DNA of 64,000 bases from Pedobacter sp. SYSU D00535 (GTDB lineage: Bacteria > Bacteroidota > Bacteroidia > Sphingobacteriales > Sphingobacteriaceae). The position numbers and the translations under genes are program-made. This document shows, piece after piece, positions 1-64,000 of this stretch. The notes beneath the pieces are model-generated. The model ran no database searches, had not been told where the DNA came from, and saw only the letters and a program-made list of their open reading frames with translations. Position 1 is the stretch's first letter, and each line of letters opens with the position of its first letter. The stretch is taken from positions 62,001 to 126,000 of the forward strand of contig NZ_JAFEWD010000005.1 in NCBI RefSeq assembly GCF_017355855.1, in the 5' to 3' direction.

Positions 1-87
1 TTCAATGGCATCAGCATAGTCAGGGAAGGTAAGGAATGTGCGGTCTTCCCAAACCTGTTCAATTTTTTTCTGTAGTTCCGGTATCAT
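1..87 (-). CDS. N-terminus of a protein, probably tetrahydrodipicolinate N-succinyltransferase (partial)
   Basis: Only the first 29 codons are inside the window; the gene runs off the left edge. The frame opens with ATG at 87 and begins MIPELQKKIEQVWEDR. A short amphipathic helix with 'IEQ.WE.R' at the very N-terminus is how DapD (lysine/diaminopimelate pathway) of Bacteroidota typically starts, which is the reason for the tentative name. No catalytic region is visible, so the assignment rests on recall of the N-terminal pattern alone and could be wrong. It points away from the kinase-like gene's 3' end on the same strand, with about 95 nt of AT-rich spacer between. Confidence 0.45.
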   Translation of the reverse strand, partial: MIPELQKKIEQVWEDRTFLTFPDYADAIE

Positions 88-183
88 TTATCGAATTTTT
101 TGGCAAAGTAACGCTTTTCACAAGACATATTTAAAATCCACCCCGGTTAAATCAATTTTTAATACTTCTCAGACAAATGGAAA

Positions 184-1053
184 TTATGCTAATAAAAGGT
201 TTTCTTTAAGGATGAGCTTTTTGTGGTACTGAAGTAAGCCCTCCATTGGAGATTTAATAATTTTTCCTGTCGCCATCCCATATTTTGCTGCTACCCTTGT
301 TAGAATATCCTGGAAATAGAATCCAACAGAGCCGACGGAATTAAACTCGTAGGTTTCATAATTCGGATAGCCAGATACTAGTTGCCGGAAGAAATCTTCG
401 AACGACTGTTCTACCAGTCCGCTTGCATATGAGTCGCTTAAATGGTCATAGAGGAATTGACTGAAGCTTGCGCAGAAGCGATTAGCAAGGGGTTTCGTAT
501 AGATCCTGTCAAGTATGTCGGATGCGCTGATTTTATATTTTTCGTTAAAGGCTTCTTCAAGATGTTTGGGTAGGCGTCCTCTTACAAAATCAATTAATAG
601 TTTTTTTCCTAAATAACATCCGCTGCCTTCATCGCCCAAAATATATGCTGCAGAGTTGATTTTATGAGCGATTGTAGTCCCGTCATAAAGGCAGGTGTTA
701 GTCCCGGTGCCAAGTATGGCGGCAAAACCGGGATTGTCGCCCAGCAAGGCTCTGCAAGAAGCTAGCAGGTCATTATCAATGTACGTGCTGGCATTAGTGA
801 AAATACTTTTGAAGGCGGCCGAAAGTACTTCTGCTTTCTCTGTATTATGAACCCCTGCACCGTAAAAATATATCTTCTCTACCTTAGTTGTAATTATATC
901 CGTAGGAAGCGCTTCGGTCAGCGAAGTTATAATGTAGGGCGTATCTACAAAATAGGGGTTGTAGCCTTCAGAGTAAAAATCTTTGATGTTCAGATCTTTC
1001 GTTATTAATGCCCAATGAGTTTTGGTCGATCCACCGTCCGCAATAAGTATCAT
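184..1053 (-). CDS. BadF/BadG-type ATPase, N-acetylglucosamine kinase-like
   Basis: A 289-residue sugar-kinase fold protein expected to phosphorylate an amino sugar, probably GlcNAc, in the cytoplasm. The ASKHA phosphate-1 loop ADGGSTKTHWAL sits at residues 5-16, a second nucleotide-binding loop GTGTNTCLYDG near residue 115, and the LGDEGSGCYLG motif near 138, all typical of the BadF/BadG/BcrA/BcrD-NagK group. I chose ATG 1053 (MILIADGG) because the frame upstream adds 15 residues without family character and the glycine-rich loop should lie at the N-terminus. Transcribed divergently from the S4-domain gene. In Bacteroidota this family serves peptidoglycan amino-sugar recycling; substrate is inferred. 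Confidence 0.82.
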   Translation of the reverse strand: MILIADGGSTKTHWALITKDLNIKDFYSEGYNPYFVDTPYIITSLTEALPTDIITTKVEKIYFYGAGVHNTEKAEVLSAAFKSIFTNASTYIDNDLLASCRALLGDNPGFAAILGTGTNTCLYDGTTIAHKINSAAYILGDEGSGCYLGKKLLIDFVRGRLPKHLEEAFNEKYKISASDILDRIYTKPLANRFCASFSQFLYDHLSDSYASGLVEQSFEDFFRQLVSGYPNYETYEFNSVGSVGFYFQDILTRVAAKYGMATGKIIKSPMEGLLQYHKKLILKENLLLA

Positions 1054-1225
1054 GAATAAAAAATTTTTTAAATATAGGAAATAGTTAGTGTCTGCCAAAC
1101 ACTAAGTAAAAACTAGCGAAGGTGGTCGAAGTGCCAGGGGATAGTTGGAGCAGTGTATCTTGCACAAATAGGACTTCTAAAAACGCGGTGGAGGCATTAC
1201 TTTTGTCGAAGCTTTGACTTGAGTT

Positions 1226-1642
1226 ATGGCAGAAAAAGAGAAACTAAGAATTGATAAATATCTCTGGGCGATCCGGATCTTTAAAACGCGGACTTTAGCT
1301 ACCGAAGCTTGCAAAGCTGGTAGGGTTAAATTGAACGGGCAAAATATTAAGCCCTCCTACGAGGTAAAGGTTGGGGAGATTTACCATGTTTCTAAAGGGG
1401 TGGAGCGCAAGCAACTAAAGGTTAGGGGATTGCTGGCTAATCGTGTAGATGCTAAAACAGCAGTGACTTTTTATGAGGATTTGACACCGGTGGAGGAAAC
1501 GCAAAGATTCAAGTCCATGTTCCACTCTCCGCTACTTAAGCGAGATCGGGGCACAGGCCGTCCGACCAAAAAGGATCGAAGAGAAATTGATGATCTATTG
1601 GATGAAGGCACTGAGGCTGATTGGGAGACGGACGGCGAATAA
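1226..1642 (+). CDS. S4-domain RNA-binding protein, Hsp15-like
   Basis: A 138-residue protein with an S4 RNA-binding domain at residues about 7-70 (RIDKYLWAIRIFKTRTLA ... GRVKLNGQNIKPSYEVKVG). This is the signature of heat-shock protein Hsp15 (HslR), which binds stalled 50S subunits still carrying peptidyl-tRNA. After the domain there is a charged tail (RDRGTGRPTKKDRREIDDLL) that is usual for the family and fits RNA contacts. Length matches Hsp15 (about 130-135). It ends 5 nt before the convergent guanine deaminase stop, with no hairpin in the gap. The name HslR is not used because the functional equivalence in Bacteroidota is only inferred. Confidence 0.85.
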   Translation: MAEKEKLRIDKYLWAIRIFKTRTLATEACKAGRVKLNGQNIKPSYEVKVGEIYHVSKGVERKQLKVRGLLANRVDAKTAVTFYEDLTPVEETQRFKSMFHSPLLKRDRGTGRPTKKDRREIDDLLDEGTEADWETDGE

Positions 1643-1647
1643 GCCGA

Positions 1648-2130
1648 TCAGTATGTGATTTTAGATGAGGATCTCTGCCAATTAGCAAACGCTGTCAGCG
1701 CTTCTTCTCTTAATAACTGCACCATTGCCACGTTTCGCTCAGTCGGTGGGCGATCCAGTTCCTCGTAAATGAATTGGTCGTCGAAGCCAACAGAAGCTGC
1801 ATCAGCTTTTGTGTTTGCATAAAATATTCTCGAGATACGCGCCCAGTAAATCGCTCCAAGGCACATGGGACAAGGCTCGCAACTGCTGTAGATAATGCAG
1901 CCGCTAAGATCGTATGTGTTAAGTTCTTTGCAGGCGATTCTAATGGCTGAAACTTCAGCATGAGCGGTGGGGTCATTGGTCAGGGTTACCTGATTAGCAC
2001 TTTGAGCAATGACTTTACCGTCTTTGACGATTACCGCTCCAAATGGCCCTCCCTCAGCAGTGCTTACATTTTTTTCAGAAAGCGCTATTGCTAGTCGCAT
2101 GAACTGCTCATGCTTTTTTTGATCCTCCAT
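1648..2130 (-). CDS. guaD: Guanine deaminase (cytidine/deoxycytidylate deaminase fold)
   Basis: Converts guanine to xanthine and ammonia in purine salvage. The 160-residue chain has the zinc deaminase signature: HAEVSAIR with H57 as ligand and E59 as proton shuttle, then CEPCPMC with C87 and C90 as the other ligands. The flanking segments GGPFGAVIVKDGKVIA, TNDPTAHAEV, LGAIYWAR and GFDDQFIYEEL are very close to Bacillus subtilis GuaD, and the length is the same. A tRNA adenosine deaminase is the main alternative but would lack the 'DAASVGFDDQFIYEE' segment. It lies downstream of the OmpH-like gene on the same strand but behind a terminator. Confidence 0.88.
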   Translation of the reverse strand: MEDQKKHEQFMRLAIALSEKNVSTAEGGPFGAVIVKDGKVIAQSANQVTLTNDPTAHAEVSAIRIACKELNTYDLSGCIIYSSCEPCPMCLGAIYWARISRIFYANTKADAASVGFDDQFIYEELDRPPTERNVAMVQLLREEALTAFANWQRSSSKITY

Positions 2131-2135
2131 ATGTA

Positions 2136-2168
2136 CAAAAAGAAATCCCCGACTATCAAAGTCAGGGA
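2136..2168 (-). terminator. Rho-independent terminator of the OmpH-like gene
   Basis: On the minus strand a 9-bp stem (TCCCTGACT / AGTCGGGGA, one G-U) with a 5-nt loop is followed by TTTCTTTTT. It sits 40 nt past the stop of the OmpH-like lipoprotein and just before the guanine deaminase start. Confidence 0.7.
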
Positions 2169-2207
2169 CAAATTCTTTTATAAGAAATAAAAGTCGAAGA
2201 TGTTTTT

Positions 2208-2807
2208 CTATTTCTTTTCTTTTTTATACGCTTCGTTTAGTCCTGCTACTACTTCTTTTGTTACGTCCAGGCTTTCATCGGCAAACAAGATATTGGGGTT
2301 GGTTTTGGAATAGGTTAAAACCATTCTATAACCTTTGTCTTTCGCATAAACTTTGAGGTATTCAGCTACTTTCTGATAAAGTTTGTCATTTTCTAAAGCA
2401 GATTCATTAGCCAGGGCAGAACTTGCGTTTTGGTTGAAAGCTGCTAATTCTTGTTGTTTACGAGCCAAACGTTGCTCGGTAGCAGCACGCTGGTCGGCAC
2501 TCATGTTTTGAGCTTGTTGCTGGTATTCAGCAACCTCCCGCTGAAAAGCATTTCCTTTGGCGGTCAAGTCCGTTTGGGCCTTCTTCGATTTACTCTCCAG
2601 CTTGCCTCTGATGTCTTTGAAGTAATCGTAGTTGTTAAGAAGTGAGTCAGAGTTAACGTAAACAATTTCTTCTGTCTTTTTTTCTGCGGATGCTGTTGTT
2701 GCTGCCGGCTTACTAGTTTTAGGTTGTTCTTTATTACATGAAACCATTACTGCTGCAAACACTATCCCTGCAGTAAGTTTAGAAAATGTCACCAATGTAT
2801 TTTTCAT
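2208..2807 (-). CDS. OmpH/Skp-family periplasmic lipoprotein
   Basis: A 199-residue protein of the Skp/OmpH chaperone family, which in Gram-negative bacteria escorts unfolded outer-membrane proteins through the periplasm. A signal peptide with lipobox VMVSC (C24) predicts a lipid anchor, common in Bacteroidota versions. The mature part has the family motif 'IVYVNSDSLLNNYDYFKD' and then a long charged, glutamine-rich coiled coil (residues about 75-150), ending in a segment resembling the Skp tail (GYRMVLTYSK). I chose ATG 2807 because it gives a perfect lipoprotein signal; the frame is open 61 codons further but those look untranslated. It has its own terminator. Confidence 0.82.
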   Translation of the reverse strand: MKNTLVTFSKLTAGIVFAAVMVSCNKEQPKTSKPAATTASAEKKTEEIVYVNSDSLLNNYDYFKDIRGKLESKSKKAQTDLTAKGNAFQREVAEYQQQAQNMSADQRAATEQRLARKQQELAAFNQNASSALANESALENDKLYQKVAEYLKVYAKDKGYRMVLTYSKTNPNILFADESLDVTKEVVAGLNEAYKKEKK

Positions 2808-3015
2808 TTTATTAGTTATTTTAATGTTTGTTGTAGCCCTCAAGACTACTGTAAGAGATCTAATCAGCTTCTTTTTCGCGTTTGTTTCCGAAAGAATTAA
2901 AGGGCAAATATAACTTTTAAAAGCAAAGTGTAAATAGGAGCTGAAATATGCAATTAAAACTGGTTGATAAACGGCCATTTTTCTCCACAATTACCTAAAT
3001 GCCACCAAAAAGCGT

Positions 3016-3023
3016 TAAATTTG
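3016..3023 (+). promoter_or_regulatory. Promoter -7 box of gyrB
   Basis: TAAATTTG matches the Bacteroidota -7 consensus TAnnTTTG exactly and lies 22 nt upstream of the gyrB ATG. No convincing TTG is present at the expected -33 distance. Confidence 0.4.
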
Positions 3024-3042
3024 AACCTACTGTTTAATGTAA

Positions 3043-5004
<1,962 letters not shown>

Positions 5005-5020
5005 ACGCTATACAAAAAGT

Positions 5021-5055
5021 AAAAGGTCTGAATGGAATGATTCAGACCTTTTTTT
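5021..5055 (+). terminator. Rho-independent terminator of gyrB
   Basis: A 10-bp perfect stem AAGGTCTGAA / TTCAGACCTT with an 8-nt loop is followed by seven T. It begins 17 nt after the gyrB stop; the convergent gene ends 11 nt beyond. Confidence 0.88.
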
Positions 5056-5065
5056 GTTGGCTTAA

Positions 5066-6052
5066 TTAGTAGCTGAATCCGTCCCGGTCTTTCCTGTTCG
5101 GATTTCGAGATTTTTGCAACAATTCGTTGAACTCTTTCTCCGTACTGTCGTAAGTAGCTCGTGGTAGGGCTGGGTTATAGTTTAAATAAACTGCAGCACT
5201 CGTTTGCTTGTCGGAGGTAATGTTTACCCGCTGCTTAGAAAAGCCGTCATCCACAATCATGGTACAGGTGTTTGGGGGCACAAGTCCGAGGTTTTCCGCA
5301 TAAACCACAACCTCTGTAATTGCAGAAAATTTGTCTAATCGAAAGGTCTTTGTGTAGGGTTTTCTCGTGATCCTTTTGTTACTGATCACTTTTTCCCTGT
5401 TAAAATACACCGACACGGTATCAAGGTCCTCCCTCAAATAATCCCGCAAGGTGATGGTAACTTTGTAGTTCTTTACGTCGATAACTATGGGATTATCCAG
5501 TTTTGTTCCATATAGTTTAATGCCAGGCAGCGTGTCTGATTTAACCTTTTCCATCACTACAGCCGGTATTAACGATAGGGAATCATTTTTGGGTTGAATT
5601 CTTTTTCGTACAATCAAGTTCCCTGATCTGTAAGGAGACCTGCTGTAGTAGGCGCTATTCCAACTTCCCACCAGCACGTCATAAGGAGCATCTTTTTTGT
5701 ATATCAAGTTCAGCTTTTTGATCCAAAGAAAAGTTTCCTGGTCCAGAATCAAGGAGTCGAGAATTTTTAGATCCGAGATAGTTAGCCGATTATTTTGGGT
5801 AAGTAATCCAACAAAGTCCATTGTTGCACGGAGGGTTCCCGGCACAGAACTTCCTGTTTTCACTACATCAAACAGATAAGAGCGACCGCTGACAATATTT
5901 CCAGTTTGACTTTTAACATCGAAAACGATTCCCCTATGGTAAACTCCTTCAGCCTGGATAAAGCCTTCCCAGACACCTTTATATTCCTGGGCTCTCAGGG
6001 CCACGATGTTCATGAAAATAATTAGGGGCAGGATAATGGCAGTTCTTTTCAT
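5066..6052 (-). CDS. Secreted protein of unknown function, paralogue of its upstream neighbour
   Basis: A 328-residue exported protein of unknown function. The signal peptide is MKRTAIILPLIIFMN followed by IVALRAQ. The mature N-terminus has a 'GVWEGF' strand like lipocalin-like or small beta-barrel proteins, and the C-terminal 100 residues (DYLREDLDTVSVYFNR ... VVVYAENLGLVPPNT ... SDKQTSAAVYLNYNP) align closely with the neighbour's C-terminus, so the two are tandem duplicates. Start at ATG 6052; a TTG two codons earlier overlaps the upstream stop. Only 2 nt separate it from the upstream gene, so translation is probably coupled. It ends in an Arg/Asp-rich tail the paralogue lacks. Confidence 0.75.
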   Translation of the reverse strand: MKRTAIILPLIIFMNIVALRAQEYKGVWEGFIQAEGVYHRGIVFDVKSQTGNIVSGRSYLFDVVKTGSSVPGTLRATMDFVGLLTQNNRLTISDLKILDSLILDQETFLWIKKLNLIYKKDAPYDVLVGSWNSAYYSRSPYRSGNLIVRKRIQPKNDSLSLIPAVVMEKVKSDTLPGIKLYGTKLDNPIVIDVKNYKVTITLRDYLREDLDTVSVYFNREKVISNKRITRKPYTKTFRLDKFSAITEVVVYAENLGLVPPNTCTMIVDDGFSKQRVNITSDKQTSAAVYLNYNPALPRATYDSTEKEFNELLQKSRNPNRKDRDGFSY

Positions 6053-6054
6053 GG

Positions 6055-6927
6055 TCAAGGTTTATATCTTAAATATACTGCGGCAGTCTTTTGTTTATCA
6101 GACTCAATTAGAAGTCTGTGGGTCTTGTTCCCGTCAATGATGAGTAACTGGGATGTGTTTGGAGGAATATGTCCCAGGTTCTCTGCAAATAGTAATACCT
6201 CGTTAAGTCCTGAACCGTCAGCAATAGTTAGTTTAAATTTAAAAGGTTTTTTGCTTATTTTCTGCTTTCCTGCAATCAAATTTCGATTGAAGTATACTGA
6301 TACAGTATCGTTGTCTTCCTTCAAATAATCATTCAATCGAAATTCTAATTCTCTCTTTGAAACTTGGATCTCTGAAAGCTTTTTAATCTCGGTCTCCTGA
6401 AACATCGGGGTAAATTCAGGGAGTGGGACAGTCGTAGTCGCGATAAGAGGAGCCCCTCCAAATCCCCCACCATCAAAAAACTGCTGAAGATGGCTTCGCG
6501 ATCTTGCGAGTACTATTTGTCCTGGTGGGCAGGGAGAATAGTCTAACTTGTCAAATCCATCCCAAGTGCCGAGGAGGTATTCTGCACTCCCTGCATGGAG
6601 GTATTTGAGTCGAAGGGTTTTAATGCACGTTATATAGCCAGGCGGCATGCGTTCTTCTTCTATTCCCAGAAGTTTTTCAGCAAGTAGTACGGAGTCTCCC
6701 AATACTTTGCCTTCCAGTCTGATTTTTACTTTTACGATCCTGTCGATATAAGCATCGGATTCTCCCCAGAGCTTTTTGCCCTGATTCAGATAAAGATCGA
6801 AGTTATAGAGGTCGCTGTATCCACCCGGATCTTGCGTAAGCTTTCCGTACCATTTGCCTTTCAGATCTTGTCCCACACCAGTCAGTCCCCACAGGCAGAA
6901 TAGTACGCCGAGGAGTAAGGGGTTCAT
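6055..6927 (-). CDS. Secreted protein of unknown function, first of a tandem paralogous pair
   Basis: A 290-residue exported protein with a signal peptide (MNPLLLGVLFCLWGLTGVGQ). The mature chain starts LKGKWYGKLTQ, again a 'GxWxG' strand, has a Pro/Gly-rich central stretch (CPPGQIV ... FDGGGFGGAPL), and ends with a domain shared with the downstream gene: DYLKEDNDTVSVYFNR, then LLFAENLGHIPPNT, then SDKQKTAAVYLRYKP. The shared C-terminal domain can be aligned by eye almost without gaps. No catalytic motif is visible. The two form an operon with a 2-nt gap. Function is not assigned; an envelope-located binding role would be a guess. Confidence 0.75.
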   Translation of the reverse strand: MNPLLLGVLFCLWGLTGVGQDLKGKWYGKLTQDPGGYSDLYNFDLYLNQGKKLWGESDAYIDRIVKVKIRLEGKVLGDSVLLAEKLLGIEEERMPPGYITCIKTLRLKYLHAGSAEYLLGTWDGFDKLDYSPCPPGQIVLARSRSHLQQFFDGGGFGGAPLIATTTVPLPEFTPMFQETEIKKLSEIQVSKRELEFRLNDYLKEDNDTVSVYFNRNLIAGKQKISKKPFKFKLTIADGSGLNEVLLFAENLGHIPPNTSQLLIIDGNKTHRLLIESDKQKTAAVYLRYKP

Positions 6928-6999
6928 AAGGTTGATTGTTAAGTAAGTTGCTAGTAATCAACTAATAACCTTACTTCTTTTTCTTTTGTTTGAATAAAA

Positions 7000-7431
7000 T
7001 CAGGCCAGTTTCTCTTGAAAGGATAGCCTATGATGAAGGTAGTCTATAACTGCCCCATACTTCATCAGGATGTCGCCACCAACAACTCCGATAACCGGTC
7101 CCAGGTCTGCTTGCTGATAAGCTTGATTTATCATAGACAGATCGAGAACTGCGGTGACGAAGTCTGGAACCGTCAATTCTCCAATTTTAAATTCAGGGAT
7201 AGTGAGGATATGACTTTCCATAGAATTTGTTCCGAGGCCGGTGGAAAGTTTATCGCTCAGGTGCAGGGTTTCACGGTCAATATATTCTTCAACCGTGCTT
7301 TTGTCAAGTACGGTGCGGGAGGCTCCGGTGTCGAGCACTGCTTTGAAGTGCTTACCAAAAACAACGACTTCCACCAGGAGATGGAAGCCGTCGTCATTAA
7401 GATTTAAAATCTCTAAAGGAACCGTTATCAT
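7000..7431 (-). CDS. Retropepsin-like aspartic protease domain protein
   Basis: A 143-residue single-domain protein of the clan AA (retropepsin-like) aspartic protease fold. The catalytic DTGASRTVLD motif is at residues 34-43, preceded by the hydrophobic strand FGKHFKAVL, with a second conserved Gly-rich strand near the end (GVVGGDILMKYGAVIDYLHHRLSF) typical of these proteins. There is no signal peptide, so it is expected in the cytoplasm, possibly working as a homodimer because only one DTG is present. It begins 3 nt downstream of the mdh stop on the same strand, so it is probably co-transcribed with malate dehydrogenase. Substrate unknown. Confidence 0.78.
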   Translation of the reverse strand: MITVPLEILNLNDDGFHLLVEVVVFGKHFKAVLDTGASRTVLDKSTVEEYIDRETLHLSDKLSTGLGTNSMESHILTIPEFKIGELTVPDFVTAVLDLSMINQAYQQADLGPVIGVVGGDILMKYGAVIDYLHHRLSFQEKLA

Positions 7432-7434
7432 CCG

Positions 7435-8376
7435 TTATCCAAGTACCTTACTTTCAGCAAGGACGCCATTCATGCTGCGAACAGCATCTGCACTTTTGTT
7501 GAATGCAGCTTGTTCCTCAGGGCTAAGCTCGAAGTTCACTATTTTCTCCCAGCCATTTTTACCCAAAACTACTGGTACAACCATAGATATATCAGACTGT
7601 CCGTACTCTCCTTCCAGGGATACGCCACAAGACATTAATCTTTTTTCATCTCTTACGATGCTCTCAACCATGGCAGCCGTACCTGCTCCCGGAGCATACC
7701 ATGCAGAGGTCCCGATGAGCTTAGTTAACGTAGCGCCTCCTACCATCGTAGCCTGCACCACTTTGTCCTGCTGCTCCTGGCTTAAAAACTGGGTTACAGG
7801 AACACCGTTCCAGGTGGCATGTTTAATCAGAGGGATCATTGTTGTATCTCCGTGGCCCCCGATTACGACAGCACTTAAATCAGCTGGAGAGCATCCTAAT
7901 TCCTGGCTCAGATAATACTTGAACCTAGCAGAATCGAGCACTCCTCCCATCCCTAATATTTTGTTTTTTGGAAGACCTGACGTTTTAAGGGTCAGATAAT
8001 TCATCGTATCCATTGGATTGGAAACGACGATAATTATAGTGTTGGGGGAAAATTTCAGCACATTCTCAGTCACCGCTTTTACAATATCGGCGTTTGTTCC
8101 AATCAGCTCTTCACGCGTCATCCCCGGTTTTCTTGGCAATCCTGATGTAATAACTACAACATCAGAATCGGCAGTACTCGCGTAATCGTTTGTAACTCCT
8201 TTTACCTTCGTATCAAACCCTAATAGGGAGGCCGTTTGCATGATATCAATCGACTTACCCTCAGCAAATCCTTCTTTGATATCTAACAATACAAGTTCTT
8301 CGGCTAATTCTTTTCTAGCGATATTATCGGCACAGGTTGCACCGACGGCTCCTGCACCAACTACTGTAACTTTCAT
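7435..8376 (-). CDS. mdh: Malate dehydrogenase (NAD+)
   Basis: Oxidises malate to oxaloacetate in the TCA cycle. The 313-residue chain has the dinucleotide loop VVGAGAVGATCAD at residues 4-16, the active-site loop with two arginines (GLPRKPGMTREEL), the substrate Asn-containing VVSNPMDTMNYL, and the catalytic histidine in GGHGDTTMIPL. These define the lactate-dehydrogenase-like malate dehydrogenase group (about 310 residues). The R-x-x-x-G-M-T-R-E form of the mobile loop supports malate rather than lactate as substrate. The protease-like gene follows after 3 nt. The gene is divergent from the ECF sigma unit. Confidence 0.93.
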   Translation of the reverse strand: MKVTVVGAGAVGATCADNIARKELAEELVLLDIKEGFAEGKSIDIMQTASLLGFDTKVKGVTNDYASTADSDVVVITSGLPRKPGMTREELIGTNADIVKAVTENVLKFSPNTIIIVVSNPMDTMNYLTLKTSGLPKNKILGMGGVLDSARFKYYLSQELGCSPADLSAVVIGGHGDTTMIPLIKHATWNGVPVTQFLSQEQQDKVVQATMVGGATLTKLIGTSAWYAPGAGTAAMVESIVRDEKRLMSCGVSLEGEYGQSDISMVVPVVLGKNGWEKIVNFELSPEEQAAFNKSADAVRSMNGVLAESKVLG

Positions 8377-8463
8377 GAGTGATTTGTTTTTAGGGAGTTA
8401 AACAATTTTGTCTAAAATAAAAAAATCGCCAGAGCAATGAAATTCTTTTTTCTATTTGTAACG

Positions 8464-8493
8464 TTTGAATTTGGGCCTACGTCATTACTTTAG
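8464..8493 (+). promoter_or_regulatory. Promoter of the ECF sigma operon
   Basis: TTTG at 8464-8467, an 18-nt spacer and TACTTTAG at 8486-8493 (7 of 8 to TAnnTTTG) form a good Bacteroidota housekeeping promoter about 25 nt before the sigma gene start. Confidence 0.5.
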
Positions 8494-8517
8494 CTAAGCA
8501 TACATTAAATAATTAAA

Positions 8518-9063
8518 ATGTCCTTAATGTTTGATATCTCGAGCTTTGAAGCGCTTTTTCAAGTGAACTACGCATCACTTTGCGCTACTTCCTATCGCAT
8601 TGTTCAGGATAGGGATATAGCCGAGGATATTGTGCAGGACGTATTCGTGAAGCTATGGGAAAAAAAAGACGAGATTAAGATTACCACTTCTCTTAAAGCC
8701 TACCTGTTTCAAAGCACTATCAATCAGTCACTCAACTATTTAAAAAAGTATAAAAACTCCCTTAACAGGGAGACTGCTTTTGGAAGGGAAACTGGCGTTG
8801 ATATCAATTCAACCGAACAGATTATGGCCTTGAAAGAGGTAAGTAGGCGGGTTGATGAGGTAGTTGAAGCGCTGCCCGATGCCTGTCGCACGGTGTTTAT
8901 CCTGAGTCGCTATGAACAGTTGAGCTACAAAGCAATCGCAGAGAAATTAAATATTTCCGTAAAAACAGTGGAAAATCACATGACAAAAGCGTTGAAGTAT
9001 CTGCGTAAACATCTGCTATTTATTTCTCTGCTAATTCTTTTAAAAATTTTTATTGCCGCATAG
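8518..9063 (+). CDS. ECF-type RNA polymerase sigma factor
   Basis: A 181-residue sigma-70 factor of the extracytoplasmic-function type. Region 2 is visible at residues about 15-80 (YRIVQDRDIAEDIVQDVFVKLW) and region 4 at about 115-170 with the helix-turn-helix LSYKAIAEKLNISVKTVENHMTKALKYLRKHL. The neighbouring FecR-like anti-sigma factor and TonB-dependent receptor show that this is a FecI-type regulator, expected to be released when the receptor binds its ligand and to transcribe the receptor gene. The tail after region 4 (LLFISLLILLKIFIAA) is strongly hydrophobic, as in several Bacteroidota FecI-type sigmas; a membrane contact is inferred. Confidence 0.92.
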   Translation: MSLMFDISSFEALFQVNYASLCATSYRIVQDRDIAEDIVQDVFVKLWEKKDEIKITTSLKAYLFQSTINQSLNYLKKYKNSLNRETAFGRETGVDINSTEQIMALKEVSRRVDEVVEALPDACRTVFILSRYEQLSYKAIAEKLNISVKTVENHMTKALKYLRKHLLFISLLILLKIFIAA

Positions 9064-9107
9064 GGGTAGGGGTTGTTGAGAATGTCTCATATTTAAACGA
9101 CGTAAAA

Positions 9108-9215
9108 ATGGAAGAGCAAATTTTGAACGAGGCCATTGAGAAATGTCAGGAGGGTGCAACTCCTGTAGATGATCTGCTGGACGTGCTTAACCTGGCGCAG
9201 CTAATTATTGCTTAA
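9108..9215 (+). CDS. Small ORF (35 aa) between sigma and anti-sigma genes
   Basis: ATG at 9108 opens a 35-residue frame (MEEQILNEAIEKCQEGATP then VDDLLDVLNLAQLIIA) that stops 2 nt before the anti-sigma ATG. It is acidic, predicted mostly helical, with one Cys, no signal peptide and no membrane segment. The tight 2-nt junction downstream and 44-nt gap upstream fit a translated, coupled cistron in the operon. I do not recognise a family. It could be a small regulator of the sigma factor or merely a leader that couples anti-sigma translation; the sequence alone does not decide, and chance cannot be excluded. Confidence 0.5.
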   Translation: MEEQILNEAIEKCQEGATPVDDLLDVLNLAQLIIA

Positions 9216-9217
9216 AC

Positions 9218-10204
9218 ATGAGCGACGAAAAGTACTGGAATTTGATGAGTAGGTATTTGTCTAACGACTTGACTCTGGAAGAGACGGAGGAGTTGTTGGA
9301 GTGGATGAATGACGATCCATCCCGGGCAGACCTACTTAAAGAACTTCAGGACACCTGGGATAAGACCAGAAATTATCCGGAAAATTTCAAAGTCGACACC
9401 AGGGCTGGCTGGCAAAAGGTTAGAACTGCCATCGAGGTACAAAAGCGAGGTCCGAAGGTGCGGAAGTTCAGCACTATACATTGGCTTGGCCTGGCAGCGA
9501 GTGTGATAGTAGTGTTTTTCCTTGGAATCATTACTTATCGGTCATTGTTCAAAAGTGAGCTGCTTGAGGTGGAGGCCTTTGCCGGACAGCAAAAAGAGGT
9601 GGTTTTACCCGATGGATCCAAAGTCTGGTTGAACGAAATGAGCTCTATCAGCTACTCTGAGTCCTTCAATAATGATGACACCCGCGAGGTACAGCTGGAG
9701 GGAGAGGCATTCTTTGAAGTGGTTAAAGACTCGGAGAGAAAGTTTGTAGTTCGTACTGGCAAAACCCGAACACAAGTATTGGGGACCTCTTTCAACGTAA
9801 AGCAGGATAAGGAAGGGTCAGTACAGGTATCGGTAGTTACAGGAAAGGTAGCATTCAGCCCGATAGCCAACACGAAACAGGAACTGTTGCTTTTGCCAGG
9901 AGATGCAGGACTCATTTCAAAAGAAGGTTATGCTAGCAAGTTTAAGTTGGGGGATGAGAATTTCCTTTACTGGAAGAACAGAGAGTTGAAGTTCAACAAC
10001 GCCTTGCTTTCTTATGTAGTAAAATCACTTGAAGAAGTGTACGAAGTTAAAATTGAAATTAACGATCCCGACCTTCTAAAACAGCGTATCACCACCTCGT
10101 TCAATCAAGTTTCCTTTCATCAGGCCAGCGAAGTACTTGAAGCTATGCTGGGACTTGAAATCACCAAATCTGATTCTGTTTACGTCGTCAAAAAGAAACA
10201 GTAA
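9218..10204 (+). CDS. FecR-family anti-sigma factor
   Basis: A 328-residue inner-membrane signal transducer. The N-terminal cytoplasmic part (about 80 residues, with YLSNDLTLEETEELLEWM) should bind the ECF sigma; one transmembrane helix follows at about 88-107 (LGLAASVIVVFFLGIIT); the periplasmic FecR domain begins with GQQKEVVLPDGSKVWLNEMS and includes EGEAFFEV and VLGTSFNV; and the C-terminus (LKFNNALLSYVVKSLEEVYEVKIEI) is the DUF4974 domain that contacts the receptor's STN domain. Order sigma, small ORF, FecR, receptor on one strand with short gaps indicates one operon. Confidence 0.92.
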   Translation: MSDEKYWNLMSRYLSNDLTLEETEELLEWMNDDPSRADLLKELQDTWDKTRNYPENFKVDTRAGWQKVRTAIEVQKRGPKVRKFSTIHWLGLAASVIVVFFLGIITYRSLFKSELLEVEAFAGQQKEVVLPDGSKVWLNEMSSISYSESFNNDDTREVQLEGEAFFEVVKDSERKFVVRTGKTRTQVLGTSFNVKQDKEGSVQVSVVTGKVAFSPIANTKQELLLLPGDAGLISKEGYASKFKLGDENFLYWKNRELKFNNALLSYVVKSLEEVYEVKIEINDPDLLKQRITTSFNQVSFHQASEVLEAMLGLEITKSDSVYVVKKKQ

Positions 10205-10219
10205 GTCATTCACAACATC

Positions 10220-12877
10220 ATGAATCAAAATTTTAAAAAGATAAGCGTCTTTCTGGGAATCCTATGCCTTTCGTTACAGCTCTTAGCACAGGACCTTACA
10301 CGCCGTATCACCGTGAATTATAAAGAAGTGCGCTTAAGCGAGGTTTTAACCGATATGAACAAAAGGTTTGGTCTTAATTTTTCATACGTCAACTCTGACC
10401 TTAACCTGGATAAAAAGCTTAGTTTACAGCAAAATGCGAAGCCGCTGAAGTTGGTTTTGGATGAGCTCTCAGAAAAGACGGGCTTGCAGTGGAAGCAGGT
10501 AGGCGCTCAAATTGTTTTGCGTTCGAAACTCAAGAAAACATCAGCTACCGAAGAGCAGCCGCAAAAGTTATTGCAAACCATCCGGGGAGTGGTGATAGAT
10601 GAGGAAAGTGGTTCGCCTATTCCAGGAGTTACCGTTCAGTTGCGTTCCGTTAGTCCCCTAAAGGGAACCTCGACAAATGTAGATGGAGTTTTTCGATTCT
10701 CGTCCGTGCCTGTGGGACGACACGAAATGGAATTTTCAGGAATGGGATACAAAAAGGTGGTGCTGCCGCAAATTTTATTGACCGCAGGCAAGGAGCTGGT
10801 ACTTTCTGTGGCAATGACAGAATCGGTGACAGACCTTCAGGCCGTGGTAATTACCGGGAGTAAAGATCCTCAAAAGTCGTTGAACGATTTAGCCAGCGTC
10901 AGTGCTCGTTCATTTACTGTTGAAGAGACCGGACGATATGCTGCCAGTTTTTTCGATCCCGCCCGGATGGCGTTGAGTCTAGCAGGTGTTACTGCTGGTA
11001 ATGACATTAATAATGATATCGTAATCCGCGGGAACTCTTCTAAGGGTTTGCAATGGAGACTGGAGGGCGTGGAAATTATCAATCCCAATCATTTTGGAGA
11101 AGAGGGAAGTTCTGCTGGAGGGGTGAGCATGATCAGTTCCAGCATGTTAAGTACCTCTGATTTTTTTACCGGAGCCTTTCCTGCTGAATACGGAAATGCT
11201 TTGTCAGGGGTATTTGATCTGCAATTCAGAAAGGGAAATACGGAACAGAAAGAATATTCATTTATGGTGGGACTGCTTGGAACCGAAGCGTCGATGGAAG
11301 GGCCCTTTAAAAAGGGGGGAAAATCTTCCTACCTGGTGAACTACCGCTATTCTACCTTGAGCCTTTTAGAAAAGGTGGGCGTTTCCCCCTGGCCAGACGG
11401 ATTCACCCCGGTTTACCAGGATTTGGCTTTCAATTTAAACTTCCCAACAGCAAAAGCAGGAACTTTATCTCTTTTCGGTATCGGGGGGAACAGCTGGCAG
11501 GAGGCAGAAGCCGAACGCGACTTTAGTAAATGGGAAACTCTTGAAGATAAGTTCGACCGTAAAGCGACTTATAATTCGGGGAGTGTAGGCCTTAAACATT
11601 TGCTTCACCTTGGCGGGGATACTAATGTGAAAAATATTATTTCTTACTCGGGAAATCTGGTTACAGATGATATCGACTCTCTTACCAATAGCTATGAGAC
11701 AAATGTATTCGGCAGGGATTCTTATGGGAATAGCGCTATCAGATACTCAGGGATGCTAAATCATAAAATCAATCCGAAGAATACAATCAGGACAGGTGCT
11801 ATTGTTTCTCTTCAACGGTTCGATTTAAGCTCGCTAAGTTATAAAAGCGACATTAAAAGGTTAAGCCGGATCTTGGATGCTAAAGGCGAGGCTTGGAATA
11901 GTGAGGCCTATGGGCAGTGGAAGCACCGGTTTAATGACCGGCTATCAGTCAATACTGGTTTACATCTAAGTTACTTCAACCTCAGCGAAAGTTTCAATAT
12001 AGAACCCCGCCTGGGACTAAATTGGTGGGTTAGTGCCAATGAACAGCTTTCTTTTGGTGCCGGCTTACATAGCAGACTTGAGCCAATGGCTTTTTACTAT
12101 GCAAAAAATGAATTGCCGGATGGTAGTGTGGCAAGTTCAAACTCTAACCTCTCGCCGACGCAAGCTTTGCACCTCGTGGGTGGCTACGAAAGAAGTTTTC
12201 CGAAAATGGTGCGGCTCAAAGCGGAAGCCTATTATCAGCATTTGTTTAATGTTCCTGTGTCGAAGGACCCTTCCATTAATTTCAGCACCCTGAACACCGC
12301 AAATGCCTACATGATCTATAACCGCAATTATCGGGGGCTAATCAATAAGGGAACGGGTACGAATGTGGGACTGGAACTGACGTTAGAAAAACCGCTGAAC
12401 AATGGATACTATTTTCTGGTAACATCATCCATCTTTGATTCCCAATTTGAAAACTCAAAGGGGCGGCGGTTTAGTACTGATTTCAACAGCAACTTTATCG
12501 GAAATCTGGTAAGTGGTAAGGAGTGGAAAACCGGCACCTCAGGTAAAAATCTGTTAGGATTAAATACGAAGTTGGTGTACACGGGAGGAAGAAGATATAC
12601 ACCCATCAATTTTGAGAAGTCGCTTCAGGAGGACTATCACACGGTTTACGAAGATAAAATTAATACCCTCCGCACCTCACCCTATTACCGACTTGATTTA
12701 TCAATGACTTATCGGATCAACAGGCCCAAACTGACTCATGCAATTTTTCTTGATATTCAGAATGTAACTAACCGTCTTAATGAGCAGGGTAAGTTTTATA
12801 ACGCCGACAAAAACAATATCGAAACAATCACGCTTGCCGGAATGATTCCTTCTGTTTATTATCGGATAGAGTTTTGA
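10220..12877 (+). CDS. TonB-dependent receptor with STN signalling domain (FecA-type transducer)
   Basis: An 885-residue outer-membrane receptor. After a signal peptide ending at LLAQ come an STN domain (residues about 28-95, VRLSEVLTDMNKRFGLNFSYV), a carboxypeptidase-regulatory-like domain (about 118-200, GVVIDEESGSPIPGVTVQLR), a plug with the ITGSKDPQKSLNDLASVSAR segment, and a beta-barrel ending in an aromatic terminal residue (YYRIEF) as required for barrel assembly. It starts 15 nt after the FecR stop. The STN domain should relay ligand binding to FecR and thence to the sigma factor. There is no SusD downstream, so a peptide, siderophore or metal ligand is as likely as a glycan. Ligand unknown. 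Confidence 0.88.
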   Translation: MNQNFKKISVFLGILCLSLQLLAQDLTRRITVNYKEVRLSEVLTDMNKRFGLNFSYVNSDLNLDKKLSLQQNAKPLKLVLDELSEKTGLQWKQVGAQIVLRSKLKKTSATEEQPQKLLQTIRGVVIDEESGSPIPGVTVQLRSVSPLKGTSTNVDGVFRFSSVPVGRHEMEFSGMGYKKVVLPQILLTAGKELVLSVAMTESVTDLQAVVITGSKDPQKSLNDLASVSARSFTVEETGRYAASFFDPARMALSLAGVTAGNDINNDIVIRGNSSKGLQWRLEGVEIINPNHFGEEGSSAGGVSMISSSMLSTSDFFTGAFPAEYGNALSGVFDLQFRKGNTEQKEYSFMVGLLGTEASMEGPFKKGGKSSYLVNYRYSTLSLLEKVGVSPWPDGFTPVYQDLAFNLNFPTAKAGTLSLFGIGGNSWQEAEAERDFSKWETLEDKFDRKATYNSGSVGLKHLLHLGGDTNVKNIISYSGNLVTDDIDSLTNSYETNVFGRDSYGNSAIRYSGMLNHKINPKNTIRTGAIVSLQRFDLSSLSYKSDIKRLSRILDAKGEAWNSEAYGQWKHRFNDRLSVNTGLHLSYFNLSESFNIEPRLGLNWWVSANEQLSFGAGLHSRLEPMAFYYAKNELPDGSVASSNSNLSPTQALHLVGGYERSFPKMVRLKAEAYYQHLFNVPVSKDPSINFSTLNTANAYMIYNRNYRGLINKGTGTNVGLELTLEKPLNNGYYFLVTSSIFDSQFENSKGRRFSTDFNSNFIGNLVSGKEWKTGTSGKNLLGLNTKLVYTGGRRYTPINFEKSLQEDYHTVYEDKINTLRTSPYYRLDLSMTYRINRPKLTHAIFLDIQNVTNRLNEQGKFYNADKNNIETITLAGMIPSVYYRIEF

Positions 12878-12925
12878 CGCGGTTATAACTTTAGCAGCAG
12901 AAAGTAGTAGTGCCCAGAAAGTTTT

Positions 12926-12951
12926 AGAGCTCCCGCGAGAGGAGCTTTTTC
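12926..12951 (+). terminator. Rho-independent terminator of the sigma/receptor operon
   Basis: AGCTCC / GGAGCT 6-bp stem with a CGCGAGA loop followed by TTTTTCT, 50 nt after the receptor stop and just before the convergent gene's end. Confidence 0.65.
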
Positions 12952-12968
12952 TATTATTTCAGTCGGCG

Positions 12969-15900
12969 CTATTTCTTATCCTCCACCACTTTAATTTTGA
13001 ATGTCTTATAGCCTAGCAGACCTTTCAAGTCTGTACCCTGGATGGTGACAGTATAAGTTCCAGGGTTTTGGGAAGAAAAGAAGGAAACAAGAGCCTTGCC
13101 CGAGGCATCGCTCACTAAGTTAGGCTCCCAGTGGATAGTGGAACGTAAATCGGGAATTGGGGAGAGAGTCCGCTTGGGATGGTAGCGAGGGCGGTAGAAT
13201 TCTCTAGGCCAGCTGATGGGTAAGGGTTTGTAAACCGCTGTTCCGGGCGTAGTTTTAGCGAAAGTTCCTTGCCCGGATCGGGTGGTGATTTCGATATAGA
13301 CATACTCTTTATTGGCCATGATCTCCTCAGTCGTTAGAAACTTCATGTCATAGTTGCTGGTCCTTGATCTATTAAACATAACTTCAATTCCAAGCACTTC
13401 ACTTGGTGCAATACTATTGAGATTGCCTCTGAGAAACTCAAAATAAGAGTCGCCTAACACTTCAGCGCCCTCCTCCGTCTGGTAAAACCACTTTAAGTCT
13501 ATTCCGTCGAGGATAAACCTGGCTTCCTTATCGTGCACAAAGTACACCATTTCTGTTTTCCTGGTTCGGCTTTGGAATCCTCTGACCGTTGCCATTAATA
13601 CGTCAGTCAAAAGCGTCCTGTCGGCTTCAGCCACGGCTTCTTCATCTATTACCTGGTCGGCTTCTCCGGATCCGTTCAGGTTTTTAGAGCGCTTAATTAC
13701 CTTTTTCGCATTGACGGTTACCTCCTTCAGAAGATTTCCGCCCTTTAGTAGCAAATCTTGTTTCTTCTTTTGCACCCCGACATTAGTTTGGACAAATTTT
13801 AGCAAAGTACTATCTGAATTTACATACCACGGCGGCATTATCCTTCCTGCATTTGAAAGTTCGAGCGGCTTAAATGCGTCTACCACTACCCCAACGTTAA
13901 AACTTTTCCCTCTTGGATTCCGAGCCTGAATAAAAAATGCCGCCGTATCCAGGGGAGGGAAGGCCTTGAATTCGAAGCGACCCTCGTCATTGGTTATGGT
14001 ATCCCGGAAGATTTTTGTTTTTCCCATCCCCATCAACAACACATTCGTTTTTGCCACAGGTTTATTTAGAATATTCAGCACACGGCCGGAGACTCTAAAT
14101 TCTGACTCCGCCAGGAAGCCGGGCTTCTGAGGCCCTTTTAAAATCTGATCCCACTTGTAGCCGCGCCAGCCTTGAGTTAACATCAAAAGATCCATATAAT
14201 AGGCTGCTTCCCGGTTTTTTTGAAAATACAGCCAGGGTGCTTCAATATGGCCTTGTAATTCTGATTTCAAGAGTGTTTCGGTGAGAAGGTTTGCCTGCAG
14301 GCTGTCTGCTTTTACCTGACTGTCGTCTGTAACGGCGACAGAAAAGGTGGCGCTAACAGGTTTTCCTTCAGCATCAGCAACCTGGAACAGGAGGGGCACG
14401 CTATCTCTCACAGAATAATAAGGTTGTATTTCATGATCGATTTGCAGTTCGTCGTCATGCTGAATAAATACCAGGCGCTCATTGAGGGGCTGATCGGAGG
14501 AGTTGAACAACGAGAAGTGGACGATGCCGGTTGGAAATGCCTGCTTGGCAATAGTTGCCGACGCTCCTTGTTTGCTTGCAGTAAAGGTTGCGCCATAGGA
14601 CGCGGAACCTCTTGAAAAAGCTACTACCCGATAGGTGCTGTTGTTTGTGAGGTCGTCGCTCAGGAGTATGTAAACTTTTATTGAATCGCTTTTTGGATTG
14701 TTTACTACTCTGATTACTGTTCCTGAAGGTTTTACTGCAGGAAGTTTAAACTTTTTCAGCTGGCCGTTGGGTAGCCGAACGTTGGCCGTATACACTTCAT
14801 CACGAGATGGGATTAGTTCGAAACTGCCCATACCTTTAAAACTGGTATTGAAATCAGCAAAAACATTATTCTTCGAATCTGTGATTGTTCCAGACACGGG
14901 CACTGATAGCCCATCTGTTCCAATTGCTTTAAAGGCAACCCGCGCTGGAAGCGTAGCCACCAGGTGTCCTCCTTCAGGCATAAACTGCATGTCAATTTTT
15001 TCCGGATCGTTATCCGTCAGCGGGATCGCTACTTTCTGTTTTCGATTTGTCCTGTTTTCGACTGTAAGCAGGAGTGTGCCTTCTGTCCTCGCCGGAAGTT
15101 CCAGCTGGGAGGAGATTTTCCCATCGAGGGTTTTAGTCGACTCTTTAGCTAACACTCGTCTGCCGCTTTGCAGCTTCCAGTCAAGTTCCGTAAAATTGAT
15201 AGGCTTGTTTGACAGGTTTTTCAACTGAATAACCAAGTCCAGATTTCTTTTTCCAGCTGAATCGGTGAATTGGTGATTTTTACCTACAAGCCAGTGATCT
15301 TCAGCTTTTTGTGTAATAAATAACTCTTTTTTGAAGAAGCCGTCTTCCCCGAAATTTCGCATCCAATTGGTGTATGCGATTAAGGTATAGTTACCTTCTT
15401 TGAACTCGGTATCTGTAAGGGCTATCTGTCCCCAGGAAACTCCGCTTGCAGCCGGGATAACCAGTCGCTTTACCGTTTTCAAGCTGTCTGTCACAAGCTC
15501 CATGTAGATAAGACCGCTATGGGTAGATCCGGCATTCTGCTTTCCATCTAGCAGATAGGCCTTGAACCAAATGGTGTCACCAATGGCGTAATGAGGCTTG
15601 TCGGTGTGAATGAAGAGCTTTTCGGTGGGAAGTTTTTTACTAAAAGAGTCCAAACGAGCAGTGAGGGCTTGAACTTCATTGTCGAATAGTTGCCTTGCTG
15701 GCTCTGAAGACTTGTTCTGCGTTTTGCTTGGCTGGTATTCGAAGGGAAGAAGATCCGCTATTCGTTGTACTGCCATCTCGCCCGCCCATGTAACGGCAGA
15801 AGGATCGAAATATCCCTTAGCATCAATGAAGGAAGCTGTCTTTTTACGTATTAATCGCGAACTATTATTTCCAAAGCTTAACCTCAAGTTTCCCGGAATC

Positions 15901-16715
15901 CTAAAATATTTATCCGGGCCCTCTGTTGCTACCAGGTCTTTATAATTCAGAGGTGTGTTCGAAGCGGAGTAGATTTGAAATTTGTTCTCTTTGAGCTGGT
16001 TATCCCATAAAGATCTTATAAAATGCATTCGGGATCCCCAATACGTACGCTCTCTTCTTTTAGCCAAATTCTTGTCGCCTGCCGCTGAGGAATCCTGTGA
16101 AAAGTAGTAATTGCCCTGAAAAGAGGTGCTCGATGGTTTGTAGGTGAAACTTTCCAAAAAATAGGTAATGGTATACCCGAGGCTTTTATTATCGATGATT
16201 AAGGGTTGGTCGCAGTAGGCTTTTAAGGTTTTAGTTTTAGCCGAATAGTTGAAAATCAGATCTGCTTCATTAATAATTTTGCAACTACGAGCATTGGCTG
16301 TCGTTCCTAAGAACTCTCTTTTAAAGATCGCCAACTTCTCCTTCAAAGGCATGCCGTCGCTGCCTCCAATCACCACTTCCTTTAACTGAGTTACTTTAGG
16401 TTTCAGTTTAATCTCTAGAGGCTTGGATGAATAACTGTCAATAATTTCAGACTGATAACCAATGGCACTTACTGTCAAAGGTATTTGTTTTCCAATGCCT
16501 TCTGTGTTTAAACGGAAAAAGCCTTCTTCATCAGAAATTGTGCCTCTGAAAGAACCTTCAAAATAAATGCTGGCATAGCCAACAGGCTTTCCGGTTCCAT
16601 CTTCAGTAACTCGCCCCTGAACTGCTTGCGCTAAAACATCTGATCCAATAAGCAGGAGAAAAAGCAATAATGTATTGCTACAGGCACTTTCCAAGGAGAA
16701 GGTTGAGAGATACAT
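12969..16715 (-). CDS. Large envelope protein: carboxypeptidase-regulatory, macroglobulin MG2-like and TonB plug-like domains
   Basis: A 1248-residue exported protein. After the signal peptide (LLLLIGSDVLAQ) comes a carboxypeptidase-regulatory-like domain (residues about 32-115, GRVTEDGTGKPVGYASIYF). Near residue 370 is the alpha-2-macroglobulin MG2-type segment EKLFIHTDKPHYAIGDTIWF, followed by several beta-sandwich repeats, another regulatory-like domain (GRVLNILNKPVAKTNVLL), a plug-like segment (LTDVLMATVRGFQSR ... FILDGIDLKW) near residue 1080, and a last sandwich domain (NLVSDASGKALVSFFSS). No thioester CxEQ motif and no beta-barrel are visible. Such proteins recur in Bacteroidota and are poorly understood; a role at the outer membrane with receptors is inferred. 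Confidence 0.75.
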   Translation of the reverse strand: MYLSTFSLESACSNTLLLFLLLIGSDVLAQAVQGRVTEDGTGKPVGYASIYFEGSFRGTISDEEGFFRLNTEGIGKQIPLTVSAIGYQSEIIDSYSSKPLEIKLKPKVTQLKEVVIGGSDGMPLKEKLAIFKREFLGTTANARSCKIINEADLIFNYSAKTKTLKAYCDQPLIIDNKSLGYTITYFLESFTYKPSSTSFQGNYYFSQDSSAAGDKNLAKRRERTYWGSRMHFIRSLWDNQLKENKFQIYSASNTPLNYKDLVATEGPDKYFRIPGNLRLSFGNNSSRLIRKKTASFIDAKGYFDPSAVTWAGEMAVQRIADLLPFEYQPSKTQNKSSEPARQLFDNEVQALTARLDSFSKKLPTEKLFIHTDKPHYAIGDTIWFKAYLLDGKQNAGSTHSGLIYMELVTDSLKTVKRLVIPAASGVSWGQIALTDTEFKEGNYTLIAYTNWMRNFGEDGFFKKELFITQKAEDHWLVGKNHQFTDSAGKRNLDLVIQLKNLSNKPINFTELDWKLQSGRRVLAKESTKTLDGKISSQLELPARTEGTLLLTVENRTNRKQKVAIPLTDNDPEKIDMQFMPEGGHLVATLPARVAFKAIGTDGLSVPVSGTITDSKNNVFADFNTSFKGMGSFELIPSRDEVYTANVRLPNGQLKKFKLPAVKPSGTVIRVVNNPKSDSIKVYILLSDDLTNNSTYRVVAFSRGSASYGATFTASKQGASATIAKQAFPTGIVHFSLFNSSDQPLNERLVFIQHDDELQIDHEIQPYYSVRDSVPLLFQVADAEGKPVSATFSVAVTDDSQVKADSLQANLLTETLLKSELQGHIEAPWLYFQKNREAAYYMDLLMLTQGWRGYKWDQILKGPQKPGFLAESEFRVSGRVLNILNKPVAKTNVLLMGMGKTKIFRDTITNDEGRFEFKAFPPLDTAAFFIQARNPRGKSFNVGVVVDAFKPLELSNAGRIMPPWYVNSDSTLLKFVQTNVGVQKKKQDLLLKGGNLLKEVTVNAKKVIKRSKNLNGSGEADQVIDEEAVAEADRTLLTDVLMATVRGFQSRTRKTEMVYFVHDKEARFILDGIDLKWFYQTEEGAEVLGDSYFEFLRGNLNSIAPSEVLGIEVMFNRSRTSNYDMKFLTTEEIMANKEYVYIEITTRSGQGTFAKTTPGTAVYKPLPISWPREFYRPRYHPKRTLSPIPDLRSTIHWEPNLVSDASGKALVSFFSSQNPGTYTVTIQGTDLKGLLGYKTFKIKVVEDKK

Positions 16716-17047
16716 GGGGTTTAGTTTTTGAAATAAGTCTATTCAGTCCACCCTGTCTGACCCGTCCATCATGCACTTCACGTTCTTCTCTGCTTTGAAG
16801 GCAAACAATTTTGACGCGGGTTGATAGTCTATTTAGGTTAAAGTTATGAAAAGGTTTCGAACGGCTATGCGCAGAAGGTAATCTTTTTCAAAATCAGTAT
16901 GGTCAATCATATAAGCGCTTCCGCCACTTTAAAAGGCTCTTCTTGAACAAATATTTTGCAACGCAAGATTCAACCGCCTTCTTCTAACAGAGCCGTTCGT
17001 TACGCTGCCAGCTCAAAAAATACCAGCGGTTGTCCTTTTGCTTTAAC
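16716..17047. other. Intergenic, no gene recognised
   Basis: 332 nt between the start of the macroglobulin-like gene and the end of the BamA-like gene. No ORF, RNA gene or strong hairpin was seen. It must hold the minus-strand promoter of the macroglobulin-like gene, but no exact TAnnTTTG was found on that strand. Confidence 0.4.
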
Positions 17048-19354
17048 TTAGAATGGATACCCGATCGCAAGGTTAAACACGAGGTTTTCCCGGCGCCACT
17101 CTTTATCTCTCAGGTTGAACTCTCCAAGTACCCAGCGTTCGCCCTCAGGTAACCAGGGTTTGCGAAGGGGAGTGGCTAAATCGGTTCTTAAAACAAAGAA
17201 AGAGAGGTCGAAGCGTAAACCGATCCCTGCACCTACTGCCAGTTGCTTCATGAAATCTTTGCTAAACTTAGACTGTCCTTCAGCTTCGTCTTCGTTCAAC
17301 AACCAAATATTTCCGGCATCTACAAATAGAGCACCCCGCAGAATGTTGTTGAATTTCGGCCGGTATTCTGTATTTATTTCCAGCTTTACATCACCTGTCT
17401 TATCGGCGCCCAGCATGCCGCCGCCAGTGTCTCCAGGGGTGGTAGTTCCGGGCCCTAACGATCTTGCCCGGAATGCTCTTAGACTGTTTGTTCCGCCAAT
17501 AAAAAATTGTCTGATAAAGGGCAGATTAGGGGAATTTCCGTATGCCAGGCCGTAGCCGGTAATCAAGCGGCTGGCGATTTGGCTGCCGTATCCCAGGTTG
17601 AAGTAGTGTCTGAAGTCATTCTCCAGTCGGACATACTGAGAAAAATGCGCCCCGAAAATTTTTTTCCTATTCCCTTCTTCATGATTAGCCCCTGTTAACA
17701 GGCCTAAAAGATTGCCGGAAAGGTCGATGTTGAAGTTTTCGTAAAAAGTATTGGTCTTCCTGGTTTCAGTGGTGTTAGTGTACAAAAAGTTGTAATTAGG
17801 ACCGATGATAAACTGCTTTTCTATTGCGCGCTGATAAGCTGTATTTCCCGCCTTAAATGCGCTGTCAGCGATGTGTTGATATCTTTTAGTCGGATTTGAT
17901 TGCACATAATTTACTGAAATCAGATTAAACGTATGCTCCCGTTTGACGTCTTCCTTCCAAATGTAGCCGAAGGAGGTGCGGAAAGAGTTAAGTATGTAGC
18001 TTTGCGCCCGGTTAAGCAGATCATACCCCAACTGAACGCGGGTGCGTGGAATAAAAGCACTGGACGACCTGAAGTTGAAGGGCGAGATAAGCCTTGGGAA
18101 GGTTAGGTTCGCCTCCGCGCCAACTCTAAAAAGGTTATTGCCCTTATTTATTCCCGAAACCTGAATGTCTGTTCCGGCATAAGCCGTGATGGTTAGGAGC
18201 TCTGCACCTCTAAAGGCATTCCGGTTTCTCCAGCTTAAATTCACCTCTGTACCGTTGAAGTTCGCCGAGGTGCTTCTGGCGCCAAGCTCCGCTCGTATCG
18301 ATTTTTTAGGAAAGGGACTAAGGTAGTAATACACGTCCAGTTGATTATCACCACTCTCAGTAGACTCTTCAAAACGGTTTTTTACAAACTTAAAGGTGCC
18401 AAGCGTTACCAGTCTATGCAGCGACAGATTGTGGTCTGTCCGGTTGTAAGCATCTCCTTTATTGAAGAACATAGCACGTTCAAAAATTCGTGGCTTGAAG
18501 ATGTTCGCGGTATCAATTACGAGGAAATCTTTGTGCGGTTTTGCATAGGCGGTACTCACCGAGTCTTTGGAAATGTCGTAGTTGGCGTGGATGTAAATGT
18601 CGTCGATGGTGTAAATGTTTCTGGCTTGCAAGGGCATATCAGTTTTTGTATCAACATAGAGATCCACCTTATGCTGATTATTTGTGCTGTCCACACGTAC
18701 AATAAGATGCTCAGGACTGAAGTAATAGAACCCCTGCTCCTTCAGGCGTGCATCAATACGGTCCCGCTCCGATCGAATCACATCCAGATCGTAAGCCTCG
18801 CCCACTTTCAAAAAGCTGGTAGGACTAGTCGCATTTATTGCCTTGCCGAGGTCTGAGCTGTCTGCCGGGAAATGGACACTGCTGATCATATACTGAGGTC
18901 CTGGAGTAGCAAGAAACGTAAGCCGCGCTCTTTTTCTTCTTAAACTTGTATCTGAAGCGACGAAAGCGTGAAAGTAGCCCCGATTTTCCAGCCGGTTTTC
19001 AATCAAATCGATGTTATGGTCCACCTTTACACTGCTGAAGAGGACAGGCGGTTCCCCAAATTTATTTCTGATCTTATTTCCCAATCCTCCTTCTTTATTT
19101 GGGTTTCCCCAGAAATTGTAGATCCATAATTTGAATGGGATACCTAAAAAGCGTGAGTTCGGCCGCGGTCTCACTAAGCCGGCCAGCTCTCCCGACAGCG
19201 CTTTTGATTCCCTTGGCGGGATGTTGTTTTCCTGCAGTTTTACATTCGCCCCCATGAACAGGTAATCTCCTTCAGGAATATTTTTAGTAGCGCTGCAGGA
19301 GCTTATGATAATAGAAATAATGATGAAAGTACTTAGTCGGATAGTGTTATTCAT
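17048..19354 (-). CDS. BamA/TamA-family outer-membrane assembly protein, lipoprotein form
   Basis: A 768-residue Omp85-superfamily protein with a lipoprotein signal (lipobox IISSC, C20), POTRA-type repeats in the first half (for example KVDHNIDLIENRLENRGYFHAFV, VIRSERDRIDARLKEQGFYYF) and a C-terminal 16-strand-type barrel including the family's substrate-exit/L6 region (FIGGTNSLRAFRARSLGPG) and the end NLVFNLAIGYPF. I place the start at ATG 19354, which gives the lipoprotein signal; it overlaps the upstream TamB-like gene by 8 nt. The pair parallels TamA-TamB, which moves proteins or lipids to the outer membrane. It is not the essential BamA itself on this context. Confidence 0.85.
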   Translation of the reverse strand: MNNTIRLSTFIIISIIISSCSATKNIPEGDYLFMGANVKLQENNIPPRESKALSGELAGLVRPRPNSRFLGIPFKLWIYNFWGNPNKEGGLGNKIRNKFGEPPVLFSSVKVDHNIDLIENRLENRGYFHAFVASDTSLRRKRARLTFLATPGPQYMISSVHFPADSSDLGKAINATSPTSFLKVGEAYDLDVIRSERDRIDARLKEQGFYYFSPEHLIVRVDSTNNQHKVDLYVDTKTDMPLQARNIYTIDDIYIHANYDISKDSVSTAYAKPHKDFLVIDTANIFKPRIFERAMFFNKGDAYNRTDHNLSLHRLVTLGTFKFVKNRFEESTESGDNQLDVYYYLSPFPKKSIRAELGARSTSANFNGTEVNLSWRNRNAFRGAELLTITAYAGTDIQVSGINKGNNLFRVGAEANLTFPRLISPFNFRSSSAFIPRTRVQLGYDLLNRAQSYILNSFRTSFGYIWKEDVKREHTFNLISVNYVQSNPTKRYQHIADSAFKAGNTAYQRAIEKQFIIGPNYNFLYTNTTETRKTNTFYENFNIDLSGNLLGLLTGANHEEGNRKKIFGAHFSQYVRLENDFRHYFNLGYGSQIASRLITGYGLAYGNSPNLPFIRQFFIGGTNSLRAFRARSLGPGTTTPGDTGGGMLGADKTGDVKLEINTEYRPKFNNILRGALFVDAGNIWLLNEDEAEGQSKFSKDFMKQLAVGAGIGLRFDLSFFVLRTDLATPLRKPWLPEGERWVLGEFNLRDKEWRRENLVFNLAIGYPF

Positions 19355-22300
19355 TTCCTGCAAGTTTCGTGTCCTTTTCTGCCTGGCTACGTTTTCTTTC
19401 CTGTCTTCTGCTTTGGAAAAGCTCTCTGAACTGGTTGTAATCCATGTTAATAATAAAATTTAATCCTGTCTCAATCACCTGGCCCTCTACCGCAACCTGG
19501 TATTGATCGCGGCGGTAAAACCGGAGACGATATCTTCCATCCTTGCTTAGCTGATAGTCGAGTGTAATATTTCCAGCCACATTATTTGTTTCACGCTGAG
19601 GCTGCGCCGGCCCCTCCAGCTCAAAGTTATTGCCTACAGATACCTGCAAGCGGTCGTTCAGCAGGCGTTTAGACAGACTAACGTTCAAGTCCGTCCGGTT
19701 CTTGAGTTGCCCGGTAGTATAGTCGTCGGTCGACTCAAGGTCAAAGTTGAGGTCAACCCCGCCGATCAGATCTCCGGCCAGCTGGTTCAACTGCTCTGAA
19801 AGCAATTTGCTTACACTTTGACGGGCAAGCGACTCTGCACTTGTTCCGCCTGCATTGCTATCAAAAGGATTCTCAGATACAAAACGGTTTAACAATACAA
19901 GTGCAAAGGCTTGTTTGTTTAGTTCTGAAGGCTCGGCCCGGATCTGCTCCAGCCGGGTTCTTACCGTGGAGGTGACTCCTTCCGATACCGGATAACTGCC
20001 CTCCGGCAGTACGATGTCAAAGGAGATGAGCGGCTTCATCAGTTCACCCTTCAGACTTAGCAACAGCTCAAAGGGAAGATCTTGCTTATAAGTGTTCAAT
20101 TCTGCCTGCGAAGCGCCTCCCAGTTGGTCAACTACGAGGTCGATAGGAGGAGTTTCTGCGACATACACTGCCGTTACATTCACATCAGCCATCATAGGTT
20201 CGCCGTTCCAGGTAATGCTGCTTCCCTGTCTGATGTCAAATCTTCTTCTGATAAAGTTAAAAGACAGCTCGTATGCTCCTTCTTCCAGGATGTAATTTCC
20301 AGTGAGCGTAATTTTGCCGCTGGGGTCAATTCCACCTGCCAGCTGTGCCTGCCCCCGCATGCGTAGAAAGTCTCCGTTCCCCTGATCCACGATCAGGTTG
20401 AAGACGGCATCTTTATCTACTTCTATATTGGCTGCTACATCCAGCCCGATAATTTCGCTCGTGTTTAAAGAGTCGACCCCGGAAGTCAGTGCTGTTGCAT
20501 TTTCAGGATTGTCCATATCTACAAATTCGACAATCCCTTCACGGTCAATAATGCCGGGGTCTGACTGCGGAAGTACTACGGTTAAGTTGGTATTCGGCAG
20601 CACTTTTAGATTTCCGTCAATATGAGGTTGGTCCATATCACCCCGGATGCGGAAGCGACTATCGAGAAGTACCTTCCCGTAGTACATTTCATTGTCTTTC
20701 GCCGTAGAGTTCAGTGCCATAAAATTATCACTGCTTACATCCAGGTTAAAGCGGTAGTCCATGTAATTCTGGGTGAGCAGGGAGCCATCAATGGCCGCGG
20801 TATTACCTGCAGAATCTACGATAGTGAAGGTGTTGAATCGGATTCCCTGTTCGTTGAAAGTGATACGTTCGTCGTTGATGCGGTACAAGGAGTTAAACAT
20901 GCCGATCCGGAAAGCGGTGTTGTTGAAGTAGACGTCGCCGTTTACATTCGGATCTGCGGTAGTTCCTGTGATGGATAGCTTTCCATTAAGACTTCCGCTG
21001 GCGTCCTCCAGATTTCCCATCGTAAAGCCTTCGATGCTTTTGAGATTAAGATTCACGATGTTCAGGCTCAGATCAAAGCTGCTGTTATTCATGTAATAAT
21101 AGCCGCTTAAATCCACATCGTTGCCCTTTCCGCTGATCTCCACATTTGCCGCCAGGGTATTTGCTGTCTGATTGTTCACCTGCATGGCAATGTTTCCCAC
21201 GGTGTCTCCCCTGAAGTTGAAGTCGCTAATCACCAAGTCGGAAGTAAATACCGGCGAACTCTGCAGATTACGAACGAGCGCATTCCCGTTAATGGTCCCG
21301 CCTGCGAGCAGGGAGTCTTTCCTCGCTATCTCCGTAAGCGTCTCAATTTTGAAATTGCTGAATTCTACATTGACGGGACTGTTAAGACTGGCAGGAGTGG
21401 AGTTAACACTTAATCGCTGGTTATTGCTCGACAGCACAAAGTTCTGAGCAAGGAAGCCACCATTCCCAAATCGAATAAAGTTGTCCTGGCTAACGTTCCA
21501 GGTGTCGTAGTTCAATACTAGCCCGTTCGGAAGCAGGCTGAACTCAAAGTTGGACCGAAGGGATTCCAAATTACCTGCGATGCGATAGCGATCCCGGTTG
21601 TTCGCATCGCGGACACGCAAATCTGTAGTAATTAAATTATTAGCAATATTTCCGTTGATGCTGGTGTTCTGAAACTGGATCTGCCCGCTATTCATCCTGC
21701 TCAGGGTGAGGTTGTAGGTAATTCCACTGTCTGCCTGGGCAGTACTGACGTTAAACGCCAGGTTGTTCAGGTCAATGCCATTGTATAAAATGCGAGGGGC
21801 GTTACCCCGCACGTTCAAGGCGCCAGTTTCATTATTGAAGTTTCCATTCAGGGTGATAGTGGCCATTTCCTGCAGTCCGGGTACAAACTGGGTGATGATG
21901 GGACTATTAGCTACTGTCGCGCTGAAGTTAAGACGCTGCGGAGTGGCAGTGTTTCGGGCAATCGGCGGTCCGGACGGATTAAAATATTGATAGATGACAG
22001 ATTGTATAGCCGGACCGACCTGGGTCAGTTGGTATTTTCCGGTTGCGGTAGCATTTACAAAATTAGAACGGAGGCGAATACTATTGCTATCGGCCGTAGA
22101 AGCAGCGGTAAGCAGTACTGAGTCAACCGGGATCCGGTTTCCTGTCGCTACCACAATGGCGTCTGTTAATTCAATGCTACCGTTCAGGTAGTCAGGGTCT
22201 GCAGTTGGCAGATTGGCTACCACTTTCCCGCGGAAGCGGAATTCATCCTGCATGAAATTAAGCTTCTGCAGGTTCAAGCTATCTACGTTAATGGTACCCT

Positions 22301-24389
22301 TAATCGACGGATACTTGCCTCTCATGTTGGCCGTCGCATTCAAATCAAAGTTGATATTCGGATCATTCATGGAGGCGATAGCGGTGATATTGCCGTTGTT
22401 CGCCGTCGCATTGAGATTGAGGTTGCGGTAGTTGTACTTATTGTACTCCGCCCTAACTACACGTCCACGCACCTTGCCGCTGAACGTGTTGGCATCCAGC
22501 CCTCTTCCATCTACGTGCACGGCCATCGACAGTCGGCCCATCGTAGCTTCCTGTCGTAGCAGCCTGCCCAGGTGGAAATTATAGGTATTGATATTACCGG
22601 TGTAAGAGGGAACAGCGCCATTGCTGAAACTTCCAATCACCCGGGCGCTTCCATAGCTGGAGTTTAAATTAAGATTGGTCCTGAAATTGGTCATCCCACC
22701 AGTGAACGTTCCCTTTAGTCGCATGGCATCCGGTATATTGATGTTTGCCGGTATGGTGCCGCTCGGCACCATTGCCTGGATATCGTCATCTTCCGTATAG
22801 AAGTCGTGCAGCGTGACGTTAAAATAGGCGCGGTTCATATCCGGAAGTCCGGTAATCCTTGCCGTGGCATCAATCTTTGTATTTCGGAAGCCAGAGAGCT
22901 GCAGCCTGGGAATCGACAAGTTACCAAGCTGTCCGTTCACTTTACCATTGATAAAAAGTACTTCGTTGGCATTTCCCCGGAAGGGATCTGTATTGGCAAG
23001 ATCAGGAACGAACACCAGGATGTCCCGGAAACCAAGGCGGGTGTTGTTAAGATTTGCATCAATACGTAACGCTCCTGGATTCCTGCTGATGCTTTCTATC
23101 GAGGCATACGATGCACTGATGTTGTTCCTGATAAGCGTTTGGTCTGTTTGAAGAAGGAGGTTGCTTAGCTGCGCCCGGGTCGGTCCATAGAAGAAATTAG
23201 CCTGGAGGCGCTGCAAATTCAAACCACTTCTAGCCTCTCTCATTTTTCCGGAGTTAATTACGCCTGAAATGGTGTCTATCGTGTAAACAAAGTCGTCGAC
23301 ATTCAGATCAAGATCAGTTACGCGCATATGCGCATAGTCCATTCCCCTGCGAAGCGCAGGCTCGTTGTTATTATCAAACCGAATCTTATTGTTTTGGAAG
23401 TTGATGTTATTCGAAGTGAACTTCCAGGTTTTTGTAGTGGCCGTAGCCTCCTGTTTAGCTTCTTCGGCAACTACCCGGGCCGCTGGTTTTCTGCCCAGCG
23501 TAATGTGAAAGGCAGAGTTATTTAAGTTAATATCTCTGAGGTTGATCACCTGGTTTTGCATGTCGAGCTTGTCCGACTCCACTACCAGCCGGCCGACATC
23601 GATATCGGCGTTTAAGGCCGAGACCGCATTCCGGTAAGTCAGCTTCACGCGATCCAAGTCGGCAGTTCCTAGTTGGAGAGCATAGTTTACAGGGGTAGCA
23701 CTCTCGGCAATGTCTGCAGCCTGGCTCTCGGGCTGTACCGCTGGCTTGCCCTGCTTGATGACAGCATTGACGTTTGCGAGCTTGAATTTCGGGATGTTAT
23801 AGCGCATCTTCTCCAAGTCGAACTCCTTTATCCGGGTGTCGAAATGCCCCAGCCAGATGTCCACATCGTTGGCAGTAGGAACGTCGTTATAACGAACCCG
23901 TATCCTGTCAAGGTTTACTTTGTCAATGGAAAACTTCATGGGGGCAGCAGCGGTGTCTACAGGTTGCGGCTGTTGCTGCTGGGTGGCAAAGGCATTGAGG
24001 ATATAGTCGAAATTGAAAACACTGTCGCGGTTTCGATGGATGTTGGCGGTAATTCCGCGCAAGTCAATCTCATTGATCTCTACCGTATTTCGTAAAAGCT
24101 TCATCAGGCTGATATCCACTTTTAAAGTATCTCCGGCAAGTAGGGTATCGCCCTGCTGATCTTCAAAGTACACGTCCTCCAGTACCACCAACTTCGGGAG
24201 GTCGAGGCTCAATCTGTTCACTTCTACCCGTGTCCCAATTTTATTTTGAAGGAAGCTCACGGCTTTTCCGCGGGCATAATCTTGCACGGCCGGCACTCTT
24301 ATCAGCACAAACAGCAACAGCACAAGGAATAAGACAATTCCTATGATCCAAAGAATTATTTTTAAAGAGAGTATACCGTAATTTCTCAA
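19347..24389 (-). CDS. TamB-family translocation and assembly module protein
   Basis: A 1680-residue inner-membrane-anchored periplasmic protein of the AsmA/TamB bridge family. One N-terminal transmembrane helix (WIIGIVLFLVLLLFVLI) is followed by an AsmA-like segment (VNRLSLDLPKLVVLEDVYFED), a very long beta-rich repetitive region with many 'NLNNTxxxGxxxG' strands, and the C-terminal TamB domain (LTGNYILEEGAYELSFNFI, FRIRGDMDQPHIDGNLKV). Such proteins form a hydrophobic groove spanning the periplasm. No ATG is available near the start; TTG 24389 is the best start, as an in-frame stop lies 12 codons upstream. The following BamA/TamA-like gene overlaps its end by 8 nt, so the two are translationally coupled. 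Confidence 0.88.
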   Translation of the reverse strand: MRNYGILSLKIILWIIGIVLFLVLLLFVLIRVPAVQDYARGKAVSFLQNKIGTRVEVNRLSLDLPKLVVLEDVYFEDQQGDTLLAGDTLKVDISLMKLLRNTVEINEIDLRGITANIHRNRDSVFNFDYILNAFATQQQQPQPVDTAAAPMKFSIDKVNLDRIRVRYNDVPTANDVDIWLGHFDTRIKEFDLEKMRYNIPKFKLANVNAVIKQGKPAVQPESQAADIAESATPVNYALQLGTADLDRVKLTYRNAVSALNADIDVGRLVVESDKLDMQNQVINLRDINLNNSAFHITLGRKPAARVVAEEAKQEATATTKTWKFTSNNINFQNNKIRFDNNNEPALRRGMDYAHMRVTDLDLNVDDFVYTIDTISGVINSGKMREARSGLNLQRLQANFFYGPTRAQLSNLLLQTDQTLIRNNISASYASIESISRNPGALRIDANLNNTRLGFRDILVFVPDLANTDPFRGNANEVLFINGKVNGQLGNLSIPRLQLSGFRNTKIDATARITGLPDMNRAYFNVTLHDFYTEDDDIQAMVPSGTIPANINIPDAMRLKGTFTGGMTNFRTNLNLNSSYGSARVIGSFSNGAVPSYTGNINTYNFHLGRLLRQEATMGRLSMAVHVDGRGLDANTFSGKVRGRVVRAEYNKYNYRNLNLNATANNGNITAIASMNDPNINFDLNATANMRGKYPSIKGTINVDSLNLQKLNFMQDEFRFRGKVVANLPTADPDYLNGSIELTDAIVVATGNRIPVDSVLLTAASTADSNSIRLRSNFVNATATGKYQLTQVGPAIQSVIYQYFNPSGPPIARNTATPQRLNFSATVANSPIITQFVPGLQEMATITLNGNFNNETGALNVRGNAPRILYNGIDLNNLAFNVSTAQADSGITYNLTLSRMNSGQIQFQNTSINGNIANNLITTDLRVRDANNRDRYRIAGNLESLRSNFEFSLLPNGLVLNYDTWNVSQDNFIRFGNGGFLAQNFVLSSNNQRLSVNSTPASLNSPVNVEFSNFKIETLTEIARKDSLLAGGTINGNALVRNLQSSPVFTSDLVISDFNFRGDTVGNIAMQVNNQTANTLAANVEISGKGNDVDLSGYYYMNNSSFDLSLNIVNLNLKSIEGFTMGNLEDASGSLNGKLSITGTTADPNVNGDVYFNNTAFRIGMFNSLYRINDERITFNEQGIRFNTFTIVDSAGNTAAIDGSLLTQNYMDYRFNLDVSSDNFMALNSTAKDNEMYYGKVLLDSRFRIRGDMDQPHIDGNLKVLPNTNLTVVLPQSDPGIIDREGIVEFVDMDNPENATALTSGVDSLNTSEIIGLDVAANIEVDKDAVFNLIVDQGNGDFLRMRGQAQLAGGIDPSGKITLTGNYILEEGAYELSFNFIRRRFDIRQGSSITWNGEPMMADVNVTAVYVAETPPIDLVVDQLGGASQAELNTYKQDLPFELLLSLKGELMKPLISFDIVLPEGSYPVSEGVTSTVRTRLEQIRAEPSELNKQAFALVLLNRFVSENPFDSNAGGTSAESLARQSVSKLLSEQLNQLAGDLIGGVDLNFDLESTDDYTTGQLKNRTDLNVSLSKRLLNDRLQVSVGNNFELEGPAQPQRETNNVAGNITLDYQLSKDGRYRLRFYRRDQYQVAVEGQVIETGLNFIINMDYNQFRELFQSRRQERKRSQAEKDTKLAGNE

Positions 24390-24555
24390 GGCAGCGAATT
24401 TTAACTGTTTAATAAATTGTTAAATGCCTCGAAATGTTTGCTTTTAAACGCTTTTGCATACAAAACTTTTCCAAGAAAGAGAAGGCTATTTTTTTATTTT
24501 CTCCCTGAATACTTTTTTTACTTTTAACTCATCAAAATCAAACAAGACCTAAAAA

Positions 24556-25824
24556 ATGTGGAGTTATAAAACGTACTTATCTATTCTGCTCCTGGGCTCT
24601 CTGAGCCTCGGTTCAGCTGCTCAAGTGTTAAATACTGCTGCTCCGGCGACGGTAAAAGTCTCTGATTCGCGATTGCAGCGAATTGACCGGGTGATCCAGG
24701 AAAATATCGATAAGGGTCAGATTGCCGGCGCCGTAGCATTTATAGCGAGAGACGGCAAGGTAGTGTACAATAAGGCTTTCGGATATACTGACGTCGCTTC
24801 TAAGGCTCCTCTTCGTACGGACAATATTTTCCGTATAGCCTCACAAACTAAAGCAATAACCAGTGTAGCCGCAATGATCCTTTTTGAAGAGGGCAAGCTA
24901 CTGCTCGATGATCCGGTATCCAAGTTTATCCCTTCGTTCAGCAAGCCTCAAGTGCTCGATAAATTTAATCCTGCCGATTCGAGCTACACTACTGTGCCGG
25001 CAAAACGTGAGGTGACTGTAAGAGATCTCCTTACCCATACGTCTGGTATTGATTACGCCGTTATCGGATCGGCAACCGGGAAAGCCATTTATGCCAAAGC
25101 AGGAATTCCCGTTGGTTTTGAAAGAGGAGGCTATTCCCTGCAGGAGGCGATGGACAGGTTAGGCCGACTCCCGCTTGCCCATCAACCGGGTGAAAGGTTT
25201 ACCTATGGGTTGAACACGGACGTCCTAGGGAGGATTGTTGAGGTAGCATCTGGCACCACGCTCGATAAGTTTTTCTCCGAAAGGATTTTTAAACCTATTG
25301 GGATGAACGATACTTATTTTTTTCTTCCTCCATCCAAACATGCGCGGCTGGTTCCCATTCATACGTTCGACAAGGAAAACAGATTGGTTAAGTACGAGCG
25401 TAACGGAGTGATCACGGCCGATTACCCCCTTTCAAACGGAACTTACTTTTCTGGAGGAGCTGGCTTAAGCTCAACAATTGCTGATTATGCGGCCTTTCTG
25501 CAGATGTTGCTGAATGGCGGAACTTACAATGGAAAAAGAATTCTGGCGAGGAGAACCGTGGATTTGATGACCATGAATCAGATCGGCGACCTCAGCCTTA
25601 GAGGAAATAAGTTCGGGCTGGGCTTCGAAATTACAACTGCCCAGGGAGAGGCGAAACTTGGAGTGTCAGAAGGCTCTTTTGCCTGGGGCGGCTATTTTGG
25701 AACTACCTACTGGGTGGATCCGAAAGAGAAAGTGGTAGCCTTAATTTATACGCAGCAATCGCCGCTAAGAACTGACATTCAAGACAAATTCAGGGCTTTA
25801 GTATATCAGGCAATAGCCGACTAA
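24556..25824 (+). CDS. Secreted serine hydrolase, class C beta-lactamase/PBP-like fold
   Basis: A 422-residue exported hydrolase (signal MWSYKTYLSILLLGSL ... GSAAQ) with the serine beta-lactamase-like fold. The nucleophile motif S96-Q-T-K99 (FRIASQTKAIT) and the second motif Y-G-L-N near residue 218 (RFTYGLNTDVLGRIVE) are present; the third motif is probably the HxG-like segment replaced by 'SFAWGGYFGTTYW' near residue 380. These features fit the broad beta-lactamase-related group (EstB esterases, D-aminopeptidases, LACTB-like), so drug resistance should not be assumed. Divergent from TamB, alone in its transcription unit. Confidence 0.85.
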   Translation: MWSYKTYLSILLLGSLSLGSAAQVLNTAAPATVKVSDSRLQRIDRVIQENIDKGQIAGAVAFIARDGKVVYNKAFGYTDVASKAPLRTDNIFRIASQTKAITSVAAMILFEEGKLLLDDPVSKFIPSFSKPQVLDKFNPADSSYTTVPAKREVTVRDLLTHTSGIDYAVIGSATGKAIYAKAGIPVGFERGGYSLQEAMDRLGRLPLAHQPGERFTYGLNTDVLGRIVEVASGTTLDKFFSERIFKPIGMNDTYFFLPPSKHARLVPIHTFDKENRLVKYERNGVITADYPLSNGTYFSGGAGLSSTIADYAAFLQMLLNGGTYNGKRILARRTVDLMTMNQIGDLSLRGNKFGLGFEITTAQGEAKLGVSEGSFAWGGYFGTTYWVDPKEKVVALIYTQQSPLRTDIQDKFRALVYQAIAD

Positions 25825-26022
25825 AAAAAATGTAGAAGCGGCACTGTTCGGTGTCGCTACCTATCTCCAAAAGTTCTCATCATTATTGTGCTACCTCTGC
25901 ACACTTAAAGAATAAGATACGTTACCTGCTTTTGAAATAGAGCATAAAAGAAGCCTAGATGCCGTAGCAGAAAGCCAGCATAGACAGCAGAATGTTTGCT
26001 GTCGTTAAAAACCTGCTAATGG

Positions 26023-27003
26023 TCAGGGAATAGAGCTTTCGAGGATTTTGAAGCCGGTATCAGTTTGAAGATTAATACTTTTTACTGCAGCCGGAATCAA
26101 AATACTGTCGCCCATCCTGACATTTAATTCACCACCCTCGTACCTAATAGTATAGGAACCCTGCACACAAACTTGTATTACGAATGAATCATTGGTTGAA
26201 TAATCCCTTTCTACTGGTTGAGTAAATTCAAGAATCCTGGTGCTGAAGTAAGGAGAGTTTACTACTTCAACCGGCTCGTTTGTCTTCTTCTTGTAAGACG
26301 ACTTGTATTCAGGGTAAACGTTGTAGTCAATAGCCGCAAGCGCTTCCTCCGTATGCAATTCCCGTTTGTTTCCCTTGTCGTCTACCCGGTCAAAATCATA
26401 AATTCGATAAGTGATATCGGACGTTTGTTGGATTTCTGCAATTAATAGCCCTTTTCCAATGGTATGGACCCTGCCTGCGGGGAGGAAGAATACATCTCCC
26501 GCATTTACCTGCTCCTTATTTAGGATATCGTTGATTCTTCCCGAATTCAACTTCTCAAGGTAAGTTTTCTCGTCAACTTGCTGATTAAAACCAGAAATAA
26601 GCGTTGCGCCCTCATCAGCCTGGATCACATACCACATCTCCGTCTTCCCAAAAGAATTATGTCGCTCTTTCGCCAAGTTATCATTGGGGTGCACCTGAAT
26701 GGAGAGATCCTCATTGGCGTCAATAAATTTTACCAGGAGGGGAAATTCGTTTCCAAATCGCTCATACACTTTTTTTCCCACCAATTCATACTTGAAGTCG
26801 TCTAACAGAACGTCTAAGCGTTTGCCCTGCAGCGGACCGTTCGCCACAACAGAAACGTCGCTTTTTACTCCTGAAATCTCCCAGGTTTCACCGCAGTTTG
26901 GAAGTGGTGCAAAGTCTTTGCCCAAAATTGTTCTGACTTTTTGGCCACCCCAGATTTTGTCCTTGTAGATCGTTTTGAATTTTAATGGATAGAGAGACGA
27001 CAT
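26023..27003 (-). CDS. manA: Mannose-6-phosphate isomerase, class I
   Basis: Zinc enzyme interconverting mannose-6-phosphate and fructose-6-phosphate. The 326-residue chain has the cupin metal-site motifs LSIQVHPND (residues about 98-106), FGKTEMWYVIQADEGA, and the third-ligand segment FFLPAGRVHTIGKG near residue 175, plus ISDITYRIYDFDR-like sequence (TSDITYRIYDFDR). Short class I enzymes of about 315-330 residues (as in B. subtilis ManA) match. Start MSSLYPLKFK at 27003 is supported by the family's typical opening 'YPLKF...KIWGG'. It is preceded by the terminator of the next gene, so it is transcribed separately. Confidence 0.92.
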   Translation of the reverse strand: MSSLYPLKFKTIYKDKIWGGQKVRTILGKDFAPLPNCGETWEISGVKSDVSVVANGPLQGKRLDVLLDDFKYELVGKKVYERFGNEFPLLVKFIDANEDLSIQVHPNDNLAKERHNSFGKTEMWYVIQADEGATLISGFNQQVDEKTYLEKLNSGRINDILNKEQVNAGDVFFLPAGRVHTIGKGLLIAEIQQTSDITYRIYDFDRVDDKGNKRELHTEEALAAIDYNVYPEYKSSYKKKTNEPVEVVNSPYFSTRILEFTQPVERDYSTNDSFVIQVCVQGSYTIRYEGGELNVRMGDSILIPAAVKSINLQTDTGFKILESSIP

Positions 27004-27087
27004 ATCGCAGAATTAGGTCCACAATATTAGCAATTTAATGATACTTTTTAACTTTTTCTTGCTAATGTGTTAATTGGCGCTAGCTAA

Positions 27088-27120
27088 GAAAAGAAAAAGC
27101 CGGCTTTGGTGCCGGCTTTA
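27088..27120 (-). terminator. Rho-independent terminator of the downstream small secreted-protein gene
   Basis: On the minus strand AAGCCGGC / GCCGGCTT with a 6-nt loop is followed by TTTCTTTTC, 16 nt beyond the stop of the 120-residue gene. Confidence 0.8.
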
Positions 27121-27135
27121 GGAGTGTAGGGTCAA

Positions 27136-27498
27136 CTATTTGTTTTCCATAACCCGCTTAAATGTATTTTGACTGCTGTTTCCGCGGAAATCTGTTTTTA
27201 TTACGATAGAATCTCCATACAGCTTTCCCTGGCCCACCATCGTATTATCGTCGCCAAAGTTGAGCTTAAAGCTGAAATCATCGCCTTTGATTTGTCCATC
27301 CATCAAGGGCAGTTCACCGTAAGAGGATACAACTACTCCGCTGAGTTTCTCACCTTCGGCTTTCAGCTTGTACGTAATTTCAAGATTGTCTCCATTCGGG
27401 GTTTTTACAGTACCCTTCCAGCTCCCGGTCAAGTCGGCCGCCAGACATACAAGGAAGCCTGCCAAAACCAGAGCAATTGAAGTTAAGGTCTTTTTCAT
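27136..27498 (-). CDS. Small secreted protein of unknown function (paralogue pair, second copy)
   Basis: A 120-residue exported protein: signal peptide MKKTLTSIALVLAGFLVCLA, then a single beta-rich domain beginning ADLTGSWKGTVKTPNGDNLE. The 'GxWKGxVKTPxGDxLEITYxLKA' pattern, the GELPLMDGQIKGDDFSFKLNF strand set and the TFKRV end are shared with the next gene upstream, so they are tandem duplicates. The fold resembles small antiparallel barrels of the lipocalin/avidin type found in many Bacteroidota exported proteins, but this is inference. Each copy has its own terminator. Confidence 0.75.
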   Translation of the reverse strand: MKKTLTSIALVLAGFLVCLAADLTGSWKGTVKTPNGDNLEITYKLKAEGEKLSGVVVSSYGELPLMDGQIKGDDFSFKLNFGDDNTMVGQGKLYGDSIVIKTDFRGNSSQNTFKRVMENK

Positions 27499-27567
27499 GG
27501 TTTATAAGTTTAGATTCTGAAGTTAGCCTTAATTTTCGAAAATAAAAACCGAAAGTAGTAAGTGTGA

Positions 27568-27603
27568 AAATAGTAAAGCCGGACCATCCGCTAGATGTCC
27601 GGC
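27568..27603 (-). terminator. Probable terminator of the first small secreted-protein gene
   Basis: On the minus strand GCCGGAC / GTCCGGC (7 bp, 12-nt loop) followed by TTTACTATTTTC, 24 nt beyond the stop of the 117-residue gene. The T tract is interrupted, so it is weaker than its neighbour. Confidence 0.6.
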
Positions 27604-27626
27604 CAGTTTAAAAATCCTGAATGGAT

Positions 27627-27980
27627 TTATTGTCTGATTCTTTTGAATGTGTGCTGCAGGGTGTCACCCTGAACAAGGGTTACAATTACTAGCGAGTCAG
27701 AAAACATCCGGCCCTGGTTTTCCATCACTACGCTTCCCAGCTTCAATTTGAAGTCAAACTCGTCGCCTTTAATGCGTCCGTCAATCAGTTCAAGTTCTCC
27801 AATAGAGGTGGAAAGTTTACCAGTCAGATTATCGCCATTCGCTTTTAAGTGGTAGGTAATTTCCAAATCGTCTCCGTCTGGCGTCTTCACAACGCCCTTC
27901 CAATTCCCTGTAATGTCGGCTGCAAAACATGCCAAAGCGAATGCAACCAAAAACGTTAGGGAAACAAAAATTCTCTTCAT
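27627..27980 (-). CDS. Small secreted protein of unknown function (paralogue pair, first copy)
   Basis: A 117-residue exported protein with signal peptide MKRIFVSLTFLVAFALACFA and a domain starting ADITGNWKGVVKTPDGDDLE. It matches the downstream copy over its whole length (GELELIDGRIKGDEFDFKLKL, then QHTFKRI). It ends at Gln without the charged tail of the copy. No catalytic residues are evident. Divergence at many positions suggests an old duplication. Function unknown; location probably periplasm or outside. Confidence 0.75.
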   Translation of the reverse strand: MKRIFVSLTFLVAFALACFAADITGNWKGVVKTPDGDDLEITYHLKANGDNLTGKLSTSIGELELIDGRIKGDEFDFKLKLGSVVMENQGRMFSDSLVIVTLVQGDTLQHTFKRIRQ

Positions 27981-28206
27981 TGCTCAATTTAGTGTTCTGA
28001 CTTCTATAACGTTAAGTGAAGAAGCAGGTTACACGTATTTTCAATGAGTAACGGATTTTCTCCGGAAGTATTTCCCCGCAGAATAAAAACAAGTCTAGGC
28101 CAAATCTGCTATTCTTCGGGCTGCTGCGTCCATCCGTCCTGCTGCTTCCCAAGCAGCGATTGGTGGCGGGCAACTGGCAACTGGAAAACAGTGCTGGAAA
28201 TCCCGA

Positions 28207-29043
28207 TTAAAAAGCGGTATCTGCAGCTACATCCTCCCAGCTATTTACATTCTCTTCAACTGATTTAAGCTTGCGTCGAATGGCTTCAATAGCCTCTTTT
28301 CCGAGAGGCAACCGGAGCGGCGGATTTTCACTGTTGACAGCCGTTATGATTGCTCTTGCTCCTTTCGCAGGATCGTTGGGTTGCTTGCCTGCATAGCCTT
28401 TAATAGTCTCCGTCAACGCTCCCGCGGTACTCGTATAAGCATCTATTTTCGTTTCAGCTGTTTTGGAGGAATCTCCGGCCCAGCTGGTACGGAAAGGTCC
28501 GGGCTCGACGATAATGACTTTGATTCCTAGTTCTGCCGTTTCAAGAGCCAACGCTTCGCTAAATCCCTCCAGTGCGAACTTGCTTGCGTTATACAAACCC
28601 ATTCCGGGATTGGACCGGAACCCTGCCTGGGAGGATATCTGCACAATGCAACCATTTTTCTTGTTGCGCATATGAGGCAATACAGCTTGAGTGAGAGCCA
28701 GGGGTCCGAAGAAGTTCGTTTCCATCTGCTGCCGTGCTTCTTCCATACTTACTTCTTCAATGGCTCCGAAAAGTCCATATCCCGCATTGTTCACCAGCAC
28801 GTCAATGCGGCCAAAACGGGCAACAGCATCTTCAACTACGCTCGATATTTGCGACTGGTCATTTACATCCAGCAGCACTCCAAATGTTTTACCCGGCAAC
28901 AGCTTTTCAAAAGCTTCGCGTTGCTCTTCCTTACGTAACGAGCCAATTACTATATCGCCGGCTGCAGCAACCTCCTGAGCCAGGGCTCTTCCCAGGCCAC
29001 CTGATACTCCTGTTATAAACCAAATACGTTCCTTGTTTTCCAT
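28207..29043 (-). CDS. Short-chain dehydrogenase/reductase
   Basis: A 278-residue NAD(P)-dependent oxidoreductase of the classical SDR family. The cofactor loop TGVSGGLGRALA is at residues about 11-22, NNAGYG at about 87, the catalytic serine in VQISSQAG, and the YxxxK pair in YNASKFALEGFSEAL near 155-159, followed by the PGPFRTSW substrate-side segment. The 'EEVSMEEARQQMETNFFGPLALTQAVLPHMR' run is typical of oxidoreductases of unknown substrate close to 3-oxoacyl reductase-like SDRs. No neighbour suggests a pathway. Substrate cannot be assigned. Confidence 0.88.
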   Translation of the reverse strand: MENKERIWFITGVSGGLGRALAQEVAAAGDIVIGSLRKEEQREAFEKLLPGKTFGVLLDVNDQSQISSVVEDAVARFGRIDVLVNNAGYGLFGAIEEVSMEEARQQMETNFFGPLALTQAVLPHMRNKKNGCIVQISSQAGFRSNPGMGLYNASKFALEGFSEALALETAELGIKVIIVEPGPFRTSWAGDSSKTAETKIDAYTSTAGALTETIKGYAGKQPNDPAKGARAIITAVNSENPPLRLPLGKEAIEAIRRKLKSVEENVNSWEDVAADTAF

Positions 29044-29101
29044 AGTCCTTAAACAAATTGATAGTTCATTTGCTTTCCCTGCTGCGATCGCTAATTGTCC
29101 T

Positions 29102-31492
29102 TTAGTTTGTTTTTACCCGGTTCGCTTCGTCTTCAGAGGCCGTCTTTCTATTTCGTGCCGCCTTTAACTGTTGGTTCCCAAAAGAGTAGCTGAAGGTTAA
29201 TCTCGCATTTCTGCTTTCATAAAACTGCCGGAAGTCGACATTGATCTCTCGATACAAGATGGAAGCCCTGGTATTATCCGAGAACAGGATGTCGTTGAAA
29301 TTGAGACTCAGCTTTCCTTTTCTGTCCCAAAACGTTTTTTGTACCGCAAAATTTAAACTCCCTAAGTTATCGATGGTGATAAACTCATTGAGGAATTTCG
29401 TCATATAATATCCCGACAATTCAAAGTTTAACGTACTCGTAGGCTTGTATGCCAGCTGCCAGTAAGCCAGCCAATTCCACTTACTTTGTTCGTAAGTTCC
29501 ACTGAGGTAATCAGCTTTGTATCTGTTGTAGATGAATTGATTGCCCCCAAATCCGCTTATCTTTTTTCCCAGGTTCAGCGGGAAGTTCAGTTCGGCAGCA
29601 AAGTTGTCATAGGTACCCAAATTCTCAGATGTGGTGTACGTGAGATTTCCATTCTGACGGGGTGCATTGCTGAAAATAACATCCTGTTTCTTATTATAGC
29701 TAAACGCGATAAATGGTTGATTTTGATAGGTAAGCGAGATCTTGTACTGATCTGCTGTTTCCGGTCTCAATTTCGGATTTCCCTGCGTGTAGGTCAAAGA
29801 GTCAAGGAACTGGATAAACGGATTTTGTTGCTGGAAACTGGGCCGGTTCACTCTCCTGGTGTACTGCAGAATGGTAGAGATTTTCGGAGTGATCTCCCGC
29901 GTGATGAACGCTGAAGGGAACAGCTGCCAATAGTCTCTCTCGAGCACTGTATTTAGCTCTTCCTTTCCATTAGCTACCGTTTGTTCTAGTCGAAGGCCTC
30001 CCTGGAGGTTCCATTTGCCGAACTTATGCTGATACGAAGAGTACAAAGCATTGATGTTCTCCATGTATCTGAAGTTGGTACTTCTGTCAGCATCCGTCTT
30101 TCCATTCCGGATAAAGGTTAGAAAGTTGTCTATGGTAGCGATAGTAGATTTTCCCCCAGCTTCAAATTTTGCATCTTTTCCAACCGGATGACTGTAATCC
30201 AGTTTCAACACTCCAAACTTCACCGGATTGTCTACAAACTGCTGATTATTGAAGGCAGTATTGTTATTGTCGATGTTGGTGATGTTACTTACTGTCTCGA
30301 TATTGAAGTTGGAATAATCAAGGTCGACGTTCAAGTCTCTACCCAAGGTATCAAAGCTATGCTTCCAGTTTAAATTTCCCGAGAAGTTGCTGCGGTTGCT
30401 GGTGGTATAGTTTAAGGTCTCAAAAGTGCTTTCTAAAGAATTGGAAGCATCGTTTACCTGTTCGGTAAGATTGCTCGCGTTCCTTGAGCCTTCTCGTATA
30501 AACCCTCGTATAATTACTCCAAAGGTATTTTTCTTGTCGGCATAGAAATCTGCCCCCGCGCTAAAGTTATGACTATTGGCGTTGTTCGGGCTGTAATTCA
30601 CCTGCTCATACCTGCTGCCGGAAATCGTTCTGTTGAATTCGCTGTAATCGTAATAGTTGCGGTGGAAAAAGCTGTAGCTTCCAAAACTGTTAAACTTTCC
30701 CTGTCGGTGATTAATATTGAGGGACGGACTTAGCCTGTAAAAGTTTCTGTCGACCCCATATTCTCCCCGGTTGTAAATCCCCAGGCCCGAGGCGAGGCTG
30801 AAGCTTCCGTTTGTCCCGAGGTTGGCATTTCGCTTCATAATAATGTTAATCACGGAACCGCCGGCGGCATCGTACTTCGCCCCAGGATTCGCAATTACCT
30901 CAATGCGTTCAATATTTGCTGCGCTCAGGTCCTTCAGTACCTGTGAAATGTCAGTGTATTGCGACTGTCTTCCGTCGATCAGAATATTCGGACTGCCTTT
31001 ACCAACCATGGTAATCTTATCATCAGAGACGATCAGTCCCGGTACTTTTTGCAGTACTTCCAGTGCTGTAGATCCTGCTGCCGTTGCGCTTCCTTCCACA
31101 TTCACTACCAGCTTATCCGGCCTCTGTTCAAGGAAAGGTCGACGGGCAGTAATGCTGACTTCCCGCAGATTTGCTGCACCTGGTGTAATAGTTATGCCCG
31201 GCGCCTTCACTGCCGGTCCCTCCACGTTTACAGAGACGGAGCTCTTTTTGTATCCCACCATGGTGGCGGTGATCAGGTAGCTGCCCTTGCTGATATTGCT
31301 GAAGCTGTACGCACCGGTTCCATTGGTTAAAGCGGACTTAACAAGAGCGGAGTCTGTTTTCCGGAGAAGCAAGACGGTGGCAAATTCAGCCGGCTTTTGT
31401 TTTTCGTCGCTTACTTTTCCTGTAATTGTTGACTGAGAAAATGCTGAATACGAGGTAGTCAGGATTGTGAGAAGGATAAAAAATGATTTCAT
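29102..31492 (-). CDS. Outer-membrane beta-barrel receptor (TonB-dependent receptor-like, OMP_b-brl_3 type)
   Basis: A 796-residue outer-membrane protein. A signal peptide (FFILLTILTTSYSAFSQ) is followed by a carboxypeptidase-regulatory-like domain (residues about 22-105, GKVSDEKQKPAEFATVLLLR), a plug domain (about 130-215, VVNVEGSATAAGSTALEVLQKVPG ... ILIDGRQSQY) and a large barrel with the outer-membrane-protein family pattern (NVDFRQFYESRNARLTFSYSFGNQQLK). The mature chain ends in a short polar tail. Ligand unknown; there is no SusD neighbour. This barrel subgroup is common in Bacteroidota and many copies occur per genome. Confidence 0.85.
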   Translation of the reverse strand: MKSFFILLTILTTSYSAFSQSTITGKVSDEKQKPAEFATVLLLRKTDSALVKSALTNGTGAYSFSNISKGSYLITATMVGYKKSSVSVNVEGPAVKAPGITITPGAANLREVSITARRPFLEQRPDKLVVNVEGSATAAGSTALEVLQKVPGLIVSDDKITMVGKGSPNILIDGRQSQYTDISQVLKDLSAANIERIEVIANPGAKYDAAGGSVINIIMKRNANLGTNGSFSLASGLGIYNRGEYGVDRNFYRLSPSLNINHRQGKFNSFGSYSFFHRNYYDYSEFNRTISGSRYEQVNYSPNNANSHNFSAGADFYADKKNTFGVIIRGFIREGSRNASNLTEQVNDASNSLESTFETLNYTTSNRSNFSGNLNWKHSFDTLGRDLNVDLDYSNFNIETVSNITNIDNNNTAFNNQQFVDNPVKFGVLKLDYSHPVGKDAKFEAGGKSTIATIDNFLTFIRNGKTDADRSTNFRYMENINALYSSYQHKFGKWNLQGGLRLEQTVANGKEELNTVLERDYWQLFPSAFITREITPKISTILQYTRRVNRPSFQQQNPFIQFLDSLTYTQGNPKLRPETADQYKISLTYQNQPFIAFSYNKKQDVIFSNAPRQNGNLTYTTSENLGTYDNFAAELNFPLNLGKKISGFGGNQFIYNRYKADYLSGTYEQSKWNWLAYWQLAYKPTSTLNFELSGYYMTKFLNEFITIDNLGSLNFAVQKTFWDRKGKLSLNFNDILFSDNTRASILYREINVDFRQFYESRNARLTFSYSFGNQQLKAARNRKTASEDEANRVKTN

Positions 31493-31624
31493 GTTTGAAT
31501 AGCGAACCCTTACTTAGATGCAATTTTGCCTAAAAAGTTGCATCTCTTTTGATTTTTTCCCTATGTGTGGTGTCTGGAGGGTAATGATCGCTGGCCACTG
31601 CTAAAGATTCAGGATGTTTTTTAC

Positions 31625-31653
31625 GAAAAAAGCCCCGGTGTTTTACCGGGGCT
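31625..31653 (-). terminator. Rho-independent terminator of icd
   Basis: Minus-strand stem AGCCCCGGT / ACCGGGGCT (9 bp, 5-nt loop) followed by six T. It is 26 nt beyond the icd stop. Confidence 0.9.
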
Positions 31654-31678
31654 CAGCGACCAAATGGCCGTATGATGA

Positions 31679-32911
31679 TTAACCTAATTTGGCTTTCAAA
31701 TTCTGATCGATCGCCTCAAGGAATTCTTCTGTGTACAAGTAGTCTGTACCGTGCTCTACTTTCGGCTTGATAGTAATAGCAAGGTCTTTAGTCATTTTAC
31801 CACTTTCAACCGTTTCGATACAAACCTGCTCCAACGTGTGGCAGAAGTTGATCAATTCCTGGTTGTTATCCAACTTACCGCGGAACTCTAATCCTCTTGT
31901 CCAGGCGAAGATAGAAGCAATTGGGTTTGTCGACGTAGGATTTCCTTTCTGATGCTCACGGTAGTGACGCGTTACTGTTCCGTGTGCTGCTTCAGCTTCC
32001 ATCGTTTTTCCGTCAGGAGTAACCAAAGTAGAAGTCATCAAACCTAATGAACCGAAACCTTGTGCTACGGTATCGGATTGAACGTCTCCGTCGTAGTTTT
32101 TACAAGCCCAAACGAAGTTTCCATTCCATTTTAATGCAGAAGCAACCATGTCGTCAATTAAACGGTGCTCATAAACCAGTCCTAATTTATCGAACTCAGC
32201 TTTGAACTCGTTTTGATAGATCTCTTCAAAAATATCTTTGAAACGACCGTCGTATTTTTTAAGAATGGTATTCTTGGTAGAAAGGTACAAAGGCCATTTT
32301 TTCATCAGCGCCTGGTTGAAGCAGGCACGTGCGAAACCTTTGATAGATTCGTCAGTGTTATACATCGCCAGTGCCACACCGTCACCTTTGAAATTGTACA
32401 CTTCGAAAGATTGCTCTTCGCCCCCATCTTCAGGAGTGAAGGTGATAGTTAATTTACCTTTCCCTTTAGTAACGAAGTCAGTTGCACGATACTGATCGCC
32501 AAAAGCGTGACGGCCAATACAGATAGGAGCAGTCCAGTTTGGAACCAAACGAGGCACATTGCTCATTACGATCGGCTCACGAAAAACTGTCCCATCCAAA
32601 ATGTTACGGATAGTTCCATTAGGAGACTTCCACATTTGCTTCAAACCAAACTCTTCCACACGAGCTTCATCCGGAGTGATAGTAGCACACTTGATACCAA
32701 CACCATATTCTTTGATTGCATTTGCAGCATCAATAGTAACCTGGTCATTGGTTTCATCACGGTACTCAATACCAAGATCGAAGTATTTGATATCTACGTC
32801 AAGGTAAGGAAGAATCAGCTTGTCCTTGATGAATTTCCAGATGATGCGGGTCATCTCATCGCCATCCAGCTCAACTACCGGATTTGCTACTTTGATTTTT
32901 TGTATCGACAT
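31679..32911 (-). CDS. icd: Isocitrate dehydrogenase, NADP-dependent
   Basis: Oxidative decarboxylation of isocitrate to 2-oxoglutarate in the TCA cycle. The 410-residue chain is the eukaryote-like (type II) homodimeric form: [13 protein letters not shown] near the N-terminus, [19 protein letters not shown] with the isocitrate-binding Ser/Asn/Arg cluster (residues about 95-112), [28 protein letters not shown] with metal-binding Asp (about 252-279), and [17 protein letters not shown] with the NADP-specific residues (about 305-320). Length matches this class (about 405-415). A -7 box lies 33 nt upstream and a strong terminator follows, so it is monocistronic. Confidence 0.95.
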
Positions 32912-32943
32912 GTCTTCTTTGTTTAGTTAAAATTTGCGACGCC

Positions 32944-32951
32944 CAAAGATA
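32944..32951 (-). promoter_or_regulatory. Promoter -7 box of icd
   Basis: On the minus strand TATCTTTG matches TAnnTTTG exactly, with about 30 nt of leader before the icd ATG. No clear -33 element. Confidence 0.45.
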
Positions 32952-33057
32952 TAAAAATTGCAAAAACAGAGCTATTTAGATTCAATTTCGTCTGCAAATG
33001 CTGTTTTCAAACATTTGGGTACGCAGTTTGCTTTACATCTTGTAAAATTAAATTCCT

Positions 33058-33519
33058 ATGAACAACGACAAATCATTTTATCCTGGTTTCAACGATGAAA
33101 ACATGGATAGAGATAAAAAAATGAAGGATGATTTAGGAGCTGAAGTGAATAGTGAGAACCTAACATATAACGAAGACCAGGATAGTTTTGAGGTCGATGT
33201 GAAAAGTACAGGCGAAGACGAGCTATATGATCACCCGAACCCGTATGACACCTCGGCACGCGGCGGCTCTGATTTCGACTCAGACTATGATGAAGAAAAC
33301 ATTGCTTTGGTAGACGACTACCAGCGGATCAACGATGGCGCGGAGCCGGAAGTGAACGAGTACGGTATGCATATCGACGATGGACAGATCGCCCAATTGG
33401 ATCCGCTTGATGCAGAATTAGCAAAAACTCCTGAGGATGACCGGGATGATTTAGACGAAGAAGGTTATCCGAAAAACGACGAAGATCCATTGGAAGGCAA
33501 TGAGTATCTGAAGTCATAA
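33058..33519 (+). CDS. Highly acidic protein of unknown function
   Basis: A 153-residue protein with no signal peptide or membrane segment. Asp and Glu make up roughly a third of the residues, spread along the chain (FDSDYDEENIALVDDYQ, PEDDRDDLDEEGYPKNDEDP), so it is predicted to be strongly acidic and largely disordered. It has few hydrophobic stretches and no Cys. Similar acidic proteins are found in Sphingobacteriaceae next to core genes, but I cannot name a family or function. It converges on dnaX and ends in a probable hairpin. Codon use looks like its neighbours, so the ORF is likely real. Confidence 0.7.
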   Translation: MNNDKSFYPGFNDENMDRDKKMKDDLGAEVNSENLTYNEDQDSFEVDVKSTGEDELYDHPNPYDTSARGGSDFDSDYDEENIALVDDYQRINDGAEPEVNEYGMHIDDGQIAQLDPLDAELAKTPEDDRDDLDEEGYPKNDEDPLEGNEYLKS

Positions 33520-33526
33520 TTGTTTT

Positions 33527-33570
33527 GAAGGCTGAGGGTGACGACACAAGTCGGCTTTCAGCCTTCTTAT
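33527..33570. terminator. Convergent hairpin between the acidic-protein gene and dnaX
   Basis: GAAGGCTGA / TCAGCCTTC, a perfect 9-bp inverted repeat with a 22-nt loop, then TTATT. It starts 7 nt after the plus-strand stop and ends before the dnaX stop, so it could serve both strands. The long loop and weak T tract lower confidence. Confidence 0.55.
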
Positions 33571-33581
33571 TGTACTGATGC

Positions 33582-35378
33582 TTATTCAACATTAAGGTTA
33601 AACTTCCTTCTGAACTCCTCCAGTACCGGGTTCTTCTCTGCCATATACTGGTACTTCTCAGAAGATGTATATAAGCGCTTTTTATCGTTTTTCTCTGCCT
33701 GACGCGTTACTATGTCAATTCCAAAGTTCTGCATCTTTATTCTCAGGTGATTCAGCAGATCGATTTTTTCAACGGCCAGTTGTCCTTCCTGGATCTTGTT
33801 CTCAATCACCACCTCAATTTGGAAGTTGGGAAGCAGTGTAGGCGAGTTGGCTGTCATCAAGGTAAACAGGTTTATTTTTCCCTGACGTTTTATTTCTTCT
33901 GCATAGCTATTCCATTCTCTTAACAGGTCGTTCGCGGTAAAGGGCTCGCGGCTATCGCCCGAAATGACCTGCGGTTCGTCATTCTCTTCTTTTGCAGTGC
34001 TGCCCGAAAGATCGTTTAGACTGGGAATAATAGAAGGAATCGCTGTTAAGGGTTTGATGGAAATCCTTGGCTTTTCCGTGGTGGCTGTTGCTGCAGGCTT
34101 TGTACTTGCCGGCACCGGTGCTGGCTGCGGTGATGGAGCTTTAAAAGCTACGGGAGGCGGCTCTTTGAGAACGGCAGGGCTCGGTGGAGCAGCGGTAACA
34201 GAAGCCGAACCTTGCTCAGCTTTTACTGGGGTATCATGTTTTTTTTTTACCGCTTCAGCGGAAACCGAAGCGGATAAATTTAAAGCGGATGGGATGTGGC
34301 ATATTTTTATCAGCGCCATCTCCACCTGCAGCCGCTGATTTTTACTGTTTTTATAATTGAGATCGCATTGATTAGCGATGTTCAGTCCGGATAAAAGGAA
34401 GGAGGCAGAAGCTGCTTTGGCCTGCTCAAGGTATTTCTGCCGGATCCCGTCGCTTACTTCCAGGAGTTTCAGCGTGGCCGGATCCTTACCTACCAGGAGA
34501 TTTCTAAAATGGGAGGCCAGACCTGTAATGAAGTTGTTCCCATCAAAGCCATTAGCCAGGATGTCATCAAATACCAAAAGTGTATTAGAGACGTCTTCCT
34601 TCAACAGCGAATCGGTAATCTTGAAATAATAATCGTAATCGAGAATGTTCAGATTGTCAATCACCGCTTTGTAGGTGACGTTCCGGTTCGAGAAACTGAC
34701 GATCTGATCAAACATAGACAGGGCATCCCGCAAACCACCATCTGCTTTTTGAGCAATCAGGTGTAGGCCATCTCCATCATAGCTGACGTTTTCTTTGCTT
34801 GCTATGGAAGCAAGATGATTAGCCATGTCTTCCACCCGGATCCTGTTGAAATCAAAAATCTGACAACGGGATAAGATGGTGGGAAGGATTTTGTGCTTCT
34901 CGGTCGTCGCAAGGATAAAGATGGCATAGGACGGAGGTTCTTCCAGCGTTTTCAGGAACGCATTAAAGGCTGCCTGTGAAAGCATGTGGACCTCATCTAT
35001 AATATAAATCTTGTATTTGCCGGTTTGTGGCGGGATCCGTACCTGTTCAATCAGGCTCCTGATATCATCAACAGAGTTGTTGGATGCAGCATCGAGCTCG
35101 TGGATACTGAAAGAGTTGCCATTTTGGAAGGAGCGACAAGACTCACACTCGCCGCAGGCCTCTACTTGCGGACTTAAGTTGAAGCAGTTAATGGTCTTTG
35201 CAAGAATACGGGCACAGGTAGTTTTTCCAACTCCCCGCGGACCGCAGAAAAGAAAAGCCTGAGCCAGCTGATGGTTTTTTATCGCGTTCTTTAAGGTGTT
35301 TGTAATATGCTGCTGACCCACAACACTTTCGAATGTTGCTGGCCTGTATTTCCTCGCCGACACAATAAAATTATCCAT
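33582..35378 (-). CDS. dnaX: DNA polymerase III subunit gamma/tau
   Basis: Clamp-loader ATPase of the replicative polymerase. A 598-residue protein: SARKYRPATFESVVGQQHI at the N-terminus, Walker A GPRGVGKTT near residues 44-52, four Cys of the zinc module (CFNLSPQVEACGECESC), Walker B/DEAH-like IIDEVHMLS, the SRC motif (LSRCQIF) and the sensor-2 region. A Pro/Ala-rich linker (residues about 390-450) then leads to a tau-like C-terminal domain (NDLLREWNSYAEEIKRQGKINLF). I chose ATG 35378; a GTG two codons upstream is also possible. No frameshift slippery site such as a run of six or more A within a hairpin context was noticed. Confidence 0.93.
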   Translation of the reverse strand: MDNFIVSARKYRPATFESVVGQQHITNTLKNAIKNHQLAQAFLFCGPRGVGKTTCARILAKTINCFNLSPQVEACGECESCRSFQNGNSFSIHELDAASNNSVDDIRSLIEQVRIPPQTGKYKIYIIDEVHMLSQAAFNAFLKTLEEPPSYAIFILATTEKHKILPTILSRCQIFDFNRIRVEDMANHLASIASKENVSYDGDGLHLIAQKADGGLRDALSMFDQIVSFSNRNVTYKAVIDNLNILDYDYYFKITDSLLKEDVSNTLLVFDDILANGFDGNNFITGLASHFRNLLVGKDPATLKLLEVSDGIRQKYLEQAKAASASFLLSGLNIANQCDLNYKNSKNQRLQVEMALIKICHIPSALNLSASVSAEAVKKKHDTPVKAEQGSASVTAAPPSPAVLKEPPPVAFKAPSPQPAPVPASTKPAATATTEKPRISIKPLTAIPSIIPSLNDLSGSTAKEENDEPQVISGDSREPFTANDLLREWNSYAEEIKRQGKINLFTLMTANSPTLLPNFQIEVVIENKIQEGQLAVEKIDLLNHLRIKMQNFGIDIVTRQAEKNDKKRLYTSSEKYQYMAEKNPVLEEFRRKFNLNVE

Positions 35379-35506
35379 CGCCACTAAATTAATAAGAAGT
35401 TGCGAAACTTGAACGGGTTTTGCTAATTATGATATTTTTAAGAATTGCAGCCAATCCTTAAATGAAATACCTAAAAGTGAGTATTTCTTCCCGTTTGTTA
35501 TTAAAT

Positions 35507-35514
35507 TATCTTTG
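35507..35514 (+). promoter_or_regulatory. Promoter -7 box of the lipoprotein gene
   Basis: TATCTTTG is an exact TAnnTTTG, 20 nt before the ATG of the 406-residue lipoprotein gene. Confidence 0.45.
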
Positions 35515-35534
35515 ACCGACTAATTTTTTAACTA

Positions 35535-36755
35535 ATGAAAAAAATATTACTTATCGCAGTTGCTTGTTCTGCCGTTTTTGCTTCGTGTAAAAAAGACGGA
35601 GGCAAGGAGGAAGAGGATCCATTCAAGCTAGAGTACTCCAACCTAAGTACCGAGCAGCACAAACAAAAGATGGAGCAAGCTGGAATTGAGTTTGTTCAAA
35701 AAATCAACACACTGCCAGACGAGAAGTTTGTAGATGTTTTGGATTACTTCGCTAGCCTGGAGCTTGATCTGGAAACGGAATCAGAATCTGTCGCCTCTAT
35801 TTTCGCTGTAGGGAAAGCGGCAAAGACAAAAAACTTCAATGCCTTATTTAATGCTTCAACTTCAGCTACTAATGATGCAGGCAAATTGAGTGATCTTTAT
35901 AAGATTTATACATGGGATCGTACGGAGCAGGAATGGGTGGAGTCCAGCTCGACTGATAAACTGGAATTCCGGTTTCCGTCTGACGCTTCTAAAACATCTA
36001 ACAATGCTACTTTAACGTTTAGCTATGTTAAGTCTAACACAACGGCAACTTACGAAGGAGAAAGCGCAGAACTTCCTGCTTCCATGACTGCCGTACTTAA
36101 AGTAGATAATAAGGAAGAGTTGAAATATACATCCTCTTTTGAATACAAAAACGACGGAACTCCAACTAAAGCTGACATCAATTTGGTATTAGGAGCATTT
36201 ACTCTAAAAACTAAAGTTGACAACAGCTCAAGCGCAATGAGTTCTGAGTTTTCTTTGGCTAAAGGAACTGAAGTGCTTCTTAGCCTGACTACTTCTGCAG
36301 CTGGAAACATGACAGTTGACAACGCTAATTCGGCAGATGATCTTGATGAGTTTTTAAAAAGTGCAAACGCAAGTTTTGAGATCATGAACTTCAAGTTGCT
36401 GGGTCAGGTGGACATTAAAGGAATAGCTGATGCAGAAAGAGCTGCAGATAATCTTTCAAATGATCTTCAGAATGTTAAAGAGGCTGAAGCCTGGAATAAG
36501 CACGCTAAGTTTGTGGCAGTAAACAAGACTGATAACACTCTGATTGCTAAAGTAGAATTCGAACCAGGCAGGGATGATTACGAAAGCTGCTACTGGAATG
36601 GTCAATCTAACCATTGCTATAGCTATACTGATTATTACCTGGAGCCAAAGCTGGTTTTCAAAGACGGTTCAAAAACCAGTTTTGAAGCATTCTTCGAAAA
36701 TGGGTTTGCGCAACTAATCGACGATCTGGAAGAGTTCGGAGAGAAGTTTGAATAA
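35535..36755 (+). CDS. Lipoprotein of unknown function
   Basis: A 406-residue predicted lipoprotein: signal MKKILLIAVACSAV with lipobox VFASC (C18) followed by an acidic KKDGGKEEEDP spacer, as in surface-exposed lipoproteins of Bacteroidota. The mature chain has alternating amphipathic strands and a helical start (STEQHKQKMEQAGIEFVQKINTLPDEKFVDVL), with a C-terminal Tyr-rich segment (DDYESCYWNGQSNHCYSYTDYY) containing two Cys that might form a disulfide. No family is recognised with certainty. It has its own promoter and terminator. Confidence 0.75.
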   Translation: MKKILLIAVACSAVFASCKKDGGKEEEDPFKLEYSNLSTEQHKQKMEQAGIEFVQKINTLPDEKFVDVLDYFASLELDLETESESVASIFAVGKAAKTKNFNALFNASTSATNDAGKLSDLYKIYTWDRTEQEWVESSSTDKLEFRFPSDASKTSNNATLTFSYVKSNTTATYEGESAELPASMTAVLKVDNKEELKYTSSFEYKNDGTPTKADINLVLGAFTLKTKVDNSSSAMSSEFSLAKGTEVLLSLTTSAAGNMTVDNANSADDLDEFLKSANASFEIMNFKLLGQVDIKGIADAERAADNLSNDLQNVKEAEAWNKHAKFVAVNKTDNTLIAKVEFEPGRDDYESCYWNGQSNHCYSYTDYYLEPKLVFKDGSKTSFEAFFENGFAQLIDDLEEFGEKFE

Positions 36756-36778
36756 TATTAATACTACCTGTTGAACAG

Positions 36779-36806
36779 AGGAGGCTGTGGGGGCCTCCTT
36801 TTTTTT
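36779..36806 (+). terminator. Rho-independent terminator of the lipoprotein gene
   Basis: AGGAGGC / GCCTCCT (7 bp, 7-nt loop) followed by eight T, 24 nt after the stop. Confidence 0.88.
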
Positions 36807-36896
36807 GTGAAAGTTTGATTTGTTTTCCAGTGGTCACAAAGAACCTTCAAACTATTTTCATCCTCCGTTTGTGAGCTCTGCTCATGAAGGTTTTGT

Positions 36897-37757
36897 TTAG
36901 GGGGTTGCCGTCGCCTGTAAAATATAGGAGCCATAACCACACCATATTCCCAGTCCTGGCCCTTGTATATTTGACTTGATTTTTCCCGTTGATCCCACCA
37001 GCGGATTAGATGAATTTATTACCTCATCCTGGAACGTACTCCAAAAGTCGAAGCCCTCTTTCGGTATCGTCGCGAATTTTATCATCACCGCCTCGCCTTT
37101 GTTGAAGTAGGGCTGGTTTTCCACCGTAAGATTATTCTCAGGTCCGCGGTTTACCTGCAGGGTGAGCAGCTTGCCATTAAAATATTTGTCGTCATGGTTT
37201 GATAACAGGGTTGGTATGTACCTCTTGTTGGAGCTTGTCTTAGTGTAGATCTTATAGTAGTTTTTTTCGCTCGGATTATCCTTAAATCGGAGCTGGAGCT
37301 GAACCTTATCCAGCCCGTCTCCTTTCGGTATAAACCAGACAGAGTCTAAAGGAACCTTTGGAGGGATACTGGTTGTTGAAGTAAGCGTGTTGCCGGCGTA
37401 TTCTATAGTGAGCGTATAGGTCTTGCCTGGCATGCCTCTTAATTCATTTCCTTTATAGATATAGGCAGGGAAGTAATCGTTGTCTTTTTTTGCCGTCAAC
37501 ACCTCGGTCGTCTGTCCATCACTGACACTTACCTTCGCCCATCTGATGACCACCTCACTAAGCTGCGCAGAATCGAGCGAGGTGAAAAAAGGAATATTAT
37601 GGGTGAGGATCACATGGGGATAATCGCCCTGTTCGATCCAGCCTTCCACGACGAAACGCGGCTTGTAGTGACCGTAAACCGACTGCTCTTCTTTTTTGCA
37701 GCCGAAAAGGGCGGCAAGAAAAGCTATGGCTAAGATGGTGTTTCTTAAGATGATCAT
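36897..37757 (-). CDS. DUF4249 family lipoprotein
   Basis: A 286-residue predicted lipoprotein (lipobox LAALFGC, C20). The opening of the mature chain (HYKPRFVVEGWIEQGDYPHVILTHNIPFF), the TYTLTIEYAGNTLTSTTSIPP beta-sandwich segment and PLDSVWFIP are typical of DUF4249, a Bacteroidota family normally encoded directly after a TonB-dependent receptor. Here it begins 2 nt after the receptor's stop codon, so translation is probably coupled. By analogy with SusD and other receptor partners it may cap the receptor at the cell surface, but this is inference. Confidence 0.85.
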   Translation of the reverse strand: MIILRNTILAIAFLAALFGCKKEEQSVYGHYKPRFVVEGWIEQGDYPHVILTHNIPFFTSLDSAQLSEVVIRWAKVSVSDGQTTEVLTAKKDNDYFPAYIYKGNELRGMPGKTYTLTIEYAGNTLTSTTSIPPKVPLDSVWFIPKGDGLDKVQLQLRFKDNPSEKNYYKIYTKTSSNKRYIPTLLSNHDDKYFNGKLLTLQVNRGPENNLTVENQPYFNKGEAVMIKFATIPKEGFDFWSTFQDEVINSSNPLVGSTGKIKSNIQGPGLGIWCGYGSYILQATATP

Positions 37758-37759
37758 GG

Positions 37760-40162
37760 CTACTTAAATGAGAATTTATAGTTGACAGCGGGCAGTACCG
37801 GCAGCAGCGTAACGGATTTGGGACGAATAGACACTTTTTGTTTTTCCAGATCTCCTTCAGCTAAGAAGTAAATGTAAACAGGATTTTGGCGGTTGTATAC
37901 ATTGTAAACGGAGAGAGAAAGCTCTGTGCTGAACTTCCTGTTGTTTCTGATTTTATACGTCGCTGCTAAGTCCATCCGGTGATAGGCCGGCATTCTGTTG
38001 CCGTTAAACGGGCCATATTCGTTAACGATGTTCCCACCGATGAGATAACGACTTGCGGGTTTCGTGTAGGCATTGCCCGTTGCATAAGTGAAGGATGCAT
38101 TTACGTTCCATCGGCTGGTGAGGGGGTAGCTCGAAACGATCGAGAGATCATGGGTCCGATCATATTTAGCAGGGAAGTAGTTGCCTCCATTGATCCCTTC
38201 GAATCTTCTTTCGCTTTTCGCCAGGGTGTAGCCAATCCACCCCGTTAATTTACCCGTGTTTTTTTTGAGGAAAAATTCGGCTCCATAAGCGCGGCCGGAA
38301 CCAAACAGTAAATTTTCTTCAATCTTCAGGTTATCAATTAAGTTCATGATTCCTCCTGAGAATTCAACCAGTCCCGACATTTTTTTATAGTACAGATCAA
38401 TATAGGATTCATAGCGATTATCCTTTCCGGAATCCCGGAAGTAACCCACAGAGGCCTGTAGCCCTTTCTCGGCGGGAATACTCCGCAGTGAGGGCATCCA
38501 GAAGTCAGCAGGAAAGTTGACTGCAGTAACCGAAATAAGATGTAAGGGTTGGATATTTCGCGAAAGCGAAAGTTTTAGGGAGGAGTTTTGGTTAAGCAGC
38601 TGACGTAATGTAAGTGACGGTTCGATATAACCAAAGGCCGACACTGCCTCGTTTTTTCCGAAGCTAACTGTTTCCTGCTCCTCGTTTGTTAGTTGATAGG
38701 GCCCTAACTGCCGATAGTAGGTAAAACGTGCCCCGGCGTTAATCCCTGTTTTTTCGGTAACTGAGAATTCGTCGCTTAAAAAAAACGAGCTTTCGTCTGA
38801 GTGATAGATGTTAGGGAGGCCGAAATCATATTCCGTATCCGAAGCGGAAACGGAGGGGGTGTTAGGTTTGAACCGGTGACGCGTGTACTGTAATCCCGTT
38901 TTCAACTGATGCTTTTGGAAGTACAAGGCAAGCACGCTTTTCCAGTTAATATCTCTGATCTGAGAAGTAATGTTCGCGTCATATTTGTCTTGCGTCATTC
39001 CGAAGTTGAAGTTGTAACCGCTGTAGCTTGCTGTGTTTTGTAATACTGCTCTATCTTCCAAAATACTCTTCCAACTAAACGAGTAGGCTGAATTTTTCCA
39101 GTTCATGCCATTGCTGATATTGAACCTTCTGATGCCGAATCCAAAGCGGTCGCCGCCATGATAAGCAGAAAGGTTGAGGGAGTTTCTGCTCCCGATCCGG
39201 GCATTCGAGTTCAAATTCAAATCGTGAAAGTCGTAGCGCATGTCGTTGAACGAGCTTCCGTTCCCGGCGAGACTGTTTACCAAAGGCCAAACGGTTTGAT
39301 TCATAAAGGTTTTCCTTGCCGAAACACTAAGGGACCAGTTGCTGGTAATGGGAAGAGCAAGCGTTGTGTTGGCGGCGAGAATACTTACATCTCCCCGGAT
39401 ACTAAGGGAGTCTTCTACCTTCCGACTGCTATTCACTTCGATGATTGACGAGAGGCGCCCACCATACTCCGAAGGGATGGCCGATTTATAAAGTTTTACC
39501 TGGTCGATCGCTTCTGCGTTAAAAACAGAGAAGAAACCAAGCAGGTGAGAGGGGTTGTAAATGGGAGCTTCGTTAAAGAGCGTGAGGTTTTGGCCGGCGG
39601 TTCCACCCCTGACATAGAAGCCCGAATTTCCCTCTCCGCCCTTGCCGCTGCCAGGAAGCGTCTGCAGCGTTTTTAATGGATCTGCCTGGCCGAGGAAGGC
39701 GGGTTGTTTACGAAGGTCTTCCCTGGTAAGTGTCTGCACGTTTCCACTGACGCTCCTGATGTTGCTTTTACGCGGACTGCCCGACACCACGACCTCGTTC
39801 ATCAAGGCCATTTTAGGATGGAGATATAAGTCCTTGTTTTCGTCTTTCTGTAGGATTAGAGATATCTGCAGGGTATCGTAAGCAATGTGGGTAAGGGTTA
39901 GAACGTGTTCCCCTTCATTCAGCACGAGATTGTAATAGCCCCGCTCGTCGCTGGAGGTGGTTTTCTGCCTTGTTTTTATCGTAGCGTTAGCCACTGGTGC
40001 TTTGGTTGACGCATTGTATAGGTGTCCCTCTATCTGATAGCTGTTCTGCGCGTTGGTTTCGCTCAAAAACAGGGTAAGCAGCAAGAGAAATGCAAATTTC
40101 AAGGAAAGGAGATAGAGAAAAGGTGATTTTCTTATAAGTGACAGGAACTGAAATGTGTACAA
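37760..40162 (-). CDS. TonB-dependent receptor paired with DUF4249 lipoprotein
   Basis: An 800-residue receptor (if begun at 40162). A hydrophobic signal segment (SLKFAFLLLLTLFLSETNAQ) is followed by a carboxypeptidase-regulatory-like domain (about 42-125, GHLYNASTKAPVANATIKTR), a plug (NEVVVSGSPRKSNIRSVSGNVQ ... GFYVRGGTAGQNLTLFNEAPIYNPSHL) and a barrel ending in VNYKFSFK, with the required terminal aromatic strand. There is no ATG before residue 100: the start must be TTG at 40162 or TTG at 40102, the latter giving a compact signal peptide KFAFLLLLTLF. An exact promoter lies about 20 nt before 40162, which excludes a longer leader. Substrate unknown. Confidence 0.85.
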   Translation of the reverse strand: MYTFQFLSLIRKSPFLYLLSLKFAFLLLLTLFLSETNAQNSYQIEGHLYNASTKAPVANATIKTRQKTTSSDERGYYNLVLNEGEHVLTLTHIAYDTLQISLILQKDENKDLYLHPKMALMNEVVVSGSPRKSNIRSVSGNVQTLTREDLRKQPAFLGQADPLKTLQTLPGSGKGGEGNSGFYVRGGTAGQNLTLFNEAPIYNPSHLLGFFSVFNAEAIDQVKLYKSAIPSEYGGRLSSIIEVNSSRKVEDSLSIRGDVSILAANTTLALPITSNWSLSVSARKTFMNQTVWPLVNSLAGNGSSFNDMRYDFHDLNLNSNARIGSRNSLNLSAYHGGDRFGFGIRRFNISNGMNWKNSAYSFSWKSILEDRAVLQNTASYSGYNFNFGMTQDKYDANITSQIRDINWKSVLALYFQKHQLKTGLQYTRHRFKPNTPSVSASDTEYDFGLPNIYHSDESSFFLSDEFSVTEKTGINAGARFTYYRQLGPYQLTNEEQETVSFGKNEAVSAFGYIEPSLTLRQLLNQNSSLKLSLSRNIQPLHLISVTAVNFPADFWMPSLRSIPAEKGLQASVGYFRDSGKDNRYESYIDLYYKKMSGLVEFSGGIMNLIDNLKIEENLLFGSGRAYGAEFFLKKNTGKLTGWIGYTLAKSERRFEGINGGNYFPAKYDRTHDLSIVSSYPLTSRWNVNASFTYATGNAYTKPASRYLIGGNIVNEYGPFNGNRMPAYHRMDLAATYKIRNNRKFSTELSLSVYNVYNRQNPVYIYFLAEGDLEKQKVSIRPKSVTLLPVLPAVNYKFSFK

Positions 40163-40181
40163 AGTCCGGATTTGAATTTGT

Positions 40182-40212
40182 CAAAAATACGAAAGTAGCA
40201 GAGGCTGGCCAA
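40182..40212 (-). promoter_or_regulatory. Promoter of the receptor/DUF4249 operon
   Basis: On the minus strand TTG (40212-40210), a 20-nt spacer and TATTTTTG (40189-40182), an exact TAnnTTTG. The predicted start of transcription near 40178 leaves only a short leader before the first TTG codon. Confidence 0.6.
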
Positions 40213-40431
40213 TACTTATTATTGGGTATAAGGGATGGTGGAGGTAGCGAAGCCAGGTAGGTGAGAAGCGGTAGCTCCGGTCTAAGCTAAACCGGATTGC
40301 AGCGGTAGCCCGCAGCCGGAGGAGGAGGATTGGGAAAGGAGGCGAGGACTATAGCGGAAAGCCGGACTGCAGCAGATCAAAGTGCCGTCGCCCGTTTTCA
40401 AAAAAAGTTTTACCATGTCTTATATTATAGC
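40213..40431. other. Intergenic between divergent receptor and rpsF units
   Basis: About 220 nt with a purine-rich, relatively GC-rich stretch (GGAGGAGGAGG-type runs near 40320-40350) and a short inverted repeat CCGGT/ACCGG near 40278-40300. No ORF or RNA gene recognised. Confidence 0.35.
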
Positions 40432-40439
40432 TACATTTG
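40432..40439 (+). promoter_or_regulatory. Promoter -7 box of the rpsF operon
   Basis: TACATTTG is an exact TAnnTTTG, identical to the boxes of the first two tRNA-Phe genes downstream, and lies 44 nt before the rpsF ATG. A TTCAAAAAAA run upstream is also shared with those tRNA promoters. Confidence 0.55.
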
Positions 40440-40483
40440 CGATCCCTAATTGCAGGGTAAATAATTGAAAATTAATTAATAAA

Positions 40484-40849
40484 ATGCAACAGTACGAAAC
40501 AGTAATCATTCTGACCCCGTTGTTGTCTGACGAAGCTGCGAAAGAGGTAATTGCCAAATTCCGCGGTATCCTTACAGATAACGGAGCCGAAATTATCAAT
40601 GAAGATAATTGGGGTTTGAAGAAACTAGCGTATCCGATCGAGAAAAAATCTACAGGATACTATCACCTAACTGAATTTAAGGCTCCGGGTGAATTAATCA
40701 GCAAACTGGAACTTGAATACAAACGTGATGAGCGTGTAATGCGTTTTCTGACCGTTGCGCTTGACAAGCATGCACGTGCTTACAGTGAGAAAAAACGTAG
40801 CGGTGCTTTCAACCAGAAAAAACAACAAACTGAGGAGGTAGCTGGATAA
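40484..40849 (+). CDS. rpsF: Small ribosomal subunit protein bS6
   Basis: A 121-residue bS6 of the 30S subunit. The family pattern YETVIILTPLLSDEAAKEVIAKF, then ENWGLKKLAYPIEKKSTGYYHLTEF (observed as EDNWGLKKLAYPIEKK) and YKRDERVMRFLTVAL are clear. A lysine-rich C-terminal tail (KKRSGAFNQKKQQTEEV) extends past the core, as in many Bacteroidota. It is the first gene of the rpsF-rpsR-rplI operon and overlaps rpsR by 1 nt (TAATG). bS6 and bS18 form a dimer in the ribosome, which fits coupled translation. Confidence 0.96.
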   Translation: MQQYETVIILTPLLSDEAAKEVIAKFRGILTDNGAEIINEDNWGLKKLAYPIEKKSTGYYHLTEFKAPGELISKLELEYKRDERVMRFLTVALDKHARAYSEKKRSGAFNQKKQQTEEVAG

Positions 40850-41112
40850 TGGCAAAAGATCAAATTCAATACGTAACTGCCCCTAAAGTAGAGGACAACC
40901 GTAAAAAGTATTGCCGTTTCAAGAAAAACGGTATCAAGTATATCGATTACAAAGACGCTAACTTCCTTTTGAAGTTTGTGAACGATCAGGGTAAAGTATT
41001 ACCTCGCCGTTTAACTGGTACTTCTTTGAAGTTTCAGCGTAAAGTAGCTCAGGCTGTTAAACGTGCTCGTCATATCGGTATTTTACCTTATGTTACTGAT
41101 TCATTAAAATAA
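40849..41112 (+). CDS. rpsR: Small ribosomal subunit protein bS18
   Basis: An 87-residue bS18. The diagnostic KKYCRFKKNGIKYIDYKDANFLLKF and RRLTGTSLKFQRKVAQAVKRARHIGILPY segments are present. The single Cys in KYCRFK is retained, but the zinc-binding Cys set seen in some bS18 is absent, so this is a zinc-independent (C-) form. The start codon overlaps the rpsF stop; rplI follows after 16 nt, which includes a GGAGGT Shine-Dalgarno, unusual in this genome. Confidence 0.96.
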   Translation: MAKDQIQYVTAPKVEDNRKKYCRFKKNGIKYIDYKDANFLLKFVNDQGKVLPRRLTGTSLKFQRKVAQAVKRARHIGILPYVTDSLK

Positions 41113-41128
41113 TTGGAGGTAAAGCGAA

Positions 41129-41572
41129 ATGGAAATTATTTTAAAACAGGATATTAAAAACCTTGGCGAGAAAGACGATATCGTAAATGTAAAGCCAGGT
41201 TACGGTCGCAATTACCTTATCCCACAAGGATTTGCAGTTTTAGCAACTTCTTCTGCAAAGAAAGTGCTTGCTGAAAACTTGAAACAAGCGCAATTCAAAC
41301 AAGACAAAATCAAAAATGATGCGCTTGCAATTGCTGCTCGTTTAGAAAGCGTAAAATTGACTATCGGTGCTAAAGCTGGTGAAAGTGGTAAGATCTTCGG
41401 AGCTGTGAACACTATTCAAGTTGCTGATGCACTTAAGAAAGAAGGTTTTGAAGTGGATCGTCGCAGAATCACTTTCGAAACTGAGCCTAAATTTGTTGGT
41501 GAGTACATCGCTAACTTAAACTTACATAAAGAAGTTAAGGTTCAGGTTCCTTTTGAAGTTGTTGCTGAATAA
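41129..41572 (+). CDS. rplI: Large ribosomal subunit protein bL9
   Basis: A 147-residue bL9. The N-terminal domain signature MEIILKQDIKNLGEKDDIVNVKPGYGRNYLIPQG is exact, followed by the long connecting helix (ASSAKKVLAENLKQAQFKQDK) and the C-terminal RNA-binding domain (KAGESGKIFGAVNTIQVADALKKEG). Last gene of the rpsF operon. TTGGAGGTAAAG before the ATG is a good Shine-Dalgarno. A strong terminator with a GAAA tetraloop follows 27 nt after the stop. Confidence 0.96.
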   Translation: MEIILKQDIKNLGEKDDIVNVKPGYGRNYLIPQGFAVLATSSAKKVLAENLKQAQFKQDKIKNDALAIAARLESVKLTIGAKAGESGKIFGAVNTIQVADALKKEGFEVDRRRITFETEPKFVGEYIANLNLHKEVKVQVPFEVVAE

Positions 41573-41599
41573 GCAGAACTACGAAAGATAAATATTTGG

Positions 41600-41635
41600 A
41601 AATGCCCTTGAGAAATCGAGGGCATTTTTATTTTT
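41600..41635 (+). terminator. Rho-independent terminator of rpsF-rpsR-rplI
   Basis: A 12-bp stem (AAATGCCCTTGA / TCGAGGGCATTT, one G-U) capped by a GAAA tetraloop and followed by TTATTTTT. Its T tract ends only 4 nt before the mtgA start codon. Confidence 0.92.
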
Positions 41636-41639
41636 GGGC

Positions 41640-42368
41640 ATGGCAAAAAGGAAGAGCAGCAGCAGGTCGGGAAGAAAAGGAGGGAATAGGGTGAGTGGTT
41701 TTTTTAGAGCCTTGAAGAAGGTAGTTCTCTGGTTCTTTATCGTCACGATAGCCTGGGTGCTCCTTTACCGCTTTCTGAACCCGCCCGTAACTTGGCTGAT
41801 GATGCAACGCGCCATAGAACGGAAATGGGATGGAAAGAGCTGGAAGATAGAGAAAGAATGGAAGAGCTTTGATGAGCTTTCCGATAATCTAAAACTTGCT
41901 GCTGTAGCCGGGGAGGACGCTCATTTTTTGGAACATTGGGGCTTCGATATGAAGTCGATTCAGAAAGCTTATGCAAAAAATAAAGCCGGGAAGCCGATCC
42001 GTGGTGGCAGCACAATCAGTCAGCAAACCGCCAAAAATGTTTTTTTGTGGCCGGGAAGATCCTGGATCAGGAAGGGTTTTGAAGCCTATTTTACCCTGTT
42101 AATAGAACTGCTTTGGAGTAAAGAGCGAATTTTGGAGGTTTATTTGAACGTGGCAGAGATGGGGGATGGGATCTATGGTGCTGAAGCCGCAATGCAGCAT
42201 TACTTCAACAAGTCGTCTGAAAAGATGAGCAAGAGGCAGGCCGCCCTGTTAATCGCTGTCCTGCCGAACCCACTTCGATGGTCGCCTGCAAAGCCAACCA
42301 AATACATCTATTATAAACAGTACTTAATTTTAAGGAATATGCGTAACATCAGGAAGCTTAACTTTTAA
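41640..42368 (+). CDS. mtgA: Monofunctional biosynthetic peptidoglycan transglycosylase
   Basis: Polymerises lipid II into glycan strands at the inner membrane. The 242-residue GT51 protein has a basic cytoplasmic start (KRKSSSRSGRKGG), one transmembrane helix (VVLWFFIVTIAWVLLYRFL), the catalytic-glutamate motif AAVAGEDAHFLEHWGFD, RGGSTISQQTAKNVFLWPGRSW, a second-glutamate motif KERILEVYLNVAEMGDGIYGAEAA, and RQAALLIAVLPNPLRWSP. No transpeptidase domain follows. Start ATG 41640; a TTG two codons earlier is possible but unneeded. The rplI terminator lies immediately before, so it may rely on its own promoter or on read-through. Confidence 0.94.
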   Translation: MAKRKSSSRSGRKGGNRVSGFFRALKKVVLWFFIVTIAWVLLYRFLNPPVTWLMMQRAIERKWDGKSWKIEKEWKSFDELSDNLKLAAVAGEDAHFLEHWGFDMKSIQKAYAKNKAGKPIRGGSTISQQTAKNVFLWPGRSWIRKGFEAYFTLLIELLWSKERILEVYLNVAEMGDGIYGAEAAMQHYFNKSSEKMSKRQAALLIAVLPNPLRWSPAKPTKYIYYKQYLILRNMRNIRKLNF

Positions 42369-42396
42369 GCTGTCTGTAGTTGCTTGCTTCCGTTAG

Positions 42397-42876
42397 TTAA
42401 ACCACTCCTGTAAATACCCGGGCATGCCAGCTGTTTTTGAAGGGAACCTCCCAGTTGGTGTCCAATTCTTTCCTTGTTTGTACGAGGTTGTTAAACACAA
42501 CGGTATTCTCGTTTACCTCACCCGCGGCTATGCGTTGTTCAAACTCGTCTCTGCTGCAGGATAGCACCTCGCCATTCTGACGGAAGGCAATGTTGAGGCG
42601 ATCAAACAGGTCCACGTGATATTGTTGTTCTATCTGTTTCATCAGCTGGACAGATTTGTCAATAGAGCAGCCTGTTGCTCCAGCCTGTGCTTCGTCAACC
42701 ATAAGTATAATAAACCGATTATAGCGTACTTCTGCCTGTGCTGCAAGTTGATGACCGTGCGCTAACCACTCACCCGTAAAGGTGTGAAGCAGCGATTCTA
42801 TTTCCTGCTGCTCAGCAGCAGTGAAGGGCCGGTTGGCCTGGTAGATCCAAACTCTGGAATTCTCAGAAATTTTCAT
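42397..42876 (-). CDS. Conserved cytosolic protein of unknown function (often mislabelled ABC transporter ATPase)
   Basis: A 159-residue soluble protein with no signal peptide or Walker motifs. The opening WIYQANRPFTAAEQQEIE, the segment QAEVRYNRFIILMVDEAQAGATGCSIDKSV and the end FNNLVQTRKELDTNWEVPFKNSWH are a conserved Bacteroidota pattern. Databases often carry it as 'ABC transporter ATPase', but no nucleotide-binding motif is visible, so that name is not supported. The invariant-looking GCSIDKS segment with a Cys may be functional. Function unknown. Confidence 0.8.
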   Translation of the reverse strand: MKISENSRVWIYQANRPFTAAEQQEIESLLHTFTGEWLAHGHQLAAQAEVRYNRFIILMVDEAQAGATGCSIDKSVQLMKQIEQQYHVDLFDRLNIAFRQNGEVLSCSRDEFEQRIAAGEVNENTVVFNNLVQTRKELDTNWEVPFKNSWHARVFTGVV

Positions 42877-42928
42877 TAATCAAATTTACTAAATTCTTAA
42901 ATTGTAGGCGTTTTTTAGTCCTTCAATC

Positions 42929-43396
42929 ATGTTGGCGAAATGTAAAAAGCCTTTCTTTCGTTTGCTCCTGTTCTGTAGTCTGGCTCTGTTGCTGTTGTCG
43001 GCGTTTGGGGAGAGAACTAATTTTAGTGATCAGCTGCGTTGGATCCAGCAATGTCTGAGCACTTGCTTCGACGCCGCTGTTGGGAAGCAGAAGTTGAAGA
43101 AGTGGGATTTAGTTGTTACCGAAAAAGGTTTTTTTCGACTACGAAAGTACTTTCCAAACGGGAAGCAAGAATACTTTTCTTTTCATCTGAAGCGATTTGA
43201 TGAACTAAGTTTTCTTGGAACGAGCAGCGTAGGGGAGTTGGTTATTAAAACGGTATCCGACGATATAATCGTACAAACGTATAATGACCCCAGAGGTAAT
43301 ATTGACTCGATGACTTCTGTGTTAAAACTACCGGTTGTACATGTAGAGCCGGAGCAGCTAGATAGCCTGGAAACAGCCTTAGAGGCACTTAAATAA
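42929..43396 (+). CDS. Small exported or membrane-anchored protein of unknown function
   Basis: A 155-residue protein with a basic start and one hydrophobic segment at residues about 9-26 (FRLLLFCSLALLLLSAF), either a signal peptide or anchor. The rest is a mixed alpha/beta domain with KKWDLVVTEKGFFRLRKYFPNGKQEYFSFHLKRFDELSFLG, where the 'F.RL.K.F.NGKQEY.SF' pattern suggests a small beta-sheet domain. I do not recognise a family. It is divergent from the preceding gene (52-nt gap) and stops about 50 nt before a separate promoter/terminator unit. Confidence 0.65.
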   Translation: MLAKCKKPFFRLLLFCSLALLLLSAFGERTNFSDQLRWIQQCLSTCFDAAVGKQKLKKWDLVVTEKGFFRLRKYFPNGKQEYFSFHLKRFDELSFLGTSSVGELVIKTVSDDIIVQTYNDPRGNIDSMTSVLKLPVVHVEPEQLDSLETALEALK

Positions 43397-43448
43397 TTGC
43401 GTTCGGTAATAGACTTTTAAGTTTTGGTTAAAAAAGCCGTAGAAAGTA

Positions 43449-43479
43449 TTGCATTGGTAATATAAATGTCATAACTTTG
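43449..43479 (+). promoter_or_regulatory. Promoter of a candidate small RNA
   Basis: TTG at 43449-43451, a 20-nt spacer and TAACTTTG at 43472-43479, exactly TAnnTTTG. No ORF starts downstream before the terminator. Confidence 0.55.
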
Positions 43480-43483
43480 GTTT

Positions 43484-43577
43484 TGAAGTTATTGCTCTCA
43501 TAGCTTGCTTCAAATTAATGATTAATGTGTTAAAATAAGATGGCTCATTCTATCCACTAGAATGGGCCACTCTTTTT
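43484..43577 (+). ncRNA. Candidate small non-coding RNA, about 95 nt
   Basis: The stretch between a consensus promoter (43449-43479) and a strong terminator (43541-43578) contains no credible ORF. A transcript would begin near 43484 and end in the T tract after a 12-bp hairpin. Its 5' part is AU-rich and unstructured (TTATTGCTCTCATAGC), a layout typical of small RNAs acting by base pairing. It lies just upstream of the tRNA-Phe cluster. It is not recognisable as 6S, 4.5S, tmRNA or RNase P RNA. Existence is inferred from signals only. Confidence 0.45.
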
Positions 43578-43578
43578 T
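43541..43578 (+). terminator. Strong terminator before the tRNA-Phe cluster
   Basis: TGGCTCATTCTA / TAGAATGGGCCA (12 bp, one G-U, 5-nt loop) followed by CTCTTTTTT. It is 145 nt past the nearest upstream gene. Confidence 0.85.
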
Positions 43579-43703
43579 AAAGACAACTCCCGGAATTTCC
43601 TCATCAAAAGAAACTTTTATTGCTAATGGTAGGAGCCGTTATCTATCGATTTTACGAGCAACAGGATATTTTCAAAAAAAATTTAATAATTAAAAAAACC
43701 CAG

Positions 43704-43711
43704 TACATTTG
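43704..43711 (+). promoter_or_regulatory. -7 box of tRNA-Phe copy 1
   Basis: TACATTTG, exact TAnnTTTG, with its last base 17 nt before the tRNA 5' end. A GCAATCCCAAAAGGGA leader follows, shared by all three copies. Confidence 0.65.
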
Positions 43712-43727
43712 CAATCCCAAAAGGGAC

Positions 43728-43800
43728 GGTATCATAGCTCAGTTGGTAGAGCAAAGGACTGAAAATCCTTGTGTCGCTGGTTCGATTCCAGCTGATACCA
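43728..43800 (+). tRNA. tRNA-Phe (GAA), copy 1
   Basis: A complete 73-nt cloverleaf: acceptor GGTATCA / TGATACC, D stem GCTC/GAGC, anticodon stem AAGGA/TCCTT with loop CTGAAAA (anticodon GAA), variable GTGTC, T stem GCTGG/CCAGC with loop TTCGATT, discriminator A. CCA is not encoded. The gene is flanked by its own promoter and terminator. Confidence 0.97.
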
Positions 43801-43808
43801 CAGAAAGA

Positions 43809-43837
43809 AACCTCAGAGCGATCTGGGGTTTTGTTGT
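43809..43837 (+). terminator. Terminator of tRNA-Phe copy 1
   Basis: AACCTCAGA / TCTGGGGTT (9 bp, one G-U, GCGA loop) then TTGTTGT. Confidence 0.75.
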
Positions 43838-44006
43838 ATTAGAGCCGTCTTTTTATTGCCGCTAAAAAATTTACGATCTTTTAGGGCGGGGGAAATGCGT
43901 TTTGGATTGGGGATCTGACCTGGCGGGTTCCGGATATTACTATCCATAAGCCCTAGGCTTGCGGATAACTTTTTAGATTTTTTATTTCTCTTTTCAAAAA
44001 AAGGCT

Positions 44007-44014
44007 TACATTTG
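44007..44014 (+). promoter_or_regulatory. -7 box of tRNA-Phe copy 2
   Basis: TACATTTG, exact TAnnTTTG, again 17 nt before the tRNA 5' end. Confidence 0.65.
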
Positions 44015-44030
44015 CAATCCCAAAAGGGAT

Positions 44031-44103
44031 GGTATCATAGCTCAGTTGGTAGAGCAAAGGACTGAAAATCCTTGTGTCGCTGGTTCGATTCCAGCTGATA
44101 CCA
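44031..44103 (+). tRNA. tRNA-Phe (GAA), copy 2
   Basis: Identical over all 73 nt to copy 1, 303 nt downstream of it. The -7 box, leader and terminator are also duplicated, while the spacer before them is not, indicating duplication of a compact promoter-tRNA-terminator module. Confidence 0.97.
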
Positions 44104-44111
44104 CAGAAAGA

Positions 44112-44140
44112 AACCTCAGAGCGATCTGGGGTTTTGTTGT
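44112..44140 (+). terminator. Terminator of tRNA-Phe copy 2
   Basis: Same AACCTCAGA / TCTGGGGTT hairpin with GCGA loop and TTGTTGT tail as copy 1. Confidence 0.75.
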
Positions 44141-44466
44141 TTAAAGTCTCCTCCGGAACAAAAGCGGCAGCTATAACACATCTCTCAGTTATTATACAGC
44201 TTCCGTATACTAAAGCACAATCGCAATTGCGGAGTCAGTCCACGTTTGCTCTCCAAAACCTGCACTCATGGTGCTCACAACGTGCACTCACCGTGCACGC
44301 AAGCAGAGCCAAAAGAGAACAGGAGCAGGGGGGGAACATCTGTAGTGGTGCTATAGATACCCCTGCAATTTCGAGGTTTCCATTTTAATGTGCTAGACAT
44401 GAATGGGTTTTGACATCCATCAATATTATTTTGAAGTGCTTAGTCAGCCAATTCAAAAAAAAACCT
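44141..44466. other. Spacer between tRNA-Phe copies 2 and 3, no gene recognised
   Basis: About 325 nt without a credible ORF; a 104-codon open frame here overlaps the tRNA and shows no protein-like pattern. Near 44265-44300 the stretch has GTGCTCACAACGTGCACTCACCGTGCAC-type repeats of GTGCAC/GTGCTCA, of no evident function. Confidence 0.4.
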
Positions 44467-44474
44467 TATAATTG
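44467..44474 (+). promoter_or_regulatory. -7 box of tRNA-Phe copy 3
   Basis: TATAATTG (7 of 8 to TAnnTTTG), again ending 17 nt before the tRNA 5' end. Confidence 0.55.
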
Positions 44475-44490
44475 CAATCCCAAAAGGGAC

Positions 44491-44563
44491 GGTATCATAG
44501 CTCAGTTGGTAGAGCAAAGGACTGAAAATCCTTGTGTCGCTGGTTCGATTCCAGCTGATACCA
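44491..44563 (+). tRNA. tRNA-Phe (GAA), copy 3
   Basis: Identical over 73 nt to copies 1 and 2. The leader CAATCCCAAAAGGGAC matches copy 1, but the terminator is unrelated, so the third copy has a different downstream history. Confidence 0.97.
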
Positions 44564-44569
44564 CAGAAT

Positions 44570-44606
44570 AAAAGCCCATCTTTCAATAGAAAGGTGGGCT
44601 TTTCTA
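44570..44606 (+). terminator. Terminator of tRNA-Phe copy 3
   Basis: AAAAGCCCATCTTTC / GAAAGGTGGGCTTTT, a 15-bp stem with one G-U and a short AATA loop, followed by CT. Different from the terminators of the other two copies. Confidence 0.8.
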
Positions 44607-44832
44607 TTGGAAGGTGATTCCTTCTTTAAATGTGAGTAATGTTGTTTTAGGGATACCACTCTTCTCTTAGGGGTACAGCGGGTTGGCTAATTCAACTATG
44701 CTTTAGACATCCCAGTGACTACGTCGGCTTGTTTTTCTCGCTGCAAACAATAAAATCAAGTCGAAGATCCATTAATATTCGATAAATTTAAACCTGGACG
44801 TCGAGCTGGAATGCTCATCACCTGAAACGATC

Positions 44833-45732
44833 ATGAGAAGATTTTTGAAGATTACTATTTTTTTACTTGGAGGCAAGGTTTCCTTATTTGCTCAAACTGC
44901 AGTTATTCCGCTTTATCCAAATGCTGCACCAGGTAGTAAGCCAACTCCTTCCGATTATGTGGAGCATACCGGTAACGGCTGGACAACAAAGGTAAGTCAG
45001 CCTACTCTTACACCGTTTTTTCCCCCTGATGGGAAAGCAAGCGGAGCGGCCATTATCGTAATTCCCGGTGGAGGGTATGCTGGACTAGCAGTTAACCATG
45101 AGGGAGCCGAGGTTGCAAAGCGATTTGCTGAGGTTGGTATAACCGCTTTTCTACTAAAGTATCGACTCCCCAGCGACTTAATTATGCGCGATCGCTCCAT
45201 CGGTCCTCTTCAGGATGCGCAGCGAGCCCTGGAACTGGTCAGGTCAAGGGCTTCAGAATGGAAGTTAGACACTTCAAAAGTAGGGGTGATCGGATTCTCG
45301 GCGGGCGGCCATCTGGCGTCTACCCTTGGGACGCACTACACGAAATCGCACATAGGCAAATCGAATGTAAGTTTAAGACCCAGCTTTATGATGCTTATTT
45401 ATCCTGTTATTTCAATGGGTGAGTTTACACATGGCGGCTCGAAGGAAAATCTGATCGGGAAGGACGCCTTTCAACAGCAGATTGATCTGTTTTCCAATGA
45501 AAAACAGTTGAGACAGGACACACCGCCTGTCTTCATCTTACACGCACAGGATGACAAAGTAGTTCACGTAAATAACAGTCTACTGTTTTACCAGGAAGTA
45601 CTGAAGCACGGAGGTAAGGCAGAGATGCACCTGTTTCAGGCAGGAGGGCACGGCTTTGGCTTGAACAATAAGGCTGGCGGACAATGGTTCGAAAGTAGTT
45701 TGAACTGGCTAAGAATTAACAAGTTTTTTTAA
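44833..45732 (+). CDS. Secreted alpha/beta hydrolase, acetyl-xylan esterase-like
   Basis: A 299-residue exported esterase-type hydrolase. Signal peptide ends near SLFAQ. The oxyanion-side motif IPGGGYAGLAVNHEGAEVA (residues about 77-95), nucleophile elbow GFSAGGHLAS (Ser about 159), acid in LHAQDDKVV and His in GGHGFG complete a catalytic triad. The pattern 'PGGGY..LA..HEG' with 'FSAGGHLA' is that of the BD-FAE/'xylanase B' esterases found in xylan loci, acting on acetyl or feruloyl groups. Being beside GH10, CE15 and GH115 genes, deacetylation of glucuronoxylan is the likely role. It converges on the GH10 gene across a shared hairpin. Confidence 0.82.
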   Translation: MRRFLKITIFLLGGKVSLFAQTAVIPLYPNAAPGSKPTPSDYVEHTGNGWTTKVSQPTLTPFFPPDGKASGAAIIVIPGGGYAGLAVNHEGAEVAKRFAEVGITAFLLKYRLPSDLIMRDRSIGPLQDAQRALELVRSRASEWKLDTSKVGVIGFSAGGHLASTLGTHYTKSHIGKSNVSLRPSFMMLIYPVISMGEFTHGGSKENLIGKDAFQQQIDLFSNEKQLRQDTPPVFILHAQDDKVVHVNNSLLFYQEVLKHGGKAEMHLFQAGGHGFGLNNKAGGQWFESSLNWLRINKFF

Positions 45733-45770
45733 GATAGATTCGACGGGAGGTCAGCGGGCAGTCCAACTTT

Positions 45771-45812
45771 TACTTGGAACCGATCCTTTTAAAGACCGGT
45801 TCCAAGTATCTT
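45771..45812. terminator. Bidirectional terminator between esterase and GH10 genes
   Basis: TACTTGGAACCG / CGGTTCCAAGTA, a perfect 12-bp inverted repeat with a 14-nt loop, flanked by AACTTTT on the left and TCTTTGTTT on the right, so T-rich tails exist on both strands. Confidence 0.7.
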
Positions 45813-45815
45813 TGT

Positions 45816-46907
45816 TTAAAACTTTACAACCTCCCAGTAGGCTTTTTTTGGCTGGAGGTTGGTGTCAAATAGCAAAGGATAATTTTTTCGCCCCCGGGCG
45901 TCTAACCAGGTGTATTTATCAGAAAGGTTCCAGAAAGTGACGCCAGTGATGTTTTTCTGGTATTGGCGAAACACATCGAATACCATCTTGTATTTTTCGA
46001 GTTGCTTCTGCTCCATCTCGGGAGTAAAAGGAGCAACTTGCTTTTGTTGCTCTCCACGAATAAGCTGTCCGCCCTGATTTCCTGAATATACCGAAATATC
46101 CAGCTCGGTAAATTGGATTTGCAGTCCCAGTGAAGAGAATAGTTCGATCGACTTTACAAGCTCCTCACGGCTGGGCGTATTGATAGACCAGTGAGCTTGC
46201 AGACCAACTCCATGTATGGGTACTCCTTTAGCCAGCAAATTTTTCAACAGTTTATAGATCTTTTCCCTCTTCGCGGGTATTTCGGTGTTGTAGTCATTGT
46301 AAAAAAGCACAGCTTTGGGATCTGCCTCATGTGCAAACCGGAATGCTTGCTCAATGAATTCCTCGCCCGTGATCTGGTACCATTTGGAGTTTCTGAAAAA
46401 GGAACTATCGTCAGCAATTACTTCGTTCACCACATCCCATGCATAAACCTTACCCTTGTAGCGCGACACGACTGTGTGAATATGTGTCCTCAACCTATCC
46501 AGTAAGACCGCCTTGCTAACGTCGTTTCCCAGGGAGTCCTTGAACATCCAGGAAGGAGCCTGGGTATGCCAGCACAGCGTATGGCCTCGCATCTTCAAAT
46601 TGTTCCGTACGGCAAAGTTGACGATGGAGTCAGCGTCTCGCCAGAAGTACCGGTTTTCGGCAGGGTGAATCGGTCCCATTTTCATTGCATTCTCAGCGGT
46701 GATGCTGTTGAATTGTTTCAGAATGAGATTACTTTCCGCACCGCCCTCGAGGTCAGAGGGCCGCACTGCAACCCCTATAGGGAAATAGTTCTGATAATAA
46801 TCCTTCAGTCCCTGCGAAGCCTCGTCGCCAGGGAGGGGACTGGCAGCAGTAAGCCCTATTCCAATAATGGCCAGACCAATAGCGATCTTCTTTCTGTATC
46901 TGTTCAT
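45816..46907 (-). CDS. Endo-1,4-beta-xylanase, GH10
   Basis: A 363-residue secreted xylanase (signal KIAIGLAIIGIGLTAAS). GH10 motifs are complete: NSITAENAMKMGPIHP, RGHTLCWHTQAPSW (substrate-binding His/Trp), acid/base E162 in WDVVNEVIAD, YNDYNTE, GLQAHW, nucleophile E268 in IQFTELDISV, and TFWNLSDKYTWL. It cuts internal beta-1,4 links of the xylan backbone and tolerates side chains, giving substituted oligosaccharides for the GH115 and GH43 enzymes nearby. The signal lacks a Cys lipobox, so periplasmic or extracellular location. Its promoter has TTG-N18-TAGTTTTG spacing. No CBM is attached. Confidence 0.95.
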   Translation of the reverse strand: MNRYRKKIAIGLAIIGIGLTAASPLPGDEASQGLKDYYQNYFPIGVAVRPSDLEGGAESNLILKQFNSITAENAMKMGPIHPAENRYFWRDADSIVNFAVRNNLKMRGHTLCWHTQAPSWMFKDSLGNDVSKAVLLDRLRTHIHTVVSRYKGKVYAWDVVNEVIADDSSFFRNSKWYQITGEEFIEQAFRFAHEADPKAVLFYNDYNTEIPAKREKIYKLLKNLLAKGVPIHGVGLQAHWSINTPSREELVKSIELFSSLGLQIQFTELDISVYSGNQGGQLIRGEQQKQVAPFTPEMEQKQLEKYKMVFDVFRQYQKNITGVTFWNLSDKYTWLDARGRKNYPLLFDTNLQPKKAYWEVVKF

Positions 46908-46933
46908 CCTAACTTGTAATTTATCAATCTACT

Positions 46934-46962
46934 CAAAACTACCTGGATTAGATAAAACGCAA
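46934..46962 (-). promoter_or_regulatory. Promoter of the GH10 xylanase gene
   Basis: On the minus strand TTG (46962-46960), 18 nt, then TAGTTTTG (46941-46934), an exact TAnnTTTG. The leader would be about 22 nt. The TTG is embedded in AAGACATTGCG, which resembles part of the GACATTTG motif in the GH115 and HTCS leaders. Confidence 0.55.
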
Positions 46963-47301
46963 TGTCTTGTTTGAGCATATTAAGGGTACAGATGTTTAGA
47001 GAAGGGAATCATTGTAATTGGTGTACACTTCGACACCTGTTGACTAGCAGGAGATTGAAGGATTACTTTAGCCTCCATTGAAGGTGAGAGGCAGCCTTGC
47101 AATGTCATCATCGATTTGAGTTATTGCTTTTGAACATCCGGACGGTTTTTTTGCACAGGAGTGTTTCTTATTCGCTATTGTGATTGCTACATTAGATCCT
47201 TCCTGCAAACTGTTGTTCAGCCGGAAACTAACCGTCCCCGCCTACCTTCGATGGCTTGCAGCAGAATGGAACGACGTAATAAAACCAGTTAATCGTTAAT
47301 A
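46963..47301. other. Intergenic between divergent GH10 and CE15 genes
   Basis: About 340 nt without an ORF. It carries TTTGAACATCC at 47129-47139 and a run of seven T followed by GCAC, similar in part to the GH115 leader. The CE15 promoter is expected here but no exact TAnnTTTG was found on the plus strand. Confidence 0.4.
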
Positions 47302-48846
47302 ATGATAAAAAGCCTGTTTACTGTATTGATGATTGTCGCAACGACTTATTCTGTCGGGGCCCAAACAACCGATGCCCAAACTGCCGCAGCAAATTTACCT
47401 CCTGTAGTGAACATGAGTTCCGACGAGGCTCGCAAGCATATGATGGATCAACTGGGAATCAAAGCACTGAGACCCGGCCCGAGTGCGGACGCCTCGGCAC
47501 CCAATGCCGCCAATTATAACGAGGCCCTCGCTAATCCTTATCCGAAACTTCCTGATCTGCTGGTGACGAAGAACGGAAAGAAGATAAGTACAGCGAAAGC
47601 ATGGACAAACCTACGACGTGTAGAGATTGCGGAGGACCTGGAGCGGGAGGTCTACGGTCGCATTCCTGAAAACGTGCCTGCTGTAAAATGGACCGTTAAA
47701 ATTACCGATCGCGAATTTGTAGGACGAACTCCTGTAATTGCGAAGCAAGTGATCGGGCGCGTGGATAATAGCAGTTATCCTTTGATTAGTGTCGACATTA
47801 ATATGATGCTGGTGCTGCCAACGAATGTAAAAGGCCCTGTCCCTGTGTTGATGATGTTCGGCCGGCCTTCCTTTCCCGCGCCCGCGCAGCCCTCACCGGA
47901 AAACCTGGAAAAGATTAACACCGCATTGAAAGAACTGCTGATACAAAGTAGTCCTGAACTGAAGGCGATCTTTGATCAATACCCGGCTTACAATCCCATC
48001 ATACGCTCGGGCCCGTCGCCCTTTGCGCCGCCTCCGGCAGGAGAGCTTTCGCCCACCGAGCAATTGCTGGCAGCGGGTTGGGGCTATGCTACCATTGATC
48101 CCAATAGTGTGCAGGCTGACAATGGGGCCGGCCTTACAACCGGAATTATTGGTCTGGTAAACCGGGGACAACCGCGCAAGCCGGAGGACTGGGGAGCACT
48201 TCGGGCCTGGGCCTGGGGCGCCTCCCGTGCACTCGATTATCTCGTGACAGAGTCGATGGTTGATGCAAAAAAGGTAGGAATAGAGGGAGTATCACGCTAT
48301 GGTAAAGCGGCGTTGGTGACGATGGCATTCGATCAACGCTTCGCTACCGGTTTAATCGGCTCCTCGGGTAAAGGGGGTACTACTTTGCACCGGAGGGTTT
48401 TCGGGGAAGCGGTAGAGAGCCTGATAGGTTTCTCCCACTATTGGATGGCAGGCAATTACCTGAAGTACGGCGCTTCTGAGGCAAAGTTTGGCAGTAAGAA
48501 TGCCGGCGATCTGCCCACCGATTCCCACGGCCTTATCGCCCTGTGCGCTCCCCGTCCCACTTTTATCAGCTACGGCATCCCTGAAAAAGGCGATGCGCAT
48601 TGGCTCGATCAGCAGGGTAGCTATATGGCAACCGTAGCAGCAGGTTCGGTTTACAAATTGTTGGGCGCTAAAGATCTCGGCGTCTCTAACGACTATATGA
48701 AGGAGAAAATGCCGCCATACAACACGAGTATGCTTGATGGAGAACTGGCCTGGCGGCAGCACGATGGTGGACATACCGATGCCCCCAACATGAAGCATTT
48801 CATACCATGGGCTAACAGGGTTTTGAATTATGATGTAAGAAGGTGA
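47302..48846 (+). CDS. Glucuronoyl esterase, CE15
   Basis: A 514-residue secreted esterase (signal peptide ends at VGAQ). CE15 enzymes cut the ester between methylglucuronic acid of xylan and lignin alcohols. The nucleophile motif G-V-S-R-Y-G-K (Ser about 330) replaces the usual Cys at position 2 with Val; this variant is seen in bacterial CE15 members. Preceding context (RKPEDWGALRAWAWGASRALDYLVTE) and following SSGKGGTTLHRRVFGEAVESLIGF, ALCAPRPTFIS, and the catalytic His in RQHDGGHTDAPNMKHF are also typical. Length is about 90 residues longer than the domain; the N-terminal extra part (residues about 20-110) is a helical linker of no recognised family. Confidence 0.88.
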   Translation: MIKSLFTVLMIVATTYSVGAQTTDAQTAAANLPPVVNMSSDEARKHMMDQLGIKALRPGPSADASAPNAANYNEALANPYPKLPDLLVTKNGKKISTAKAWTNLRRVEIAEDLEREVYGRIPENVPAVKWTVKITDREFVGRTPVIAKQVIGRVDNSSYPLISVDINMMLVLPTNVKGPVPVLMMFGRPSFPAPAQPSPENLEKINTALKELLIQSSPELKAIFDQYPAYNPIIRSGPSPFAPPPAGELSPTEQLLAAGWGYATIDPNSVQADNGAGLTTGIIGLVNRGQPRKPEDWGALRAWAWGASRALDYLVTESMVDAKKVGIEGVSRYGKAALVTMAFDQRFATGLIGSSGKGGTTLHRRVFGEAVESLIGFSHYWMAGNYLKYGASEAKFGSKNAGDLPTDSHGLIALCAPRPTFISYGIPEKGDAHWLDQQGSYMATVAAGSVYKLLGAKDLGVSNDYMKEKMPPYNTSMLDGELAWRQHDGGHTDAPNMKHFIPWANRVLNYDVRR

Positions 48847-49225
48847 TCGATGATATACGAAAATAAGAATCAGACCCTTCAAAGGTTTCGAACACTTAAC
48901 GAACCTAAATAATTAAGTATCAACCCTGTTCATGTGGCAGCGGCCGAATAAAGATAGTCAGTCTATGGTTCGCCTGTTTGCAGGCAAAAAATTATTTCTC
49001 AAAACCAGTTTCTTTGTAGACCTTAATAAACGTGGTGCACAACCTCTTCCAGGCTGCAGGGCTCATAGCAGCTTTACTGAGCCTCTTGAGATGAGTCGCG
49101 CTCTTCTGTCAGAAGCCTTTCAGCACGTTAAAAATACCTGCAGCGGGTTTGTAACAAGGCCATTACGATCGCGCTTTGTGCAGGAATTGAAGTGGTTGTC
49201 GTTGCTCAATTGACATGTGAGCTAT
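48847..49225. other. Intergenic after CE15, no gene recognised
   Basis: Together with the GH115 leader this is a 615-nt gap. A 93-codon open frame in 48932-49213 has no signal peptide, no recognisable domain and odd composition, so it was not called. No strong terminator after CE15 was seen. Confidence 0.4.
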
Positions 49226-49273
49226 TAAATTGAACATTTGTCGCTTCCTACTTCTCCCACCGGCATAGTTTTG
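49226..49273 (+). promoter_or_regulatory. GH115 leader: operator-like element and -7 box
   Basis: TAGTTTTG at 49266-49273 is an exact TAnnTTTG. About 25 nt upstream, ATTAAATTGAACATTTGTC (from 49224) matches the HTCS leader at 55734 in 19 of 22 positions. The normal -33 spacing lacks a TTG, which would fit an activator-dependent promoter. Leader to the ATG about 185 nt. Confidence 0.4.
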
Positions 49274-49461
49274 CACCTAATAGAAATGGTAGATACCCTG
49301 TCTTCGTTTACGACGTATCCAGACTTCCAATTAAACCAAGCAATGATTGTCCGGCTATAGCTCCCGACGGGCTGAAAGTGTATACATCTGGCTGTTCGTC
49401 CGATTTAATTCAGATAGCAAAGTCCGTAAATGACAGTGTAAGAGATTAAGTAATATTAAGT

Positions 49462-52014
49462 ATGAGAATCAAATTAACCCTGATTTTAAGTGTTCTGTTC
49501 TTATGGAATTATTCCAGTGCTCAACCTGTGGCAACCAAGCTGATTGGCTTGCCACAGTACGTAGAGGTCTCGCCTTCGGCCAAAGGATTCGAAATTGCTA
49601 AAAACGGCAATTCCGCTCCAATTTATGTAGATGGCAACGAATGGGCCGGAGTCGTACGGGCGGCAAACGATCTTAGTGATGATATCCGTAAAGTGTCTGG
49701 TACAGCATCCCCAGTGCTAACCGGCCAAAGCCCTGCCAAAGGAAGTATCATTGTAGGCACCATCGGTAAAAGTAAGCTGATAGATCAGTTAATAAGAGAT
49801 AAAAAGATCGATGTTTCCAGGGTTCGGGGACAATGGGAGTCGTATCTGATACAAACAGTAGGTGACCATCTGATTATAGCGGGCAGCGACAAACGCGGTT
49901 CCATCTTCGGAATTTATGACCTCTCTGAAAAAATAGGAGTTTCCCCCTGGTACTGGTGGGCGGATGTGCCGGTTCAGTCAAATAAAACATTGGTTGTTAA
50001 GCCAGGAAAGTATATACAGGAATCTCCGAAAGTAAAATATCGCGGTATTTTCCTCAACGACGAAGCTCCGGCCTTAACTGGCTGGGTAAAGAATTCATTC
50101 GGAACCAACTACGGCGGCCATAAATTCTACGGCCATGTATTCGAATTGATTCTTCGCCTGAGGGCGAATTACCTGTGGCCGGCCATGTGGTCTTGGGCCT
50201 TTTATCAGGATGATCCTCAGAACAGCAAGCTGGCGGATGAAATGGGGGTAGTTATTGGCACTTCTCACCACGAGCCCATGGCCAGGAATCATCAGGAATG
50301 GAGTCGTAAGCGGAAAGAATACGGAGCCTGGAACTATGCCACCAACCAGAAAGTGCTCGACAATTTTTTCCGCGAAGGCATAGAACGCGTTAAAGGGACA
50401 GAAGACTTGATTACGATTGGAATGCGGGGAGATGGAGACGAACCCATGTCGGAAGACAGTAACGTCGAGCTTTTAGAGACCATTGTTAAAAATCAACGCA
50501 AAATTATCGAGGATGTCACCAAAAAACCGGCCAAAGAAACCCCTCAGGTATGGGCGCTGTACAAAGAAGTGCTGGATTACTATGAAGCGGGCATGCGTGT
50601 GCCCGACGATGTGATCATGCTGCTTTGCGACGACAACTGGGGAAATGTAAGGAAATTGCCGAATGAAAAAGAACGGAAGCATAAGGGAGGATGGGGAATG
50701 TATTACCATGTAGACTATGTAGGTGCTCCGCGTAATTACAAATGGCTAAACGTAACCCCGATACAAAATATGTGGGAACAAATGCAGCTAACGTACGACT
50801 ATGGAGTGGATAAGCTATGGATAGTGAATGTGGGAGATTTGAAGCCAATGGAATACCCCATCACGCTGTTCCTGGATATGGGTTGGGATCCTGCAAAATT
50901 CACTGCGAAAAATTTACTAACGCATACCCGTCAGTTTTGTGCACAGCAGTTTGGCGAGGCTCAGGCTGACGAAGCCATGCGCATCCTGAATCTTTACAGC
51001 AAGTATGCCGGAAGGGTAACCCCCGAAATGCTTGACAGGAATACCTATAACGTGGAAACAGGAGAATGGAAGCAAGTATCCGACGAGTATCTTAAGCTTG
51101 AAGCCGAAGCCTTACGTCAGTACATGGCGCTTGAACCGCAGTATAGAGATGCATACAAGCAGGTAATCTTATTTCCAGTTCAGGCAATGGCCAATCTTTA
51201 CGAAATGTATTATGCCCAGGCAATGAACCACAAACTCTATGCAGATAAAAATCCTTCAGCCAATTTTTGGGCAGACAAAGTAGAACAGACATTTAAACGT
51301 GATTCCCTGCTAACCTATGATTACAACAACGTCATGTCTGGCGGAAAGTGGAAACATATGATGGATCAGAAACATATAGGTTATACTTCATGGAATGACA
51401 ACTTCCCGGGAAATATCTTACCAACGATTTATCGTATCAACAATCCGGAGGGAGTAAGCGGTAAGTATGTATTCTCGCCTGAAAAGGGGTATGTGTCGAT
51501 AGAGGCGGAGCACTTTTATGAACGGAAGAATGCGCCGGATACCGAGTGGACCACTATTCCATATATGGGACGTACCTTAAGTGGTATTGCATTGATGCCA
51601 TATGCTAAGCCTGTAAAAGACGCTTCTCTTACCTATAAGATGACCCTGCCCAAAGATGTGCGTTCAGCAAATGTTCATATTGTGGTAAAGTCGACCCTGG
51701 CTTTTCTCGATAAAAGCGGCCATAAGTATAAAGTGGGCTTTAAGGGAGGCAAAGAGCAGATCATCAATTTCAATGCAGACTTAAATGAAGATAAGGAAAA
51801 TCGCTACTCCATTTTTTACCCTACGGTAGCAAGACGGGTGGTGGAGAAAGTAGTTAAGCTGGATGTTCCGGTGACAGCAGACGGGACGCAGCTACTTACC
51901 CTCAGTCCGCTGGATCCGGGAATTGTCTTCGAGAAGATCGTTGTCGATTTTGGGGGATATAAAAAATCGTACCTCTTTATGAATGAGTCTCCCACTAAAA
52001 GGGAGGTGAATTAG
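49462..52014 (+). CDS. Alpha-glucuronidase, GH115
   Basis: An 850-residue secreted enzyme (signal peptide IKLTLILSVLFLWNYSSAQ) that removes (4-O-methyl)glucuronic acid from xylan. The GH115 pattern is clear: SYLIQTVGDHLIIAGSDKRGSIFGIYDLSE, SPWYWWADVPV, KYRGIFLNDEAPALTGW, RLRANYLWPAMWSWAFYQDDP, ITIGMRGDGDEPM, LCDDNWGNVRKLPNE and GGWGMYYHVDYVGAPRNYKWLN, then a C-terminal beta-sandwich starting near residue 680. Length is usual for the family. GH115 acts on internal as well as terminal substituents, complementing GH10. Its last codons and stop are duplicated 2052 nt downstream as part of a direct repeat. Confidence 0.94.
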   Translation: MRIKLTLILSVLFLWNYSSAQPVATKLIGLPQYVEVSPSAKGFEIAKNGNSAPIYVDGNEWAGVVRAANDLSDDIRKVSGTASPVLTGQSPAKGSIIVGTIGKSKLIDQLIRDKKIDVSRVRGQWESYLIQTVGDHLIIAGSDKRGSIFGIYDLSEKIGVSPWYWWADVPVQSNKTLVVKPGKYIQESPKVKYRGIFLNDEAPALTGWVKNSFGTNYGGHKFYGHVFELILRLRANYLWPAMWSWAFYQDDPQNSKLADEMGVVIGTSHHEPMARNHQEWSRKRKEYGAWNYATNQKVLDNFFREGIERVKGTEDLITIGMRGDGDEPMSEDSNVELLETIVKNQRKIIEDVTKKPAKETPQVWALYKEVLDYYEAGMRVPDDVIMLLCDDNWGNVRKLPNEKERKHKGGWGMYYHVDYVGAPRNYKWLNVTPIQNMWEQMQLTYDYGVDKLWIVNVGDLKPMEYPITLFLDMGWDPAKFTAKNLLTHTRQFCAQQFGEAQADEAMRILNLYSKYAGRVTPEMLDRNTYNVETGEWKQVSDEYLKLEAEALRQYMALEPQYRDAYKQVILFPVQAMANLYEMYYAQAMNHKLYADKNPSANFWADKVEQTFKRDSLLTYDYNNVMSGGKWKHMMDQKHIGYTSWNDNFPGNILPTIYRINNPEGVSGKYVFSPEKGYVSIEAEHFYERKNAPDTEWTTIPYMGRTLSGIALMPYAKPVKDASLTYKMTLPKDVRSANVHIVVKSTLAFLDKSGHKYKVGFKGGKEQIINFNADLNEDKENRYSIFYPTVARRVVEKVVKLDVPVTADGTQLLTLSPLDPGIVFEKIVVDFGGYKKSYLFMNESPTKREVN

Positions 52015-52132
52015 GGTAATCAGAATTTTTGAACATAAGATGTAACGTTTGAATAAGAAATCCGTCTGATAGACTGGTTATAATTGGTTAGTTAACGCCT
52101 GCATCCTCCCCGTTTGCAGGCGTTTTTATTTC
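52007..52132 (+). repeat. Direct repeat copy A (GH115 3' end and terminator region)
   Basis: About 125 nt, beginning in the last GH115 codons (GAATTAG) and ending in the T tract of its terminator. It recurs with about 90% or better identity at 54059-54184, a constant offset of 2052 nt. Core shared words include GTAACGTTTGAATAAGAAAT and GGTTATAATTGGTTAGTTAA. Confidence 0.85.
52094..52127 (+). terminator. Terminator of the GH115 gene
   Basis: AACGCCTGCA / TGCAGGCGTT (10 bp, 11-nt loop) followed by TTTATTT. 80 nt past the GH115 stop; copied in repeat B at 54146-54176. Confidence 0.85.
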
Positions 52133-52138
52133 TTTTCA

Positions 52139-52210
52139 CCTGAGGTTGGTGTTATCACCATACCTCTAAGAATCTTGTACCTAAGGTTGGTGTGATTACA
52201 CCCACCATAG
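52139..52210. repeat. Solo terminal inverted repeats of the MITE-like element (remnant)
   Basis: 52139-52164 is an exact copy of the left 26-nt end of the element (starts CCTGAGGTTGGTG, ends ATCACCATACC). Fifteen nt later 52180-52210 is a diverged end (CCTAAGGTTGGTGTGATTAC). There is no interior, so this is a degenerate copy. Confidence 0.65.
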
Positions 52211-52300
52211 AGAAACAGCGGCCTCCGGTTAGAAGGGCTTTCTCTCGTTAAAATGATCGTTTTTTTGCACAGTCAATGGTAGCCCTAGCCTAAACGTACT

Positions 52301-52430
52301 GGCGCAAGTCTTGTATGTCGGCACCTGAGCGCTGAAGACTTGTGACGCTACGATCCGAAGATAGAAAAGTAACTATACTCAGCACAAGTCAGCCAATGCT
52401 CATGCAAACACATTGAAGACTTGCGCTAGA
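52301..52430. repeat. Two REP-like palindromes (GCRCAAGTC / GACTTGYGC)
   Basis: CAAGTCTT at 52305-52312 pairs with AAGACTTG at 52335-52342, and GCACAAGTC at 52382-52390 with GACTTGCGC at 52418-52426. The tail CTTGCGCTAGA is shared with the palindromes at 54040 and 55172, so these are members of one short-repeat family. Confidence 0.6.
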
Positions 52431-52579
52431 TGTGGAGATCGTTTTTTGAGCCTAACTATTAAGACGTTGAGATGATGTCGACTTGAAAGCCATAAAACAC
52501 AAGACTTGCTTAACGTAAAGAATTTCAACGATAATGTTATGCTCATTTTTGAGATAGTTAGTGCCATCGCAAGTGCTTC

Positions 52580-53230
52580 TTATCGTCTAATGTCTTTTTG
52601 TAGTCCGGAGATGAGATCATCGAGTTTCTCGCCATAAAGGTTTCTTGCGTTCTCATAGGACTGGTCTGCAAGAAGCTGAAGGAATTTTTCTCGACCAAAC
52701 GACTCAATAAGTCTTTTAACTAGTTCACCCCCTAATGGATAGATGATATCATTACCAACCCTTAACTTACCTTTCCAAACGTCGATTATCGAGTATTTAG
52801 AATGATTAATGTTTTTCAACTGGGCTACTTTATCCCTTTTCGTTAAATCAAAGTAAACGCAAACTCCTTCTGAAATTAAATATTTTTTTTTGATTGGCTT
52901 AGCCGCGAAGTAGCTGATCGAATGCGTCATCTCGTGCCCTAAAGTGTTGGCGATGCTTGTATGCGTAAGACAAAGAGGAGGCTCAGTGAAAGCAAGAGGG
53001 GTTTTAAGTAATACTTCTCCCTTTTTAAGATCATTCCAGACGAAATAATCAATTTTCTTCGGAAGCTTCACTTTGAAAAAGTTGTTGATTAAATCAAAAG
53101 CTTTTTCTTTTTGCATGATATAAGAGGCGACGTCACCTACCGATGCAATATCTTGGAAGTGAAAAATAAAGTGCGAGGATTCTTTTATTGTCCAAGTATC
53201 ATATAACTCGTCAAAACCTACTCCAAGCAA
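52580..53230 (-). CDS. Zinc metallopeptidase domain (peptidase MA/gluzincin type), probably 3' part of a split gene
   Basis: A 216-residue peptidase-MA-like protein. The zinc motif H-E-M-T-H (ANTLGHEMTHSISYF) and a downstream Glu in ISEGVCVYFD, 19 residues on, fit a gluzincin HExxH...E site. There is no ATG; the first possible start is TTG at 53230, preceded by AAGGAGG with a rather long spacing. The frame continues upstream through 8 codons (SKEVASHT) to the in-frame TAG that ends the TPR gene, so the two were probably one protein of about 348 residues. No signal peptide of its own. Either inactive remnant, reinitiation, or stop-codon read-through. Confidence 0.7.
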   Translation of the reverse strand: MLGVGFDELYDTWTIKESSHFIFHFQDIASVGDVASYIMQKEKAFDLINNFFKVKLPKKIDYFVWNDLKKGEVLLKTPLAFTEPPLCLTHTSIANTLGHEMTHSISYFAAKPIKKKYLISEGVCVYFDLTKRDKVAQLKNINHSKYSIIDVWKGKLRVGNDIIYPLGGELVKRLIESFGREKFLQLLADQSYENARNLYGEKLDDLISGLQKDIRR

Positions 53231-53254
53231 TGTGTGTGAGGCTACCTCCTTCGA

Positions 53255-53626
53255 CTATTTGATTTCCAAACTTTTCAATAAGTTTTCTTTTGCTTTTACA
53301 TAATTACCTAAAGAATAGTAAGAGACACCTAAGTCATGCATCGTCCAGGCTTTGGAGGACAAAGGCGCATTCTCGAAAGCGTTAACTTTTTCCAAATATC
53401 CAATCGCCTCAACGAAGCGGTATTTACGAAATAAGCTTCTGCCCGCTATTTCATAAGCTTGTGCGATTGAGCTATCGCGTTTGATAATATTCTTAGCTGC
53501 TGCAAGGGAAGAGTCTATTTGTTTTCTGTTCAGCATTGTGTATGCTTCTTCAACTGTCTGACCGAAAACAGCATTGCTTAAAGTCAAAAAGGTCGAAATT
53601 ATGATACGTCTTCTTATATGTTGCAT
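53255..53626 (-). CDS. Secreted TPR-repeat protein, probably 5' part of a split metallopeptidase gene
   Basis: A 123-residue protein with a signal peptide (RRIIISTFLTLSNAVFGQ) and about two tetratricopeptide repeats (AYEIAGRSLFRKYRFVEAIGYLEKV and MHDLGVSYYSLGNYVKAKENLLKSL). It stops at TAG 53255 and the same frame continues into the zinc metallopeptidase. TPR followed by a peptidase MA domain is a sensible full-length architecture, so the TAG probably arose by mutation (or sequencing error). Located between the repeat copies, outside the carbohydrate operons. Confidence 0.7.
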   Translation of the reverse strand: MQHIRRRIIISTFLTLSNAVFGQTVEEAYTMLNRKQIDSSLAAAKNIIKRDSSIAQAYEIAGRSLFRKYRFVEAIGYLEKVNAFENAPLSSKAWTMHDLGVSYYSLGNYVKAKENLLKSLEIK

Positions 53627-53776
53627 GCTTTTGGCATTTCAGATATTTACAAGTAAAAGTACCTGTTTGCTATATTTTAGCGACATCGTTTTTTAAGATT
53701 ATGTGTTCGCCCCAAGGTCGAAATCTGTTAATCCTGCGGATATTGCTAGCTCAAACATTTCTTCATCATTATTATA

Positions 53777-53997
53777 CCTGAAGTTGGTGTTATCACCATA
53801 CCTGTGAAATTTATTTTCTTACATACATAATAACCCAGTAAGAGCCTGACTTTGTTCGTTGCCTGAGGAGTATCTTTACTCCTCCGCCCCTTATTGTTTC
53901 TGATTCTTTGCTTACGCATTATATGGAACATGTGATGTCTGGTATCGGGCATGAGTATGAATAGGAAAAATGGTATGGTGATAACACCAACCATAGG
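53777..53997. repeat. MITE-like element, copy 1 (221 bp)
   Basis: Bounded by a left end CCTGAAGTTGGTGTTATCAC (53777) and its inverted copy ending CCATAGG at 53997; the terminal inverted repeats are about 26 nt with few mismatches. The interior has an internal hairpin (GAGGAGTA / TACTCCTC) and a TGATGTCTGGTAT segment shared with the other copies. No transposase is encoded. Confidence 0.75.
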
Positions 53998-54028
53998 GAA
54001 AATACAATAGTAAAACCATAGGCAAATA

Positions 54029-54048
54029 GCACAAGCGGACGCTTGCGC
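54029..54048. repeat. REP-like palindrome GCACAAGCG / CGCTTGCGC
   Basis: Nine-bp near-perfect inverted repeat with a GA loop, followed by TAGACGAG. The same word recurs at 55161-55180, each time shortly after a MITE-like copy. Confidence 0.7.
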
Positions 54049-54058
54049 TAGACGAGGG

Positions 54059-54184
54059 GGAATTAGTGTATTCAGGATATTTGAACATGACGTGTAACGT
54101 TTGAATAAGAAATCCGTCTGATAGACAGGTTATAATTGGTTAGTTAACGCCTGCATTCTCCCCGTTTGCAGGCGTTTTTATTTC
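54059..54184 (+). repeat. Direct repeat copy B (copy of the GH115 3' flank)
   Basis: Matches 52007-52132 at an offset of 2052 nt, including the GAATTAG that encodes the GH115 stop and the AACGCCTGCA/TGCAGGCGTT terminator (54146-54176). There is no GH115 coding sequence before it, so copy B is the derived one. Confidence 0.85.
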
Positions 54185-54242
54185 ATCCCCGAATACCTGA
54201 GCTGAGTAATAAACTTAGTTGAAGTCTGTTCATCGTCAGAAA

Positions 54243-54312
54243 ATGTGTGATGTCTGGTATAGGGCACGAATATGAATAGAAAAAATGGTATGATGATAAC
54301 ACCAACCATAGG
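54243..54312. repeat. Truncated MITE-like element (right end only)
   Basis: 70 nt corresponding to the right third of the element, ending in the 26-nt terminal repeat with one substitution (GGTATGATG). The left part is missing. Confidence 0.7.
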
Positions 54313-54518
54313 GAAAAAATCACCTTGCTCGATAATCTGAACGAAGGCAGTAGAACCGCAGAGTCCCTAAAGGAGACTCTGCGGGAAAAAGTAGTTACAA
54401 CAAAGAATAATACGCTTTTAATCAGGCACTCATATTACTTGCTTCCTCGCAGAGTCTCCTATGCGGAAGCCATAGCAAAGGAAGGGACTCTGCGTCTTCC
54501 TTCGAAGGGCTTGTTATA
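54313..54518. repeat. Hairpin-rich spacer unit, tandem copy 1
   Basis: 206 nt with two stems built from the same word: CCGCAGAGTC (54356) / GACTCTGCGG (54375) and CGCAGAGTC (54448) / GACTCTGCG (54486). The 74-codon open frame inside is identical in both copies but spans both stems and has no protein-like pattern. The unit repeats at 54729-54934. Confidence 0.75.
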
Positions 54519-54728
54519 CCTGAGGTTGGTGTTATCACCATACCTCTAACCTGGATCTGTCCCTAATCGGACTTTGTTCCTTGCCTGAGGAGTCTTTACT
54601 CCGCCGCCCTTATTACCTTTAGACGTTTCTGATTCTTTGCTTACGCGTTATATGGAACATGTGTGATGTCTGGTATAGGGCATGAATATGAATAGAAAAA
54701 ATGGTATGGTGATAACACCAACCATAGG
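54519..54728. repeat. MITE-like element, copy 2 (210 bp)
   Basis: Left end 54519-54544 and right end 54703-54728 are 26-nt inverted repeats with two mismatches. The interior matches copy 3 over its length. Together with the preceding spacer it forms a 416-nt tandem unit. Confidence 0.8.
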
Positions 54729-54934
54729 GAAAAAATCACCTTGCTCGATAGTCTGAACGAAGGCAGTAGAACCGCAGAGTCCCTAAAGGAGACTCTGCGG
54801 GAAAAAGTAGTTACAACAAAGAATAATACGCTTTTAATCAGGCACTCATATTACTTGCTTCCTCGCAGAGTCTCCTATGCGGAAGCCATAGCAAAGGAAG
54901 GGACTCTGCGTCTTCCTTCGAAGGGCTTGTTATA
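54729..54934. repeat. Hairpin-rich spacer unit, tandem copy 2
   Basis: Almost identical to 54313-54518 (one visible change, AATC to AGTC near the start). Includes the same pair of CGCAGAGTC hairpins. Confidence 0.75.
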
Positions 54935-55148
54935 CCTGAGGTTGGTGTTATCACCATACCTCTAACCTGCATCTGTCCCTAACCGGACTTTGTTCCTTGC
55001 CTGAGGAGTATCTTTACTCCTCCGCCCCTTATTACCTTTTAGACGTTTCTGATTCTTTGCTTACGCGTTATATGGAACATTTGTGATGTCTGGTATAGGG
55101 CATGAATATGAATAGAAAAAATGGTATGGTGATAATACCAACCATAGG
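54935..55148. repeat. MITE-like element, copy 3 (214 bp)
   Basis: Left end 54935-54960 and right end 55123-55148, the latter with one C-to-T change (GATAATACC). The interior has the long form of the internal hairpin (GAGGAGTATC) like copy 1. The flank GAAAATACAATAG also follows copy 1. Confidence 0.8.
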
Positions 55149-55160
55149 GAAAATACAATA

Positions 55161-55180
55161 GCACAAGCGGACGCTTGCGC
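55161..55180. repeat. REP-like palindrome GCACAAGCG / CGCTTGCGC
   Basis: Identical to the palindrome at 54029-54048 including the TAGACGAG tail. Confidence 0.7.
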
Positions 55181-55329
55181 TAGACGAGATGATAGATTGC
55201 GCTGATTTCTTTGAATTCGGAACATTTGAACACACCTTTAAACCAATCGTAGAATAGATTTCCATCCTCTTTCTGTTCTTTTGTTTCGGAAGATGCGTCT
55301 AGTCATCGCCTCTTCTTTTCATAATGAGA

Positions 55330-55364
55330 AAGTCGCTTCAAGAAATGGAAGTGACTTTTTTTAT
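55330..55364 (+). terminator. Orphan terminator-like hairpin
   Basis: AAGTCGCTTC / GAAGTGACTT (10 bp, one G-U, 8-nt loop) followed by seven T and ATT. No gene on the plus strand ends just upstream. It may mark the end of a non-coding transcript or of a lost gene. Confidence 0.6.
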
Positions 55365-55429
55365 TAGGTATCATCCAACATCGGTCGTTCCCACAAATTA
55401 CCCGGCTTTATATAATCTCTTCACTCCTG

Positions 55430-55461
55430 ATATAAAAAGAAACCGCCCCTCGAGGGGGCGG
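55430..55461 (-). terminator. Orphan minus-strand terminator-like hairpin
   Basis: On the minus strand CCGCCCC / GGGGCGG (7 bp, 5-nt loop) followed by TTTCTTTTT. Upstream on that strand is another small stem (GAGACA/TGTCTC near 55495-55515) and no ORF of note. Confidence 0.5.
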
Positions 55462-55733
55462 CGTATAACCAATTTAAGGGAGGGATGTTCAAAGAGACAC
55501 ATAGATTGTCTCCTTGTATTATATACCAAGGGTATAGAAGCACAAGCAGGAAGACTTGCCTTTTTCCTTAGAAATAGGACAGAAATGTTCAAAGCGCAGA
55601 TAGATAAGAAATTGAGGATATTAAAAAACTGGCTTCTTAATTTGTAGGTGTAGAACGAGATGATATTGCAGGAAATCCTGCGGCGTTTTTCCGAGTGCCT
55701 TTGTTTTACAAGTTTCGTTTGAACTTATGAAGC

Positions 55734-55784
55734 ATTAAATTAGACATTTGTTGCTGTTGTCCGGTTCTTTTATATGTATTTTCG
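55734..55784 (+). promoter_or_regulatory. HTCS leader: operator-like element and -7-like box
   Basis: ATTAAATTAGACATTTGTTG begins at 55734 and matches the GH115 leader at 49224 in 19 of 22 positions. TATTTTCG at 55777-55784 (7 of 8 to TAnnTTTG) lies 26 nt downstream, nearly the same geometry as in the GH115 leader. The leader to the ATG is about 160 nt. Confidence 0.4.
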
Positions 55785-55942
55785 CCCTTAATAACCAATT
55801 TCAATCAAGTATCTCAAGGCTTAAACTTCGGTATTGTCACGCAATAACCTGGGATATTTGTCTTGATTAGTATGTGAGTTTTTAGTAGTATACTCTGCTT
55901 TCTCAAAACAGGCTACACCTTATAAGAACCGGACGAATCATT

Positions 55943-58900
55943 ATGCTAAATGTCTTGATATTTAAACGATCTTTCTGCTGTTGCTTATATATATTATGGG
56001 CAATCCATTATGCATTTGGGCAGCAACAGCAAAAAATAGATTTCACTTCCCTGACAACAAAAGATGGGCTGTCGTCGAATATTGTAAATACGATTTTAAA
56101 AGATCGATACGGTTTGATGTGGTTTGCCACCGAAGACGGATTAAACAAGTACGACGGTACCAGCTTCACTGTTTACAAACACAGTGACACAGATCCGAAG
56201 AGCTTACCAGCAAACAATGTAATTTCGCTGCACGAAGACCGGTTCGGCAATCTTTGGATTGGTACCAATGGCGGGTCATTGGTTGTTTACGACAGGAAAA
56301 AAGATGAGTTCTCAAATATAAAGTCTTATAAGGGATTCGACACCAATAACAACGTAATCAGAGCCATTCACAGCGATTACCTGGGACGCGTCTGGATAGC
56401 AAACTATGCGGGAGTGAGTGTGATCGATTTAAAAACGAAGACAGTGTCAAAATTTGCGTTAGATCGTCCGGGTCGGGGCAGGCTAACATCCAGGAACGTG
56501 AGTTCAATCTTTGAGGATAGCAAACGCAGGATGTGGATAGGCTCGGACGACGGCTTATTTTTGTATAACAGAAAAACGAACTCTTTTTTTCAGTACCGGC
56601 ATTCCCCCGTACAGCCCGCTAGTCTGGTGGGTAACCGGGTGAATAGTATAGCCGAGGATCCCGGAGGAACGCTCTGGGTTGCCACTGAACAAGGCCTGAG
56701 TATGTTACTTCCCGATGGAAAAAGTTTCCGGAACTTTCGCGACATTCCGGGTGATGCGAATAGCTTAAGCAGTAACCAGGTGTACGTAGTGGCTTCGGAT
56801 AGAACTGGCAAACTATGGCTGGGGACAGAAGAGGGACTGAATGTTTTCGATACCAAGGCCGGCAAGATCTCTGTTTACAAGCCAAATCCCAGGGATATTC
56901 ACAGCTTAAGCGCCAAAGCAATTCGCAGTGTCTATATCGACAAGCAGGGCGTTTACTGGCTGGGCACATTCAAAGGGGGGATTAGTAAGTACAATGAAAA
57001 GCTCAGCTTATTCAGTCTTAAACGCAGCAATCCCTTTGATGAAAAAGGCCTTTCAGCCCCGGTGGTTACGTCATTTGCAGAAGCTGCAAATGGAAACGTT
57101 TTCGTCGGGACTGACGGGGGCGGGTTAAACCTGTTTAACAGACGAAGTGGGCTCTTTAGTCACTATACCCTGCAAACCCAACGAAATCCTGCTAAAGATC
57201 TGAGCATTTTGTCCCTAAAAATGAGCAGAGATGAGCGTCTGTGGATTGGTACGTACAACGAGGGCTTGTTTTTGTTGAACCCGTCCACAGGTAAGCATCA
57301 GCAATTTCTTGAGGGAGCCCAACGTGGTTCGCTTACCAATAATAATATTTTTTGTTTAGAAGAAGATTCAAAGGGAAATATCTGGATCGGAACCAACGGA
57401 GGCGGCGTGAATGTCTATGATCCAAAATCACAACGCTTTCGTAATTATCACGAGGGATCTCCTTTTGCAGAGCCTGTTAACTTTCGGATAAACCCCTATA
57501 TCCGGACCATCCAAGAAGATAAAAACGGTAATATATGGATAGGAACACATGGCTCGGGCTTAACGGTGTTCAATCCGGTCACTTATGCTGTAAATCATTA
57601 TTTCAGTGGCAACAGTCAACTGGCCGGTAACGTAGTGCTATCAATATTTAACGACAGAAATAATGATATATGGGTGGGTACCCTTGGCGGAGGACTAAAT
57701 CTATTCGACAAAAAAACGAAACGTTTCATCTCATTTTCAGAAGAAGAGGGACTGGCCAATGCCGTAGTATATAAAATTCTGGAAGATGACCAGGGGCTTT
57801 TGTGGCTCAGTACCAATGCAGGAATAAGCAGCTTTGATCGCCGTACAAAGAAGTTCCGGAATTATGATAAATACAACGGCGTTTTAAACAGTAACTTTAG
57901 TCATGGCTCCGGGATCCGTCTGTCCAGCGGTGAACTCTATTTTGGTGGCCTGGAAGGCTTCAATTATTTCTTTCCGGAAAACATTAAAATTAATAAAGAG
58001 ATTCCGCCTGTTCTTGTCAGGGAACTGAAAGTAGATAACAAGAGCATTGCTCCGGGAGAAGACTCGGCCTTGCGAGAACATATTTCCATAGCTAAAGATC
58101 TTTACCTGGACTATAAGCAGAATTTTTCCCTCGAATTTGTTGCCCTGAGCTATACCATCCCGCAGCAGTACCGGTATTCGTACAAACTGGTAGGTTTTGA
58201 CAAATCATGGAACGAAGTGGGAACCACCAGGACAGCTTCGTATACCAATATCGATCCGGGAGAATATGTATTTAAAGTGAGGGTACGCAATGCAGATGGA
58301 ACGGCCTACGGAAAGATCACTGCGATAAGGATCCATGTTAAGCCGCCTTTCTGGCTAACAATCTATGCCTATATCTTTTATGTTCTGGCGTTCGCAGGGA
58401 TATTGTTCTATATACGATACAGAGGTATTCAAAAACTGAAGAGGAAGTTTAAGCAGGAGCAGGAAAGAATTCAGGCGAAGCAGTTGCTGGAGCAGGAACG
58501 TAAGGAAGCCGAGCGACTGCACGAATTGGATATGCTGAAAATTAAGTTCCTTACGAATCTTAGCCACGAATTCCGCACGCCCATCTCATTGATCATGGGA
58601 CCGGTAGATACGCTTCTGTCCGATAGAAAGATCGAGACGGGGAAGGGGCAGCTCTTTATGATAAAGAGAAATGCCCGAAGACTGTTGAACCTGGTGAACC
58701 AGTTGCTCGACTTCAGGAAGATGGAAGAGCACGAATTGAGGTTAAACCGAACGGAGGGTGAATTTGTGTCTTTCGTAAGGGAGGTATCCGATTCTTTCAG
58801 AGACTTGAGCGAACGTAAAAACATCCATCTGATCTTCGAGAGTGACATCGAAAAGTATTTCACTTCTTTCGACCATGACAAAATAGAACGCATTTTGTTC

Positions 58901-60148
58901 AACTTACTATCAAATGCGTTCAAGTTCACTCCCGGAGGAGGTACCATAAAGGTAGAGCTCGGGAAAGCGCCGGAAGCAGGTGAGGACGCAGGTCCATCAC
59001 TGATCATTAAGGTAACAGATACAGGAATTGGAATTCCCTTTGATAAGCAGAAACAGATCTTTGAACGGTTCTTCCAGAACGACACGACAGCGTCAATCTT
59101 AAACCAGGGCAGTGGCATCGGTCTGTCGATTACCCGCGAGTTTGTAAAGATGCATGGGGGGACAATCCGGGTAGAAAGTGAGCTCGAGAAGGGCAGTAGT
59201 TTTATTATTCAACTTCCTTTATCTCCTATTGAATTTGCCGAAGCAGTCAGTGCGGAGATCTCCATGAGAGCCGCAGCTGACCATTTTTCAGGGGATGATG
59301 AAGAACCTGAACGAATAGCAGGACGAGATGCACAAGAATCCATTGGCGGAGCGGAGGTTCCTTCCATTTTACTCGTAGAGGACAATGATGATTTCAGGTT
59401 TTATCTGAAAGATAATCTGAAGAATTTTTACAGGGTTTATGAAGCGACTAACGGGAAGGAAGGCTGGCAGAAGGCCTTGTCAAATCATCCCCAAATTATA
59501 GTGAGTGATGTGAACATGCCGGTAATGGATGGAATTGAGTTCTGCCGGAAGGTAAAATCAGATAAGCGTACCAGTCATATTCCGATCATCTTGCTGACAG
59601 CCTTAACGGGCGAGGAGGAGCAGATCAAAGGCCTCGAAACCGGGGCAAATGATTACATGAGCAAGCCTTTCAACTTCGAAATTCTAAATGCCAAGATTAG
59701 GAACTTGCTGGTGCTGAATTCGACCTTGAAAAATACATATACAAAACAAATAAAAGTCCAATCGCCGGAGATGGTGATAGAATCGCATGGCGACAAATTG
59801 CTGAACAAAGTGGTATTGTATATTGAAGAGAATATAAACAACCCAAAGCTATCGGTCGAGGATTTAAGCCGTCACGTTGGGATGAGCAGAGGATCTTTGT
59901 ATCACAAGATACTGGAACTGACTGGCCAGTCGCCCGTTGAATACATCCGTTCTGTTAAGCTGGATAAGGCTGCGGTGTTGCTCGAGAAGAGCGACCTGAA
60001 CGTAGCCCAAATTGCTTACATGGCGGGCTTTGCGACTCCAAATTATTTCGCTAAATCCTTCAAGGCTAAATTCAACATGCAGCCTTCCGAATACATCGCC
60101 CTGAAAAGAAAGGTAACTGAAAGCCGGCTGAAGGAAGCCAAATCGTAG
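55943..60148 (+). CDS. Hybrid two-component system regulator (HTCS)
   Basis: A 1401-residue one-protein sensor and transcription activator. After a signal peptide (ending HYAFGQ), residues about 30-690 are two-component-regulator propeller repeats (many 'GLMWFATEDGLNKYD'/'GNLWIGTNGG' motifs) sensing an oligosaccharide in the periplasm, followed by a Y_Y_Y domain (about 725-795), a transmembrane helix (about 801-825), a histidine kinase with phospho-acceptor in LSHEFRTP (His about 874) and N/G boxes (NLLSNAFKF, DTGIGIP), a receiver domain with Asp in SDVNMPVMDG (about 1188) and an AraC-type helix-turn-helix (about 1300-1395). It lies between the xylanolytic genes, so xylo- or glucuronoxylo-oligosaccharide is the likely signal. 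Confidence 0.95.
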   Translation: MLNVLIFKRSFCCCLYILWAIHYAFGQQQQKIDFTSLTTKDGLSSNIVNTILKDRYGLMWFATEDGLNKYDGTSFTVYKHSDTDPKSLPANNVISLHEDRFGNLWIGTNGGSLVVYDRKKDEFSNIKSYKGFDTNNNVIRAIHSDYLGRVWIANYAGVSVIDLKTKTVSKFALDRPGRGRLTSRNVSSIFEDSKRRMWIGSDDGLFLYNRKTNSFFQYRHSPVQPASLVGNRVNSIAEDPGGTLWVATEQGLSMLLPDGKSFRNFRDIPGDANSLSSNQVYVVASDRTGKLWLGTEEGLNVFDTKAGKISVYKPNPRDIHSLSAKAIRSVYIDKQGVYWLGTFKGGISKYNEKLSLFSLKRSNPFDEKGLSAPVVTSFAEAANGNVFVGTDGGGLNLFNRRSGLFSHYTLQTQRNPAKDLSILSLKMSRDERLWIGTYNEGLFLLNPSTGKHQQFLEGAQRGSLTNNNIFCLEEDSKGNIWIGTNGGGVNVYDPKSQRFRNYHEGSPFAEPVNFRINPYIRTIQEDKNGNIWIGTHGSGLTVFNPVTYAVNHYFSGNSQLAGNVVLSIFNDRNNDIWVGTLGGGLNLFDKKTKRFISFSEEEGLANAVVYKILEDDQGLLWLSTNAGISSFDRRTKKFRNYDKYNGVLNSNFSHGSGIRLSSGELYFGGLEGFNYFFPENIKINKEIPPVLVRELKVDNKSIAPGEDSALREHISIAKDLYLDYKQNFSLEFVALSYTIPQQYRYSYKLVGFDKSWNEVGTTRTASYTNIDPGEYVFKVRVRNADGTAYGKITAIRIHVKPPFWLTIYAYIFYVLAFAGILFYIRYRGIQKLKRKFKQEQERIQAKQLLEQERKEAERLHELDMLKIKFLTNLSHEFRTPISLIMGPVDTLLSDRKIETGKGQLFMIKRNARRLLNLVNQLLDFRKMEEHELRLNRTEGEFVSFVREVSDSFRDLSERKNIHLIFESDIEKYFTSFDHDKIERILFNLLSNAFKFTPGGGTIKVELGKAPEAGEDAGPSLIIKVTDTGIGIPFDKQKQIFERFFQNDTTASILNQGSGIGLSITREFVKMHGGTIRVESELEKGSSFIIQLPLSPIEFAEAVSAEISMRAAADHFSGDDEEPERIAGRDAQESIGGAEVPSILLVEDNDDFRFYLKDNLKNFYRVYEATNGKEGWQKALSNHPQIIVSDVNMPVMDGIEFCRKVKSDKRTSHIPIILLTALTGEEEQIKGLETGANDYMSKPFNFEILNAKIRNLLVLNSTLKNTYTKQIKVQSPEMVIESHGDKLLNKVVLYIEENINNPKLSVEDLSRHVGMSRGSLYHKILELTGQSPVEYIRSVKLDKAAVLLEKSDLNVAQIAYMAGFATPNYFAKSFKAKFNMQPSEYIALKRKVTESRLKEAKS

Positions 60149-60387
60149 CAGCTTTTTTTGAAACTTAAGGATAGGCGGGAAGTACTGGTTAAGATAGACA
60201 GGGCATTCCCGGCTATCTTTTTCCCGCATGTTATCTTAGAAGTCGTGCCGACGTTTACAGCAAAACGCCTCCTTTTCAACGGCGATCGTTTTGACCCGAC
60301 CCCTTTCCCACCTGCAACTTACAGTAAACAACATTAGCTGTCAATCCCAGGAAACGCACTGGGAATGTTGAGTAGATGATTTGCTGC
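60149..60387. other. Intergenic after HTCS, no gene recognised
   Basis: First part of the 478-nt gap before GH43. It contains no ORF or RNA gene that I can support. A purine-poor stretch with TTTTTTTG follows the HTCS stop, without a clear hairpin. Confidence 0.4.
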
Positions 60388-60399
60388 ATTTGAACATTT
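60388..60399 (+). promoter_or_regulatory. TTGAACATTT element in the GH43 leader
   Basis: CATTTGAACATTTA contains the ten-base word TTGAACATTT found in the GH115 leader (49230). It is about 230 nt before the GH43 start. Proposed as a third site of the same operator; weak on its own. Confidence 0.3.
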
Positions 60400-60417
60400 A
60401 TATCAGATTTTTTAACA

Positions 60418-60456
60418 ATAGGAGCAGCCTAAACCTGGCTGCTCCTATACTTTTAC
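60418..60456 (+). terminator. Strong hairpin in the GH43 leader
   Basis: ATAGGAGCAGCC / GGCTGCTCCTAT is a perfect 12-bp stem with a 7-nt loop, followed by ACTTTTACGG. It could terminate the HTCS transcript or, lying 20 nt downstream of the TTGAACATTT element, act as an attenuator for GH43. Confidence 0.55.
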
Positions 60457-60626
60457 GGCTAGTCTTTCCACCAGGGCTGTTCTATTCAGGCTAACGATTA
60501 GGATTCAGTATGGGAAGACTGATTTTAACCAACGCCAAAAGATATAAACCAAAATAAACACCAAGGAATACTCTAAGGCTTTGTGGTGACACTTTTAAAA
60601 TTGATTAACTTTTGTTTAAATCCGAT

Positions 60627-61964
60627 ATGAGAAAGGCAACGTTGTGCTGTTTTCTTTTGGCAATGTATGCCGGTAAGCTCTTCGCCCAGAATCCATTTAT
60701 TACAGATCAGTTTACTGCAGATCCTTCCGCCCGGGTTTTTGGTGACCGGGTATATGTATATCCTTCCCATGATATCCCGCCCGCTCCCGGAAAGGGTAGG
60801 GCGAACTGGTTCGTGATGGAAGATTATCGTGTGTTCTCTTCTACCAACTTAACAGACTGGACCGATCACGGAGTGATTATTACCCAGAATAAGGTTCCCT
60901 GGGTAAAACCAGACAGCTATAGCATGTGGGCTCCGGACTGTGTTTACCGTAACGGCAAGTATTACTTCTACTTTCCAAGCACTTCGAAAGACACAACTAA
61001 AGTAAAGGGCTTCACCATTGGGGTCGCTGTAGCGGATAAGCCCACAGGGCCTTTTGTTCCTCAGTCTGAACCTATCGCGAACGTAAAAGGAATAGATCCG
61101 AATGTGTTTATCGACAAGGACGGGCAGGCTTATTTATACTGGTCGCAGGAACATATTTACGGAGCCCGGCTGAAAGAAAATATGCTTGAACTGGCCTCGG
61201 AACCTTTTATCCTCGGCGAACTTCCTACCAAAGGACTAAAGGAAGGCCCCTACGTATTTGAACGTAAGGGCATCTATTACATGACCTACCCACATGTGGA
61301 GAATAAAATCGAGCGACTGGAATACGCTATCGGCGATAACCCGCTGGGGCCCTTCAAATATGCTGGGGTGATTATGGACGAGTCGCCTACCGGTTGCTGG
61401 ACGAACCACCACTCGGTGATCAATTTTAAAAACCAGTGGTATCTGTTTTACCACCACAATGATCTCTCTCCTGATTTCGATAAGAACCGGTCCATACGGG
61501 CAGACAGCTTATCGTTTAATGAAGACGGGACTATCAGAAAGGTAATTCCAACACTGAGAGGCGTAGGGCTTACCTCTGCCTTCGGAAAAATACAAATAGA
61601 CCGCTATAGCGGGATAAGTAATGAGGGTGTATCCCTAAGTTTTGTCGATACTGCCGACCGCTTTCAAGGATGGAAAGCGAAGTTCAGTTCTCCTGATGCC
61701 TGGCTGCAATACAATAATGTCGATTTCGGAAAGATAAAAGCTAAATCAGTGGCGCTAATGGTAACTTCTGACGAAGGAGGAACATTGCAGATCCGGTCAA
61801 ACTCTCCCGCCGGGCCGGTCCTGGCGGAGCTAACAGTCCCGGCATCCCGGACATGGACACCAATTACAGCGAAGCTTTCCGGAGCTCCGACAGGAATTCA
61901 GCATTTGTACATTACACAAAAGGGGGCAGGGGTTGCTGAGGTAGACTGGATCGCTTTTAAGTAA
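60627..61964 (+). CDS. GH43 family glycosidase with C-terminal CBM6-like domain
   Basis: A 445-residue secreted beta-xylosidase/alpha-arabinofuranosidase-type enzyme. The signal peptide ends at KLFAQ. The five-blade propeller starts NPFITDQFTADPSARVFGDRVYVYPSHD with the general-base Asp, then SMWAPDCVYRNGKYYFYFP, the pKa-modulating Asp in KGIDPNVFID, and the general-acid Glu in LKEGPYVFERKGIYY. The C-terminal 120 residues (DRFQGWKAKF ... QIRSNSPAGPVLAELTVP ... AEVDWIAFK) form a CBM6-like sandwich. ATG 60627 is used; a TTG five codons earlier is possible. Followed after 52 nt by GH8, so probably one operon. Confidence 0.9.
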   Translation: MRKATLCCFLLAMYAGKLFAQNPFITDQFTADPSARVFGDRVYVYPSHDIPPAPGKGRANWFVMEDYRVFSSTNLTDWTDHGVIITQNKVPWVKPDSYSMWAPDCVYRNGKYYFYFPSTSKDTTKVKGFTIGVAVADKPTGPFVPQSEPIANVKGIDPNVFIDKDGQAYLYWSQEHIYGARLKENMLELASEPFILGELPTKGLKEGPYVFERKGIYYMTYPHVENKIERLEYAIGDNPLGPFKYAGVIMDESPTGCWTNHHSVINFKNQWYLFYHHNDLSPDFDKNRSIRADSLSFNEDGTIRKVIPTLRGVGLTSAFGKIQIDRYSGISNEGVSLSFVDTADRFQGWKAKFSSPDAWLQYNNVDFGKIKAKSVALMVTSDEGGTLQIRSNSPAGPVLAELTVPASRTWTPITAKLSGAPTGIQHLYITQKGAGVAEVDWIAFK

Positions 61965-62016
61965 GTGGAAAACAGGGCGCGCTTACTAAATATGTTTACA
62001 CAGAAAAATCAATCAG

Positions 62017-63309
62017 ATGAAGCCTAAAATGATCTATACTTTTTCAGCAGCGGTGGTCATGCTTGCTCTTACAGGAATGCGTCCGGTAGTATTCAGCCAA
62101 AATAAAACTACAAACAGCCGGGCAGCCAAAGCCGCCTTTGAAACAGGCGTTTACCCCAATTTATTTCTTCAAGCGGGATACAGCCAGGCAGCTATAGACG
62201 CGAAAGTAGCCCGTGCATATTACGATGTGTTTGAAGGGCCAAACCGTGTGTATTTCGAAGTGGGAGATTCGATGGCCTACGTATCCGACCTTAAAAATAA
62301 GGACGCGAGAACCGAAGGGTTGTCTTATGGGATGATGGCAGCGGTTCAACTGAACAAGAAGGAGGTCTTCGATCGCATCTGGCGTTGGTCCAAAAAATAT
62401 CTCCAGCACCAGGAGGGGCCGAGGAAGGGCTATTTTGCCTGGAGCATCAATCCGAAAACCATGAAGAAAAATTCTGAAGGTTCGGCCTCAGATGGAGAGT
62501 TATATTATGTTACCAGTTTATTGTTCGCCGCGAATCGCTGGGGTAATGATACAGGCATCGACTACTATAAAGAAGCCAGGGGAATATTGGACGAGATGTG
62601 GAAGAAAGATGGGACCGGAAATATCTACCACCTTATTAATACCGAGCATAAGCAGATTACCTTCGTGCCCGAAGGCGACAACTATAAGTGGACGGATCCA
62701 TCCTACCATTTGCCTGCTTTTTTTGAAATCTGGGCATTGTATGCGAAGGACGGACACGAACAGTTTTACCGTGACTGTGCTGACACTGCCAGGGCTTTCT
62801 TGCACCGGGCTTGTCATCCGGTAACGGGGCTTAATCCCGACTATTCTGAATTCAGCGGCGCTCCCCGTGATACCCGTTGGGCACCCGTCGCTTTTCGTTA
62901 CGATTCCTGGCGTGTGCCCTTTAACATCTCCATGGACTACGTATGGTTTGGGAAGGACAAGAGCTGGCAGGAAGATTACGCCCGCCGTTTTCAGGGCTTC
63001 CTTCGTTCTAAGGGAATTGATACGTTCGAAGACCAGTTTAACCTGGACGGCACCCGGCCCGACTTTATCCTTCAGGCTGGTCCGGTAAAGAAGTTAAGGC
63101 ATTCGATCGGTCTGGTATCCACAGCTGCTACCGCTTCTTTCATGAACAGGGACCGTAAAACCCTCGACTTTGTACATGCGCTCTGGAAGGCGAAGCTTGA
63201 GCCCTACGAAGACGGCTACTTCGACCCCTATTATGATGGCTTATTGTATTTGTTCAGTCTGATGCATTTGAGTGGGAAGTATCAGATCATAACGCCGGGA
63301 TTTAAGTAA
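62017..63309 (+). CDS. Reducing-end xylose-releasing exo-oligoxylanase, GH8
   Basis: A 430-residue exported GH8 enzyme. The signal peptide (MIYTFSAAVVMLALTGMRP ... VFSQ) lacks a lipobox. The catalytic acid lies in ARTEGLSYGMM (Glu about 99) and the substrate/base Asp region in SASDGELYYV (Asp about 158). FEVGDSMAYVSDLKNKDA and FNISMDYVWFGKD match the Rex subgroup (EC 3.2.1.156) rather than chitosanase or cellulase GH8. Rex removes single xylose units from the reducing end of xylo-oligosaccharides, fitting the neighbouring GH10. It is 71 nt before the next GH43 gene. Confidence 0.9.
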   Translation: MKPKMIYTFSAAVVMLALTGMRPVVFSQNKTTNSRAAKAAFETGVYPNLFLQAGYSQAAIDAKVARAYYDVFEGPNRVYFEVGDSMAYVSDLKNKDARTEGLSYGMMAAVQLNKKEVFDRIWRWSKKYLQHQEGPRKGYFAWSINPKTMKKNSEGSASDGELYYVTSLLFAANRWGNDTGIDYYKEARGILDEMWKKDGTGNIYHLINTEHKQITFVPEGDNYKWTDPSYHLPAFFEIWALYAKDGHEQFYRDCADTARAFLHRACHPVTGLNPDYSEFSGAPRDTRWAPVAFRYDSWRVPFNISMDYVWFGKDKSWQEDYARRFQGFLRSKGIDTFEDQFNLDGTRPDFILQAGPVKKLRHSIGLVSTAATASFMNRDRKTLDFVHALWKAKLEPYEDGYFDPYYDGLLYLFSLMHLSGKYQIITPGFK

Positions 63310-63380
63310 ATATTGAAGGGGGGTGCTCATAAGCTGTAGCTCTGATCACGAAGAGGGCGTTAGCATTAAAAATTAATCCA

Positions 63381-64000
63381 ATGAAGAGAATAGTTGTACT
63401 TGCAGCAATTGTAATGTTCTCCGCGTGTAATACCTCAAAAAAAATTAATACCCACCGGACGCACGATACAACCAGGGAGGCAAATGTTAAGGCCACGACT
63501 GCTTATACGAACCCCATCATGTGGGCCGACGTTCCTGATCTTTCTGTTACCCGGGTGGGTAGCGACTACTATCTGATCAGCACTACCATGCACCTGATGC
63601 CCGGTGCTCCCGTTATGAAGTCAAGGGATTTGGTACACTGGGAAGTTGCGAGCTATGTATTTGATCGGCTGGAAGATACTCCTAAATATGATTTGATCGA
63701 CGGCACAGTTTACGGCCGGGGGCAGTGGGCGTCCTCTATTCGTTATTACAAGGGCAAATATTACGTATTGTTTTCTCCGAACGATGCACCCTACCGGGCA
63801 TACATTTATTCCACTTCTGATCCTTCCGGGAAATGGGAGCTTGTGTCGAGAACGCCGCACTTTCATGATGCATCCCTCTTTTTCGAGGAGGACGGGAGGG
63901 TGTTTGTGTTTTCGGGAACGGGTTCGCTGCGAGAGTTGAAAAGCGATCTTTCCGATGTAAAGCCAGGCGGTGTTGATATCAAGATCTTTGAAAGAGATAA
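63381..64000 (+). CDS. GH43 family lipoprotein glycosidase (partial, runs off the window)
   Basis: The first 206 codons are present. A lipoprotein signal MKRIVVLAAIVMFSAC (C16) predicts an anchored, probably surface- or periplasm-facing enzyme, unlike the first GH43. The domain starts YTNPIMWADVPDLSVTRVGSDYYLISTTMHLMPGAPVMKSRDLVHWE with the general-base Asp in ADVPDLSV, then GQWASSIRYYKGKYYVLFSPND and the second Asp in HFHDASLFFEEDGR. This 'MHLMPGAPVMKSRDLVHWE' form is typical of the GH43 subfamily with xylosidase/arabinofuranosidase activities. The C-terminus, and any added domain, cannot be seen. Confidence 0.88.
   Translation, partial: MKRIVVLAAIVMFSACNTSKKINTHRTHDTTREANVKATTAYTNPIMWADVPDLSVTRVGSDYYLISTTMHLMPGAPVMKSRDLVHWEVASYVFDRLEDTPKYDLIDGTVYGRGQWASSIRYYKGKYYVLFSPNDAPYRAYIYSTSDPSGKWELVSRTPHFHDASLFFEEDGRVFVFSGTGSLRELKSDLSDVKPGGVDIKIFERD

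Follow-up and report, generated by a model that had tools for sequence, protein, structure and literature searches.

A Candidate Genus-Specific Small RNA Gene Upstream of tRNA-Phe in Desertivirga

The conserved RNA predicted upstream of tRNA-Phe in the genome of a soil-dwelling Desertivirga is very probably, judging from its sequence, a new small RNA of a familiar class, that of the short regulatory RNAs. Promoter, spacing, 5′ hairpin, AU-rich core and terminator are kept in all three Desertivirga genomes examined, namely G000, which carries the window (the whole 64,000-nt stretch of DNA that was analysed) on its contig C15, G001, and G002, which is Desertivirga arenae. A preliminary description had proposed a small RNA here from a promoter and a terminator with no gene between them, and this reading is supported and strengthened by the conservation of all five parts. 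The best joint explanation, and on balance a likely one, is a genus-specific, stand-alone, intergenic small RNA gene.

Promoter, Terminator and Predicted Transcript

The unit lies where it had first been placed, directly upstream of three tRNA-Phe genes, and comprises the following features together with their immediate context.

42929 to 43396, + strand: upstream 155-aa gene, context and not part of the unit; no Pfam or NCBIfam match
43449 to 43451, + strand: -33 element TTG; spacer to the -7 box 20, 19 and 20 nt in the three genus genomes
43472 to 43479, + strand: -7 box TAACTTTG (TAnnTTTG); TAACTTTG, TATTTTTG and TAGTTTTG across the three genomes, each 4 nt before the predicted +1
43484 to 43578, + strand: predicted small RNA of about 94 nt; +1 taken from the promoter position and end from the terminator, the 3′ end lying somewhere in the T run
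43484 to 43512, + strand: 5′ hairpin, arms 43484-43491 and 43505-43512, 8 consensus pairs, from fold and alignment
43513 to 43540, + strand: AU-rich core; 43513-43536 unpaired in the fold, the last four bases able to pair with the T tail
43518 to 43538, + strand: candidate six-codon frame ATG ATT AAT GTG TTA AAA TAA (MINVLK); MINVLK, MINVLK and MINVLI in the three genomes
43541 to 43569, + strand: intrinsic terminator hairpin, 12 pairs (5 G-C), loop of 5
43570 to 43578, + strand: terminator tail CTCTTTTTT
43704 to 43801, + strand: first tRNA-Phe gene with its own TACATTTG box, context; box 43704-43711, tRNA 43728-43801

The promoter TTG-N20-TAACTTTG reported at 43449-43479 is indeed present and fits the Bacteroidota promoter. 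For Flavobacterium psychrophilum, TAnnTTTG is reported at -12 to -5 (PMC9723704), and this rule places +1 at T43484, which is the base immediately 5′ of the hairpin GAAG in all three genomes. Promoter and predicted start retain a nearly unchanged geometry across the genus, TTG standing 19-20 nt before TAnnTTTG in every copy, and the unit therefore has, on the evidence of its letters, the promoter expected of an intergenic small RNA. A good promoter match is not evidence by itself, since TTG-N18-21-TAnnTTTG occurs four times in the window compared to a Markov mean of 4.6 (sd 1.7), which is the chance level for the motif alone. Less common is such a promoter with a strong terminator 25-150 nt behind it: the 64-kb window has one instance, and a sample of 800 kb from this genome has three. 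A sigma-70 promoter scan, which does not cover other promoter types, does not list TTG-N20-TAACTTTG; between 40000 and 47000 it returned 15 promoter-like sites compared to 11.3 (sd 3.1) in shuffles.

At the other end, the 12-pair hairpin at 43541-43569 with its T tail begins 57 nt past the predicted +1, as the preliminary description had it to within a few bases, and is one of 11 terminator-like sites in the interval 40000-47000, for which shuffles gave 6.7 (sd 2.9). It has the form of an intrinsic terminator kept by compensating changes: three of the ten counted pairs have changed on both sides, and 96.7% of the helix cells are paired. The predicted length of the RNA, about 94 nt, agrees with the roughly 95 nt originally implied. 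The fold of 43484-43576 reaches -27 kcal/mol (z = -4.46, equalled by none of 200 dinucleotide shuffles), with the terminator contributing much of this energy.

Structure and Covariation

The 5′ half of the RNA had been thought unstructured, which proved wrong, as a hairpin begins at the predicted +1 itself. The free fold of the window copy contains the outer six pairs of this hairpin plus a 3-pair inner stem, and the loop UGCYCUCAUA is conserved. Across the three sequences 95.8% of its helix cells are paired, with one mismatch in the window copy, and the first pair, at the predicted +1 base, reads U-A, G-U and A-U. Taking both helices of the three-sequence alignment together, 96.3% of cells pair, and each helix has one pair broken in one species. 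Four of the 18 helix pairs have changed on both sides and still pair, a number reached by 12 of 500 shuffles and compared to 0-1 in slid controls; the covariation is thin at three sequences, and the consensus structure was drawn by hand from the same sequences on which it is scored, which favours it.

The AU-rich core at 43513-43540 is probably the pairing region of the RNA. Its consensus AAUGAUYAAUGUGUUAAWAUAAG is kept, and the stretch 43514-43546 is identical between G000 and G002, while G001 differs from the other two by a change at 43540 and, within 43514-43539, by two substitutions and a gap of 2 nt.

Conservation within Desertivirga

The unit is situated upstream of tRNA-Phe in all three Desertivirga genomes examined, D. 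arenae included. Conservation of promoter and stem in relatives, on which the preliminary description had hung its proposal, was found in each of them; the covariance search of related genomes that it had also suggested gave high scores in all three, with conservation seen only within the genus. The RNA is 80% (G000-G002), 72% (G000-G001) and 68% (G002-G001) identical, compared to shuffled maxima of 57-58%. For the upstream flank the figures are 54, 54 and 42% and for the downstream flank 50, 20 and 19%, none exceeding its shuffled maximum, and the low downstream values are explained by a G001 piece of just 20 nt. With a 321-nt query from G000, blastn found G002 at 81% identity over query positions 48-150, from the promoter to the first terminator arm. 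In G001, blastn returned no match to the RNA at E 0.001, yet the tRNA-Phe locus there contains the unit, and all three copies can be aligned along the full RNA.

A covariance model gave 127.1, 121.4 and 111.9 bits for the three Desertivirga genomes, these being the sequences that built it, with one high-scoring copy per genome. Among 120 relatives including the genus, none of the 117 outside genomes exceeded 38 bits (best 37.0, rescored 37.7). The ten alignments inspected among these out-of-genus matches of up to 37.7 bits resemble generic terminators, and one lies inside a frame open for 200 codons; all were rejected. The search filter was stricter over 40 genomes and can lose weak matches, so that distant homologues may exist. 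Of 80 named loci that carry the neighbouring gene, 68 were scored with the model, and among these that of D. arenae alone scored high; it was likewise the only one among all 80 to contain the core with up to four substitutions. The core pattern with up to three mismatches matched seven of 399 family genomes, two of them Desertivirga, and missed the copy in G001. The five matches outside the genus have by eye no hairpins, unlike the RNA, and were treated as chance; a reversed pattern gave no matches in the family genomes, so a few of the five could exceed chance. A plasmid collection contained no match to the unit.

Relation to Known RNA Families

At gathering score, Rfam recognized three tRNAs only in the whole window. 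With E up to 10, the region 43390-43730 yielded 11 matches, none of which had an E of 1 or less or came anywhere near its gathering score, and with E up to 1 the tRNA-Phe loci of G001 and G002 gave the tRNAs and three sub-threshold matches, none of them on the RNA. In the literature searched, no paper mentioned Desertivirga, and no report of the RNA was among the titles listed.

6S-Flavo RNA (RF01685) is, like the RNA here, a small RNA of the Bacteroidetes and of similar length (108 model positions). A long bulged helix is a feature of 6S RNA. The RNA upstream of tRNA-Phe folds without one and gives no match to the 6S-Flavo model, neither in the window at gathering score nor within 43390-43730 at E up to 10. 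This bears on a different mode of action, in which the RNA would work through protein binding, as a decoy or in a 6S-like manner, instead of by pairing. The conserved UGCYCUCAUA loop and the core could both be protein sites, and a 6S-Flavo search found no such RNA elsewhere in the three genus genomes, although it found none in control genomes either, so that absence is not shown. Given the lack of a 6S-type fold and match, action through protein is considered unlikely.

Parallels to a pairing RNA are found in Bacteroides. GibS of Bacteroides thetaiotaomicron is, according to its report (PMC7366714), likewise intergenic, with its own promoter and a potential terminator, and shares with the RNA here a conserved single-stranded stretch, conservation within a genus and a host without an obvious Hfq homologue. 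It differs in its length of about 145 nt, in a single-stranded 5′ end that serves as the seed and in a non-canonical promoter motif, whereas the RNA here has a hairpin at the predicted +1 and its single strand in the middle; the likeness is drawn from description. The FopS family of Bacteroides, as described in PMC11697453, resembles the RNA here in being short, in having a conserved seed that is single-stranded and in ending with a Rho-independent terminator. However, the family counts 14 members in B. thetaiotaomicron and its 5′ stretch is single-stranded, compared to one high-scoring copy per genome and a 5′ hairpin here, and membership in that family was rejected. Rfp18 of F. psychrophilum, a small RNA from the same phylum, is also conserved within its genus, and its host uses TAnnTTTG promoters; it belongs to another genus and has predicted protease targets (PMC9723704), and here too the likeness is drawn from description.

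The Six-Codon Frame and the tRNA-Phe Genes

The original statement that no ORF fits the unit holds for ordinary protein-coding frames, as none of at least 60 aa overlaps 43397-43619, but a frame of six codons from ATG to TAA is present and is the only one. Such a frame occurs in 4.7% of random regions of the same composition. With this frame the unit could be read as a leader whose tiny ORF is translated, acting as an attenuator or as a micropeptide gene: ribosomes at the TAA would cover the terminator stem and transcription would read through into tRNA-Phe. The frame is present in all three genomes, one of its two changes being synonymous, its stop lies two bases before the terminator stem, and the unit precedes tRNA-Phe in every case. 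Survival of the frame nevertheless proves little, because two random substitutions leave it open about 48% of the time; the second change replaces lysine by isoleucine, the hexapeptide has no Phe codon, and the nucleotide identity of the core in two species is what a constraint on the RNA would also give. In addition, tRNA-Phe is immediately preceded by a TACATTTG promoter box, both here and in the other-genus loci inspected (five of eight such loci, the five whose sequence was inspected). A leader function is accordingly judged rather improbable. Still more doubtful is a bifunctional RNA in which the hexapeptide MINVLK/MINVLI would be encoded within the mRNA-pairing core, ribosomes would modulate the terminator and the translation state would set how much transcription reaches tRNA-Phe; this is very unlikely. 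Pairing between the RNA and tRNA-Phe was no better than that with shuffled tRNA.

The tRNA-Phe unit itself is triplicated at 43690-44600 in copies of about 148 nt, the others being 95% and 81% identical to the first, with spacings of 303 and 460 nt. An exact TACATTTG box stands before the first two copies but not before the third, and short G+C-rich repeats TGCACTCATGGTGC, followed by GTGCACTCACCGTGCAC, were seen by eye between the second and third copies at 44261-44298. ARAGORN detected one tRNA-Phe in the G001 locus and one in that of G002.

Independence from the Upstream Gene

In the order of the locus, a transglycosylase gene (PF00912) comes first, then, on the opposite strand, a conserved gene of 159 aa, followed by the 155-aa gene, the RNA and tRNA-Phe. 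The genes at 42397-42876 and 42929-43396 are conserved in neighbouring genera, and neither has a Pfam or NCBIfam match; relatives of the former number at least 572 candidate stretches in genome contigs.

The 155-aa gene is on the same strand as the unit and the terminator starts about 145 nt past its end in the window, so the terminator could belong to a 3′ UTR of this gene, the promoter being a chance match. The G001 locus nearly refutes this. No tblastn match to the 155-aa protein and no such ORF were found there, the distance between the -7 box and the start of the 159-aa homologue is just 168 nt, and promoter, hairpin, core and terminator are nevertheless intact, which makes the RNA independent of the upstream gene. 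Conversely, homologues of the gene with 54% and 48% identity adjoin tRNA-Phe without the unit at two Mucilaginibacter loci, and the 3′ UTR reading is held to be very unlikely. Paradesertivirga mongoliensis also has the homologous gene (52%), with no unit behind it in the locus examined. A conserved DNA element without a functional transcript, for example a regulator site, is highly improbable, for although conservation by itself is no proof of transcription, both helices covary at paired positions and promoter and terminator are conserved in order.

Proposed Mode of Action and Candidate Targets

For the small RNA, action in trans by base pairing without Hfq is the mechanism favoured by the analysis, with fair though not strong confidence. 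Transcription would start at about T43484 from a housekeeping-type promoter and stop at the terminator, yielding an RNA of about 94 nt in which a hairpin at the first base is followed by an AU-rich core, for the most part single-stranded, and by the terminator hairpin. The core, and possibly the UGCYCUCAUA loop, would pair with mRNAs near their start codons, and would do so without Hfq, as the extended AU-rich seed of GibS does. The analogy with Bacteroides GibS makes the core the likely seed: the GibS report describes a conserved long single-stranded seed that pairs with the initiation regions of target mRNAs (PMC7366714). The same source states that Bacteroides is without obvious Hfq and ProQ homologues and that its small RNAs are AU-rich, the intergenic ones averaging about 35% GC (PMC7366714); the RNA match here has 31%. 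Northern blots there detected nine of 11 tested candidates, eight of those nine having both a TSS and a terminator (PMC7366714). No match to Hfq was found in G000 by a search that found Hfq in five of 14 control genomes.

The complement of the core with up to two mismatches occurs 36 times in the three genomes, three of these being the RNA itself, compared to 16 for the reversed pattern, a control that differs from it in dinucleotide content; the excess (33 besides the RNA versus 16) is a hint of targets at best. Inspection of 27 of the 33 non-self matches gave three single-genome complements at start regions, which may be regarded as weak target leads: two in G002, at genes for an SSF symporter and for a Met-zincin protease, and one in G000, at pafA, the gene for alkaline phosphatase. 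The symporter site, on contig C2 of D. arenae, is perfectly complementary to the core over 21 nt and ends a few bases short of the start codon; the G001 orthologue, although 89% identical, does not have it, and the relatives in G000 reach no more than 47-48% identity. In whole-RNA duplex energy the symporter lead (-37.2) is not the best, as a paralogue without the complement scores -41.9. The complement in the protease gene lies directly before the start codon and that in pafA at codons 4-9. Within the three genomes, none of these leads is kept in orthologues. Pairing is mildly better than in shuffles for the pafA orthologue of G001 (-12.7 versus -8.9, sd 2.1) and for a distant protease relative in G000 (-12.2 versus -8.0, sd 1.9), and no better than in shuffles for pafA of G002 and two proteases of G001.

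Among 623 start regions, called mechanically from about 18% of the genome, 23 showed core complementarity at a score of at least 20 compared to 20.1 (sd 5.3) for shuffled cores, and one match reached at least 30, as did seven of 60 shuffles; complementarity to the core is thus not enriched in these regions. Contig C12 of G000 and contig C1 of G001 share a weak core-complement site antisense to a frame of 183/188 aa. Contig C20 of G000 carries two core-complementary sequences about 5 kb apart, each between a gene end and a terminator-like hairpin, one behind an ammonium transporter gene (PF00909) and one behind a 283-aa frame.

Across the three genomes the loop complement TATGAGRGCA matches 62 times, including the three copies of the RNA itself. 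As an anti-start-codon element it was rejected, since the 30 matches examined out of these 62 (one being the RNA of G001) included no convincing gene start, and the longest frame at these matches is internal to a long open frame. Several matches are dispersed repeats containing TATGAGRGCA, seen by eye as a AAAAAGCCCTG-type in G002 and a CCTGCCCGGC-type in G000.

Significance

The known Bacteroidota small RNAs found in the literature searched are from Bacteroides and Flavobacterium. The RNA upstream of tRNA-Phe adds a clearly bounded candidate whose promoter, start and structure are conserved and whose host genome has no detectable Hfq, and offers a test case for the action of an AU-rich seed without this chaperone. 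Since the neighbouring gene adjoins tRNA-Phe at the two Mucilaginibacter loci and the unit is missing there, it looks like a lineage-specific gain, which would be useful for studying the origin of small RNA genes.
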